From a virus, in IMG/VR virus record IMGVR_UViG_3300045257_000199, positions 1 to 42,351 of that record: a stretch of DNA of 42,351 bases, one strand, 5' to 3'. The notes under the pieces were generated by a model, which was not told the origin of the DNA, did not search any database, and was given only the letters and a program-made list of their open reading frames with translations. Below, one piece after another: positions 1-42,351 of this stretch (positions are counted from its first letter, which is position 1; every line of letters begins with the position of its first letter). The position numbers and the translations under genes were made by a program.

Positions 1-441
1 CCTGATGGCCTGGTGGTGGACGGCGCCGGCGAGATCGTGGGAGGCCTCGAGCTCAAGTGCCCCATGCTCAAAACACAAGCCGGCTACTTGCTCAAGGGCG
101 GCCTCCCAGACGATTACAAGGCCCAGGTGCACGGGCAGCTTCTGGTGACCGGCCTCCCCTGGGTGGACTTCCTGAGCTACTCCCCAGGGTTGCCGGCCCT
201 GCTCGTGCGCGTCGAGCCGAACGACTTCACAAAGAAGTTGGCAGTCTGCCTCGAAACCTTTTGGGCAAAGTACCAGCAGGCGCTGACGTACATCGAGGGG
301 CGGCCTTATGTGGCCGAGCAACTCAAAAAGTCAGTGGCGGCCAACAAGAAGAAATGGACCGTCGAAGAAGGGCTCGGCGATTTGCAAAAAAAGTACGACT
401 CGTTAACGCCAGAAGAAAAAGCCGCTGTGCGCGGCATCTAA
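1..441 (+). CDS. YqaJ/lambda-exonuclease-type recombination nuclease, 5' end outside window
   Basis: The frame is already open at base 1, so the start lies before the window and 146 C-terminal residues are visible. The segment opens with P-D-G and then E-x-K-C-P (residues 17-21 of the visible part). That matches the D...ExK metal-binding core of the PD-(D/E)XK fold in the YqaJ/lambda-exo family. It is followed by D-Y-K-A-Q-V-H-G-Q, the conserved region after the core in this family. Such enzymes resect double-stranded ends 5' to 3' and work with a single-strand annealing protein (RecT/Erf-like), which would be expected just upstream. The Lys-rich tail has no visible motif. The GTG at base 13 is an in-frame codon, not a convincing start, because the D of the active-site motif precedes it. 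Confidence 0.85.
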   Translation, partial: PDGLVVDGAGEIVGGLELKCPMLKTQAGYLLKGGLPDDYKAQVHGQLLVTGLPWVDFLSYSPGLPALLVRVEPNDFTKKLAVCLETFWAKYQQALTYIEGRPYVAEQLKKSVAANKKKWTVEEGLGDLQKKYDSLTPEEKAAVRGI

Positions 442-469
442 GGGAGTCGATTGCGATGAAGGGAGGGGC

Positions 470-727
470 ATGGTGACGGCAGATTTCATCGAGTCCATGG
501 CTGATGATTTCAAAAACCGAGGGCTTCTTCTAAGGAAGGCAACGCGGAAAGGGGAGGTCGCCTACTTCATCCTGCTTCCGATGCCGAGTTCCCCAGGGTG
601 CTACGTCCCTGTTGCCCGACTGCACGGTCCAGAAGAAGCAACAGCAATTTGCGACGAGTGGCAAATGCAGGGCTCGCTTGGCGTCGAGGACAACCCAGCA
701 TTTGACCCGAGAACAAGGCAGCGGTGA
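470..727 (+). CDS. small hypothetical protein (85 aa)
   Basis: I do not recognise this protein. It is a mixed alpha/beta sequence with a central hydrophobic strand (V-A-Y-F-I-L-L-P), a second strand around C-Y-V-P-V-A-R-L, and then a helix containing E-E-A-T-A-I-C-D-E-W. No signal peptide or membrane segment is seen. The ATG at 470 follows GGGAGGGGC, a good ribosome-binding site. It lies 28 bases after the exonuclease gene and 31 bases before the DUF3102-like gene, in one early operon. Confidence 0.65.
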   Translation: MVTADFIESMADDFKNRGLLLRKATRKGEVAYFILLPMPSSPGCYVPVARLHGPEEATAICDEWQMQGSLGVEDNPAFDPRTRQR

Positions 728-758
728 ATTCCCTAAGCAGGTTGAAGGAGCAACACAG

Positions 759-1520
759 GTGGCAAACCGCATGTTGGGCATCGGCGAGGGGCTTTTCCCT
801 CCTGCCAAGTTCGCAGTCGAACAGGACGCCGACTATTGCCTGCAACAGGCAAAAGCCCTGATCGGCTCAATCACAAAAGACGTGGCAACGTGCCGGCGCT
901 GGCTGGCTTCCGCCAGGGAGCGATGCCAGCATGGCGAGTGGGGTGCGCTGCTCAAAAAACACGGCATCTCCAGGACGACCGCATGGCGAGTGCTCACCGA
1001 TGACGATGAGCCGGAGATTTGTTCCACTGAAACATTTGACGACGTAGATCAAGGAGAAAATAAGGACTTAGGGAACGGCGCGCCGGTTGCCTATGAGCCG
1101 CCTCCAGCCCCGTCGCCTCCCCCTGGAAAAGAAAAACGCCAGCCAGGGCAGGACGCCCTCGAACCCCTCGACCGCGCCAAGAAGATCATCGACAAGGAGA
1201 TCAACGAGGCCAACCTGCAGCGGCAGATCAGCGCGGCTACCATCATCGGCGTTCAGGGAGCGGTACGCAACGCTTTAGCCGCTGTCCAGGAGTTATGGAA
1301 CGCGCCCAAGAAGAAGGCGAAGCCACCCATCGAAAAGGTGTGCCAGTGCGGCACGAACATCATCCTGGCACAGACGCGAACCGGCAAGATGGCAGCATTC
1401 GAGTTCAGCCAGGCGGCCCATGGCAAGTTCAACCTGGTCGATGGTCTGATGGTCTACAGCAAGAACGGCGGCGATTACTTTCTGCACCGCATCCGTTGCC
1501 CAGCGAGGAAGAAGACATGA
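759..1520 (+). CDS. DUF3102-like protein with helix-turn-helix and C-terminal zinc-ribbon-like domain
   Basis: This 253-residue protein has an N-terminal half resembling the DUF3102 family of phage and mobile-element proteins: an amphipathic helix with W-L-A-S-A-R-E-R, then a small H-G-I-S-R-T-T-A-W-R helix-turn-helix. A Pro-rich linker follows. The last ~60 residues contain C-Q-C-G...T-G-K-M...H-x3-C-P, a Cys/His pattern like the small zinc-binding domains common in phage early proteins. Its function is unknown; a DNA-binding regulator is the natural guess. The open frame extends to 612, but the GTG at 759 is preceded by AAGGAG at a standard distance, and upstream sequence overlaps the previous gene. 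The stop overlaps the next ATG (ATGA). Confidence 0.7.
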   Translation: MANRMLGIGEGLFPPAKFAVEQDADYCLQQAKALIGSITKDVATCRRWLASARERCQHGEWGALLKKHGISRTTAWRVLTDDDEPEICSTETFDDVDQGENKDLGNGAPVAYEPPPAPSPPPGKEKRQPGQDALEPLDRAKKIIDKEINEANLQRQISAATIIGVQGAVRNALAAVQELWNAPKKKAKPPIEKVCQCGTNIILAQTRTGKMAAFEFSQAAHGKFNLVDGLMVYSKNGGDYFLHRIRCPARKKT

Positions 1521-1744
1521 CCTGTGCCGAGTGCAAAGTTGTCCGCGAGAGAGGCTTTTGGGAGGCAACTATTGCGGAGCGCAAAGCCGTTGCCACCCAT
1601 TACCGAAAGTGCAAGGCATGCCGAGTTGAGATCGACCGCTTGGGCGATGCAGCACTGGCAAAGAAAACTCCAGAACAGCGGCAGCAGATGAAACTTCTCA
1701 GCGCCGCTCGTTTCATCCTCGACGAACAGGACCCGGAGGTTTGA
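1517..1744 (+). CDS. small zinc protein with ZAS-type motif (75 aa)
   Basis: The ATG overlaps the stop of the previous gene (ATGA), indicating coupled translation. The protein has C3-x2-C6 and H28-x3-C32-x2-C35. The second set is the zinc-associated anti-sigma (ZAS) spacing H-x3-C-x2-C. Anti-sigma factors with this motif bind region 4 of group IV sigma factors, but many small phage proteins share the motif without proof of that role. The C-terminal half is helical and charged, with no membrane segment. Anti-sigma activity is inference. A second protein with the same spacing sits at 12755-12964 in the late region. Confidence 0.6.
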   Translation: MTCAECKVVRERGFWEATIAERKAVATHYRKCKACRVEIDRLGDAALAKKTPEQRQQMKLLSAARFILDEQDPEV

Positions 1745-1746
1745 TC

Positions 1747-2139
1747 ATGAGCCGCTCCAAGTTGCCCCAAGGCTGGTACGCCAAATACGCCACCCAGAAG
1801 CCGATTCCTTCCCCCGCGCCGGTCAACGCCGATCCAGGGCGGACGCCAGAGGCCGGCGCGGGGCCGGCGGCTGAGCCCCTCGAAGGCGAGGCCCCTCCCA
1901 TGCTGCGCATCACGATCCGCTTTGAGCCGAGCCACACGACCCCATGGCCGACTCGGCTCCGCTGGCTCTTGAAACATGCCAAGCGTGCGCTTGGCATCGA
2001 CTTTGTGGAGATTGCCCCATTTCCAACACATCGTTTACCAAAGGAGGCCACCAGTGGCAAAGAAACGCGGACGCCCACCAAAGACCAGACGCCCCCGGCA
2101 ACCGAAGCTGCCCGGCCTGGAGGATGTGTCGATCCCTGA
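1747..2139 (+). CDS. hypothetical protein, Pro-rich N-terminus (130 aa)
   Basis: I do not recognise this protein. The first ~55 residues are Pro/Ala/Gly-rich and probably disordered. The next block, M-L-R-I-T-I-R-F-E-P, looks like a beta strand and leads into a basic helix (T-R-L-R-W-L-L-K-H-A-K-R). The last ~35 residues are again low in complexity and overlap the following gene by 86 bases in another frame, so the C-terminus may be poorly constrained. The chosen ATG lies 3 bases after the stop of the ZAS-motif gene and follows GGAGGT. Confidence 0.5.
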   Translation: MSRSKLPQGWYAKYATQKPIPSPAPVNADPGRTPEAGAGPAAEPLEGEAPPMLRITIRFEPSHTTPWPTRLRWLLKHAKRALGIDFVEIAPFPTHRLPKEATSGKETRTPTKDQTPPATEAARPGGCVDP

Positions 2140-2350
2140 GATTGACCGAGCGGCCGCAGCCTATGTCGATGCTCGGGACAATCGCATGCGGATGTCCCTC
2201 GAAGAGGCAAAGACAAGTGACAAGCTGCTGGAGCAGATGAAGAAGCACCATCAAACCACCTACGCCTACGACTCGGCTATTGTGTCGGTGCTGTCGAAGA
2301 CGAAGGTGTCCGTCAAGCGGGCAAAGGACGAGGAGGAGGCCGAAGAATGA
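2054..2350 (+). CDS. small basic/acidic helical protein with AT-hook-like N-terminus (98 aa)
   Basis: The GTG at 2054 is preceded by AAAGGAGG at about 6 bases, the strongest ribosome-binding site nearby, although the gene starts 86 bases inside its neighbour. The N-terminus reads A-K-K-R-G-R-P-P-K, the core of an AT-hook (R-G-R-P) that can bind the minor groove. The rest is charged helix ending in an acidic tail (D-E-E-E-A-E-E). DNA binding is plausible but unproven. The frame continues upstream to 1976 with no supporting site. The stop overlaps the next ATG. Confidence 0.6.
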   Translation: MAKKRGRPPKTRRPRQPKLPGLEDVSIPEIDRAAAAYVDARDNRMRMSLEEAKTSDKLLEQMKKHHQTTYAYDSAIVSVLSKTKVSVKRAKDEEEAEE

Positions 2351-2544
2351 ACGACGCCATTTTCAAAGCAGACAGAACGGCATTGCTGGCCGAGGTGTTT
2401 CTGCAGGCGATGCTCTCTCATAGCCGAGAGGCAACGCCTTCAAAGGCATTCGACATGGCTACTGAGTTTATCCGCGAAGGAAAGCGACGCGGCCACATCG
2501 AGATTTCCGAAACCATCCCGCGGTCACAGACGCCAGCAGAGTAA
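2347..2544 (+). CDS. hypothetical small protein (65 aa)
   Basis: The ATG overlaps the stop of the previous gene by four bases (ATGA). The product is a short, mostly helical soluble protein with a leucine/alanine-rich segment at residues 10-25 and a basic helix at 40-50. No motif is recognised. Confidence 0.55.
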   Translation: MNDAIFKADRTALLAEVFLQAMLSHSREATPSKAFDMATEFIREGKRRGHIEISETIPRSQTPAE

Positions 2545-2626
2545 CTTTTCATCCGTGCAGGCCGGCCCGGCTGAGTCATGCTTATTCGGCAGCCGGTGCC
2601 GTGCCTGCACCTTCGAGGAGCCGATG

Positions 2627-2851
2627 ATGCGAAATGAAGAGGAGATCCGGGCGCACATTCGAGACCTGCGTGCGGCGACTGCACTGCCGTGTACGTGCAA
2701 AGGAACTGCTCATGAGTTTCACTGCGCGGTTGGCGGCGCAATGATGGAGGCCGCTCTACAGGCTCTTGATTGGGCACTGGGCGGCACAGGCATGCAAAAG
2801 ACCGTGGACCGAATGCGCCGCCAGATTGCCGAGACTTTGGGCAGCAATTAG
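2627..2851 (+). CDS. hypothetical small Cys/His protein (74 aa)
   Basis: Two adjacent ATGs occur at 2624 and 2627. The second is better spaced from GAGGAG (2615-2620), so it was chosen. The open frame to 2555 has no ribosome-binding site. The protein is helical with a C-T-C-K...H-E-F-H-C patch near residues 22-34 that could bind a metal. Its function is unknown. It is followed 12 bases later by the next gene. Confidence 0.5.
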   Translation: MRNEEEIRAHIRDLRAATALPCTCKGTAHEFHCAVGGAMMEAALQALDWALGGTGMQKTVDRMRRQIAETLGSN

Positions 2852-2863
2852 AGGAGAGCACGG

Positions 2864-3064
2864 ATGCTCAGCCGGGATGAGTTTCTCGAAAAGTATCGGC
2901 ACCTGTTTCGGTCGATCGTCCTCGACGGCTTTATACGCCGCGCCGACGAGCCAGACGAAAACAAGTGGAAGCGTATCTCCCACCAGGCCGACAAGGTAGA
3001 TGCGGCCTTAATGAAAATCTTTGATGAACTGACGAAGCCTCCCCCAAAGGAGCAAAGCAAATGA
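2864..3064 (+). CDS. hypothetical small helical protein (66 aa)
   Basis: The ATG follows GAGGAG. The product is a charged amphipathic helical protein with no recognisable motif and a Pro/Lys tail. Its stop overlaps the next ATG (ATGA). Confidence 0.55.
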   Translation: MLSRDEFLEKYRHLFRSIVLDGFIRRADEPDENKWKRISHQADKVDAALMKIFDELTKPPPKEQSK

Positions 3065-3270
3065 ACCAACCGCCCCCGCAGACAGCAAAGACCCAAACAC
3101 CGGAAGCGTCTCGGACCATGCGAATCAGCAACCCCGAGCTTCAGGCAATGGCCAAGATTGACGAGATCATGGCAGGCCTGGGGTCCGATGTGGCCGTGGA
3201 CCGCGTGATGCACTGGCTCAATTCGACCTACGCGCCGCCTACCAGGCCGGCACCAGAGAAGACGGAGTAG
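3061..3270 (+). CDS. hypothetical small protein (69 aa)
   Basis: Translation is coupled to the previous gene through ATGA. The N- and C-termini are Pro/Thr-rich, around a helical core near residues 25-55 (M-A-K-I-D-E-I-M). No family is recognised. Confidence 0.5.
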   Translation: MNQPPPQTAKTQTPEASRTMRISNPELQAMAKIDEIMAGLGSDVAVDRVMHWLNSTYAPPTRPAPEKTE

Positions 3271-3275
3271 CTTTT

Positions 3276-3428
3276 ATGCGGACGATGCTTCAAGAATTCA
3301 AAGACCTGCTTTTACTGCTGTGGCAAGAGCACAAGATTTCCCGTTGCGGCACCTCTGCTGCAGGCCACAATCAAGCCGCCTGTGAACTCTGCCAGCGAGT
3401 ATTGGCAATGCTTGAGTCTTTCAAATGA
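3276..3428 (+). CDS. mini-protein with Cys/His pattern (50 aa)
   Basis: The ATG lies 5 bases after the preceding stop, and its own TGA overlaps the ATG of the HNH gene (ATGA), so it fills the gap exactly. The protein begins with a Leu-rich amphipathic helix (E-F-K-D-L-L-L-L-L-W). It then carries C24...H31-x4-C36-x2-C39, a possible zinc site resembling the ZAS pattern of the gene at 1517. No function can be assigned. Confidence 0.6.
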   Translation: MRTMLQEFKDLLLLLWQEHKISRCGTSAAGHNQAACELCQRVLAMLESFK

Positions 3429-3778
3429 TAATTAAAGATGAAGTCTGCCTGGCCCGCTTCCGCCGCTCGCCTCGATGCGAATGGTGTGGCCGACCCACGC
3501 CCGAGGGTTGTGATCCGCACCATGCCATCATCAAGCGCAGCATGGGCGGTGGCTCCAGACTCGACGTGCCCTACAACCTCGTGGCGCTCTGCCGGGGCTG
3601 GTCCCAGAAGACGGGGCAATGGGTGAGCTGCCACCAAGACGCCGAGGCCGGCAAGATCACGAAGGTTGACTTGCTGGCCCTGATCGCGGCGCGGGAGCGA
3701 GTCAGCCAAGAAGAAGTGACGGACTTTCTTTACACGCTGCTGCGGAGGCCGAAATGCGAGATCGTGCGAGACAGGTGA
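3425..3778 (+). CDS. HNH endonuclease
   Basis: This 117-residue HNH nuclease has C18-x2-C21 at the start, then D-P-H-H (residues 30-33) carrying the general-base His, N51 in P-Y-N-L-V, and C56 and C69-H70 to complete zinc and metal binding. That order is the standard C-x2-C...HH...N...H core. Free-standing HNH proteins in phages nick or cut DNA during packaging, recombination or homing. This one sits in the DNA-metabolism module beside a VRR-NUC nuclease, so a recombination or junction role is plausible. It overlaps the previous gene through ATGA and the next gene by 25 bases. Confidence 0.85.
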   Translation: MIIKDEVCLARFRRSPRCEWCGRPTPEGCDPHHAIIKRSMGGGSRLDVPYNLVALCRGWSQKTGQWVSCHQDAEAGKITKVDLLALIAARERVSQEEVTDFLYTLLRRPKCEIVRDR

Positions 3779-4002
3779 AGCCGACCGACAACCGGCGTCG
3801 GCTCGTGAAGATGTGGGCTCTGCTCCCCGCCGAATGGCAGGCAGGCGTCTATCAGGCCATCGACGGCAAAGTGTTTCGAGGCGAGTTGCCCGTGATGCCA
3901 GGCGGCAACAGCCGGCCGCTCAGCGTTTTCATTTGCCCCAAGGAAGTTGGCGACCTTATTGAGAAGTTCTTGGCTTATGCCGCGAGCAAGCAAGAAGGCT
4001 AA
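3754..4002 (+). CDS. hypothetical protein (82 aa)
   Basis: I do not recognise this protein. It is soluble, with a central Gly/Pro turn and a hydrophobic strand-helix pair (L-S-V-F-I-C-P-K-E-V-G-D-L-I-E-K-F). It starts inside the end of the HNH gene and ends inside the start of the VRR-NUC gene, so it belongs to the same overlapping transcript. Confidence 0.55.
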   Translation: MRDRARQVKPTDNRRRLVKMWALLPAEWQAGVYQAIDGKVFRGELPVMPGGNSRPLSVFICPKEVGDLIEKFLAYAASKQEG

Positions 4003-4321
4003 TGTACTACCCCCTGAGTCGGAAGAGTCGCTCCAGGCGAAGGTCCTGCAACTGGCCAAGCTCTGCGGCTGGAGAGCGGTTCACTTCAGGCCAGCGAGGA
4101 CGGCAAAAGGCTGGCGAACGGCCTTTACGGGTGACAAGGGCTTCCTCGATTGCGTGATGGTGCGTAGAGAGCGGTTGATTTTGGCAGAGCTGAAGAGGGA
4201 CGGCGAGGAACCGACCGCCGAGCAGCGTGGATGGATACATGACCTCTACTGCGTCTGCACCATCGAGGTCTACGTGTGGCGTCCCGCCGATTGGGATGAG
4301 ATCGTGAGGATACTCAGATGA
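3977..4321 (+). CDS. VRR-NUC domain nuclease
   Basis: This 114-residue protein is essentially a single VRR-NUC domain of the PD-(D/E)XK superfamily. D58 in G-F-L-D, E71-L-K73 in L-I-L-A-E-L-K, and Q83 form the catalytic core, with an acidic residue near position 16 in the first helix. Family members (for example the FAN1 nuclease domain and phage resolvase-like proteins) cut branched or flap DNA, so this protein may resolve junctions made during replication or packaging. The frame is open from 3947, but the ATG at 3977 gives the usual domain length. The stop overlaps the next start (ATGA). Confidence 0.85.
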   Translation: MPRASKKANVLPPESEESLQAKVLQLAKLCGWRAVHFRPARTAKGWRTAFTGDKGFLDCVMVRRERLILAELKRDGEEPTAEQRGWIHDLYCVCTIEVYVWRPADWDEIVRILR

Positions 4322-5142
4322 GCCGAGCCGTCAAAGCGTTAGCGTCCTGGTTCGGAAGCAACCGCACTCTGGCCGAGGAGGTCGGGAAGCTTCTCGACGG
4401 CTGTGATTGGGTAGGCATCCCCTTCGCTGGCGGAATGTGCGAACTGCTTTACATCCGCGCCTCGACGCTGGTAGTAAGCGACCTACACCAGCACATCATC
4501 AACTTGGCCTACGTGGTAGCCACGCGCCGCCGCGAACTGCTGGCGATCTTGAGGCCCCTGCCCTTCCACCCGAAGATGCTGACCCGGGCGCAGCAGTATT
4601 GCAAGAACTATGAGCCTGAGATGGGCGACCTGGAGGCCGCCGCTCACTACTTTGTGACCTGCTGGATGGGACGCAGCCACAAGGCCGGCACGGATGACCA
4701 GTACAACGGCGGGCTATCGACCCGCTGGAACGCCAACGGCGGCGACTCAAATACCCGCTATCGCTCTGCCCTGCGTGCGCTGGCCACCTGGGAGAAGGTG
4801 ATGCGGCGCTGCAACTTCTCAGTCATGGACTGCTTTGCCTTCCTGGACCGCTGCGAAGACACCCGGGGACACGGCATTTACTGCGATCCGCCCTTCCCCG
4901 GGCCTGGGGATAAGTACAAGCATAAGTTCACTGAGGCCGATCATCGACGACTGGCCGCGAAGCTGTCGGCTTTCAAGAAAACGCGAGTGGTCTGCCGGTT
5001 CTACTCAGACCATCCGCTCATCCAGGAACTATACCCCGATGATCGGTGGACCTGGAACCGCGAGAAGGGCAGGAAGCAAACGAACGAGGAGGCGGCTGAA
5101 GTGTTTCTGGTGAACCAACCGCCCGCGCCCGGGCTGTTTTGA
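4318..5142 (+). CDS. D12-class (Dam-like) N6-adenine DNA methyltransferase
   Basis: This 274-residue enzyme transfers a methyl group from S-adenosylmethionine to N6 of adenine in DNA. The AdoMet-binding motif I appears as I-P-F-A-G-G-M (residues 34-40) in place of the usual F-x-G-x-G. It is followed by S-D-L-H-Q-H-I-I-N, where the Asp contacts AdoMet. Catalytic motif IV is C-D-P-P-F (about 189-193) instead of the common DPPY, a tolerated variant. The order motif I then motif IV fits class alpha D12 enzymes. Likely uses are protection against host restriction or marking for replication and packaging. It couples to its neighbours through ATGA upstream and a TTGA overlap downstream. Confidence 0.8.
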   Translation: MSRAVKALASWFGSNRTLAEEVGKLLDGCDWVGIPFAGGMCELLYIRASTLVVSDLHQHIINLAYVVATRRRELLAILRPLPFHPKMLTRAQQYCKNYEPEMGDLEAAAHYFVTCWMGRSHKAGTDDQYNGGLSTRWNANGGDSNTRYRSALRALATWEKVMRRCNFSVMDCFAFLDRCEDTRGHGIYCDPPFPGPGDKYKHKFTEADHRRLAAKLSAFKKTRVVCRFYSDHPLIQELYPDDRWTWNREKGRKQTNEEAAEVFLVNQPPAPGLF

Positions 5143-5300
5143 AGAAAAAGGCCCTGTTCAGCGGGGCGCGACTCCCGAAGAACAAGGCCGAAGTTCCAAC
5201 CGTGATGAGCGGCTGGCATCAAGGTGATGCCATTTTAGAACTTCGACCCTTCTTCCGTCTACCCCGCTTTTACGCACTGGATCCGAAATGGCGTCCATAG
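5139..5300 (+). CDS. putative small protein between the two methyltransferases (53 aa)
   Basis: A TTG at 5139 overlaps the stop of the D12 methyltransferase (TTGA) and opens 53 codons ending inside the first codons of the next methyltransferase. The sequence begins M-K-K-K-A-L-F-S-G and ends in D-P-K-W-R-P. It resembles no family I know. The stop/start coupling and the way it fills the intergenic gap support it, but the TTG lacks a strong separate ribosome-binding site. Confidence 0.45.
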   Translation: MKKKALFSGARLPKNKAEVPTVMSGWHQGDAILELRPFFRLPRFYALDPKWRP

Positions 5301-5785
5301 CACCGCCCGCACACACGCGAGGCGATCATACCTCCGATGACTGGATCACTCCGCTTTGGCTGATTAAGCGGCTTGGCCCATTTGACCTGGATCCATGCGC
5401 CAGCAAGAAGCAGCCCTGGCCCTGTGCGGCCGACGAGTACCGCTGGCCGACCAATGGACTGACTCTGCCCTGGCACGGCCTGGTCTGGTTGAACCCGCCA
5501 TACGGCATGGCGACAAGGGCATGGCTTGAACGACTGGCCGCCCACGGATCCGGCATCGCTCTTGTCTTCGCCCGCACTGAGACGCGAATGTTCTTCGAGC
5601 ATGTTTGGCCCAAAGCAAACGCGATGCTGTTCCTCCGAGGCCGGCTGACGTTTCACTACCCAGGAGGCCAGGCGTCGAAGGCAGGCCACAACAGCGGTGG
5701 CCCTTCGGTGGCGATCGCTTACGGATCCGTTGCCGTCGATCGACTCAGAGCGGCTTCTGATCTCGGAGCGTTTGTGCAAATATAG
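5288..5785 (+). CDS. phage Dam-type N6-adenine DNA methyltransferase
   Basis: This 165-residue protein matches the small phage DNA N6-adenine methyltransferase family. It has W-I-T-P near residue 19, D-L-D-P-C-A at 33-38, the catalytic N-P-P-Y-G at 69-73, then F-A-R-T-E-T and L-F-L-R-G-R-L-T-F in the C-terminal half. It has a permuted arrangement compared with the D12 enzyme next door, so the two are not duplicates. It probably acts on the phage genome, in protection or regulation. Confidence 0.85.
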   Translation: MASIAPPAHTRGDHTSDDWITPLWLIKRLGPFDLDPCASKKQPWPCAADEYRWPTNGLTLPWHGLVWLNPPYGMATRAWLERLAAHGSGIALVFARTETRMFFEHVWPKANAMLFLRGRLTFHYPGGQASKAGHNSGGPSVAIAYGSVAVDRLRAASDLGAFVQI

Positions 5786-5793
5786 GCCCCAGA

Positions 5794-6006
5794 TTGGCCA
5801 AAAACCGTCGCAAGGTGAGTAACTCGGACGGGTGGAACCCTTACCCGATACACGCCTTGAATGAGCCAATGGTCCCGTGGAGCGGGAAATCCCGCTGCCC
5901 CTTGGTCCTGATGGACGCGGGGAGCCGTTTTGCAAGCTTTGCGGCGCTAGATAGTATTACTCCTATAACCTTAGTGCGCGCCCAGCGGGAGGAAGCCGAT
6001 GGATAG
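5794..6006 (+). CDS. hypothetical small protein (70 aa)
   Basis: The start is uncertain. The TTG at 5794 (M-A-K-N-R-R-K) has only a weak site upstream, and a GTG at 5815 is also possible. No motif or membrane segment is seen. The local base composition is less GC-rich near the 3' end. The end overlaps the start of the next gene by 8 bases. Confidence 0.4.
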   Translation: MAKNRRKVSNSDGWNPYPIHALNEPMVPWSGKSRCPLVLMDAGSRFASFAALDSITPITLVRAQREEADG

Positions 6007-6253
6007 CCGGAAAATCTCATTGATCCTTGACGTTGCCAAGTGGCCTGGACTGTTCGAGCAGCCTTCTAGCGAGGATCTGTTTCGTTTAATTGAAACCGCT
6101 TACATGCAAGGCCGTGAAGACGCTCGGCTACTGTTTTTCACCGCGCCGGCAACAGATTCCTCAGCCCCGGTAGGCCTTCCTGAACATGCTGCAGCACCGT
6201 CTTCGGGTTCCGACGCTGCACCTCGCCCGTCAACGGATTCGCGTAACTCGTAG
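5999..6253 (+). CDS. hypothetical protein, last gene of the rightward module (84 aa)
   Basis: The ATG at 5999 follows GGGAGG. Residues 1-50 look like a normal helical domain (L-F-R-L-I-E-T-A-Y-M-Q-G-R-E-D-A). From residue ~48 the sequence becomes Ala/Pro/Ser-rich and overlaps the 3' end of the opposing 1877-codon gene for 116 bases. That tail may be a read-through extension after loss of an earlier stop. Confidence 0.5.
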   Translation: MDSRKISLILDVAKWPGLFEQPSSEDLFRLIETAYMQGREDARLLFFTAPATDSSAPVGLPEHAAAPSSGSDAAPRPSTDSRNS

Positions 6254-9200
6254 CCGTTTCTTTCGTGTCTAGGCGGCCGGCCAGCCACTGCACGAGCTGC
6301 GGGACCGCGAGTGACTTGGCGAACTCGCCGAAGTAACGGCCGCGGATCTTGGCGTTCGGAGACAAAGCTTTGCCCCCGATGTCCTTGATGTCACGAACGA
6401 TGGGGATCTGCTCTTCGAGGCCGAGGATCGCCTTGGCGGCGCCCTCGCCAATGCCTTCCTTAGTAGCCGCCTCGCCAAAAGTAGAACCCATCTGCAGCAT
6501 CTCCAGAGCCGGGTTGTGAAGCGTGTAAGCAGGAGCTCCTGCCACAGACCCTGCCTCCGGCTCATCAGGCTTTCTTTTCCCCCGGTAGAACCCGCCCACA
6601 ACCTTTGGGCCGAGGTAGTAACCGGCGGCCAACAACGCGACCCCGAGGCTACCCTTCTTCAGTTGCTGCATGATCGACTCGGCCTGGGCAGGTTTCAACC
6701 CCTCGATGCCACGAGCCAACGCAATGCCGGCTGAGGTCGAGCCGGTGATGGAGCCGAAGGCATACTTGCTTGCCTCAAAGATCAGATTCGTCGGCACCGT
6801 CACAACAGGGAGCGTCAGGCGCCCGACTGCCTTCAGGCCCCTCTCAGCCATGCCGGCATCGGCTCCTGGACGCAGAAAGCGTTTCATGCCCTGAGCAAGC
6901 CAATTTTGTTGCTGGAACTTAGCCGCCTGAGAATCCCGGTAAGCGTCCATGCCGAACTGCATCAGCGAGGCCGGCGAGGTTGTGTCCTTGCCCTCGGCGG
7001 CTGCAGCGTCAATCCGCTTGAGAAAGGAGCGAGTCAACTCGTTCCGCGCTGCCGGTGCTTTGCCGGCGCCGTGCAGGGCCCCGATCCAGTCGAGCCAGGG
7101 ACGGCGCGGCTTAGAGGTGTCGCCGTACAGCGTGTCGAGTTCGGAGTATCCCTTCTTGGCCGTTTGCCAGGCATCCTTGAGCCCCTGGGTCAGCCCATCA
7201 TAGGCCGCCATCTTCTCGGCTTCGAGGTTCAGGCCGCGACCCTCCCGAGGTGCCATGGCGGAGATCTTTGCTATGCCAGGTATGCGGTTCCAGACAGAGC
7301 CAACGGCTTCCTCCAGCGGCGTCGTTATCATCCGCTCTGCAGAGGCCGCGATGATCTTCACCATTGCCTTCGGGTTCGAGATCACAAAGGCACGGCGCAA
7401 GGCATCGACCAAGTCTTCCATGCGTTGCCCGAGGGGCAAGTTCTTCTGCCGATCGGCTTCGACGACCCGGCGCCAATCGTCCTTCGCTCCTTCGGCCGCA
7501 ACTTGGGCTTTCGTCATTTCAGGAAACAGCGGTGACTTATGCCCGCCGCCTTCCTCGGCCAGCGCGGACTCAGCCGCCTGCTGCCGGGCGCCGGCATCCT
7601 GGATGGCGTGAAATTGTTGTGCGGCTTGCCCGTGTTCGGCTCCCGTGAGAGCCCTGCCTTTGGCAGCTTCCCACTGCATCACCATGTTGGCCAGCGAGAA
7701 GTCTCGATTGACCATCATCCTTCGAGCTGCGAGGCCGCGCGCTGTTTCCGTGCCGACCTGCTTCGTAACGTCGGTAATGTCGCGCAGTTTCTCACGCACA
7801 TCTCGCTCGGTCGCTTGGGCACCTTGCAAGTCCATGGCGTCCCCGCTGGCCTGGGCCTGCACCAGCTTGTGAGCGGCGTCATCGTACTGGTTGCGAACGT
7901 CATTCTCTCGGTGCAGCAGCAAGGCGTCTTCAAGGTCAGTAACCGGCCTCGACTTCTTCTGCAGTTCCTCGACGAGCCGATCAATGCGCGTGGGGTCGGT
8001 GCGTGCGATCTGCAGGACCTGATCGCGGAGTTCGGGGTATGAGTGGCCGACTGGTGATGGCTGCTGGACGGGAGGCAGGCGGGCTTTCTGGCGTTCCTTG
8101 GCAGCCATGGCGTTAGCGATGCCGGTGGGTTCGTCTTCCTTGAAGCCGAAGAACTTGGCCAGGGCTTTCAGGTTGACGGCTCCTGACTCTCCGGCGATGA
8201 GGTCCCAAGGCTCTCGTCCGGCTGGATCTGTGCCGGGGGCGCCTGCGCGGGCGGAGAGGTCGGCGGCTGACGGTTCTTCTTCGCCGCGTACGGATTCAGG
8301 CCGAGCCTCCGCATTTGCTTGAGATACCCCATCCGCCGTGCCGCTGTGTATAGCTTCCTGTGCGGTCCCTCGGGGAACTGCTCCGCTCTGTTCGGCGGCT
8401 TTGGCGTTGGCGTTTTCATGTTGAATAATCGCTCCGGTTACCCACTGCTCCGTCGTCCATTTACGCATCATGCCTTCGAGCTGCCCCGGATGACCTGGCA
8501 GTGACGCTCGCTTGATTTTGCCTTCGACTCCTTCTGGGAACTTGCCGGCTTGCTTCAAAGCTTCCTTGATCTCAGCAGGAGAGTAGTGTTCCTGCAACGC
8601 CTCCTTGATGTCGGCAACGGTCACACGCTCGCCGGAAGCCACAAGTCGATTAAGTTCTCCCTGGATCATTGGGGGCAATGGTCTCAGGACGTTACTATCG
8701 GGCGCACGGCCGCCGGCTGCGGCACCCGCGGCCCCTGCCCCGCCGGCTTCGCCTCCACCAGCGGCTTCGGTTGGCCCGGCACCCGCTTCGCCACTGCGCC
8801 GTGCAAGCTCTTCAGGCGAAGGAGCAGTCCGAGCTGCCTCAGTCGCCCCCGATAGACTTTGCTCAACGCCACGTCGAAGGGATGTCGGGTCTGGAGCGGA
8901 TCGCTGGGCAAGCCCGATGGCATCTTTCACCTCCTGGGAATGGGGAATCTGTTCGGGGTTCTCCAGCCATGACTTCAACACGTCATGGTGGGCATCGAGC
9001 AAGGAGCCGAGTTCCGGCATCTCCTTGTCGATCATGGCCCGTGTGTCGAGGCCGCGGGACTTCGCCATCTTGTCGAGGCGGTCCAGGACGTTGCCGGCCT
9101 TGATGACGTTGTCCGGCGACGGATCACGCATAGCGTCGCCCATAGTTTTGAGGTAAGCCGTGGCATGCAGGCGCACGACGTTCTTTCGCCAGTCGTCTTG

Positions 9201-11771
9201 GGCTTGTCGCGGACTCGGCGGTTCGGCGCCGGGAGGCGTTTCCGGCTCTTGCTTGGCCAACCTTTCCTTGAGAGCCTTGGCTTGCTCCCCGGCTGCTTCG
9301 AGTTTAGCGATGACCGCAGATCGAGGGACAGTGCCTCCCTTTGCTTCTGGGCGAGGCTCCTGGGTGAGGGGCTCAGGCGCCTTGATCTCGGCCTGCCCCG
9401 GTCGCTGGCGCATACGCTCGACTAGCGAAGGTTTGGCTGGCTCCAGCGATTGCCCCTCCATCGCGTTCTTGCGCCAAAAGTTCCTGCCAGCGTCTGTTTG
9501 CTCCTTCCCTGGCTTGATGTCGCCGAATTTCTCCTTCATGAAGTCGTACATGGGCCGCGCTAGGCCGCGCGTCTCGGTCGATTCCAGGGCCTCGGCTCCA
9601 TAAGTGCCGTCTGTGTTCTTCTTGAAAACAACCTTTGCCTTCTCCCCTTCGGCGTCTCGGACCCGGACCCTGACCCCGCCGTCCTCGTAGACCTTGTTGG
9701 CCTCGACGACGTACTTTTTGCCGTTGGCCGTGAACTCAGACTCGCCTTTCTCATTGGGAGTGAACTCGGTCCCGCTGTGCTGCCAGTGCTGCCCCTCGGG
9801 GTGGTGCAGATCGGCCAGGCCGCGAGCATTCTTGTCCGACAGCCCCTTCTTGGCTGCATCTCGGTACTTTGCCGCCCAATCGGCTCCAGCAGGCTTTGGG
9901 GACGGTTTCGGCCCCGTAGGCGTCTCAGGAGCCTTGACTGGCTCGCCGCCCTCTTCCGGTGGCTTCGTTTCTCCTTCCTCAGCGGCTGGTTCGACCTTTG
10001 GCGGCTCAGTCGCTTCTGGCGCAATCGTAGGCGGTTCTGGAGCCTCTGCCACTTTGGCAGGTGGTGCCGAGAGGGATTCCAGGCTGGCTACTGTGCGGCC
10101 CTTGTCCATGTCATTGAGCCGCTTCAGGAGCGTTTCGCGGCTTCCGCGGGCATCGAGGCCGAACTGCTTGGCCAGGCCGCGGACATCGTCGTCGGAGAAG
10201 TCCGCGAGAGGCTTCCGCGGCTCGGGAGGCGGAGGTTGTGCCGTAGAAGGTGTGGCAGCAGGCTCCGCACCCCCGGCCTTTGGAAGCAGGCCCTGGGCTT
10301 CGGCCTCACGGCGGCTGAACCAGCCCTTGTCGGTTTGTACGTAGTCGTTGGGAGAGGCAGGCGCCGGCGGCTCAGCGGATGCCTGCCGAGCTGGTGCCGG
10401 CGCCTGACCTATATCAGCCGGTTGGGACGGTACAGATCGTCGCTCAGGTGGCATCACCTCCTTTTGCTTGGCAAGTCGCTCCAGTTCCTCCCTTACCATC
10501 TGGTCGCTGAGTTTCTTCGGCTTCGGAGCCTCCCCGGCGTGCATCGCCTTCATGGCCACATTCAGGACCGCCAACGGGCCACCTTCTTTGTAGAACCATT
10601 CGCGGAAGTTGTCGGCCCGCTCCTGGTTCGTCTGGTCCGGTCGAGCAAGCCGCAGCAAAGCCGATCCCTGATCCGAGGTGCCGATGCCGTGCAAGGCTTC
10701 CTTCGAGACCTCGCCGGCCGCCAGCATCTTGACCGTGTCCCAGGCGTAGTCGAGGCCCTTCTTTATGAGACCAGGGGGGCTTCCTTTTGGACCGAAGAGG
10801 CCCATGCCGGCAAACATCGAATTCTGCCCAAGCTGGTTGAACTCATCGCGGGCAACCTCGCCGAGGGGTTTACCCGCAAGCAGATCCTGGGCACCACTGA
10901 GCGGGAACTGCACTGCTGTAAAAGCGGCTCCGCCGCCAAAGGCTCTGGCAAGTGCTCCAGCCCCTTCGCCTGGAGCCAGAAACTTTGCCACGCCTGAAAG
11001 CTGGCCGATCTCAGAAATCGGCTTGGCCACGCTGAGGGCACCGAGCACTCCTTTGCGCCATCCTGGCTGGTTTTCCTGGTATGCCTGGTCGGAAAGGTCG
11101 CCGGCTACCTGGAGATAGTCGTTCATGTCCCCCTTGCCAGCGTTGATCGCGTCCCAGCCTTGCTTGACATGTCGCTCATGGTTTTTAGCGATGATGTCGC
11201 CGAAGAAAGGTTGCTTTTCCCATTCCGACTGGTAACGCGGCTGGCTTCCCATCAGGTTGTGCAGGACGGTAGCCGTGACGCCCCGCTTGAGCCGCTTCTT
11301 GAACCCATCTACCCACGTTGCCACGTCGCCGGCCCGTGCGCCATGACCAAACATTGTGTCTTCGTAGGTCTTCCCCGCCTTGTCCACATAATCGTTAATC
11401 GACTCGTCGCCGTTGAATCCTCTGGATGAAGCTCCGGTCGGATCGGGGAAGTTGGGATGCTTCGCTATGAAGTTGGGATCGAGGAATTGCTGGCTCAGGG
11501 CCTGGTCGACCTGGTCCAGGACTGTCATGTTCGGCTGCGTGAGGTCGCCTGGCTGGTAGCCCTTGTCGCCACCGTAGCCGCCCCACTTGGCGACCATGTC
11601 ATCGACGGACGGCCCTGGGGCAGGCATCTCCTGTTGGCGGTAGACGCCTTGCTGATAACCGGCGCCCAAGAGGCTTTCAGGAGAAGACTGCTCGCTGAGT
11701 TGCGAGAAGGCGAACTCCGAAGCAGGGTCGTAGACCTGCGGAATCGTCGGGTCAAGGATCGGGTCGGCCAC
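6138..11771 (-). CDS. giant internal virion/ejection protein (1877 aa), polyvalent-protein-like
   Basis: This is the last and largest late gene. The N-terminal third has long Ala/Gly-rich, weakly hydrophobic helices (around residues 230-330), as in podovirus ejection proteins that form a channel across the envelope. A SAP-like DNA-binding motif (L-A-D-F-S-D-D-D-V-R-G-L-A-K-Q-F-G-L) lies near 515-550 within Pro/Glu-rich linkers. A compact beta domain follows at ~640-760, ending R-P-M-Y-D-F-M-K-E-K-F, resembling modules of phage polyvalent proteins. The rest is long helices, with a hydrophobic Ala/Gly segment near 1710. No lysozyme motif was seen. GTG start; no clear ribosome-binding site, but an AGCAGGTTAGA motif lies just upstream. 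Size and last position parallel T7 gp16. The function is inferred. Confidence 0.75.
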   Translation of the reverse strand: MADPILDPTIPQVYDPASEFAFSQLSEQSSPESLLGAGYQQGVYRQQEMPAPGPSVDDMVAKWGGYGGDKGYQPGDLTQPNMTVLDQVDQALSQQFLDPNFIAKHPNFPDPTGASSRGFNGDESINDYVDKAGKTYEDTMFGHGARAGDVATWVDGFKKRLKRGVTATVLHNLMGSQPRYQSEWEKQPFFGDIIAKNHERHVKQGWDAINAGKGDMNDYLQVAGDLSDQAYQENQPGWRKGVLGALSVAKPISEIGQLSGVAKFLAPGEGAGALARAFGGGAAFTAVQFPLSGAQDLLAGKPLGEVARDEFNQLGQNSMFAGMGLFGPKGSPPGLIKKGLDYAWDTVKMLAAGEVSKEALHGIGTSDQGSALLRLARPDQTNQERADNFREWFYKEGGPLAVLNVAMKAMHAGEAPKPKKLSDQMVREELERLAKQKEVMPPERRSVPSQPADIGQAPAPARQASAEPPAPASPNDYVQTDKGWFSRREAEAQGLLPKAGGAEPAATPSTAQPPPPEPRKPLADFSDDDVRGLAKQFGLDARGSRETLLKRLNDMDKGRTVASLESLSAPPAKVAEAPEPPTIAPEATEPPKVEPAAEEGETKPPEEGGEPVKAPETPTGPKPSPKPAGADWAAKYRDAAKKGLSDKNARGLADLHHPEGQHWQHSGTEFTPNEKGESEFTANGKKYVVEANKVYEDGGVRVRVRDAEGEKAKVVFKKNTDGTYGAEALESTETRGLARPMYDFMKEKFGDIKPGKEQTDAGRNFWRKNAMEGQSLEPAKPSLVERMRQRPGQAEIKAPEPLTQEPRPEAKGGTVPRSAVIAKLEAAGEQAKALKERLAKQEPETPPGAEPPSPRQAQDDWRKNVVRLHATAYLKTMGDAMRDPSPDNVIKAGNVLDRLDKMAKSRGLDTRAMIDKEMPELGSLLDAHHDVLKSWLENPEQIPHSQEVKDAIGLAQRSAPDPTSLRRGVEQSLSGATEAARTAPSPEELARRSGEAGAGPTEAAGGGEAGGAGAAGAAAGGRAPDSNVLRPLPPMIQGELNRLVASGERVTVADIKEALQEHYSPAEIKEALKQAGKFPEGVEGKIKRASLPGHPGQLEGMMRKWTTEQWVTGAIIQHENANAKAAEQSGAVPRGTAQEAIHSGTADGVSQANAEARPESVRGEEEPSAADLSARAGAPGTDPAGREPWDLIAGESGAVNLKALAKFFGFKEDEPTGIANAMAAKERQKARLPPVQQPSPVGHSYPELRDQVLQIARTDPTRIDRLVEELQKKSRPVTDLEDALLLHRENDVRNQYDDAAHKLVQAQASGDAMDLQGAQATERDVREKLRDITDVTKQVGTETARGLAARRMMVNRDFSLANMVMQWEAAKGRALTGAEHGQAAQQFHAIQDAGARQQAAESALAEEGGGHKSPLFPEMTKAQVAAEGAKDDWRRVVEADRQKNLPLGQRMEDLVDALRRAFVISNPKAMVKIIAASAERMITTPLEEAVGSVWNRIPGIAKISAMAPREGRGLNLEAEKMAAYDGLTQGLKDAWQTAKKGYSELDTLYGDTSKPRRPWLDWIGALHGAGKAPAARNELTRSFLKRIDAAAAEGKDTTSPASLMQFGMDAYRDSQAAKFQQQNWLAQGMKRFLRPGADAGMAERGLKAVGRLTLPVVTVPTNLIFEASKYAFGSITGSTSAGIALARGIEGLKPAQAESIMQQLKKGSLGVALLAAGYYLGPKVVGGFYRGKRKPDEPEAGSVAGAPAYTLHNPALEMLQMGSTFGEAATKEGIGEGAAKAILGLEEQIPIVRDIKDIGGKALSPNAKIRGRYFGEFAKSLAVPQLVQWLAGRLDTKETATSYANPLTGEVQRRNPKTVLQHVQEGLPGLRNLLPAR

Positions 11772-11785
11772 GGCTTGAATTCTGT

Positions 11786-11796
11786 TCTAACCTGCT
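11786..11796 (-). repeat. AGCAGGTTAGA motif, copy before the giant internal protein gene
   Basis: On the - strand AGCAGGTTAGA begins within the stop codon of the upstream gene (TAAGCAGGTTAG) and ends 15 bases before the GTG at 11771. It is one of six close copies in late intergenic sites. Confidence 0.6.
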
Positions 11797-12800
11797 TACT
11801 CTTCGTCTTCCTCGTCCGGCGTCTGCATGTCCTCGCGCGGGGCTTCCTCAGACGGGAACATTTCCGGCATGTGCTTCCTCATGGCATCGGCAATGATCTT
11901 CCGCGACGTGTCGGAGATCGGGGCTCCTTGACCAATGGCCGGCGGTTGGGGAGCCTGGCCCGATGGACCGAACCCCTGTGGATTCGCCTTCCAGAAGTCC
12001 TCATTCTCTTTCTTGCCTTCTGGGCTCTGGGCATAGTACCGTTTGGCCAACTCCCGCACTTCATTCTCGTCAGGAGGCACAGGCTTACCCTCCTCATCCT
12101 TCTTGTGGCCGAGGGTGCTGATCGCCGCTTGCTGGGCCTGGTGCCACGCGGTCTGCCGTGCCTTCCTTTCCGCCAACTCCTGAGAAAGCTGCGCGTCCTT
12201 TGGTGGCGAGCGTTTGACGAGATGCTCCTTGCCGTCCATGCTCGTGAAGACGCCGACCGTGTGCTCCGGGTCGAACCAGTTGACGCGGCTCATGGCCGAC
12301 TTTGCCTGCATCTGCGCGTCCTGGTCCTTCATGGTGGCCGCCGCCGCGTTGGCATGCTTCATCTGGTTGAGCTGCTCCTCCATCATCTGCGCCTTCGCCG
12401 CTTGCTGGCGCTGGAGCAACGGATTGATTCCGGCCTGGAACTGGAGTTTGTACTGCTGCTTCTGTTGAGGAGTGAGTTCCGGGTCGGCGTCGATGCTGGC
12501 GAGGCCGGCTTGCAGTCGGCTCAGTCTGATCTTCTCCGCCTGGTTGAGCGGCTCACTCTGCTGCTGCTGACCGCCTCCTCCGCCGATGCCGGGTGCGCCG
12601 CCGGTGAGTCGGTTGCCCCCAACTCCTCCGGGGAAAGGGTTCCTTGCCTGGGCTCCGCCTCCACCTCGTCTGCCGGCATTGAGGAGGTTGTTGTAGAGCG
12701 AAACAAGACTCGGCAAATCACGCGAGTACTGCTGAGCCGCGCCGGCTCCTGCGGTTATGCCTGGCGCGAGTGGTGCAGGCTGCTCAAATCGAACTGGCAT
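11796..12800 (-). CDS. internal virion (ejection-type) protein, Gln/Ala-rich (334 aa)
   Basis: The N-terminus is Gly/Pro/Gln-rich and probably disordered. Residues ~95-260 form long charged helices rich in Gln, Ala, Lys and Glu (Q-Q-K-Q-Q-Y-K-L-Q-F-Q), and the C-terminus is acidic (D-E-E-D-E-E). Composition, size and position between a tail protein and the giant last gene fit the small internal proteins ejected with DNA in podoviruses. No enzymatic motif is seen. The start follows AAGGGAG. The first 46 bases overlap the preceding ZAS-motif gene. Confidence 0.6.
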   Translation of the reverse strand: MPVRFEQPAPLAPGITAGAGAAQQYSRDLPSLVSLYNNLLNAGRRGGGGAQARNPFPGGVGGNRLTGGAPGIGGGGGQQQQSEPLNQAEKIRLSRLQAGLASIDADPELTPQQKQQYKLQFQAGINPLLQRQQAAKAQMMEEQLNQMKHANAAAATMKDQDAQMQAKSAMSRVNWFDPEHTVGVFTSMDGKEHLVKRSPPKDAQLSQELAERKARQTAWHQAQQAAISTLGHKKDEEGKPVPPDENEVRELAKRYYAQSPEGKKENEDFWKANPQGFGPSGQAPQPPAIGQGAPISDTSRKIIADAMRKHMPEMFPSEEAPREDMQTPDEEDEE

Positions 12801-12964
12801 TTTTCAAGCTCCCTTGCGCTTTCGGCTAATGGATTGGCTGATGCCAACCATTCCTGACAATCCGAACAATCTTCGACATGGGCATCCCATTCGACCATTT
12901 CCTCTTTTGTGATTTCAGGTTCGCCAACGTGCCAAGCATATGCGCGAACTTGAGTACATCCCAT
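12755..12964 (-). CDS. small zinc protein with ZAS-type motif (69 aa)
   Basis: The ATG lies one base after the stop of the LamG tail gene. The protein contains H29-x3-C33-x2-C36, the zinc-associated anti-sigma spacing, in W-D-A-H-V-E-D-C-S-D-C-Q-E-W-L, which closely resembles the zinc finger of bacterial anti-sigma factors. It has no membrane segment, so if active it would be cytosolic. An anti-sigma or other regulatory role is inference. The placement inside the virion-protein operon is unusual. Confidence 0.6.
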   Translation of the reverse strand: MGCTQVRAYAWHVGEPEITKEEMVEWDAHVEDCSDCQEWLASANPLAESARELEKCQFDLSSLHHSRQA

Positions 12965-12965
12965 G

Positions 12966-15104
12966 TTATATCGGCCCCCGCCACACCGCAGCCCCCTGGG
13001 CATTGGCCACACAAATCCAAAGCTGCTGCGTTACCGTGTTGATCCACACCGTTCCCACCGTGGCCCCTGTTGTTACATCATCGGCTGCCGTCGGCGCCCT
13101 GGCAAGCTGAATAGCCGAGGCCCGCAGCAGGAACGATGACGGCCCGGTCTTCTGAATCAGCGCCTGCCCCGCGAGGCTGTTGATCATGGAGCTGATCTTG
13201 TCTGTGATCCTGCCGAGCCGCCGCGGGTCGCTGACATCCGGCCAGCGCTCGATGAACGGCTTAGCCGGCCCCTTGCCTGGTGTCGGCGGAGGTGTGGGCG
13301 GCTTGGGGAAGCGGATGCCGACGAGCAATGCGTCCTCGATCGGCAGGTGCTGTTGCCACGGAACGCCACGCATGGCAGGGCCGGCGTGAATCTCCTGCAG
13401 ATACGGAGCCGAGAGCAGAGGCGGCAACGGAGGAGGCGGTTGTCCGAAGGTGCCGAGCGGGTCTTCTTGCTTTCGCCAAGGAACTGCCCGCATGGGTGGG
13501 CCTTCGCGGATTTCCTGGATGCTGATGGACGGTGGAACAGGAGGGCGGAGCAAGGCCCTGCGCGGCCGCACCATCGCGTAGGTGTCGTAGTAGAGGTAGG
13601 CCATTTCGGCAGCAGAGAGTACGCGGTTCCAAATCCAGGCGCTTTCAATGTCACCCTGAAAAAAGCCTTCCCCTTTCTCGTCAGTACCTAAGCGAATGTT
13701 GGTTCCCGAAGAGAAATTGCCGAGACCGCTGCCACCTCCGTCGTTGCCAACGAATTGACCGTCTACATAAAGGCTAAGGGTCTGGTTGCCCCATGTGAAA
13801 GCAAACAGGTGCCAATTGTCATTCCAGAATGTAGGCCCTGGCGTCGAGACGCTGGTGTTGACAAGGCTCGCGTCCGTCATGGTACAGACTACTCGCTGCA
13901 GGCTCGTAAGTAACAAAGCCCAGCCTGGTCCAGCAATCCCAGCCGCCGTGGTCTTGGCAATCAAAATCTCGTTTGCGGGACCACCTGTCGCATAACCTAG
14001 GCATGCCACAGTGAAAGCAGGCCGGTTCTCGGCAACATTTATAGTGTTGGTGCCGACGACGTTCGACCCGATTCCGTCGAACGTCAACCAGTTTCCGGCG
14101 TGTCCGTTCACGCCAATAATAGTCGCGGCCGGCCCATTCCACACTGGCGAGACGCCGCCAGGAAATGTGCCAAGTACGCCTGCATGATCTTGCCCACCTT
14201 CAACAACGTCTTGGGTCGATGGGCCGCTGCCCTCACCCAGTGGCCAGCCAAGAATCAGCCCTTGAGAAAGCGGAACACTCTTTTGCAAGCGTGGATTGCT
14301 CGGCTTAGGCCGCACACTGGGAAGCAGCACCGGAGCCGCTGCGCTGGCCGCGATGATCGAGCGCGGCGTCCGCACCATCTGAAACGTGTCATAACGCAGA
14401 GCCGCGATCTCGGCTTGAGAGATCGCACGGTTCCAAATGAAAACGTCGTCGATGCTGCTAGGCCAGAACAATTCATTGATCTGATCGGTGCCGATGCGGA
14501 CGTTGACGGCGTTGCTGTAGCCGGTAAAAGCACCGTGCATTGTGTCGGTGCCTTCAAGCCTTCCATCGCCGTACACCTTGCATAGCGTCCCGTCCCAGGA
14601 AAAGGCGACATGGTGCCAATCGCCATCGCTGAGGTTGGTCGTACCTCCGGGGTTGCTGAAAATAGAACCGCTCTGTTGAATTGCCGCCCCGACCTTGCCG
14701 CCACCAAAGAACAATCCCCAGCCAGCCCCTGACGCAAGCCCGCCAGGACTTGCCAACTTGGCGACGACAATAGCGTGGGCAGCTCCGCCGGCTGGCACGC
14801 GCACCCAGGCCGCCGCCGACATTTTCGGCAGGTTGTCCGCGAAATTACCGCAATCGACATAGGAGGTGCTGCCGTCAAAAGTCAGTCCGTAGCCAAAGCT
14901 ACCGATTCTGTTTGGGCCGCTGCCGCCCGTTTCAAGCCAAGTCGGCTTCACTGCCCCGGAAAGCGTGCCGTCGTTGCCCTGGCCGGAGATGTCGCGGGCG
15001 ATGGTCCCGCCTTCGCCATAGAGAGGGTAGGCCCCTAAGAGCCCGTAGCTGAGCGGGTTCGACCGGCGCAGACGTGGGAAAGTCGGCTTAACATTGCCAG
15101 CCAC
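12966..15104 (-). CDS. tail/receptor-binding protein with two LamG-like domains (712 aa)
   Basis: Two concanavalin-like/LamG modules are visible at about residues 15-240 and 270-520. Each has D-G-x-W-H-x-x-A/F-F-S/T-W, V-Y-G-D-G or Y-V-D-G-Q, and a closing I-W-N-R...A-E-I/M-A-x-L-x-Y-D-T. Each module is followed by M-V-R-x-R-x and a hydrophobic or Pro-rich spacer, so the unit is an internal duplication. Two shorter repeats (Q-E-I-x-x-G-P-x-M-R-x-V-P-W) follow near 545-600. The C-terminus is a small beta unit ending W-I-C-V-A-N-A-Q-G-A-A-V-W. LamG folds bind carbohydrates, so host-surface recognition is likely. The start is GTG, immediately after the previous stop. Confidence 0.75.
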   Translation of the reverse strand: MAGNVKPTFPRLRRSNPLSYGLLGAYPLYGEGGTIARDISGQGNDGTLSGAVKPTWLETGGSGPNRIGSFGYGLTFDGSTSYVDCGNFADNLPKMSAAAWVRVPAGGAAHAIVVAKLASPGGLASGAGWGLFFGGGKVGAAIQQSGSIFSNPGGTTNLSDGDWHHVAFSWDGTLCKVYGDGRLEGTDTMHGAFTGYSNAVNVRIGTDQINELFWPSSIDDVFIWNRAISQAEIAALRYDTFQMVRTPRSIIAASAAAPVLLPSVRPKPSNPRLQKSVPLSQGLILGWPLGEGSGPSTQDVVEGGQDHAGVLGTFPGGVSPVWNGPAATIIGVNGHAGNWLTFDGIGSNVVGTNTINVAENRPAFTVACLGYATGGPANEILIAKTTAAGIAGPGWALLLTSLQRVVCTMTDASLVNTSVSTPGPTFWNDNWHLFAFTWGNQTLSLYVDGQFVGNDGGGSGLGNFSSGTNIRLGTDEKGEGFFQGDIESAWIWNRVLSAAEMAYLYYDTYAMVRPRRALLRPPVPPSISIQEIREGPPMRAVPWRKQEDPLGTFGQPPPPLPPLLSAPYLQEIHAGPAMRGVPWQQHLPIEDALLVGIRFPKPPTPPPTPGKGPAKPFIERWPDVSDPRRLGRITDKISSMINSLAGQALIQKTGPSSFLLRASAIQLARAPTAADDVTTGATVGTVWINTVTQQLWICVANAQGAAVWRGPI

Positions 15105-15105
15105 A

Positions 15106-15474
15106 TTAGATGCCCGTCACGTTAGAGATGTCAGCGTCCAGCGTAACCGCCTGCCCTGTGTTCGAACCGGACACAATCCTCACGCGCGTTACCCCGATGG
15201 GCAAGTCAACGCTCCATGATGTAACGGCGCTGGCCGTGGTGCTGCCGACCAATGGGCCACCGAAGTTCACAAACAGGGTGCCGGCCACGTCATTTGCCAC
15301 CTGAATCTGCACCTGCGCTGGGATGGTCGGCCCCGTACCGCCATTCGTGAGCTGAATGTCTACCTGAGCTCCGTAGCCCGTGGAGAGATCGACCGCCGAG
15401 GAAGTGACGTTGCCGCCACCGGCTGCGAGGTTCACCACAGACGCAAGGCTTGTTCGTGCTTTGGTAGCAGCCAT
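15106..15474 (-). CDS. beta-rich structural protein (122 aa)
   Basis: The sequence is almost entirely short beta strands rich in Val, Thr, Ser and Gly, without Cys and with few charges, typical of small phage decoration or tail-appendage proteins. I do not recognise a family. The ATG follows AAGGAG. It lies between two other beta-rich virion proteins in one operon. Confidence 0.6.
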   Translation of the reverse strand: MAATKARTSLASVVNLAAGGGNVTSSAVDLSTGYGAQVDIQLTNGGTGPTIPAQVQIQVANDVAGTLFVNFGGPLVGSTTASAVTSWSVDLPIGVTRVRIVSGSNTGQAVTLDADISNVTGI

Positions 15475-15482
15475 GGCGCTCC

Positions 15483-16154
15483 TTAGTTGTAGCCGAAGAC
15501 CATGAGTTGCTTCAGCGTCAAGGCGTTCGAGCCGCTGCTTGCGGTCGAGGTCACCGAGAGATTCACGTACTGCGTCACCGAGTCGTCAATCGTCGCCGTC
15601 CAGGTCGCCGTGGGAGGCGTCGTCGGCTCCAGCGGGTAAATGAACGGTGAAGCAAACCCGCCAGGGCTCATCACGTAGCCGGTGCCGGAAAGCGTGCAAG
15701 CGCCTGAGCCGATGCCCGGCGTGTAACAGGTCAGTTCAAGGCGAAGTTCCCACCACTGGTTCGTGACGCCGGAGGCTGTGACAATGACGGCCGAAACACC
15801 TACGCTCGTGCCGGAGATGAACGCGGCCCCTGCCGTCGTGCCGAGGCGCACCTGGAAGGTGTACGACGGCGTGGCGGTCGTTGACAGCACACCACGCGCG
15901 AGGATGCCGAACGTCCTCCGATCCTTCTGGTGGAAGAACAGGGCCGGCAACACGGGCTGGTCGTTGACGCCTGCCTGGGTGAGAAGCGACAGCTCCGACG
16001 TGAAGCCGGAGATGGCGGTATAGTCGGCTCGGTTGACGGAGAAGAGTTCCGTCCAGGAGCCGGTGAGGCCGGAGCACTGGATGCGGTTCATGCGCTCGGA
16101 CAGTTTGCGGGCCTGCTCCAGCGCCAGCCGGTCGATAAGTTGGTATGCGTGCAT
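15483..16154 (-). CDS. structural protein with N-terminal helix and beta-sandwich body (223 aa)
   Basis: A ~25-residue amphipathic helix (L-A-L-E-Q-A-R-K-L-S-E-R-M-N) is followed by beta-rich sequence with regular Thr/Val/Ser strands and W-W-E-L-R-L-E-L, as in trimeric tail-fibre or spike attachment proteins. The function is inferred from composition and position. The ATG follows AAGGGAG. Confidence 0.55.
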   Translation of the reverse strand: MHAYQLIDRLALEQARKLSERMNRIQCSGLTGSWTELFSVNRADYTAISGFTSELSLLTQAGVNDQPVLPALFFHQKDRRTFGILARGVLSTTATPSYTFQVRLGTTAGAAFISGTSVGVSAVIVTASGVTNQWWELRLELTCYTPGIGSGACTLSGTGYVMSPGGFASPFIYPLEPTTPPTATWTATIDDSVTQYVNLSVTSTASSGSNALTLKQLMVFGYN

Positions 16155-16165
16155 GGTTGTCTCCC

Positions 16166-17380
16166 TTATGAGTAGCTGCTGTAATCGCTGGCACTGAAGT
16201 CCTGACCACCCAGGCCGAAGCCACTGGTCCAGTCGCCGCCCTGCCCCATCATCGTTGGGTCGACGGCCATTGGGTCCATCACGTAGCCGGATAGACCGCC
16301 GATGCCGGCCGCTATGGACGGATCATAGAGCGTGCTGAGCGGGCCGCCTTCGCCGGTGCCTTGATCGGCTCCCTGGATGTCGCCTCCTGAGATGCCTTGG
16401 TCAATGGGAAGTCCCGTCATCGGATCAGTCGGTGTCGGAGTGAATGTGCCGTAATTAAAGCCGCTCATGTCCTGTGCTCCTGGAGGGGCCTGGTTGGTTA
16501 GGTTCGGCATGCCGGCAAAGGGGTTCGGCCCACCACCGCCTCCAGTGCTTGCTCCGCCATAGTTCTGCGGCCCGAAGCCACCGCCCAGCGTGTTCAGGTT
16601 TGCATGCGGCCCGTAGGTGATCCCACCCGCACCGCCACCAGCCCCGCCTCCAAACGGATTCTGCCGCTGCGCCAGCAACTGCCGCTGCAAGGCTTGGTTC
16701 TGTGCCGCCTGGTTCATCTGCCCCGCCTGGCCAAACAAAGCGTTGTAGGCGTTCGGATCTGGGTAGCCGGCTTGCACCGAGTTCATGAAGTTGAGCTGAC
16801 TCTGCCCCAAGGCCGTGTTCTGCATGTTCGCCTGGTTCTGGTAATTCAAGCCGGCTTGCCCAAGGTTCGAGGCATAGCCGGCTGTGAGCTGAGCCATCTG
16901 GTTCTGAAGGGCAATCTGTGCCTTCTGCTGGTCGAGGCCGAGGCCGCGCTGCACCGAGTCGCTGATGGTCGCATTGCCGAGGCCGCGGTTGATGAGCGAT
17001 TGCTGGGCGGCCCCGGACTGTGAGGCGTAGGCGTCTTGGATCGCCTGCTTCTCGCTGGCGTCAATGCCCTTGATGTCGCCGAGCACTTCGGTCTTCAGGT
17101 TCGCGTACCCCTGGATGATCGGCTGCTGCGCGGCTTGCTGGTTGCCCATGAGCTGCTGGTAGCCGCCGAGGATGTTGTTGTACATCGCTTGGTTCTGCTG
17201 GAGCGCGGAACTGTAGCTCTGACCGTACTGCTGCGCGAGCGTGTCGAGGCCCTGCACGGCGCCGGCAGGTAAGCCGAGGCCGGCACCGAGTTGCGCGGCA
17301 CCGAGGACGGGGTTGCCGCCTGGGGCAAAGGGAAGGTTGCCCTGAATCGGACTGTAGTAGGCTCCGCCGAGCTGGCTCAT
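16166..17380 (-). CDS. Gln/Ala/Gly-rich internal virion protein (404 aa)
   Basis: Residues ~40-230 form long Gln/Ala/Asn-rich helices (Q-Q-Y-G-Q-S-Y-S-S-A-L-Q-Q-N-Q-A), and the remainder is Gly/Pro/Asn-rich and disordered. This composition is characteristic of podovirus internal or pilot proteins (P22 gp7/gp20, T7 gp14 type) that leave the capsid with the DNA. It directly follows the nozzle gene and a 64-codon gene, the usual place for such proteins. The ATG at 17380 has AAGGAG at 6 bases. The longer open frame to 17410 lacks a site. Confidence 0.65.
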   Translation of the reverse strand: MSQLGGAYYSPIQGNLPFAPGGNPVLGAAQLGAGLGLPAGAVQGLDTLAQQYGQSYSSALQQNQAMYNNILGGYQQLMGNQQAAQQPIIQGYANLKTEVLGDIKGIDASEKQAIQDAYASQSGAAQQSLINRGLGNATISDSVQRGLGLDQQKAQIALQNQMAQLTAGYASNLGQAGLNYQNQANMQNTALGQSQLNFMNSVQAGYPDPNAYNALFGQAGQMNQAAQNQALQRQLLAQRQNPFGGGAGGGAGGITYGPHANLNTLGGGFGPQNYGGASTGGGGGPNPFAGMPNLTNQAPPGAQDMSGFNYGTFTPTPTDPMTGLPIDQGISGGDIQGADQGTGEGGPLSTLYDPSIAAGIGGLSGYVMDPMAVDPTMMGQGGDWTSGFGLGGQDFSASDYSSYS

Positions 17381-17571
17381 GCTGGCTCCTTTTCTCCAGA
17401 ATCGACGCAATCAGCGATCAGCATGCCGAAGATCACATCGCGGGACTTCCTGCCCATTTCGATGTAAAGAATTTCTCCATTTTCAAGGGGCATGTTGATA
17501 GTCCAGCGTTCATCACCGTAGCGTGGTTGCCGACCGTTTGCCTCTGGATCGTCCTTGGTCCGAAGCCTCAT
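17377..17571 (-). CDS. hypothetical small protein (64 aa)
   Basis: The ATG overlaps the stop of the nozzle gene (ATGA) and follows a GGAGGGGAGC site inside that gene. The stop overlaps the next start. The product looks like a small alpha/beta soluble protein (E-R-W-T-I-N-M-P and G-E-I-L-Y-I-E-M strands, then a helix). No family is recognised. Confidence 0.6.
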   Translation of the reverse strand: MRLRTKDDPEANGRQPRYGDERWTINMPLENGEILYIEMGRKSRDVIFGMLIADCVDSGEKEPA

Positions 17572-19196
17572 GCTCCCCTCCTTCGCACCTTGCCCTGTGC
17601 CGCGATCCGCGCTCGAATTGACTCCATCGCCCACTGCACGTTGGATGAGATGTTCACGTACACCGCATGCCCCGAGCGCCTCACCTGATTCGTGAAGTTC
17701 CGCGCCGCCTTCCAGGTGCCGAACGCTACCGGCGTCGTCGCCAGTGCCAGCTCCGGCGTGGCCCCCACGAACACATTGAATGTTACCTGGCCACTGCTGG
17801 TGCCGAGCACAGCTTGCAGGTCCTTCAGGAGCATCTCATCGAGGTCGCCGGTCAAGATCGGCCCCAGGGTCACCGAGGAGGAGATCGGCGTACCGTCGTC
17901 GTCTATGGCCGTGGGGTTGATGTTGCGGACATAGCCGTCCCAGGAGCCGATCAGGGGGTGCCGATCTCCTGGAGTGTTTCCGTCAAAAGTGCAACAGGCC
18001 AAGGGGTCAAGATTTGTATTCCCGAATTGGTCTGTCCACCAGGCGCCGGTTCGCTGCTCGTAAAAGAAATGTGTAGAGACCGCCGGTGCAGCTAGAGGGC
18101 CAACAAAAACGTGGAAACCTTGATAGCGGTCGTTCCAAAGAAGCCGAAACTGATTTGCTCCTGTGTCGATATTGAGAAGTAATTGCTCGATGGGCTGGGA
18201 AATTCGTTGGGGCTGCTGTCCAGGGACGAAGGTATAGATTCCTGTTTTGTTGCTGACGAAATACAAATTTCCATACGGGTCCTTGCACCAGGGGATGCCG
18301 TAAGCGAAGCCGATGGCGTCACTCACGAGGTCCAGTTGCCCGCCTGCCTGGGGGTCGCCGGACATCTGGTAGATCGTGTGATCGCCACCCCAGATCAACA
18401 CGTCGTCATTGTAGGGAACGATGCTGGTCACCACGTCGCCGATCAACCCCATCGGAGCATTGTTGCCGGCAATGGCGTCTTGCGGCGTCGTCGAGAGCGG
18501 AGAATAGTCGAAGTTGCTCGGGTCGTTCACCTTCGACATGAACCAGTTCTGCGGGTCGTTCAGGAGGCCGCTGAGCACGATCCGCCCGCGCCAGAGAGCA
18601 ATGAGCCGCGGCGTGTTGTTGAGGTTGTCCACCGGGAGCTGCCCAGCGCTCGGCGTCCAGGTGTTGACGCTGCCATTCGAGGGATCGAAGTAGCACCAGT
18701 TCGTTCCGTCCGCGAACCACAGCCGCTGGTTATTCGGAGCCGAGTACACAACCCCGGAGAAGATGAGGGGCGGCGTCAGGCCAGTATTGTTCGTGGCCTC
18801 GGTCCAGGTCTGGTCGCCGGCATTGGCGTAGAAGACGCGGCCCTGCGAGACCACAACCAAGGTAACCACTCTTCCCGACGGTGCTAACTGCACTGGCGCT
18901 CCTGGCGGCTTGTAGCCGCTTCCCACAATCACAGCCAGCTCTTGCAAGAGCCAGCCATCAATCGGCGTCACCGGCAGATACTTACTCAATCCCGGCCGGC
19001 AGCCACCGCGTAACCTTTGCGAACCGAAGTCGAAGCCCCTCACGTTCTGCCCGGCCGGCGTCGTTCGGCCCCAGATGCCGTTCGTCATCTGCCGAGGTGC
19101 CTGCTTCGTGAACGGCTGCGACAGGTCGATGCCGGCCAAGGGGAAGCCAAGCTCGACGTACTGATCCGAGGCCCTCGCCTGTACCGTCGTGGCCAT
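17568..19196 (-). CDS. tail nozzle/stabilisation protein, beta-propeller (542 aa)
   Basis: The protein resembles the podovirus nozzle family (P22 gp10 / T7 gp12). A short N-terminal strap (G-I-D-L-S-Q-P-F) and R-L-R-G-G-C-R-P-G-L-S-K precede repeated propeller blades with W-F-A-D-G, W-R-G-R-I-V-L-S-G, D-P-Q-N-W-F-M-S-K-V-N-D-P and L-I-W-G-G-D-H-T-I-Y. D-P-x-x-W-F-M-S and a blade asking whether a device can be trusted as a reference (I-Y-Q-M-S-G-D-P) are the family hallmarks I rely on. It would close the tail tube after genome packaging. The ATG at 19196 forms a TGATG overlap with the previous stop. Its N-terminus is shared with the next upstream gene. Confidence 0.8.
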   Translation of the reverse strand: MATTVQARASDQYVELGFPLAGIDLSQPFTKQAPRQMTNGIWGRTTPAGQNVRGFDFGSQRLRGGCRPGLSKYLPVTPIDGWLLQELAVIVGSGYKPPGAPVQLAPSGRVVTLVVVSQGRVFYANAGDQTWTEATNNTGLTPPLIFSGVVYSAPNNQRLWFADGTNWCYFDPSNGSVNTWTPSAGQLPVDNLNNTPRLIALWRGRIVLSGLLNDPQNWFMSKVNDPSNFDYSPLSTTPQDAIAGNNAPMGLIGDVVTSIVPYNDDVLIWGGDHTIYQMSGDPQAGGQLDLVSDAIGFAYGIPWCKDPYGNLYFVSNKTGIYTFVPGQQPQRISQPIEQLLLNIDTGANQFRLLWNDRYQGFHVFVGPLAAPAVSTHFFYEQRTGAWWTDQFGNTNLDPLACCTFDGNTPGDRHPLIGSWDGYVRNINPTAIDDDGTPISSSVTLGPILTGDLDEMLLKDLQAVLGTSSGQVTFNVFVGATPELALATTPVAFGTWKAARNFTNQVRRSGHAVYVNISSNVQWAMESIRARIAAQGKVRRRGA

Positions 19197-20293
19197 CACT
19201 GCGCCTTGAAGGAGATCGCCAGGCCAAGCTGGAACGTCTGGAACGCGCCTGTCGCTTGCGCCTGCGGTGCCTGGTTCCCAATCGGCGGCCCGATCAGGTA
19301 CTCGGCATAATCCTGGTGCAACCCTCCCGGCTGGCTCAGCGTCGAATACCCACCCATCGCCGAGAACGGGCTGCAGGCCACAAAACTATCCCGCGTGCAG
19401 AAGGCAGCCACCACGAGGCCGCCCGCCGCCGTCAGTCCGACGTTGCCGCTCTGCATCGTGAACGGCCCGGAGTTAATCGCCGAGGGGGTAATGAAGCCGG
19501 CTGAGAACTGGTCCAGCGTGCTCACCGGGTCAACGCCTGAGAACTCCGAAATGCTGATCGGCAACACGTTGTTTGTGCCGGTCGCAGTGATCGTCTGCGG
19601 CCCCGTCGAACTGCTGATCGTGTACCAGAACGACATGCTGATCTCGCCCGAGATGCCGGGGTCGATGCTGCCATTGAGCCGCACGTAAGGGCCAGCCTGC
19701 ACGTAATGGTTGCCTCCGTCATCGGTGACAGAGACCGTCTGCCCCAGAGCCAGCGTCGTCACATTGATAACCTCGACAACGATCAAATTGCCGATGTGTA
19801 CAGGGGCCGTGAACGTGGCGGTGGTCAAGCCACCGAACTTGGCCTGGACCAACTTAATGCCGACGTGCTTTGGTTGCCGGTTGCGATTCGGTCGGCTTCC
19901 CGTGCCGCCCTTGCGAATCTTCCGCGGCGGCCGGATGCGCACGGTGTGATCGTTCGGATTGTTCGGGTCCGAACCGGGCGGGTTCGTCGTGGGATCGTTG
20001 ACGGCGTCTGTGTCGGTAGAGTCCTGATCGTCGAGCGCGTTCGGCGTGGGATCGACGATGTAGTTCAGATGCTGGATAACGTGCGCCCCGCTGGGAAGCT
20101 GTGGAGGTATCCACTTCGACAGACCGGGGCGTGCGCCTCCCCTTGCTCGCTGTGTGCCGGGCTCATAGGCGCGGACGTTGAGGCCGACCGGCGTTGTCCC
20201 AGGCCGCTGGTTCATGAACGACTGGTAGAGATCGAGGCCGTTCACCGGGAAGAGGAAGTCGGCATATTGGTCAGGCGGTGCGCTGGGTGGCAC
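19196..20293 (-). CDS. tail-associated protein sharing the nozzle N-terminus (365 aa)
   Basis: Residues ~9-63 match the N-terminus of the downstream nozzle protein: Q-Y-x-x-x-x-F-P-x-x-G-x-D-L-x-Q, then T-x-P-x-G-x-N-V-R, and R-G-G-x-R-P-G-L-S-K-x-x-P. The middle is Asp/Pro/Asn-rich, with a basic patch (R-I-R-P-P-R-K-I-R-K). The C-terminal ~215 residues form a jelly-roll-like beta domain (S-F-W-Y-T-I-S-S-S, I-S-I-S-E-F-S-G). The likely origin is a nozzle-type docking segment fused to a different head, perhaps an appendage on the nozzle. The GTG follows GGGAGGGC. Confidence 0.6.
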   Translation of the reverse strand: MPPSAPPDQYADFLFPVNGLDLYQSFMNQRPGTTPVGLNVRAYEPGTQRARGGARPGLSKWIPPQLPSGAHVIQHLNYIVDPTPNALDDQDSTDTDAVNDPTTNPPGSDPNNPNDHTVRIRPPRKIRKGGTGSRPNRNRQPKHVGIKLVQAKFGGLTTATFTAPVHIGNLIVVEVINVTTLALGQTVSVTDDGGNHYVQAGPYVRLNGSIDPGISGEISMSFWYTISSSTGPQTITATGTNNVLPISISEFSGVDPVSTLDQFSAGFITPSAINSGPFTMQSGNVGLTAAGGLVVAAFCTRDSFVACSPFSAMGGYSTLSQPGGLHQDYAEYLIGPPIGNQAPQAQATGAFQTFQLGLAISFKAQ

Positions 20294-20708
20294 GTTGCCC
20301 TCCCTTCACCGTGATCCGCAGTATGCGCTCGTGCGCGTTGGCTCGAAGGTGTGCCGCGTTGTACGACATGCCCTTGGCCATCAGCCGACGCTCGTACGCT
20401 TCGTGGTAGAGGTTGAACGGCCGATTTCGCGGAATGATCGTCGCGTCCACGAGCAGAACCTTTTTGCCGAACTCACGCCCTACCCAGGCAGCCTCCATGT
20501 CGTTCGCACCCTGAGTAAAGTCCATGTGCGGATGCTCGCCGTCTGCTGGCCTGTCGGGGCGGATCATGATGTCGCCACCGTCCACCAGGAAGACGCGGTT
20601 GCCGTCTACATCCCGGCAGCGGAAGGGCATGGCGTGCGGCGGCACCGGCTGCTTGGGCAGCGAGGCCATGCATTGATGCCACAGAGCTATGTCGATCTTC
20701 TCGGGCAT
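20271..20708 (-). CDS. hypothetical protein (145 aa)
   Basis: I do not recognise this protein. It has two beta-rich stretches (R-V-F-L-V-D-G-G-D-I-M-I and K-K-V-L-L-V-D-A-T-I-I) and a basic helical C-terminus (H-E-A-Y-E-R-R-L-M). The ATG forms a TAATG overlap with the previous stop, and the end overlaps the next gene by 23 bases. Position suggests a virion or assembly protein. Confidence 0.6.
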   Translation of the reverse strand: MPEKIDIALWHQCMASLPKQPVPPHAMPFRCRDVDGNRVFLVDGGDIMIRPDRPADGEHPHMDFTQGANDMEAAWVGREFGKKVLLVDATIIPRNRPFNLYHEAYERRLMAKGMSYNAAHLRANAHERILRITVKGGQRATQRTA

Positions 20709-20983
20709 TACACAAAGCCGATCTTCACGCCAAGGGTTTCGGCCAAGTTACGAAGCTGCTGCCGCTTCTCCTCAAGCTCGCAATCCGGCTGCCCCATCTT
20801 CTTGTCGTACTCACGTGCCCGGTCGAGCAATCGCCGGAATTCATCAACCTCCTGAGCGCTTGGCATCGGAACAATCGCTGGCACGTATGGAGTAACCGGC
20901 GGGATGTAGGTTGGCTGCGGATTCTGATATCGTTGATACCACTCGTCGTACTTGTGCTGCATCACCACAGAAACAAAGCACAT
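20708..20983 (-). CDS. hypothetical small coiled-coil protein (91 aa)
   Basis: The ATG follows GAGGAG, which overlaps the stop of the previous gene. A Pro/Tyr-rich segment at residues 20-42 precedes a charged coiled coil (E-V-D-E-F-R-R-L-L-D-R-A-R-E-Y) to the end. No family is recognised. Confidence 0.6.
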   Translation of the reverse strand: MCFVSVVMQHKYDEWYQRYQNPQPTYIPPVTPYVPAIVPMPSAQEVDEFRRLLDRAREYDKKMGQPDCELEEKRQQLRNLAETLGVKIGFV

Positions 20984-20993
20984 AAGCAGCTCC

Positions 20994-21668
20994 TCACAGT
21001 GTCGGGGTATCGGTTAAGGCGAGCCAACTGCCGGCACCAATCGTCAAGGTGCCAACCGCCGTTGTGTTTTCCGCAGCTCTTAAGATGAACGTGCCGCCCA
21101 GATTCGCCTTCAGGTAGCCCATGAGTATGATGTAATCCGTGCCGGTGTTGGTGGTGTAATTCAGCACCCCGGCCAAGGTCGTACTCGTCACGGTGCCGAC
21201 GACAACGGTGCCGACGTTGTTAAAGGCCATGAAGAAAGTCGTCGCCGAACAGGTCCCACCCGCGAAGTCGAATTGGGAGCCTTCGGTCGCGGTCGAGTTG
21301 GACACCTGCAAGACGCCACTGATTTGATAACTGCGACCGGCTATGACAGGGATCGACAGATTCGTCACGGCCAAGGTTGCGAGCGCTCGAGTAAAGGGAG
21401 CCGCCAGCGCGGCATAGCCGGCTTCCTGGAGCCAGCCGAGGTTTGTTCCTCCGCCGTCTGTCATGGCGGCGACAAGGGCCGCAATGCGCTTGATCCCAAC
21501 ATCGGTTCCCGCAATCCCGATCTGCGTGGCGCTAAGAGCCGCGCCCGTGTTGTTGCCGAGCCCGTCCTGGAGCCGCTGGAGGGTGGCGGGTACGCCGGCG
21601 CCGCCGTTGTTGAGCTGCACCAGATCGCCGTACGTGTTTTTGGGCAGGAGCCCGGTCAAGCCAGCCAT
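20994..21668 (-). CDS. beta-rich tail or appendage protein (224 aa)
   Basis: The N-terminal ~90 residues contain G-D-L-V-Q-L-N-N-G-G-A-G-V-P-A-T-L-Q, a pattern often seen at the start of phage fibre and minor head proteins. The rest is a Thr/Val/Gly-rich beta sandwich with few charges. Its exact role is unknown. TAATG overlap with the upstream gene. Confidence 0.6.
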   Translation of the reverse strand: MAGLTGLLPKNTYGDLVQLNNGGAGVPATLQRLQDGLGNNTGAALSATQIGIAGTDVGIKRIAALVAAMTDGGGTNLGWLQEAGYAALAAPFTRALATLAVTNLSIPVIAGRSYQISGVLQVSNSTATEGSQFDFAGGTCSATTFFMAFNNVGTVVVGTVTSTTLAGVLNYTTNTGTDYIILMGYLKANLGGTFILRAAENTTAVGTLTIGAGSWLALTDTPTL

Positions 21669-21820
21669 TAGTTACCCCATCCCAAAGTCCAGGCTTCCCA
21701 GTTCACGCTCAGGTTGTTCCACAGAACACCCAAAGTCGGATCGGCTACCTCGGCCACATCTCGGCTTGAAATGCGTCCGACAGCGCTCGACAAATCAAAC
21801 TCCTCACGTCGCAGCGGCAT
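21668..21820 (-). CDS. hypothetical small protein (50 aa)
   Basis: The ATG at 21820 follows AAAGGG and starts 17 bases inside the previous gene. The sequence ends in W-N-N-L-S-V-N-W-E-A-W-T-L-G-W-G-N, unusually rich in Trp (five in 50 residues). The open frame reaches 21850 but without a site. Unknown function. Confidence 0.5.
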   Translation of the reverse strand: MPLRREEFDLSSAVGRISSRDVAEVADPTLGVLWNNLSVNWEAWTLGWGN

Positions 21821-22019
21821 CTTGTCGATCCCTTTCAAGTTCTCGCACACGCTTTAGGAGTGCGCGGACGTGGCCAGCCAACAACCGGCGGCGAACCCGA
21901 TTCTGCATGATGGCACCTTCCAAGGTTCCGTGGTTGTGTCGGCAATCTTTGAGCATGTCTGCTTCAAGTTTTGCGTCCGGCCAAACGTCAGCTATCGCCA
22001 TCACTTCCCTCGCAATCAC
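21804..22019 (-). CDS. hypothetical small basic helical protein (71 aa)
   Basis: The GTG at 22019 directly abuts the previous stop (TAG-GTG). An ATG at 22001 is the alternative and has GAGGGAAG in front of it. The product is a basic helix with several Arg and a C-H-N-H patch. No family is recognised. Confidence 0.5.
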   Translation of the reverse strand: MIAREVMAIADVWPDAKLEADMLKDCRHNHGTLEGAIMQNRVRRRLLAGHVRALLKRVRELERDRQDAAAT

Positions 22020-22592
22020 CTACAGCTTGGCCACCAGGCAGTTGCCAGACGTGGCCGACACCATCGCATATCGTGTCTCGACGTACTGCACTCCCTTGCA
22101 GTCAAGAATGATGTGGCCGATCACGTTGGAGCCGGGGGAGACAATTTCGTTCGAGACATTCGCGTTGCCGGCTACCAGGGCCAGCGTCGTGTTAAACAGT
22201 TGGCTCGCGTTGACATCGGTGCCCGCGAGCCCAGGAGCCGTCCCGAGTGTCACCGTGAAAGAGGCCAGCAGGAACGGCACCCACAAGCCAGCCGTGACGC
22301 CGCCCATCGGGATCGTTCGCCGCCAGCCATAGCACTTGAGCGTGTAGGTGTTGCCGGAAACCCCGGCTCCATAAGGAACGATCATGAGCGAGTTCGAGGT
22401 CATGGCTCCGAAGCCGCCCTGGCTGATCTGCTCGGCCATGGCAATGATGCCGTCGCCCGCCGTCGTAACGCCGGTTGTCGTTGTCGTGCCGGGGATCGCC
22501 AGTTGCGGGAGAGGCTCGACGATGGAAGCGGCCGTGGAGTTGCCCCCAGGGTTGCCGATCTCGAACGGCATGGAGCGGGTGTCAATCTGCAC
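22020..22592 (-). CDS. beta-rich structural protein (190 aa)
   Basis: The GTG follows AAGGAG at 7 bases. After a short N-terminal tail rich in Pro/Thr, the protein is Thr/Val/Gly/Asn beta sandwich (Y-T-L-K-C-Y-G-W-R-R, F-T-V-T-L-G-T-A). In composition it resembles the products at 20994 and 22964, and all three could be appendage or cement proteins. No family was recognised. Confidence 0.6.
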   Translation of the reverse strand: MQIDTRSMPFEIGNPGGNSTAASIVEPLPQLAIPGTTTTTGVTTAGDGIIAMAEQISQGGFGAMTSNSLMIVPYGAGVSGNTYTLKCYGWRRTIPMGGVTAGLWVPFLLASFTVTLGTAPGLAGTDVNASQLFNTTLALVAGNANVSNEIVSPGSNVIGHIILDCKGVQYVETRYAMVSATSGNCLVAKL

Positions 22593-22614
22593 GGCCGACT
22601 CCTTGTAAAAGGAA

Positions 22615-22681
22615 GCCCCTCATCCCCAAGTTCCGGCCTCGCGCAGGTTGTGAACGAAGCTCTAGGACGGAGATGAGGGGC
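22615..22681 (-). repeat. inverted repeat in the 22593-22696 gap
   Basis: A perfect 10-base inverted repeat (GCCCCTCATC at 22615-22624 and GATGAGGGGC at 22672-22681) encloses 47 bases. On the - strand it is followed by TTCCTTTTAC. The loop is too long for a typical terminator, but the arrangement could be a processing site or an anti-termination structure. No gene is seen in this gap. Confidence 0.4.
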
Positions 22682-22696
22682 ACGTTTCGCTGGCTG

Positions 22697-22945
22697 TCAT
22701 TTGCCCAGGTGCAGCTTTTGAACGACTTCCTGAGCCTGCTGCTGCTCCTGCATCTGAGCCAGTTGTCGCTGAGCAACAACAAAGCGCCTGGCGTCTTCGA
22801 GTTTCAATTTTGCCATCTCCAGCATTCCCTCAAGGAACTCGAAGGTGAACCCAGGCGTCCAGTGCAAAGTCACATCGTATTTGTCAGCATGCCAGGCAAT
22901 TCTGAGCCCTGGCAACTCGGCCACATTTCCGTTTTCCTCAGCCAT
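22697..22945 (-). CDS. hypothetical small protein with C-terminal coiled coil (82 aa)
   Basis: The ATG at 22945 follows AAAGGAG at 7 bases. Residues 10-40 form beta strands (L-R-I-A-W-H-A-D-K-Y-D-V-T-L-H-W), and the C-terminal half is a Gln-rich helix (Q-R-Q-L-A-Q-M-Q-E-Q-Q-Q). Unknown function, in the virion-gene operon. Confidence 0.6.
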   Translation of the reverse strand: MAEENGNVAELPGLRIAWHADKYDVTLHWTPGFTFEFLEGMLEMAKLKLEDARRFVVAQRQLAQMQEQQQAQEVVQKLHLGK

Positions 22946-22963
22946 CAACCTGCTCCTTTGTGG

Positions 22964-23422
22964 CTACGTGTTGCTGAACGGCGTCGAGATGCCGCCTGAG
23001 CCCATGATCTGCCCCCTGACGGCGATAACTCCCTTGGCAATATCAATCAACTCGATCTCGTCACCAATGGTTGCCCCGCCGGTTGTCGAGCCGTTCATCG
23101 TGATCGTGTTGGCGTTGGCCGTCGTGTTTGCCTGCCATGCCTTTCCCGTGGCGCTCGTGTCGATGAGCGTCTCGATGGACCCTTGCATGCGGTCGGCGGC
23201 TAGAGCGCGTTTGATGATGACGGAAACGGCGACGATGCCGAGGATGATGCGCAGCCACCAACCCGAACCGTTGGCCTGGGGCAAGGTCAATGTGCTCGTG
23301 GCGGCGTTGACGACAATGATCCGCCCGTGCTGGCTGATGTCGCACTGGAAGGTAGCGGTGCCGACCAACACTGGGTCGTTCGGCAGGCCGAGGTTCAGAC
23401 GGTCCATTGCTCGTGCGTTCAT
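22964..23422 (-). CDS. beta-rich hypothetical virion protein (152 aa)
   Basis: The ATG follows GAGGAGAG. The sequence has one hydrophobic stretch (W-W-L-R-I-I-L-G-I-V-A-V-S-V-I-I-K) that is more likely a buried strand pair than a membrane helix, given its charged flanks and beta-rich surroundings. Thr/Asn/Gly-rich strands follow. Head decoration or appendage is the likely class. Confidence 0.55.
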   Translation of the reverse strand: MNARAMDRLNLGLPNDPVLVGTATFQCDISQHGRIIVVNAATSTLTLPQANGSGWWLRIILGIVAVSVIIKRALAADRMQGSIETLIDTSATGKAWQANTTANANTITMNGSTTGGATIGDEIELIDIAKGVIAVRGQIMGSGGISTPFSNT

Positions 23423-23432
23423 CTAGCTCTCC

Positions 23433-24164
23433 TCAATACAGAACACCGTTTATGTGAATCGGGCTGTAGCCGTGCAGGTCCGGCCGCCAGGGTCCCCGGT
23501 GGTGCCAATCCGACTGGTCGCGGTTGTAGCCGAGGTTCTGCGGCTTACTGCGACGGTCGATGTTAATGGACTTCGCCAGCATCGTTTGCCAGTTCTGCTC
23601 CTGCGGCCCCATCATGTCGTCGAGTTCCAGCTCGGCTACTGCTTTGCAGGCTGCCAGCAAGGTTTCGGCATGCTGGGCACCACCATACGCATAGGGGAAT
23701 GCCCCTGAGAGGTAATCGGGCAGGATGTAGTATTGGAACTGGAGCGTATAGGTCGCATCCGCCTGGGGGAAAAGGAATAACTGCCATCGCTGCCCCTGGG
23801 TTGGTCCGGTGCCCTTGAGCGGCTGCAGGGAAGCGAACAGCGGCCGACCGCTGGCCCCGGAGATCGCCGAGTACATCTGGCGAATCTTGCCCTCGCTGAT
23901 GAGGTCAATCGGCCACCAGATTTGTGACACCGTTGAGAACAACGAAAGCTGCCCCTCGAAGCCGCCGAAGTCATCGGGCAAGGGACTCGTCTGTGCTCCA
24001 ACTGGTAGGTTGACTGTGGCGGTTGGCTTCAGGAATGACCAATCGAAATCGCAAAAATAGAATCGTCTGAGGCCACCTTTCACACACCTATCTATCGACT
24101 GCTGTTGCTGGGTTGTCCAAGCAGGGTCCGCGAAAGAGGCTCCTCGGCCGTAGCCGAGCCTCAA
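23433..24164 (-). CDS. head-tail adaptor-like protein, N-terminus probably disrupted (243 aa)
   Basis: The sequence A-W-T-T-Q-Q-Q-Q-S-I-D-R-C-V-K-G-G-L-R-R, followed by Y-F-C-D-F-D-W-S-F-L-K-P-T-A-T and L-P-D-D-F-G-G-F-E-G, is what I recall for podovirus connector/adaptor proteins, which sit between portal and nozzle. The order, upstream of the nozzle gene, agrees. The frame is open only from a TTG at 24164 that overlaps the stop of a 20-codon leader carrying a perfect ribosome-binding site. The leader's end (D-V-G-F-F-L) followed by G-Y-G-R-G looks like one broken N-terminus. Either the TTG is used by coupling or a frameshift joins the two. Confidence 0.65.
   Translation of the reverse strand: MRLGYGRGASFADPAWTTQQQQSIDRCVKGGLRRFYFCDFDWSFLKPTATVNLPVGAQTSPLPDDFGGFEGQLSLFSTVSQIWWPIDLISEGKIRQMYSAISGASGRPLFASLQPLKGTGPTQGQRWQLFLFPQADATYTLQFQYYILPDYLSGAFPYAYGGAQHAETLLAACKAVAELELDDMMGPQEQNWQTMLAKSINIDRRSKPQNLGYNRDQSDWHHRGPWRPDLHGYSPIHINGVLY
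24136..24162 (-). other. hairpin just downstream of the leader stop
   Basis: On the - strand GAGGC-TCGGC pairs with GCCGA and GCCTC across a 3-base loop with a 3-base bulge. It starts within the leader stop region. It could stimulate frameshifting or re-initiation, but no canonical slippery heptamer is present. Confidence 0.4.
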
Positions 24165-24223
24165 AGGAAGAACCCGACATCGGCCTGCAAGTCTAAGTAT
24201 GCGGCTGACAACGTGCTCTCCAT
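24161..24223 (-). CDS. 20-codon leader, probable original N-terminus of the adaptor gene
   Basis: The ATG at 24223 follows AAAGGAGG at an ideal distance and opens 20 codons (starting M-E-S-T-L-S-A-A-Y-L-D-L-Q-A and ending V-G-F-F-L) before TGA. The TGA overlaps the TTG of the following frame (TTGA). The peptide looks like the first helix of the adaptor family. A hairpin-forming sequence lies immediately after, at 24136-24162. Confidence 0.55.
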   Translation of the reverse strand: MESTLSAAYLDLQADVGFFL

Positions 24224-24240
24224 TTGGTGCCTCCTTTCCC

Positions 24241-24286
24241 TAAAATAAAACGAGCCGCGCGGAGGTCGTAAGCCCCTGCGTGGCTC
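24241..24286 (-). terminator. probable Rho-independent terminator (- strand)
   Basis: On the - strand GAGCCACG (24286-24279) pairs with CGCGGCTC (24259-24252), including one G-T pair, around a 19-base loop, and is followed by GTTTTATTTTA. It would stop late transcription that has run antisense through the + strand HNH gene, ahead of the adaptor gene. Confidence 0.5.
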
Positions 24287-24321
24287 TGACCAATAGCAAA
24301 CCTTCTGCGGAGGTTCACGTT

Positions 24322-24804
24322 ATGGCTAAACCGATTGTACGATCTAAGCGATGTAATGCCTGCAAGATCACAAAATCGGCCGACGACTTTGACCACAAGA
24401 CCACTCGCAAAGGGACGGTTATTCTTGCCCCCTATTGCAGAGAGTGCCGCAGGCAGAAGAACAACTTGAGCTACGCTAGGCATCGCTTGACCAGACGAAT
24501 TAGACTGAACGCCTACATGGCGACAAAACGCGGTAAGAATTCTCACCGCAAGTATCGGTGCAGCCTCAAAGGCAGAGCTACCCAAGCAAGATATAGGGCA
24601 AAGTGCAGAGCGGATGGCAGGTATGCGGCACGGCGAATTGTCAATGTGGCCGTTGCACAAAAAAGGCTTGCTGCTCCAAAGACGCTCCGGTGCGCACACT
24701 GCGGTAATCCCGCATGCAGCTACCACCATCACAGAGGTTACGAGCCTGAACACCATCTTGACGTTATCCCTCTCTGTAAACCTTGCCACGAAAAGGCAGG
24801 CTAA
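24322..24804 (+). CDS. HNH homing-endonuclease-like protein, opposite to the late operon
   Basis: This 160-residue protein is on the + strand within 36 kb of - strand genes. It starts at ATG after GGAGGT. The N-terminal zinc knuckle C11-x2-C14 ... C39-x2-C42 is typical of phage HNH homing endonucleases. A long basic middle is likely to bind DNA. The C-terminal HNH core has C124-x2-C127, H135-H136-H137, and finally D147-V-I-P-L-C152-x2-C155-H156. It is a free-standing mobile endonuclease that probably cuts alleles lacking it. Its stop shares bases with the stop of the converging gene (CTAA). Codon use looks less GC-biased than its neighbours, supporting recent acquisition. Confidence 0.85.
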   Translation: MAKPIVRSKRCNACKITKSADDFDHKTTRKGTVILAPYCRECRRQKNNLSYARHRLTRRIRLNAYMATKRGKNSHRKYRCSLKGRATQARYRAKCRADGRYAARRIVNVAVAQKRLAAPKTLRCAHCGNPACSYHHHRGYEPEHHLDVIPLCKPCHEKAG

Positions 24805-25088
24805 TCTTCATGGCACTGATTGTCGCCCAGGTGGTGACTCGGCCCCGGCCCGTCGTACTCAGCGTCGTGGCCGAACGTGTGGCCGTCGAGCGTCAGGTGT
24901 TCGTTCGGCTCATCCTGAGCCCGGTCCTGGTTGTAGTGCTTGGCCCCATCCTTCATGCCATGCGGCCCGCGGTGCGGATGCGCGTGATGAGCCGACACGC
25001 CCATGTGGGCGCCGTCGCCCTTGTGGTGCTTGCTCGGCATGTGGTATTCCCCGTCCATGCCGAAGCCGCTCTTTTTCTTCCTGGCCAT
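24801..25088 (-). CDS. histidine-rich small protein (95 aa)
   Basis: Sixteen of 95 residues are His, many in runs such as A-H-H-A-H-P-H, with frequent Asp, Gly and Lys. There is a basic N-terminus (M-A-R-K-K-K) and no Cys pairs. The composition suggests a disordered metal-binding or pH-responsive protein. The ATG follows AGAGAGG. Function unknown. The last codon overlaps the stop of the opposing HNH gene. Confidence 0.6.
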   Translation of the reverse strand: MARKKKSGFGMDGEYHMPSKHHKGDGAHMGVSAHHAHPHRGPHGMKDGAKHYNQDRAQDEPNEHLTLDGHTFGHDAEYDGPGPSHHLGDNQCHED

Positions 25089-25102
25089 TATCGACCTCTC
25101 TT

Positions 25103-25318
25103 TCAGCCTTCCGGGTTGACAAAGTAATCCGCAGTGTCGTTCTTGCCGAAGGTGATGTTGGTGGCTTCCTTCCAAGAATGCGTCACTGGGCAGTAAAAGA
25201 CCAAGCTCGCGCAGTGATCTGAGTGAACTTGGCAGACAAAGGCCACATGCCCGCTCGGGTTGCCCTTGCGGAAATACAGCACGCGGTCTCCAAGCAGCGT
25301 CTTGTCCTGATGAGCCAT
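25103..25318 (-). CDS. hypothetical small protein (71 aa)
   Basis: This small beta-rich soluble protein (R-V-L-Y-F-R-K-G, H-V-A-F-V-C-Q-V-H) starts with a TAATG overlap. No family is recognised. Confidence 0.55.
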   Translation of the reverse strand: MAHQDKTLLGDRVLYFRKGNPSGHVAFVCQVHSDHCASLVFYCPVTHSWKEATNITFGKNDTADYFVNPEG

Positions 25319-25458
25319 TACTTGCCTCGCTTTCGTTTGGGCTTCTTGCCGACCCGCGCCGGCAACTTGCCTTTATTTGCGAAATGGTGCTTCTTCACCC
25401 AGCCGTGCCCGAACCGCCAGTTCAGGTATCTTCGCTGGGCTTCGGATCGGGCGGGCAT
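25318..25458 (-). CDS. small basic phage protein (46 aa)
   Basis: The ATG lies in the end of the preceding gene, and the TAA overlaps the next ATG (TAATG). The sequence has W-V-K-K-H-H-F-A-N-K-G-K-L-P-A-R-V, a pattern I recall in short basic proteins of many tailed phages, followed by a Lys/Arg-rich tail (G-K-K-P-K-R-K-R-G-K). Its function is unknown; nucleic-acid binding is likely from charge. Confidence 0.7.
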   Translation of the reverse strand: MPARSEAQRRYLNWRFGHGWVKKHHFANKGKLPARVGKKPKRKRGK

Positions 25459-25616
25459 TCCTCATCCTCCGGCGGAGGCACAGGGCACCCCGGTCTCCCG
25501 AAGTGCTCGTTCAGGAACTTCTCGATGGCCGTTACCCGCTCCTCCAACGTCTGCACCACTTCGGGAATCTTCTCGTGAGGGTGCGGAGTTTTCGGCTCCT
25601 TCTTCTTTTTGCTCAT
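25422..25616 (-). CDS. small coiled-coil protein (64 aa)
   Basis: The ATG follows GGAGG at 6 bases. A Lys-rich start leads into a coiled coil (V-V-Q-T-L-E-E-R-V-T-A-I-E-K-F-L) and a Pro/Glu/Asp-rich tail. The gene overlaps the 3' end of the methyltransferase gene by 155 bases in another frame. Its strong site and regular coiled-coil heptads make it the more convincing of the two in the overlap. Confidence 0.6.
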   Translation of the reverse strand: MSKKKKEPKTPHPHEKIPEVVQTLEERVTAIEKFLNEHFGRPGCPVPPPEDEECPPDPKPSEDT

Positions 25617-26160
25617 CGACGACCTCCGATTTGAGTGCTCGTGCTTTGATTTCAAACTTGTCCCGGTCAATCTCGACCTTCGTGAAGCCGACCGCCTGCA
25701 TCGCATTCTTCATGACCGAGCTGGTGAAGCCGGTCTTGTGCGCCATGAAGAGGTTGCCACCGCCCACGGCTGCCTGATGACCGTACAAAACATCCAGAGC
25801 CGTGATCGCACCGACAGCGCTCACGTAGAGCACATGGTCGGCCTGATCGAGCGCCAGCCGGCCGCCGATGGCCTGCAGGTCCGGCACCTGAACGAGGATC
25901 TTGCCGCCCGGCTTCAGGACGCGGGCGAACTCGGACAGCGCCATGGACACCTCGTGCGCGTACAGATGCTCCAGCACATGCGAGGCGAAGATGGCGTCAT
26001 AGGTGGCGTCGTCGATCATCGGCATGGCGACGATGGAGGCGACGATATCCGGCTGCAGCATCTTGTTGCAGTCGAGCCGCACTTCCTTGTACGCGCCGAA
26101 CTCGTAAGGCGGCTTGTTGGTTCTTGAGCCGCAGCCAGCATGTAGCAGAAGCTTCATCAT
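25462..26160 (-). CDS. SAM-dependent methyltransferase, type 11-like
   Basis: Residues 1-~165 form a class I methyltransferase: L-L-L-H-A-G-C-G-S-R (motif I), D-A-I-F-A-S-H-V-L-E-H-L (motif for post-I/acidic region), and R-V-L-K-P-G-G-K-I-L-V. The last ~60 residues are Ser/Glu/Gly-rich and overlap another gene. Such enzymes methylate small molecules, sugars or lipids. Next to a glycosyltransferase and the capsid genes, modification of a virion or cell-surface glycan is plausible. ATG 26160 was chosen over GTG 26169, which overlaps the previous stop. Confidence 0.7.
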   Translation of the reverse strand: MMKLLLHAGCGSRTNKPPYEFGAYKEVRLDCNKMLQPDIVASIVAMPMIDDATYDAIFASHVLEHLYAHEVSMALSEFARVLKPGGKILVQVPDLQAIGGRLALDQADHVLYVSAVGAITALDVLYGHQAAVGGGNLFMAHKTGFTSSVMKNAMQAVGFTKVEIDRDKFEIKARALKSEVVDEQKEEGAENSAPSREDSRSGADVGGAGNGHREVPERALRETGVPCASAGG

Positions 26161-26165
26161 CCCTT

Positions 26166-26504
26166 TCACTCCTCGCCTTCGTCGATTTCCTTGGCTGCAT
26201 TCCTCAGAACTTTTTCCTGCAACTCAAGCAGATCGGATTTGCGGACAGCCTGGATCTTCAGGGCAATAACCTCACTGAAAAGGAAAGCGTGGTGAGGCTC
26301 TCCGTTCATTTTGCTATGAGCCACTGTGTAGCCCTTCTTCGCTTCTTCGGCCCATCGGCCCTCTGCGAAGCCGGCGTATTGAAGGTCAGCATAGTTGCGC
26401 GGACAGACAATACTCATCGTGCTTCCGTTTTTAAACCACAGGCAGAGTTCCACGACTTCATCTGCCGCCAGGTCCACACTGATAGTTTCAGGGGTCAGTC
26501 CCAT
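26166..26504 (-). CDS. hypothetical protein (112 aa)
   Basis: The ATG has a nearly full-length ribosome-binding site (GGAGGTGAT) and starts 10 bases inside the glycosyltransferase gene. The protein has a beta-rich N-terminal half (V-V-E-L-C-L-W-F-K-N-G-S-T-M) and a C-terminal helical region (L-L-E-L-Q-E-K-V-L-R-N-A-A-K). Not recognised. Confidence 0.6.
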   Translation of the reverse strand: MGLTPETISVDLAADEVVELCLWFKNGSTMSIVCPRNYADLQYAGFAEGRWAEEAKKGYTVAHSKMNGEPHHAFLFSEVIALKIQAVRKSDLLELQEKVLRNAAKEIDEGEE

Positions 26505-27313
26505 ATCACCTCCGGGCGAGATCCCGTCTTCGGCCACACCACCGGCTCGCGCCGGATAAACTGCTCCCATTGCTTCCTTGGGTAAGCCGCATGCAGGCGA
26601 TGGTCGTAGTGCCAACCGAAGGCGTGCTTGGAGCAGTCCACCAAACAGCGGTAGCCGAGCTTGTTGGCGTTGGCGAAGAAGTGGAAGTCCTCCGTGCCGC
26701 CAATCGTCATCTGCCCCGTGATCTCATTGATGCCGAAGTCCGGCTTCTTGTACCATTGCGGGTTGCCGTACTTGTCCTTGCCGAGGTCCAGGTCCTCAGC
26801 CATGCGCTTGTAGACTTCCGCACGCACGTAGGACAATCCCTGAGCCCATCCCCAGGCCTCAAAGGTCTCGTCAGGGCGGAACTTCATCGTCCCTGCCTGA
26901 CCACCCGCGAAGATCAGCGGTTCGCCGAGGTCGCCCTTGCAGAAGTAGACGCCGGCTGCAATGTCGCGGTCGTGGGACACCAGTTGGAGCAGCGCGAGCT
27001 TACTGACAATGACATCGTCATCGACCCAGAGGATGCCTTCGAGGTCGTTGTTGCTCTTTTCCGCCTGCTCCAGGGACAGGGCAACGAGCTTGTTCCGCAT
27101 CTCGCCGACTTCGTTGCCGACCTGATCCATTGCCGGGATGAAGCCGCGGCCGATGTTCATGGGCCAGATCAGATTCTGCATGGCGACGCACCAGCGAATC
27201 GACACCATCCCCAGGGTCGGCGTGAGGAGGGCGATCACTTTGGTTTTGGCGGGGACCAAGCCCTGACGCTGGCCGTTGGCTTCGGGCTTGACTGCTTCGG
27301 CAACCTGCTGCAC
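26495..27313 (-). CDS. GT-A-type glycosyltransferase-like protein (272 aa)
   Basis: The protein begins with a strand L-L-T-P-T and has the metal-binding W-V-D-D-D-V (residues 97-101), equivalent to the DxD motif that holds Mn-nucleotide sugar in GT-A enzymes. Later come I-G-G-T-E-D-F-H-F-F (the G-x-E-D motif) and H-A-F-G-W-H-Y-D. It may glycosylate virion proteins or host glycans. Placed between structural genes and next to a methyltransferase, capsid or appendage modification is the best guess. GTG start after AAAAGGGG. Confidence 0.7.
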   Translation of the reverse strand: MQQVAEAVKPEANGQRQGLVPAKTKVIALLTPTLGMVSIRWCVAMQNLIWPMNIGRGFIPAMDQVGNEVGEMRNKLVALSLEQAEKSNNDLEGILWVDDDVIVSKLALLQLVSHDRDIAAGVYFCKGDLGEPLIFAGGQAGTMKFRPDETFEAWGWAQGLSYVRAEVYKRMAEDLDLGKDKYGNPQWYKKPDFGINEITGQMTIGGTEDFHFFANANKLGYRCLVDCSKHAFGWHYDHRLHAAYPRKQWEQFIRREPVVWPKTGSRPEVIWD

Positions 27314-27325
27314 TGCACACCCCTT

Positions 27326-28354
27326 TTAGGCGATCAGATTCTGCGCCACGCGGACCCAGTCCACGTTCATCAAGCCGGCAAGGTTCGTCGCCGAGTTGCT
27401 CGTGCCGGAGTTCGACACGTTGGCGAAAGAGATGATCGGCCCCATGATGCCGGTCGGGAATGAGGCCGTCAAAATGTTCTGCGTCTGCGTCAGGAACGTC
27501 GCGCACTGCACGCCATTCACGTAGACCTTAATCATGGCCCTGGCGATGGCCCCAACGGTCTGCCCCTGGCCGGCGGTGGCCACAATGAGCGTCGGAGCAA
27601 ACGGGTCATACACGAAGCCGAGCTTGTAGTAGGTGCCGGCGCCGATGGCCGAGCCGAGCACGGTCGAGACCAGCGACTGCAAGCCGGCCGAGAAGACCGG
27701 CGCCGTCGAGGCAAGCTGGAAGACAAACGCCCAATCCTGCCCACGCCCCGAGTCGGCGTTGTAGAAGCCGATCAGGTTACGTGTCGTGGTCAGCATCTGA
27801 GAGCTGCCGGCCGAGACCACCGTGAACGGGTTGTTCGAGCTGGGAGCGCCCTGGTCGGCCAGGCCAATGAAGGCGTCTCGCTGGCCGGAGGTAACGGAGG
27901 TCAAGGCAACCCGGGCCTCGAAGGCGAGGCGGCCCTGGAGGGCACTGTTGCCCGAGGAGTTCGTGATGATCTGGTAAGCGCCGATCTGACTGTTGAGCGT
28001 TACCTGCGTGTTCGAGGCCCCGGTGGACACCGTGCCCGAGGACGGCACGAACTGAATTACCCCGCCGACAATGGCGGCATCGGTCAGCGGCCCGGCGTTC
28101 GAGCCGGCGTACAGCGACCAGTTGCCGATCGACAGCGAGGCGGCCGTGGCAGCGGCGGGAAAACCGCCGATGTTGTTGAAGTCGTCGAAGAAATAGAGCC
28201 CCAGGCGCGGCTCCTGGTAGAAGTCCGGCGGCCAGGCGTTGTACGAGCCGGGCGCTCCCCAGATGATCTCGCTGGGACCGCGCTCCGTGTTCGGAGATTG
28301 CAGCGCCGATGCGGTCGGAGCATTGGCCAGGTACTCAACGGTTTTAACGGACAT
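27326..28354 (-). CDS. LamG/concanavalin-like structural protein (342 aa)
   Basis: After an N-terminal tail with P-P-D-F-Y-Q-E-P-R-L-G-L-Y-F-F-D-D-F, the sequence is a concanavalin-like beta sandwich: F-E-A-R-V-A-L near residue 142, F-I-G-L-A-D-Q near 161, F-V-Y-D near 253, I-K-V-Y-V-N-G-V-Q and a closing N-V-D-W-V-R-V. Its location directly downstream of the capsid operon suggests a head fibre or decoration protein. The ATG follows AAGGGAG and lies behind a 20-base repeat shared with the capsid gene. Confidence 0.65.
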   Translation of the reverse strand: MSVKTVEYLANAPTASALQSPNTERGPSEIIWGAPGSYNAWPPDFYQEPRLGLYFFDDFNNIGGFPAAATAASLSIGNWSLYAGSNAGPLTDAAIVGGVIQFVPSSGTVSTGASNTQVTLNSQIGAYQIITNSSGNSALQGRLAFEARVALTSVTSGQRDAFIGLADQGAPSSNNPFTVVSAGSSQMLTTTRNLIGFYNADSGRGQDWAFVFQLASTAPVFSAGLQSLVSTVLGSAIGAGTYYKLGFVYDPFAPTLIVATAGQGQTVGAIARAMIKVYVNGVQCATFLTQTQNILTASFPTGIMGPIISFANVSNSGTSNSATNLAGLMNVDWVRVAQNLIA

Positions 28355-28358
28355 CGGG

Positions 28359-28378
28359 AGGCTCCCTTTAACCTGCTC
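28359..28378 (-). repeat. AGCAGGTTAAAGGGAGCC motif, copy before the LamG-like gene
   Basis: The 20 bases AGGCTCCCTTTAACCTGCTC (+ strand) are identical to 30019-30038 before the capsid gene. On the - strand they hold AGCAGGTTA followed by an AAGGGAG ribosome-binding site, and the stop of the previous gene overlaps the first base. Confidence 0.7.
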
Positions 28379-28946
28379 AGGACGCTTTCGCCGGTTCCAG
28401 TTTCTTCGGGGCCGCTTTCTCCACGGCTCGGTACACGCGGTAGCTGTCGGTGATCTCGATGAGGATGTCGCCCTTCTGCAGCGGCAATAGGTACGGCACC
28501 AGGAGCGACTCCTGCCCGCACTCGGGGCAACTCAAGGCGTCTTCCTCGAAGTCCTCGACTTCCTCATTCTCCTTGGCCAACTTCTTGATCGCCTTCAGGG
28601 CATCGACCCTGGTGAGCACTTGCTTGCAGTCGGGGCATTGGAGATCGACTTGCACCACACGCCGCCCGCGGCGCCGTACCATCGGCTCATACCCCTTGCC
28701 TTCGCCGCCCTTGAAGATCAACGCGCCAGGCGTCGAACCGGGCATCAAGTCATTCGGCCCGAACTTGGCGTTTGTGAAGCCGATCAGGTGCCGGCAGTAG
28801 CCGACCAGATCGAGGTGTGCGATCTCGCAACCGAGGGGGCAGAAGTTGATCTTCTCGCCGGTCAGCGATTGCTCTTTGGCCACGATCAGCGGTGATGGCC
28901 TCCGCTTGGCATGGCGATACTTCACGTCGATCATCCGCGGGTCCAT
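28377..28946 (-). CDS. hypothetical protein with two zinc-ribbon-like Cys sets (189 aa)
   Basis: Cys pairs occur as F-C-P-L-G-C near residues 36-40, D-L-Q-C-P-D-C-K near 105, and L-S-C-P-E-C-G near 140, the last two being zinc-knuckle pairs that may form one ribbon split by an acidic helix. The C-terminus is a beta/Lys-rich tail. It follows the capsid gene by 12 bases. I recognise no family, and it is probably an assembly or regulatory protein. Confidence 0.6.
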   Translation of the reverse strand: MDPRMIDVKYRHAKRRPSPLIVAKEQSLTGEKINFCPLGCEIAHLDLVGYCRHLIGFTNAKFGPNDLMPGSTPGALIFKGGEGKGYEPMVRRRGRRVVQVDLQCPDCKQVLTRVDALKAIKKLAKENEEVEDFEEDALSCPECGQESLLVPYLLPLQKGDILIEITDSYRVYRAVEKAAPKKLEPAKAS

Positions 28947-28958
28947 GAAACTCTTTCG

Positions 28959-30014
28959 TTAAGAAGGCGTTGTCGTTCCCGTGGCCAGAACGAAATGAAC
29001 GCGGCGGTTCTTCAAAATAAACTGATACGTGGAATCAAGGAAATGTGCACTGATCGTATGCTGGCCAGGATAGATCGGCACCCTCGTTTCCTTCAGCCAC
29101 CAGCCCCGAAGGATGTAGGTCTTGAACACGCCCCAATTGATGCCGTACACGGGGTTCGTGGTATCCGCTTCCAGCTTCGGCACCCAGGTTACGCCAACGC
29201 GGCGGAACATCGTGAGGCCGTCCTTCGAGGCCAGATCGTTGCCGAGGTTGTCGTTCTGAGACTCGACGGCTTCCTCCAACGGGCCGATCACACCATAGTT
29301 CGTGTAGAAGCCGTAATTGTCCCCAGTGTTGAACGTTGGGATGCCGTCAACCGGAGGCTGGAAGTCCGTGAAGGTCGCCGCCTTCCTCCAGTGGCGAATG
29401 AGATCGTCACGGGAAACACTCGTGTACTGGTAGGTCCAGTTGTTCCAGCGCGGATAGACGGTGGGGTTGAGGCCGATGGTGGTGTAACCGGAGGGAGCCC
29501 CGCCGTTGAAGCCTTCGGTCGCGTTTTTCACGATCCAGGTATTGACACCCCAGGGAGTCACAAGGTCCGTCGTCGGAACCGGCGGTCCCCAGAAGTTTGC
29601 CTCCATCAGCTCGGCCAGTGAGATCAGAGCCGCGATGCGCTTGGTCTGAACCAAGTTGACAATTCTTCTTGGTTCACGATTCATATCAATGACTTGGCCG
29701 ATGATCGAGTAATTGGTCGTCGAGTTCCTCCAGTCGGCCGTGGCCTGGACCATCGTGTCCACGTCGTTGACGTTGTCGCTGGCCCCCAGGCCGACGTTGG
29801 CAGCGGCGCCAGTCTGGTTCACCATGACATCCCACTGCACCCCGTAGCCGGACTCCAGCACAATGCGGTTCACCTTCAGGAGGTTCCGCATGGCGGTGTG
29901 CTTTTGTAAGTCCGTGGCAATTTCGGTGAAGCGCATTTCACCGAGATCGCGCAGCGTGGTATTAACAAGGTCGCCGATGGCAACTGCGGTTAAAGCATTC
30001 GGGGTGACGGCCAC
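28959..30014 (-). CDS. major capsid protein
   Basis: This 351-residue protein follows the scaffold gene and precedes decoration-type genes, the standard position of the major capsid protein. The N-terminus has an E-M-R-F-T-E-I-A helix like the N-arm, then N-x-x-x-W-D-V-M-V-N-Q-T-G-A-A-N. The body is mixed with long beta stretches (Y-N/N-Y-S-I-I-G-Q-V-I-D-M) and ends K-N-R-R-V-H-F-V-L-A-T-G. I identify it by context and by resemblance to HK97-fold capsids of podovirus-like metagenomic phages. The GTG follows AAAGGGAG. Confidence 0.75.
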   Translation of the reverse strand: MAVTPNALTAVAIGDLVNTTLRDLGEMRFTEIATDLQKHTAMRNLLKVNRIVLESGYGVQWDVMVNQTGAAANVGLGASDNVNDVDTMVQATADWRNSTTNYSIIGQVIDMNREPRRIVNLVQTKRIAALISLAELMEANFWGPPVPTTDLVTPWGVNTWIVKNATEGFNGGAPSGYTTIGLNPTVYPRWNNWTYQYTSVSRDDLIRHWRKAATFTDFQPPVDGIPTFNTGDNYGFYTNYGVIGPLEEAVESQNDNLGNDLASKDGLTMFRRVGVTWVPKLEADTTNPVYGINWGVFKTYILRGWWLKETRVPIYPGQHTISAHFLDSTYQFILKNRRVHFVLATGTTTPS

Positions 30015-30018
30015 GATA

Positions 30019-30038
30019 AGGCTCCCTTTAACCTGCTC
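30019..30038 (-). repeat. AGCAGGTTAAAGGGAGCC motif, first copy before capsid
   Basis: This is identical over 20 bases to 28359-28378. It places AGCAGGTTA directly upstream of the AAGGGAG ribosome-binding site of the capsid gene. Confidence 0.7.
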
Positions 30039-30041
30039 TTG

Positions 30042-30052
30042 TTAAACCTGCT
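30042..30052 (-). repeat. AGCAGGTTTAA motif, second copy before capsid
   Basis: The - strand sequence TAGCAGGTTTAA begins with the scaffold stop codon and lies 4 bases before the first copy, giving a tandem pair. Confidence 0.6.
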
Positions 30053-31145
30053 ACTGACCAGAGGCCGGAAGAAAACTATCAGGCGGCAAGTCGCCGCTCT
30101 CGCCATTCAATTCCAACTCGCGCATCTTGTCGGCAACTGCCTTGACCGCACGCTCTACTCCCTTTGGCTCGTTGCGTGTTTCGCGGTGTGTCGGCCGGGC
30201 TACGGCACCTTGCTCCCATTCTTCTTCGGTGCCAGCGGCAATCCCAACGCCCATCCGCGTGCGAGATGGCTTCGGAGCTGGCTCCTCGCCGGCACCGTAG
30301 AGTTCCGACACGATGCGGTCATACTTTTCATCGAAGGTGCCGGGCTGGCCCTTGAACTGATCGAGCAGCGCTACGACTGCTCGCCTGCGCGTGGCGTGTA
30401 AGCTGTTCGGGTCGATGCTCCTCACCGTGCCCTTGCCGAAGACTTCCTCGCGCTCGGCAAAGCGGCGGTCGAGGTGTTGAGCGGCCGTCTCGAATTGGCG
30501 AATCTGTTCGTTGCGTGCCAGGCCCTGCACCATCTGCTTGAGTTGCTTGATCTCCTTCGCCTGGTCCCTGACGATGCCGAGAGCCTTGGCCACGTTGGGG
30601 TCATAGTCGGCAGGGTCGAAGGTGAACTCGTCTTCCTGGGGCGGCGCTTGCCGGCGCGGCTGCTGAGTCGGCTGAGGCTGAGGAGCATCCTGCACCGGCG
30701 AGATCATCGGGTCGAGCGCATCGCCGCCGCCCTGCAGCAAGCGTTGCCGGTTGTTGTCGCGGGAGATCTGCAGGGCCTGCTTGTGCAGGTAGAGGACGTG
30801 TCGCTCCAGTTCGAGCGGCAACATCTCCTTGATTTCGTTTTCGGGGATGCCGTAGTCAACGGCCATCGCTACCAGCCGCGGCGAGTGCCGACCTGGTTGT
30901 GGTTCGGCGTCTCGGGCTACAAAGCGGCCGGTCTCGGGGTCTTTGGGCGGGACGGGACGAGGCGAAGCCTCCGGCTGATTTGCAGTCTCAGCCGGAGTTG
31001 CTTCTACGGTAGGGGCGACAGGGGCAGCAACGTGTATCGGTGCCGGGGACGTGTCGCCGAGGTCGTACTGCTCGACGAAGCTTTTTTCCTTGGAAGGCGC
31101 TGCCGGTGCCGGCGGCGCGGGAGTCTCGACTGTCTCTTCGGCCAC
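30051..31145 (-). CDS. scaffolding protein
   Basis: This acidic, Pro/Ala/Glu-rich 364-residue protein has a disordered N-terminal third, a central helical region (L-V-A-M-A-V-D-Y-G-I-P-E-N-E-I-K-E-M), a long coiled coil around residues 185-260 (A-K-E-I-K-Q-L-K-Q-M-V-Q-G-L), and a charged C-terminal helix. It directly precedes the major capsid gene. These are hallmarks of podovirus scaffolds, which guide procapsid assembly and leave before packaging. The GTG start is used because the frame's ATG is elsewhere. An AGCAGGTTAGA motif lies 10 bases upstream. Confidence 0.75.
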   Translation of the reverse strand: MAEETVETPAPPAPAAPSKEKSFVEQYDLGDTSPAPIHVAAPVAPTVEATPAETANQPEASPRPVPPKDPETGRFVARDAEPQPGRHSPRLVAMAVDYGIPENEIKEMLPLELERHVLYLHKQALQISRDNNRQRLLQGGGDALDPMISPVQDAPQPQPTQQPRRQAPPQEDEFTFDPADYDPNVAKALGIVRDQAKEIKQLKQMVQGLARNEQIRQFETAAQHLDRRFAEREEVFGKGTVRSIDPNSLHATRRRAVVALLDQFKGQPGTFDEKYDRIVSELYGAGEEPAPKPSRTRMGVGIAAGTEEEWEQGAVARPTHRETRNEPKGVERAVKAVADKMRELELNGESGDLPPDSFLPASGQ

Positions 31146-31157
31146 TTCATGAGCCGA

Positions 31158-31168
31158 TCTAACCTGCT
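31158..31168 (-). repeat. AGCAGGTTAGA motif, copy before scaffold
   Basis: On the - strand AGCAGGTTAGA lies between a terminator and the GTG of the scaffold gene, about 12 bases upstream of it. Confidence 0.6.
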
Positions 31169-31172
31169 GCGG

Positions 31173-31210
31173 AAAAGGATCGGCAGGTCATGACGCTTTC
31201 CTGCCGATCC
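31173..31210 (-). terminator. Rho-independent terminator before the scaffold/capsid genes
   Basis: On the - strand GGATCGGCAGG (31210-31200) pairs perfectly with CCTGCCGATCC (31187-31177) around a 12-base loop and is followed by TTTT. It would stop or weaken transcription from the portal side before scaffold and capsid, so these genes may have their own promoter or depend on antitermination. Confidence 0.75.
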
Positions 31211-31263
31211 CCGAGAACTTAACAGTTGGAAGCCTAACCGCCCCAGGTGCTTTGGTCAAGCAC

Positions 31264-31638
31264 TTAGAGTGAGATTATCAAATACTTCAGGTTGATTGCC
31301 CCGCCCGTGGCGATGCCCCAGGGGACACAAGTGCTCAACAAAGGACAGAAAGCCGGCTCTCCTGCGAGCAGTTGCAAAAGGTCAGCGCCGCCTGAACCGT
31401 TGCGAATTGTCACGGAGTTTACGGGGTCCATGTTCTTGAAGAATGCCCAATGAGGAGCCGCCACCTGGCCGAGAGGAATCGCGGTGCCGGCGGAAGTTGC
31501 AATGAGCACAACTCCCTTGGTGTAAAAATTGCCGCTCATCGAGGCGAGAAAGTTTGTGACCGCGTCCCCGTCCGCTTGCTCCATGACGAGGGGCTTGAAC
31601 AGGCTGAGGCTGGCGGTAATGGTGATCTCGTTTGCCAT
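31264..31638 (-). CDS. hypothetical beta-rich virion protein (124 aa)
   Basis: The protein has a small Ala/Gly/Thr-rich beta sandwich (I-T-I-T-A-S-L-S-L-F-K-P, G-V-V-L-I-A-T-S-A-G-T-A-I-P-L-G-Q-V). No family is recognised. The position behind a receptor-binding candidate suggests a virion part. It is the last gene before the terminator at 31173. Confidence 0.55.
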   Translation of the reverse strand: MANEITITASLSLFKPLVMEQADGDAVTNFLASMSGNFYTKGVVLIATSAGTAIPLGQVAAPHWAFFKNMDPVNSVTIRNGSGGADLLQLLAGEPAFCPLLSTCVPWGIATGGAINLKYLIISL

Positions 31639-31641
31639 TGG

Positions 31642-32826
31642 TCACGTCCCTACTTTGAAAGCATGGATTCCCAAGGTGCCGCTGCCTACCCATGTGCCGC
31701 TCAGAATCAGTTCGTTTGTGTCAGGGTCGAAGGCGGAGCCGGTGAAGAGGTTGCCCCCAGGCAGATTCCCCATCATGGGGAACGGATCGAAGACGCTGTC
31801 GGCTCTGGGGTCCCAAGGAGCGATCTTCCCTGAAATAACGTCGGCATACTTTGCCGGGTTGTCGATCGCGCAGTAGCCGTGGTGCTGTGTTGCATGGTAA
31901 CCCTTGGACACATCGACGGTGTCCTTGTTGCCACTGACCGGATCAGGATTGAGACCATACCAGACATAGCCGTCTCCGTAGTGGCCAAAGTAAAGCACTC
32001 CAATAAGCGTGTCTGTTTCGACCCAGCAGGCGGTTGACACAACGCCGTTGTTGATCCATGGGCCACCGGTCTTCGGCGTTGTCTGCGTGGCCGAGGTGTA
32101 GGTGCCTGGGTAATCGTCTTCATGGCCAATCGGGTAGCCCAGCAATTCGACAGAGGGCATTGTGCTGTTCGGCGTCAAGGAACTCGGCTTGGCAATCGAG
32201 ATGAACGAACGCCCCCATGGGGAGCCAGCATCGCCGGCAGCAAGGCCGGCGCCGAAGTAGAGGTTGCCGCTGGGATCACTCGTCGCCCACAGCCGGCAGA
32301 ACTTGTTCGTGGCCGTAACAAAGACCGGCCCCTGGCTGCTCAACGTTCCGTCCGCGTTGAACTTCGTCAGGAACAACACGGGCTTGTCGCCGCCGCTTAC
32401 GTCGTAGTGGCCCCCAAAGACCGTATACAACGTGTCCCCGATCATACACATCCCGCCGATCTGGAGGCCTCCGCTGGCGGGCGGGATCGGCGCCCACGTC
32501 AAGCACCCTTGCTGCCAGGCGGCCGGCAGCCAAGTGTTAAGCAGCGCAGCCGCGGGCGGTCCCGTGGTGCTGAAGCCGGGCAGCGTGATCTCGTAGAGCG
32601 GGTTCTGTTGCGTGTCGGGGCCGGCGACCAGAAGTGACTTCGTTCCATCCGGCCGGCGGCGCAGAGCAATGGCCTGGTTGCTCCGCGCATCGAGCGGCGT
32701 GTTCATCATGCCCAGGTAGGTGAGGTCGCTCTGCTTGATCGTGGCCTTGGCATCAGGAGGTAAAAGTGCGAGGCCGCTGGTGATGTTGGCCTGGGCCTGA
32801 ATGAAATAGTCGCGTGCGGTCGGCAT
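31642..32826 (-). CDS. probable beta-propeller surface or receptor-binding protein (394 aa)
   Basis: After an N-terminal helix (D-Y-F-I-Q-A-Q-A-N-I) come repeated strand groups with aromatic/Gly motifs: G-D-T-L-Y-T-V-F-G-G-H-Y-D, G-N-L-Y-F-G-A-G-L, and L-I-G-V-L-Y-F-G-H-Y-G-D-G-Y-V-W-Y-G-L. This is the pattern of a propeller or sialidase-like fold. It is likely a surface-exposed binding protein, but without a catalytic set I can name. The ATG at 32826 follows GGAGGGGG. The open frame to 32973 is a shadow. Confidence 0.55.
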   Translation of the reverse strand: MPTARDYFIQAQANITSGLALLPPDAKATIKQSDLTYLGMMNTPLDARSNQAIALRRRPDGTKSLLVAGPDTQQNPLYEITLPGFSTTGPPAAALLNTWLPAAWQQGCLTWAPIPPASGGLQIGGMCMIGDTLYTVFGGHYDVSGGDKPVLFLTKFNADGTLSSQGPVFVTATNKFCRLWATSDPSGNLYFGAGLAAGDAGSPWGRSFISIAKPSSLTPNSTMPSVELLGYPIGHEDDYPGTYTSATQTTPKTGGPWINNGVVSTACWVETDTLIGVLYFGHYGDGYVWYGLNPDPVSGNKDTVDVSKGYHATQHHGYCAIDNPAKYADVISGKIAPWDPRADSVFDPFPMMGNLPGGNLFTGSAFDPDTNELILSGTWVGSGTLGIHAFKVGT

Positions 32827-32827
32827 G

Positions 32828-33229
32828 CTATCCCCCTCCCGAAAAAGGCTTGACCCATCCCCAGGTATCGAGCGCGGCAAGCCACGCAACAAGAGGCTGG
32901 CTTGGATTCCTGATGAACGGTGGGTTAATAACGAGGTTGGTGTACGTGAGCGTGCCCGTGTCTTCCTGGGCACCGAATTCGTCCTTGTCGGGAGTGATGC
33001 TGGCGATCAAGCAACTCGCTTGCCCTCCCTGAACGACATGCGGGTTTCCACCATTGTCGAGGATCACCCAGAGGCCGTTGAAACAGGAAAGATGCCAGCC
33101 AACGGCAGTAAGGGAGATGCCGGTCTGCTGGATGCCGTTGTCATCCAGATAAGTCGCGCCCCGGTACTGTATGGAGCCGTTGGGATTCCCGGCACCCACA
33201 TTTTCAACGCTAACCAGTGTTCCCATCAT
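32828..33229 (-). CDS. hypothetical beta-rich protein (133 aa)
   Basis: The start is ATG-ATG (33229 or 33226), 20 bases inside a membrane miniprotein gene. The product is beta-rich with G-S-I-Q-Y-R-G-A-T-Y-L-D-D-N-G-I-Q and W-V-I-L-D-N-G-G-N-P. Not recognised; a virion attachment protein is possible. Its TAG ends one base before the next ATG. Confidence 0.55.
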   Translation of the reverse strand: MMGTLVSVENVGAGNPNGSIQYRGATYLDDNGIQQTGISLTAVGWHLSCFNGLWVILDNGGNPHVVQGGQASCLIASITPDKDEFGAQEDTGTLTYTNLVINPPFIRNPSQPLVAWLAALDTWGWVKPFSGGG

Positions 33230-33311
33230 GGTAGCTGCCCCGTTTCACTGCATAGAGTATGAGACCGAAGATGATGCCGAACCAGATGCCGACGATCAGC
33301 TCCCAGGTCAT
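33210..33311 (-). CDS. membrane miniprotein (33 aa)
   Basis: The ATG overlaps the stop of the next upstream miniprotein (ATGA). One hydrophobic helix (L-I-V-G-I-W-F-G-I-I-F-G-L-I-L-Y-A) is followed by a short basic tail (K-R-G). It fits a one-helix membrane protein. Function unknown. Confidence 0.6.
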   Translation of the reverse strand: MTWELIVGIWFGIIFGLILYAVKRGSYHDGNTG

Positions 33312-33466
33312 CGTTCATCTTTCCACGGAATGAGCCAGCGATGGATCATTTCGATTGCACACACGGACACAGCCAGGATCACACAAAAGATCAGGACCAT
33401 GTTCTCAACAAAGCCGCCGAAGATGTCATCGAGGATGTCCACCAGAGGCCGCTTGCCACCACTCAA
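33308..33466 (-). CDS. membrane miniprotein with TTG start (52 aa)
   Basis: The TTG overlaps the preceding stop (TTGA), and its own TGA overlaps the next ATG (ATGA). A polar N-terminus (D-I-L-D-D-I-F-G-G-F) is followed by a hydrophobic helix (M-V-L-I-F-C-V-I-L-A-V-S-V-C-A-I) and a charged C-terminus. An N-out or N-in single-pass protein. Confidence 0.6.
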   Translation of the reverse strand: MSGGKRPLVDILDDIFGGFVENMVLIFCVILAVSVCAIEMIHRWLIPWKDER

Positions 33467-33561
33467 TCAAGGTCCTCATCATCATCCAAGTAAAACCAGC
33501 AGAGGAGCCACACCCCCACAATGACGCCTGCCCCCAGAGCAGCCCATGGCACCCAATTCAT
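33463..33561 (-). CDS. membrane miniprotein (32 aa)
   Basis: The ATG overlaps the upstream stop (ATGA). A membrane helix (W-A-A-L-G-A-G-V-I-V-G-V-W-L-L-C-W-F-Y) ends in an acidic tail (L-D-D-D-E-D-L-D). The acidic tail would stay in the cytoplasm with the N-terminus outside. Confidence 0.6.
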   Translation of the reverse strand: MNWVPWAALGAGVIVGVWLLCWFYLDDDEDLD

Positions 33562-33713
33562 GCGCCTTCCCACTGGTGAAGAGAAGGGAACCTCCGCCAC
33601 TCCAGGCGGGCATGGCGGAGGTTCAGGCTAACGGCGGCGAAGAAGTCGAAAAGGCATTCGTGCAATGCCCACGACAAGCTTCCGCAGCCGATGAGGTCGA
33701 GCACTTCCAGCAT
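33558..33713 (-). CDS. putative small protein (51 aa)
   Basis: The stop overlaps the next ATG (ATGA), which supports the frame. The N-terminus is moderately hydrophobic (V-L-D-L-I-G-C-G-S-L-S-W-A-L-H-E-C-L-F-D-F-F-A), the C-terminus basic. The start is uncertain: the ATG at 33713 has no strong site, and the 26-base gap after the previous gene is otherwise empty. Confidence 0.45.
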   Translation of the reverse strand: MLEVLDLIGCGSLSWALHECLFDFFAAVSLNLRHARLEWRRFPSLHQWEGA

Positions 33714-33739
33714 CGTCCGATGCCTCTTGAGGATCAGCT

Positions 33740-34327
33740 TCAGCTACTGCAAGCCCGGCCCCGCTGGTAGGCGGGGCGGTAACGAAAAAAGCGGCGTGCC
33801 TGGTACTCGGCCGGCACGTTGGAAACGCCCGCCTCCTGCTCCTCCCCGGCGCTTGCCGATGTTGGAGTTGGAGATTCGGCGGGCGCTGATGGTTCTGCAA
33901 TAGGAGTTAAAGCAACGGCTACCTCCTTGGTTATGGCAGCGCCGGGTTTATCGCATGAGCAAGCCGCGCCTTCCGCGCAGCCGCAATCGCAGTTCTTGCA
34001 GGGCGGCTCGACCTGAGCCAAGACGGCAACCTCGACATAGTCACGAGCGCGCGGCAGGCTGACCTCAGCAACGACCGAGTCGCGGGCGCGGGGCAGACTC
34101 TGAGCACTCACCATGCTCGGCAGGAACAACAGACAGAGCAGGATCGCCAGCCCGTAAGCCGTCATTGCAAAATCGACGATCTTGTTGGCCCCCTTGAGCA
34201 GCCCGATCACAATAGCATTCTGGGTCCGTGCTTCGAGGCCAGCAAAGAAGCTGTCTACCAGAGCCTGCAAGGCCGAACTGTCGGCTTCCTTCATGGCCGT
34301 CTTCAAATCAGCTGCCTGCATTTTCAT
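33740..34327 (-). CDS. membrane-anchored Cys-patch protein (195 aa)
   Basis: The ATG follows AAGGAG. A helical N-terminus precedes one hydrophobic segment (A-I-L-L-C-L-L-F-L-P-S-M-V-S-A) near residues 60-75, which resembles a signal or anchor. A short direct repeat (S-L-P-R-A-R-D) follows twice, then a Cys patch (P-P-C-K-N-C-D-C-G-C, A-C-S-C) able to bind metal. The rest is Pro/Ser/Glu-rich. The Cys patch would lie outside the cytosol. An internal ATG at 34165 could start a secreted form, but has no visible site. Confidence 0.55.
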   Translation of the reverse strand: MKMQAADLKTAMKEADSSALQALVDSFFAGLEARTQNAIVIGLLKGANKIVDFAMTAYGLAILLCLLFLPSMVSAQSLPRARDSVVAEVSLPRARDYVEVAVLAQVEPPCKNCDCGCAEGAACSCDKPGAAITKEVAVALTPIAEPSAPAESPTPTSASAGEEQEAGVSNVPAEYQARRFFRYRPAYQRGRACSS

Positions 34328-34338
34328 TTCGATACTCC

Positions 34339-34737
34339 TTAAGGTATGAGCGAAATCAGTTTGGTTAATTCAGCAGTCGTTGCCTGGTGCCAGTAGGCCA
34401 AGTGAGCTTCCAACAGCCGCCGGTTGTCGCCTGTAACAAGAAGCTCATGCCTTAGCACCGCGTTTATTTGGCTGATGGTGGCCGCACGCATGGATTCTGG
34501 ATCGGTGGGCAGGGCGGCCGATCCGGTGCTTTCGTCGTACTCCGCCTTCTGCATGTTGTCGGTGAACTCTTCGCCTCCCGCCTTGCAGCCGAGGTCAACG
34601 GCCCTTGCTTCGATTTCATGGGCGCGGAAGATGATGCCGTTCAGTTTCTTCTTCTGCTTGAGAGTGAGAATCCCCGCGCTCTTGAGCCATGTCAGGAGCA
34701 GGCCGAGCAGGCCGAAGATGACGCCTATCCAGATCAT
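34339..34737 (-). CDS. membrane protein with one N-terminal helix (132 aa)
   Basis: The ATG overlaps the stop of the Cys-rich protein gene (ATGA). The first ~20 residues form a membrane helix (I-G-V-I-F-G-L-L-G-L-L-L-T-W-L), followed by a basic helix (K-Q-K-K-K-L-N) and a soluble helical region. Its topology is like a spanin- or regulator-type anchor, but no family is recognised. Confidence 0.55.
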   Translation of the reverse strand: MIWIGVIFGLLGLLLTWLKSAGILTLKQKKKLNGIIFRAHEIEARAVDLGCKAGGEEFTDNMQKAEYDESTGSAALPTDPESMRAATISQINAVLRHELLVTGDNRRLLEAHLAYWHQATTAELTKLISLIP

Positions 34738-34886
34738 TTGCTGTGCTCTCCTTCACACGGAGGACATTCGCAGCAGGTGGTGCATTTCTTGCAGCCGCTG
34801 CACATGGCCTTGCAACCGCAAACACACTTGGCACAGTCGCAGGTTTCCTTTTTGCAGCAAGGACACTTCTTACCTTTCTTTGCCAT
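34734..34886 (-). CDS. cysteine-rich metallothionein-like protein (50 aa, 15 Cys)
   Basis: Translating 34886-34734 on the - strand gives 50 residues with Cys at 8, 10, 11, 16, 18, 21, 23, 25, 29, 32, 35, 38, 39, 41 and 44, plus one His at 48. The dense C-x-C, C-C and C-x2-C pattern with Lys in between is that of metallothionein-like proteins that bind several Zn, Cu or Cd ions. It is not a standard zinc ribbon, and I cannot place it in a named family. It starts with ATG after an AAGGAGT site, and its TGA overlaps the next ATG. Cytosolic: no signal peptide. A role in metal handling, redox or sequestration is inference. Confidence 0.7.
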   Translation of the reverse strand: MAKKGKKCPCCKKETCDCAKCVCGCKAMCSGCKKCTTCCECPPCEGEHSK

Positions 34887-34899
34887 GACAACTCCTTTG

Positions 34900-35154
34900 T
34901 TAAGTCAGTGAACACACAAGGATGCTGGCCAAGCCGCCGATCATATACCAGAGGAAGTCTCGGCCACTGCCCTTGACTGTATCCTGTTCCACCAGAAGGT
35001 CAAACAGCCACTCCTTGGGAACTGCCCAGCCAAGCACGGCCAACGCTTGGCCCCACCATGGCGAGCCGAGCCGCGCCGCCAACAGAACCAATGTCGCCGC
35101 TCCTAAGAAGTGAGCGGTCTGGGCAATCAGGTTGACGGACGGTTCCCAGCTCAT
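34900..35154 (-). CDS. small membrane protein, two or three helices (84 aa)
   Basis: The ATG forms a TAATG overlap with the stop of the zinc protein. Hydrophobic segments appear at ~15-30 (A-A-T-L-V-L-L-A-A), ~38-50 (Q-A-L-A-V-L-G-W-A-V) and at the C-terminus (Y-M-I-G-G-L-A-S-I-L-V). The segment K-E-W-L-F-D-L-L-V is reminiscent of VanZ-type or YfiM-like membrane folds. A holin or other lysis role is possible but unproven. Confidence 0.55.
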   Translation of the reverse strand: MSWEPSVNLIAQTAHFLGAATLVLLAARLGSPWWGQALAVLGWAVPKEWLFDLLVEQDTVKGSGRDFLWYMIGGLASILVCSLT

Positions 35155-35258
35155 TACTTGAAAGCAGTGCAGGTGCAGCCCTTGACCTTGCACTTACCTC
35201 CCCGGTGCTTGTGTTTCGGGTGACCACAGGTAGCGCATTTGTGCCCAGCAGTTGCCAT
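35154..35258 (-). CDS. Cys/His zinc miniprotein (34 aa)
   Basis: The ATG has AGGAG 7 bases upstream, placed right after the stop of the duplicated miniprotein. The sequence contains C8-x2-C11-G-H ... H-K-H, then C-K-V-K-G-C-T-C. The four or more Cys and several His can bind zinc. Function unknown. It is one of three Cys-rich products within 1.5 kb. Confidence 0.6.
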   Translation of the reverse strand: MATAGHKCATCGHPKHKHRGGKCKVKGCTCTAFK

Positions 35259-35269
35259 TGAACGCTCCT

Positions 35270-35392
35270 TTAAGACTTGCCCCAGAGCCGATCCCACAAG
35301 ACTTTGCCGATGATGAAGGGCGCGGCTAAAGCTGAGCGGATAATCCACCAGAAGTATAACAGCACAATGAAAAGGTTCTGCAAAAAGGTCAT
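35270..35392 (-). CDS. duplicated membrane miniprotein, copy 2 (40 aa)
   Basis: The N-terminal M-T-F-L-Q-N-L-F-I-V-L-L-Y-F-W-W-I-I is nearly identical to the product at 35655-35753, while many codons differ. One hydrophobic helix spans residues ~7-18 and a second hydrophobic stretch ~20-32 (S-A-L-A-A-P-F-I-I-G-K-V-L). It ends W-D-R-L-W-G-K-S. The ATG overlaps the end of the extended reading frame that follows the previous gene's TAG. Confidence 0.65.
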   Translation of the reverse strand: MTFLQNLFIVLLYFWWIIRSALAAPFIIGKVLWDRLWGKS

Positions 35393-35454
35393 ACCATCGA
35401 AACCGCGTCCGTCGCCTTCGCTTCCTGAATCCGAATGAGCCGCCTCCCGACTCG

Positions 35455-35658
35455 CTAGGGAGCCACAGGCCGAAGAGTTGCAGCACCAGGTTTAATCCCA
35501 ATCCAAGGATTTCCACGGTCTTGATCGTTCAAGAAAATCTCTGGCGGATAAGTATTGCCGCCAGTTGGCATTGGCCCGACGATATAAAGGAACACTTCAA
35601 AGTCTCCCTGGCGCTCTATACGCTGTTGGAGTTCCTCGACCATTTCACTAGCTTTCAT
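35455..35658 (-). CDS. hypothetical soluble protein (67 aa)
   Basis: The ATG overlaps the stop of the duplicated miniprotein copy 1 (ATGA). Residues 1-25 form a helix (M-V-E-E-L-Q-Q-R-I-E-R-Q), then strands (F-L-Y-I-V-G-P-M-P). The TAG stop at 35455-35457 is unusual: the same frame continues 21 sense codons to a TGA at 35389-35391 overlapping the next ATG (35390-35392), as if the stop were a recent or suppressed one. Confidence 0.55.
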   Translation of the reverse strand: MKASEMVEELQQRIERQGDFEVFLYIVGPMPTGGNTYPPEIFLNDQDRGNPWIGIKPGAATLRPVAP

Positions 35659-35753
35659 CTGATCCATCCTTTTCTGGTCTGCCTGTTCCGTGGCGAGCAT
35701 ATGATCCACCAGAAGTACACGAGCACAATGAAGAGGTTTTGCAAGAAGGTCAC
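35655..35753 (-). CDS. duplicated membrane miniprotein, copy 1 (32 aa)
   Basis: The GTG overlaps the upstream stop (GTGA) and the TGA overlaps the downstream ATG (ATGA). The sequence M-T-F-L-Q-N-L-F-I-V-L-V-Y-F-W-W-I-I matches copy 2 at 35270. A single membrane helix with a basic C-terminus (R-N-R-Q-T-R-K). Confidence 0.65.
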   Translation of the reverse strand: MTFLQNLFIVLVYFWWIICSPRNRQTRKGWIR

Positions 35754-35911
35754 TGCTTGTCGCCAATCCTTTTGGCTAGGGCTTCGACGGCTTCTTGTAA
35801 CTGCGTAAAGCCACGGTTGAGCAATTCATACTGAATCTCAAGGCCAGCAAGACCTTCTTCAAGAACAACCAGACGCTCCTCGACAGTCATTCCCTCTTTT
35901 GCTTTTGCCAA
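35750..35911 (-). CDS. small coiled-coil protein with TTG start (53 aa)
   Basis: The TTG follows AGGAGGAG at 4 bases. The product is an acidic amphipathic coiled coil (V-L-E-E-G-L-A-G-L-E-I-Q-Y-E-L-L) with no membrane segment. The TGA overlaps the next GTG. Unknown function. Confidence 0.6.
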   Translation of the reverse strand: MAKAKEGMTVEERLVVLEEGLAGLEIQYELLNRGFTQLQEAVEALAKRIGDKQ

Positions 35912-35921
35912 TGTACTCCTC

Positions 35922-36728
35922 CTATGTCGTTGACGCCGCCTCCGTCACCACCACCCAGGCATCATCGGGCCACGCTTTGGAGCCTGTCAAGTCGCCTACT
36001 CCTTGCTGGCTCCACGAATCCCCCCAGGAATTAAAGATGCGCGTCGTTGTCGGCGACATGACGCGGATCAGGCAGACGCTGTGACTCCACCAATTATAGT
36101 CGGCGATCACAGGAAGCCCCAGGAGCGAAGCCGTGGCTACCTGCTGCCGGCGCAGAGTCGGATCATCCGAGCAGTCCAGGAACTTGATGCACTTGTGCAG
36201 AGCCGCGTTCGCCCAGGTCTCAGGCTTATCGTTGGAACTGGACATGCTCTGCATCGGCCAGAACTGCGCCGACGGGATGCCTCTGTCCGCGATGAATTGG
36301 AGCGAGTCGATGCCGTTGCCGCCCTGGTCGCGGTAGCCCTTGATGATGCACGCCACGGCGAACGCCGACAGGGGAACATACGGTTCATTGTTGGCTGCTC
36401 GCGCGAGAGTCACCGCCGAGGTCGAACTGTGCGCCCAGCAGTAGCCTTTGCCGTCCTGGTCGTAAGTGGGAATCTGCCCGCCGTAGTTCCCTTTATCTCT
36501 GATGTGCTGGAGGCTGGACTGGTTCGCCTCCTGGTCCGCGATCCGTGCCGCCCACTCGCTTTCGGGGATAAGGTCGAGGTCGAAGGAAGGTGCTATCGCC
36601 AGGCAACCTTGCGGGTGTTTGGACCAGTCGCGCGGGACAAGGCCCTTGGCACGCACGCGGCCATCATCTCCGACGTGCTGCAAGTGCTCGGTCCAATTAT
36701 CGTCGCCAATGGTGATGAGGTCGCCCAT
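35922..36728 (-). CDS. papain-family (C1-like) cysteine protease
   Basis: This 268-residue protein has the papain active site: Q91 (oxyanion hole) and C97 in D-Q-D-G-K-G-Y-C-W-A-H-S, H216 in W-W-S-H-S-V, and N233 in I-F-N-S-W-G-D-S-W. The spacing and order match C1A peptidases. The first ~80 residues are a pro-region-like or structural extension (I-P-E-S-E-W). There is no signal peptide, and a membrane helix is absent. Roles to consider: virion-maturation protease, lysis enzyme acting on peptidoglycan crossbridges, or attack on host proteins. A phage-encoded papain-like enzyme is uncommon. The ATG overlaps the previous stop (TAATG). Confidence 0.75.
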   Translation of the reverse strand: MGDLITIGDDNWTEHLQHVGDDGRVRAKGLVPRDWSKHPQGCLAIAPSFDLDLIPESEWAARIADQEANQSSLQHIRDKGNYGGQIPTYDQDGKGYCWAHSSTSAVTLARAANNEPYVPLSAFAVACIIKGYRDQGGNGIDSLQFIADRGIPSAQFWPMQSMSSSNDKPETWANAALHKCIKFLDCSDDPTLRRQQVATASLLGLPVIADYNWWSHSVCLIRVMSPTTTRIFNSWGDSWSQQGVGDLTGSKAWPDDAWVVVTEAASTT

Positions 36729-36901
36729 TACTTTTTCTCCTTGACGAACTGAGCAAGGTAAAGCTTGGCCTGAAGCAGCGCCAGGTTAAGCACGTCCATG
36801 TCATCCTCTGATACTGCCCCTTTACCACGCAACTTCGCCGCACGGTCAAAGCGCCGTTGCTGCGTCTCGACAATTTCTTTAAGGATGTCCTCTTCGCTCA
36901 C
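36728..36901 (-). CDS. hypothetical small charged protein (57 aa)
   Basis: The GTG abuts the previous stop (TAA-GTG), and the stop overlaps the protease ATG (TAATG). The product is one long charged helix (E-E-D-I-L-K-E-I-V-E-T-Q-Q-R-R-F) with no recognised motif. It could be a partner of the protease next to it. Confidence 0.6.
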   Translation of the reverse strand: MSEEDILKEIVETQQRRFDRAAKLRGKGAVSEDDMDVLNLALLQAKLYLAQFVKEKK

Positions 36902-37411
36902 TTATTTCCGTGCCTTCCATTTTTCCAGCCAGTTATCTACTACAGGTTTCTGAGCTGGAAGAGGTTTTACACTCCTTAGAATCATGTCCCGCTCCGCTTG
37001 TGGCAGGTTGCCGCTGTAAGCGGCGTTCTTGATCGCGGCTTCCAGGGTCCGCCCCATGCCCATGCCCACAAATCCGTCCGAGTCAAGCCTGTACCAGTTA
37101 CCGTCAGGCAACTTGGCCCAATGAGGATTGCCGAAGTCAACGCCAAGGTAATACATAGGCAGCATCCCAACAACGGTCACACACGGACACGGGTTGACAC
37201 CTTTTATAGTGACGGTTGACCTTACGCCGATCTTCCAGCGGTACATAAGGGTAATCACATCGTCCTCTGTCATGAACGGATTGAGCCGCGCTTCGGACAC
37301 CGGGTTGGCCTGGCAGTAGCCGGCAGCAATGAACAACGCCACCACCGTGTGGATGACGGTCCACAGCAGCCACAGTTCAGAGATCATGCCGCGAAAGTTG
37401 CTTTGCGTCAT
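36902..37411 (-). CDS. membrane-anchored protein (169 aa)
   Basis: The ATG overlaps the upstream stop (ATGA). The N-terminal helix (L-W-L-L-W-T-V-I-H-T-V-V-A-L-F-I-A-A-G-Y) is a signal anchor. The soluble part contains M-L-P-M-Y-Y-L-G-V-D-F-G-N and G-M-G-M-G-R-T-L-E-A-A. No enzyme motif is recognised, but the topology, with a soluble domain in the periplasm or virion, fits a lysis or entry protein. Confidence 0.55.
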   Translation of the reverse strand: MTQSNFRGMISELWLLWTVIHTVVALFIAAGYCQANPVSEARLNPFMTEDDVITLMYRWKIGVRSTVTIKGVNPCPCVTVVGMLPMYYLGVDFGNPHWAKLPDGNWYRLDSDGFVGMGMGRTLEAAIKNAAYSGNLPQAERDMILRSVKPLPAQKPVVDNWLEKWKARK

Positions 37412-37494
37412 CCCACCACCATGACCGTCCACAAGAGGACAACGAAGGCGACGAATATGAGCGGGCACAAGCAGCCGTCGATGAAGCTTCTCAT
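37408..37494 (-). CDS. membrane miniprotein (28 aa)
   Basis: ATGA overlaps at both ends. The sequence is one hydrophobic helix (L-C-P-L-I-F-V-A-F-V-V-L-L-W-T-V-M-V-V-G). It is among the shortest genes here, supported by the coupled junctions. Confidence 0.6.
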   Translation of the reverse strand: MRSFIDGCLCPLIFVAFVVLLWTVMVVG

Positions 37495-37667
37495 TGGGTC
37501 TTTTCCACGGTCAATTCAAACCCCTCGCCGCTCTGCGTCAACACTCGGAAACGAGCTTGGTCGGGATAAACTTCCGCCTGTGCCATAACGAGGCCTGGCA
37601 ACTTGCCGTCGCGGATAGCAGCAGCCACGGCGTCAAGAATCAGATTTCTAAGCTCCTTGGCGGTCAT
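37491..37667 (-). CDS. hypothetical soluble protein (58 aa)
   Basis: ATGA overlaps at both ends. The protein has an N-terminal helix (E-L-R-N-L-I-L-D-A-V-A-A-A-I) and C-terminal strands (A-R-F-R-V-L-T-Q-S-G-E-G-F-E-L-T-V). No family is recognised. Confidence 0.6.
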   Translation of the reverse strand: MTAKELRNLILDAVAAAIRDGKLPGLVMAQAEVYPDQARFRVLTQSGEGFELTVEKTQ

Positions 37668-37804
37668 CCCATGCTGTCCTTCCAAGCCCTTTCGATAAGC
37701 ACAAGCGGGGCTATGAAAATCAGCCAAACAAGACATATGACGAGCATAAACGCCCAGGCCCCAGCCCAAACAGCGATAGCCGGAATCCAAGCCAAAATCT
37801 TCAT
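37664..37804 (-). CDS. membrane miniprotein, two helices or one long one (46 aa)
   Basis: ATGA overlaps at both ends. The sequence is hydrophobic almost throughout (L-A-W-I-P-A-I-A-V-W-A-G-A-W-A-F-M-L-V-I), then a polar end (E-R-A-W-K-D). Holin-like size, but no proof. Confidence 0.6.
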   Translation of the reverse strand: MKILAWIPAIAVWAGAWAFMLVICLVWLIFIAPLVLIERAWKDSMG

Positions 37805-37914
37805 TCGTCGCAACTCTTCCACCAGTCCCACAGCACCTGAACCAAGATCACCCAGGGCCGAATGCTCGCGTACACGACAGCCACCAGCACGGCCACGCAC
37901 TTCAAAACGATCAT
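37801..37914 (-). CDS. membrane miniprotein (37 aa)
   Basis: Both ends overlap neighbours through ATGA. Residues 2-17 (I-V-L-K-C-V-A-V-L-V-A-V-V-Y-A-S) and 21-29 (W-V-I-L-V-Q-V-L-W) are hydrophobic. A short amphipathic C-terminus (D-W-W-K-S-C-D-E) ends it. Confidence 0.6.
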   Translation of the reverse strand: MIVLKCVAVLVAVVYASIRPWVILVQVLWDWWKSCDE

Positions 37915-38120
37915 GGCGCGTCTTTTTGAAAGAACCAAAGAGTAACAAGCTGTCCGATCGCTGCTTCTGGGAACTCGTCGTTTGGCAGGTACACCAAAAC
38001 CGTAATGTCTCTCGCCAACCGGGTATTGGGCTTTATCGTGCGCACTAGAGTAACTTGGCGAGAGTCGTCATTCACCCTTTCTACCGCACGGACCTGATAC
38101 TCTTCTTTATTACCTACCAT
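37911..38120 (-). CDS. hypothetical soluble protein (69 aa)
   Basis: The ATG at 38120 follows AGTGAGG, and a GGAG lies further upstream. The open frame to 38171 is not used. The protein looks beta-rich (V-T-L-V-R-T-I, I-T-V-L-V-Y-L-P), without membrane segments. Unknown. Confidence 0.55.
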   Translation of the reverse strand: MVGNKEEYQVRAVERVNDDSRQVTLVRTIKPNTRLARDITVLVYLPNDEFPEAAIGQLVTLWFFQKDAP

Positions 38121-38127
38121 CCTCACT

Positions 38128-38220
38128 TCACTCCTTACGATGTATAAGCCAATAGCTAATAGCAAAGGCAACTCCGACTAAGCCGAAGCCAATACACATT
38201 GCCATTGCTACATAGTTCAT
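38128..38220 (-). CDS. membrane miniprotein (30 aa)
   Basis: The ATG overlaps the stop of the upstream gene (ATGA). The sequence is one helix (V-A-M-A-M-C-I-G-F-G-L-V-G-V-A-F-A-I-S-Y) with a basic C-terminus (H-R-K-E). Its TGA lies 7 bases before the next start. Confidence 0.6.
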   Translation of the reverse strand: MNYVAMAMCIGFGLVGVAFAISYWLIHRKE

Positions 38221-38399
38221 TTCAGCAACCCATCCTGTTCATTCAAGACGTCATCTAAAAGCATCTCATCTAGTTCCTGTTCGTGACGAACTGCCCAGAA
38301 CCTCTGCTGTGCCTTTACTATCCTCTGGTGAAATGGTGTTAGATGGGTCATCGCACCAAAGATGTCCAGTATTTGTTTCCGTAACTCTTCACGGCTCAT
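38217..38399 (-). CDS. hypothetical acidic small protein (60 aa)
   Basis: The ATG at 38399 has GAGG at 8 bases, formed by sequence at the end of the previous gene. An ATG at 38423 gives a form 8 residues longer. The product is a charged, mostly helical protein (E-E-L-R-K-Q-I-L-D-I-F-G-A-M). The stop overlaps the next ATG. Unknown. Confidence 0.55.
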   Translation of the reverse strand: MSREELRKQILDIFGAMTHLTPFHQRIVKAQQRFWAVRHEQELDEMLLDDVLNEQDGLLK

Positions 38400-38409
38400 T
38401 TTGTTTGCC

Positions 38410-39234
38410 TCATGGTGTCGCATACTTCTGCATTAGTGACATCATGTCGTTCACCGTCGCCGGCAGCGGCCCCTCGTAGCCGGTCTTGCCGTTCGAGATA
38501 ATCAGCCAGGGCAACGAAGCCCGCGGCCGTTTGAAAGCATCCTGCCAAGTTTTGCTCTCGTTGGTCATGTCCTCATTCGAGGGCAGGAACCGCGACTCGA
38601 CCGTCTTCCCATCAGGGCCGACCGCTGCATGGCTCCTGAGCCAGCCGCGCACGGTTTCGGAGTTAAGCACGTCAAGCTGAGCAGGAGTAAGCTTGCCTAG
38701 CGTTGCAGGATCATAGATTGCAAGGAGCCGCAGGCCGGTGCCAGGGATCGGGGCCGGCGGCGCGGGCGGAACTGGAGGCACTGGCGGCACGGGAGGGATT
38801 GGTCCAGGGCCAGGCGCCGGAGTGCCAACGGTGATCGTGCAGGTATACGGCCCAACGATCTTGCCGCCGTGAATGCCCCGGAGCAGCAGCGTGTAGACGC
38901 CAGGGTTCGGTGCGACGAAGAAGTTCTTCTTGCCGGCTTCGATCAGCACAAGATCCCACTCACCCGGATCGTTCTTCGAGTCCCATTGCAAATCCGTCGC
39001 CGTGCTCTGCACATCGATCTCGACTATCCTGCCTGGCAACGCGGCCACGGCCGAGGGCAGGACGATGTCAGGAGGCGGATTCGTGTGCGCCCACCACCAC
39101 CATAGCCAGCCGCCTCCGACAAGCAGGGCGGTCAGCACAACACCAGCGAGGGCAGCGACCGCCAGCGGTCCCCAATTAGTTGCAGGAGCCGGCGCTGGAG
39201 CGGGAGGAGCAGGGGGAGTCGGAGGTTGGGCCAT
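38410..39234 (-). CDS. membrane-anchored Pro-rich protein with Ig/PKD-like and thioredoxin-like domains (274 aa)
   Basis: A Pro/Ala-rich N-terminus leads into a membrane helix (residues ~25-47, V-A-A-L-A-G-V-V-L-T-A-L-L-V-G-G-G-W-L-W). A beta domain follows (~60-140) with G-V-Y-T-L-L-L-R-G and G-P-Y-T-C-T-I-T-V-G, as in PKD or Ig folds. A P-P-V-P-P-V-P-P spacer separates it from a C-terminal domain with L-P-W-L-I-I-S-N-G-K-T-G-Y-E-G-P-L-P, resembling a thioredoxin-like beta-hairpin without the C-x2-C. The role is unknown, perhaps surface exposure of the infected cell or virion. Confidence 0.5.
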   Translation of the reverse strand: MAQPPTPPAPPAPAPAPATNWGPLAVAALAGVVLTALLVGGGWLWWWWAHTNPPPDIVLPSAVAALPGRIVEIDVQSTATDLQWDSKNDPGEWDLVLIEAGKKNFFVAPNPGVYTLLLRGIHGGKIVGPYTCTITVGTPAPGPGPIPPVPPVPPVPPAPPAPIPGTGLRLLAIYDPATLGKLTPAQLDVLNSETVRGWLRSHAAVGPDGKTVESRFLPSNEDMTNESKTWQDAFKRPRASLPWLIISNGKTGYEGPLPATVNDMMSLMQKYATP

Positions 39235-39236
39235 CG

Positions 39237-39788
39237 TTACTCCTTGGAGGTGATTGTTACATTGTCCCCGCTCTTGATGACGCCAGTCGCCACAGCAGCC
39301 TTGACGGCGTCCACTTCTGCTTGCTTCGCTTCATGCGCGTCTGACGCCTGCCTCGCTGCTAGGGCGGCCTGTTTATCCTCGTCGGTTCCCCTGAGTGACG
39401 CAATAAGCGCTCTGTCCGCTGCTCGATCCTTCAGCACAACGGACATCGAGTTGTTCACGAGCACATGAATCGCATCCAGCTTATGATCGAAAGTATCCGT
39501 CTTCGTTGCCAGAACATCTTTGACCTTTTCAACATTGGAGGCCGTTGTTACTGCTCTGGTCTCGACGCGGTCCATCTGCTGCTCAGCTCGTGCAGCGCTG
39601 CCCCTCTGCTGAAGCATCCCCAGAAGCGCCACAGTGACCAGCGAGCAGAAGCCGAGAATTTGCACGGAGGTTTCATGGGCAAAGGAAGCGCCCAGCACTC
39701 CCAGCGCCACGACAACGCCGAGGGCTACAAGGATTGCTTTCTGGCCTGCCCCATTTGCCCAACCGTTCCGGCCTGAGATGTCATCCAT
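39237..39788 (-). CDS. two-helix membrane protein with C-terminal coiled coil (183 aa)
   Basis: Two hydrophobic helices near residues 15-35 and 42-60 (I-L-V-A-L-G-V-V-V-A-L-G-V-L-G-A, I-L-G-F-C-S-L-V-T-V-A-L-L-G-M) precede a long coiled coil (A-E-Q-Q-M-D-R-V-E-T-R...). This is the layout of some phage holin/spanin-type proteins. Assignment is by topology only. Confidence 0.55.
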   Translation of the reverse strand: MDDISGRNGWANGAGQKAILVALGVVVALGVLGASFAHETSVQILGFCSLVTVALLGMLQQRGSAARAEQQMDRVETRAVTTASNVEKVKDVLATKTDTFDHKLDAIHVLVNNSMSVVLKDRAADRALIASLRGTDEDKQAALAARQASDAHEAKQAEVDAVKAAVATGVIKSGDNVTITSKE

Positions 39789-39820
39789 CCCTTACCCCTT
39801 GAGTGCCGGCACACGCCCAG

Positions 39821-40033
39821 CTAGAACATGCTCCAGATGAGCTTGATGGCGAAGATGGCCACCACCACGACCAGCACAATCCAGAAGATCGTAATCATAA
39901 ACGGCGGAATCATAATGCCCATCTGTTGCAAGGCAACATACATGATAGCTATGCACCCAGCTATCACGATGATGAGTATGATGATCTTCAGCCAACTCCA
40001 GCCGGCGAAAGGATTGCCAGGTCCGTTACTCAT
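39821..40033 (-). CDS. small two-helix membrane protein, holin candidate (70 aa)
   Basis: Two strong membrane helices (I-I-I-L-I-I-V-I-A-G-C-I-A-I-M-Y-V-A and I-T-I-F-W-I-V-L-V-V-V-V-A-I-F-A-I) with a short loop and a positively charged C-terminus. The ATG follows AAGGAG. Size and topology fit class II holins, which perforate the inner membrane, but this is not proven. Confidence 0.6.
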   Translation of the reverse strand: MSNGPGNPFAGWSWLKIIILIIVIAGCIAIMYVALQQMGIMIPPFMITIFWIVLVVVVAIFAIKLIWSMF

Positions 40034-40054
40034 GGTGAAACTCCTTGGACTCGC

Positions 40055-40468
40055 CTATCTCTTCAAATTTCTCGCCATCTGCCAAAGAAGCGATGCCGGA
40101 ACTGCGCCCTCGTTCGGCCTGTCCGGCACATCCCGCTTGCAACTGCCCGGCGCCGCGTCGCCGTAGCCGCCTGACTTGTCGAAGAAGCCGTACATCTGGC
40201 AATACCGCTTCCGCTGCTCCCGGCTCGTAAACACGGGCCGACCATCCGGCATGAACTCGGTCGGCACACCTTTCTTCTTGGCGTCCTCAGTTGCTTCCTT
40301 GACCTGGCTCGGATGCACGGCCAGGCCGTCGCTTGCCAGCGGCTTCCAGGCAACAAACGAATCTCCAGCACGAGGCCGCGGCGTGAACTGCTCATCGAAC
40401 TCCTGTTCGGTCAGGAGTTGCCCCATGACCTCGTAAAAAATCCCGTTTTCAGTTTCGACTCGGCGCAT
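40055..40468 (-). CDS. hypothetical phage protein (137 aa)
   Basis: It follows the portal gene by 9 bases. It is a mixed alpha/beta sequence with Y-E-V-M-G-Q-L-L-T-E-Q-E-F and R-P-V-F-T-S-R-E-Q-R-K-R-Y, and a C-terminal tail S-G-G-Y-G-D. I recall similar proteins beside portal genes in other phages but know no function. Confidence 0.6.
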   Translation of the reverse strand: MRRVETENGIFYEVMGQLLTEQEFDEQFTPRPRAGDSFVAWKPLASDGLAVHPSQVKEATEDAKKKGVPTEFMPDGRPVFTSREQRKRYCQMYGFFDKSGGYGDAAPGSCKRDVPDRPNEGAVPASLLWQMARNLKR

Positions 40469-40477
40469 ATGACCCCC

Positions 40478-42238
40478 TCATCGCATGGGGCTCCCGTTCG
40501 TTTGCGCCTGGCCATTCGGCTTCGGCGCCATCGCGTTCATGCGGCCAATGTCGGTCCCGTGCCTCGAAGCCGCACCGCTCGAATGCCGCTCGTACGTACG
40601 GCTCGTCGTGCCCGGCTTGCCTGGCCGGTTCATCCCTGGGCTCGACATCTGCGGCGGCTCCATGATGGTCAGAATCTCCGCCAGGTCCGGCGCGTCCATG
40701 TACTGACCCAGCTTCTCCAGGTAAGCGTTGGCGTCGAAGGCGATGCCCTGCTGCACCAGCAACTGCATCATCGGAATGATAGTCTGAGTCACCACCTGCT
40801 GCATCGCGGCCATGCGTTCCTGTGGCGTCTGGTGCCGGAGGCTATACGGGTCGATGCGAATGTCCAACTCCGCGAAGTTCACGCGCTGCCGATCCTGCGG
40901 CTTCACGAAGCGCTGGATGTTGAACTCGGGCAGCCCCTGGACCGAGTGAAGCGAGCGCATGACCTTCTGCGGATCGTGCCACCAGTACCACATCATCGCT
41001 TTGACCACATCGGCCACAAAGATCGTGGTCTGATCCTGCATGTCGGTGATCTGCCCCGAGGCGTTGGCATTGAGCATCTTGTCCTGGCCGAGCGTCCGCG
41101 ACTGCGGCCCTTCGCCGCCCATCAGCTCAAGGTTGCCGGCCTCGCGGTTGAAGAGGTCGTATGCCTGGCCGAACATGCCGAAGTTCTGCTGGTTCGGGGC
41201 GCCGTGGCTGAAGGGCTTGATCGACTCGGGGCGGTCGAGGCGCACAATATCGCCGTCGTTAGCTTCGAGGATGCGGCTACCGTCTTCCGTAGCCCCCATG
41301 GCAACGCCGGTCAGTTCCTTTTGCCTTTCCGCTTGCCGCATGAGCTTGCGGAAGACGTTGTTGATGAAGTAGTGCAGGTCGAGGAGGTCCTGGATCGGCC
41401 CCTTCGGCATAGGGTTCCCCGGCACCCGTTCATAACCGAGCAGATGGTAAGGCCCCGTGTCCGGGCCGAGCCAGGGCTGCTCTCTAAGAGGCACACCAGC
41501 TCCGCCAGCTCGGCTTTCATTCGCTCCAGTAAGCGAATCGTCTGCGAGAGTAAGCACGAGCCGATGCCGGGGAAGGTACACTTCCCAGAGGTCAATAAGA
41601 TCCTCAAACTCTTCGCTATCAATGCCGTAGTAGCTTCGGCCGAGCATGCTGATTCGTTCATCCCCTTCCAGGTTGAAGGCCTGGTCGTAGTGGGCAACGA
41701 GCGCCTCGCGCGCCTGGCGGTTGTAGTGCTTGTCTTCACGGATCACCTCCAGCGGCACTCGGTATCTGTGGCCGATGAAGGAACATTCTTGGAAGTCCCG
41801 CGCATGAATGTCAAATACAAAGTCGTCGAGATCCACGCGCTCGCAAAAGACGCTGCCAGCTTTCAGGTTCCACGACATGCGCGCCGAGTCCGCGGGCGTG
41901 CCCAGGGCCACCTTGCAGATGCCGATCGAGAAGAGGCCGTCGATCACGCAGCGCTGGAGCGTGTTGGCAAGTCGGAGTTGCTCGATCTCTTTATTGACCC
42001 ACGTTTGGCAGGCCGACACCATCGGCTTGTGCGCACGGTCGAAGGTCGAGAGGAGCACGCGCGGCTCCTTGGGGACCATGCTGCGGCCGACGATCTTGAC
42101 GTACTTGGAGATGAGGTTGACGGGGACTTTTTCTTGCGTGCCTTCTTCGGACCAGTGGCGGCCGACCATTTGCCGAACGGCTTCGCGGCGCTCCTCACGG
42201 TAGCGGCGCAAGGCGAGGCGGGAGCGCTGCATCGCCAT
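40478..42238 (-). CDS. portal protein (586 aa)
   Basis: The portal forms the dodecameric DNA channel of the capsid vertex. Support: length, position between the end of an upstream gene (likely terminase) and the late morphogenesis genes, and family-typical blocks: an N-terminal basic helix (R-R-Y-R-E-E-R-R-E-A-V-R-Q-M), G-L-F-S-I-G-I-C-K-V-A-L-G-T-P-A, G-P-I-Q-D-L-L-D-L-H-Y-F-I-N-N, L-G-Q-D-K-M-L-N-A-N-A-S-G, and a C-terminal barrel-type helix (Q-Q-V-V-T-Q-T-I-I-P-M-M-Q-L-L). The final ~60 residues are Pro/Gly/Arg-rich. ATG at 42238 or 42232. The site upstream is weak. Confidence 0.85.
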   Translation of the reverse strand: MAMQRSRLALRRYREERREAVRQMVGRHWSEEGTQEKVPVNLISKYVKIVGRSMVPKEPRVLLSTFDRAHKPMVSACQTWVNKEIEQLRLANTLQRCVIDGLFSIGICKVALGTPADSARMSWNLKAGSVFCERVDLDDFVFDIHARDFQECSFIGHRYRVPLEVIREDKHYNRQAREALVAHYDQAFNLEGDERISMLGRSYYGIDSEEFEDLIDLWEVYLPRHRLVLTLADDSLTGANESRAGGAGVPLREQPWLGPDTGPYHLLGYERVPGNPMPKGPIQDLLDLHYFINNVFRKLMRQAERQKELTGVAMGATEDGSRILEANDGDIVRLDRPESIKPFSHGAPNQQNFGMFGQAYDLFNREAGNLELMGGEGPQSRTLGQDKMLNANASGQITDMQDQTTIFVADVVKAMMWYWWHDPQKVMRSLHSVQGLPEFNIQRFVKPQDRQRVNFAELDIRIDPYSLRHQTPQERMAAMQQVVTQTIIPMMQLLVQQGIAFDANAYLEKLGQYMDAPDLAEILTIMEPPQMSSPGMNRPGKPGTTSRTYERHSSGAASRHGTDIGRMNAMAPKPNGQAQTNGSPMR

Positions 42239-42285
42239 AACGAGGCGGGACAGGTCGTACTTGTGCTTAGCCGTGAGATGTCGAT

Positions 42286-42296
42286 TCTAACCTGCT
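42286..42296 (-). repeat. AGCAGGTTAGA motif, copy before portal
   Basis: On the - strand this holds the stop codon of the upstream gene (G-C-A G-G-T T-A-G) and lies 48 bases before the portal ATG. It is too far from the start to act as a ribosome-binding site. Confidence 0.6.
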
Positions 42297-42351
42297 ATCG
42301 GATTTTCTTGCCGTGCGTCGATCTCTGTCCACGCATCGAGATACTCGGCGA
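42287..42351 (-). CDS. 3' end of an upstream late gene, probably terminase large subunit (partial)
   Basis: The last 20 codons before a TAG are visible (A-E-Y-L-D-A-W-T-E-I-D-A-R-Q-E-N-P-I-A-G), with the rest outside the window. In phages of this type the gene upstream of the portal is nearly always the terminase large subunit, but the tail alone has no diagnostic motif. Confidence 0.5.
   Translation of the reverse strand, partial: AEYLDAWTEIDARQENPIAG

Follow-up and report, generated by a model that had tools for sequence, protein, structure and literature searches.

A small cysteine-dense, metallothionein-like gene conserved among related uncultured phages

A gene for a small cysteine-dense protein was found in a 42,351-base IMG/VR virus record (the whole stretch of DNA that was analysed, hereafter the window), and its product is probably a phage-encoded, cytoplasmic, metallothionein-like metal-thiolate buffer made together with the late structural proteins. 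The minus-strand frame running from 34886 to 34734 translates as MAKKGKKCPCCKKETCDCAKCVCGCKAMCSGCKKCTTCCECPPCEGEHSK (50 aa, 15 Cys), in agreement with the cysteine count given by a preceding reading of the sequence alone (the sequence-only reading). The strong ribosome-binding site and ATGA exit described in that reading were also confirmed: AAAGGAG lies 5 bases upstream of the ATG, and the stop codon overlaps the start of the next gene as ATGA. AAAGGAG also precedes the gene in two close relatives from other IMG/VR records (L002 and L003) and GGAG in a third (L334), and the ATGA coupling recurs in L002, i.e., it is present in two of the four copies. The reported C-x-C, C-C, and C-x2-C pattern is made up of five CxC, two CC, and five CxxC motifs. 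In 60 second-order Markov versions of the window, the maximum number of cysteines per 50-codon open stretch was 10, versus the 15 observed; therefore, the cysteine density is not a product of chance.

All four copies encode proteins of 47–53 aa and 4.9–5.6 kDa with 14–16 Cys (26–34%) and 8–11 Lys, and each carries CC and CxxC motifs as well as five or six CxC. Phe, Trp, and Tyr are absent from all of them, versus 7.7% aromatic residues in the long ORFs of the window. The residues other than cysteine are mainly Lys, Gly, Ala, Pro, Thr, and acidic residues, very few of which could contribute to a core, and the single His occurs only in the window copy, at a position that is not conserved among the four. 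No signal peptide is visible in the sequence of the window protein. AlphaFold predicted almost no secondary structure and no confident fold for this protein (mean pLDDT 57), a result expected of a metal-free metallothionein and equally of any poorly sampled short chain.

The homologues were reached via the neighbouring papain-like cysteine peptidase, and each copy lies downstream of that gene. The peptidases of L002 and L003 are 92% and 78% identical to that of the window, respectively, and that of L334 (54%) is accompanied by a more divergent metallothionein-like gene in the same slot. The sequence-only reading had named the loss of cysteines in homologues as the observation that would speak against it; in these related phages, the cysteines are kept, with 14 invariant across the three close copies (window, L002, and L003) and 13 across all four. 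The dN/dS ratios for the three close pairs were 0.32, 0.18, and 0.12. Judged from these comparisons, the cysteine positions are kept under purifying selection, and the frame is a real, conserved gene. The alignment of the L334 protein with the window protein was outscored by only 2 of 2,000 composition-matched shuffles. Meanwhile, a profile built from the three close copies gave no significant score for L334 under composition correction, and archaeal ORFs selected by motif reached a similar shuffle z-score; therefore, the homology of the L334 copy rests on its sequence and the shared slot together.

When the window protein alone was used as the query in a standard search, no relative was retrieved from the viral contigs, a failure probably explained by composition filters that remove sequences of this kind. 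With A1 as the query, the L003 contig alone was recovered, and no match to the window protein occurred in INPHARED. Complete scans of the viral contigs with CDCxxCxCGC and CxxC[KR][KR]CxxCCxC gave the two known relatives together with frames judged to be unrelated, and the second motif gave nothing but zinc-ribbon-like or antisense frames in 84,980 genomes. A 7-Cys DNA pattern was also tried and was set aside; among the matches listed, only antisense or low-complexity sequences appeared.

In all four copies, the slot lies downstream of the peptidase gene and between the portal and capsid genes; the gene of the window is oriented like the structural genes and lies within a minus-strand block. 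The gene occupies this slot in 4 of the 26 non-redundant peptidase-bearing relatives, counting the window and one relative (L351) with only 0.6 kb of downstream sequence. Because L004 (the same as L330; peptidase identity 71%) and L331 (61%) are without the gene while L334 (54%) has it, it has been gained or lost in a patchy manner. L003, with the gene, and L004, without it, bear the same metagenome number, 3300032180. An HNH_3 endonuclease gene also lies in the slot of L003 (Table 1), in keeping with a site that houses accessory genes. Since most relatives are without the cysteine-rich gene, it is not essential to the phage group; we regard it as an accessory gene gained or lost by some members.

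The window also encodes an SU10-type portal protein, a YqaJ/RecE-like exonuclease, DNA adenine methyltransferases, and a weakly recognised major head protein. INPHARED contained no relative of the portal protein; the phage group is therefore uncultured, as far as searched. In the peptidase, which is likewise encoded between the portal and capsid genes, Q91, C97, H216, and N233 are invariant in 17 phages, and the enzyme perhaps acts in head maturation or host takeover. Among the other neighbours, the 132-aa protein had no Pfam or PHROG match, and the 34-aa protein weakly matched PHROG 1311 and 6114 (E 0.003–0.005), both of unassigned function. In the part of the window proteins that was searched, neither a metal transporter nor a metal regulator was recognised, and Rfam gave no match in 30000–42351. 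Through a 58-base direct repeat (35334–35391 and 35695–35752, 84% identical), the start of a small hydrophobic peptide, MTFLQNLFIVL.YFWWII, is present twice.

Table 1. Features of the cysteine-rich gene region of the window and of related or compared records
Feature	Position	Strand	Remarks
Metallothionein-like gene	34734..34886	(-)	50 aa, 15 Cys; evidence: Cys conservation in homologues, dN/dS, ribosome-binding site, ATGA coupling
AAAGGAG ribosome-binding site with the 5-base spacer to the ATG	34887..34898	(-)	AAAGGAG-TTGTC-ATG
Next gene, 132 aa, N-terminal hydrophobic segment	34339..34737	(-)	Start overlaps stop of cysteine-rich gene (ATGA); conserved in L002–L004
Papain-like cysteine peptidase, upstream anchor of the slot	35922..36728	(-)	PF00112, E 0.0022, below curated cut-off
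Cys/His-rich small protein, 34 aa, MATAGHKCATCGHPKHKHRGGKCKVKGCTCTAFK	35154..35258	(-)	Own AAAGGAG site
Protein with transmembrane-like segment and outer Cys cluster, CKNCDCGCAEGAACSC	33740..34327	(-)	Secreted-type proteins of relatives carry similar clusters
HNH_3 endonuclease gene	L003:8807-9358	(-), opposite strand	Between peptidase and metallothionein-like gene
SmtA-like ORF, annotated hypothetical	L367:1998-2219 = MW495066.1:111775-111996		Record of 274 kb, labelled as Microcystis phage MaAM05

Proteins of a secreted or membrane type that carry short cysteine clusters (e.g., CGPGCTCGADCPGVGCDC) are encoded in the same region of many relatives, among them L333, L335, L339, L343, L344, L352, and L353. 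No Pfam match was found among those scanned, and for those tested, the alignment to the window protein was not above the shuffle level. The sequence-only reading had suggested that the metallothionein-like protein might supply metal to cysteine-rich neighbours or guard against metal stress in the host; the first of these ideas is disfavoured because such proteins also occur in relatives without the gene.

The host probably belongs to the Planctomycetota. Within one Planctomycetota family, 5 of 150 genomes carried homologues of the peptidase, next to genes similar to the phage neighbours, which makes planctomycetes the likeliest hosts by inference. Some of these planctomycete homologues adjoin thioredoxin/glutaredoxin-like or trypsin-like genes. 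No homologue of the cysteine-rich protein that could represent a cellular source was detected in a sample of 392 planctomycete genomes (E≤0.001); the same query did give matches in the three virus records. A weak match of 17 residues (E 0.004) in the 150 genomes of one planctomycete family was dismissed as too short. PF02069 metallothioneins, a type to which the phage protein does not belong, occurred in 2 of 101 genomes of the peptidase-bearing family.

The cysteine-rich protein had no match in Pfam (including PF02069 and PF00131), PHROGs, or NCBIfam, and at E≤10, neither PF02069, PF00131, nor any Pfam zinc ribbon matched any of the four proteins. The same Pfam search found the control sequences for SmtA (E 1.5e−20) and human MT-2A (E 5.6e−23), so the negative result is informative; PF02069 also gave no match in the window, but it did match its positive control from Synechococcus elongatus. 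A PDB profile search gave nothing significant, its sole match (Hakai, E 0.4) being judged a chance one. The general sequence features of metallothioneins, namely, low mass (below about 10 kDa), high cysteine content (about 15–35%), cysteine motifs, few or no aromatic residues, and conserved cysteines, are all found in the protein. The term "metallothionein-like" used in the sequence-only reading is therefore apt descriptively, given the small size, the cysteine content of 30%, the lack of aromatics, and the conserved cysteines, but it does not hold as membership of a known family.

Among the alternatives, the frame might be short and spurious, with no protein product, and overlapping frames do exist on the opposite strand; however, the conserved sequence, slot, and ribosome-binding site, the ATGA coupling in two of four copies, and the low dN/dS largely refute this, leaving it extremely improbable. 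The strongest competing reading is that of a zinc ribbon or zinc knuckle with additional cysteines, which would hold two to four structural Zn ions and contact a partner such as the host polymerase, a nucleic acid, or a phage protein, rather than store metal. This possibility, which we consider unlikely, draws on CPxC and CxxCKKCxxCCxC motifs in common with the archaeal ORFs L317, L309, and L320, whose alignment is above the shuffle level, although the likeness is biased, the motif having been the criterion by which the ORFs were chosen. Small neighbours are also zinc-finger-like, i.e., the 34-aa protein of the window and, in L334, a RanBP2-type ribbon overlapping the longer, GTG-started frame of the L334 gene, and the many lysines could suit contact with nucleic acid. 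The 34-aa ribbon of L334 matches several Pfam zinc ribbons, whereas the cysteine-rich proteins match none; furthermore, the cysteine-rich protein has at least twice the cysteines of a ribbon and lacks the aromatic and hydrophobic residues of a core.

It is quite improbable that the protein instead buffers thiols or redox state, or inhibits host or phage proteins by reacting with them through its cysteines, with metal binding only incidental. The nearby cysteine peptidase would suit such a role, as would the thioredoxin/glutaredoxin-like genes that adjoin the related peptidase of certain planctomycete genomes, but the exact cysteine spacing has been kept over about 46% divergence of the peptidase, a degree of conservation beyond what a bulk thiol donor would be expected to require.

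The metal-thiolate buffer remains the reading that we prefer, even with the missing family match, the CxxCKKCxxCCxC likeness to archaeal ORFs, the lack of a recognised metal transporter or regulator among the window proteins searched, and the absence of the gene from most relatives counted against it. In the reducing cytoplasm, general metallothionein chemistry would predict that a chain of this kind folds about several metal ions, and folding around metal is also suggested by the absence of a hydrophobic core. The 13–15 conserved cysteines would form thiolate clusters with several d10 ions (Zn, perhaps also Cu(I) or Cd). The protein is probably produced late in infection, and the simplest proposal for its benefit is that it would buffer metal freed or imported during host takeover, which may either protect thiol- or metal-sensitive phage proteins, with the adjacent cysteine peptidase as a candidate, or deny metal to the host. 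It is possible, though rather doubtful, that a new metallothionein family arose in planctomycete phages with no cellular parent and controls intracellular metal in late infection, e.g., to upset host defences that depend on metal or to safeguard the assembly of virions.

Most known metallothioneins come from cells. A cysteine-dense family that, within the searches made, is limited to a single phage group offers a concrete, readily expressed protein for examining whether phages control the metal ions of their hosts. It also illustrates that genes of this kind can be missed when gene calling applies a size cut-off. No paper on a phage metallothionein was found in the open-access literature searched; the term "metallothionein" in work on phage Ab31 refers to a list of bacterial genes, not to a phage gene. 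In 50,697 phage records (INPHARED), an SmtA query gave one match, MW495066 (E 1e−4). This is a metallothionein-type ORF in a phage-labelled record, like that of the window, but it is of the SmtA type and unrelated to the cysteine-rich family; because it adjoins fabI and engB, the record may be bacterial DNA filed as phage.

Compared with known systems, the protein is a metallothionein in look that belongs to no catalogued family, since its composition fits while the profiles do not match. Like the bacterial SmtA/BmtA proteins (PF02069), it is small, presumably cytoplasmic, and cysteine-rich with CxC motifs. SmtA has 9 Cys together with His and Tyr, whereas the window protein has 15 Cys and no aromatics, and their pairwise alignment was no better than shuffles. 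With animal metallothioneins (PF00131), it shares a cysteine content of about 30%, abundant lysine, the absence of aromatics, and CxC, CC, and CxxC motifs; however, the cysteine spacing is different, and the alignment to human MT-2A was no better than shuffles (p 0.32). A minus-strand ORF of Nanoarchaeota (L293; 84 aa, 24 Cys) carries repeated CPxCxRCExCCxC-like units. The archaeal zinc-ribbon-like small ORFs L317, L309, and L320, to which L293 is related, are only putative relatives of the phage protein; they share CPxC and CxxC[KR][KR]CxxCCxC with it, whereas L317 has about half as many cysteines, set between acidic spacers.
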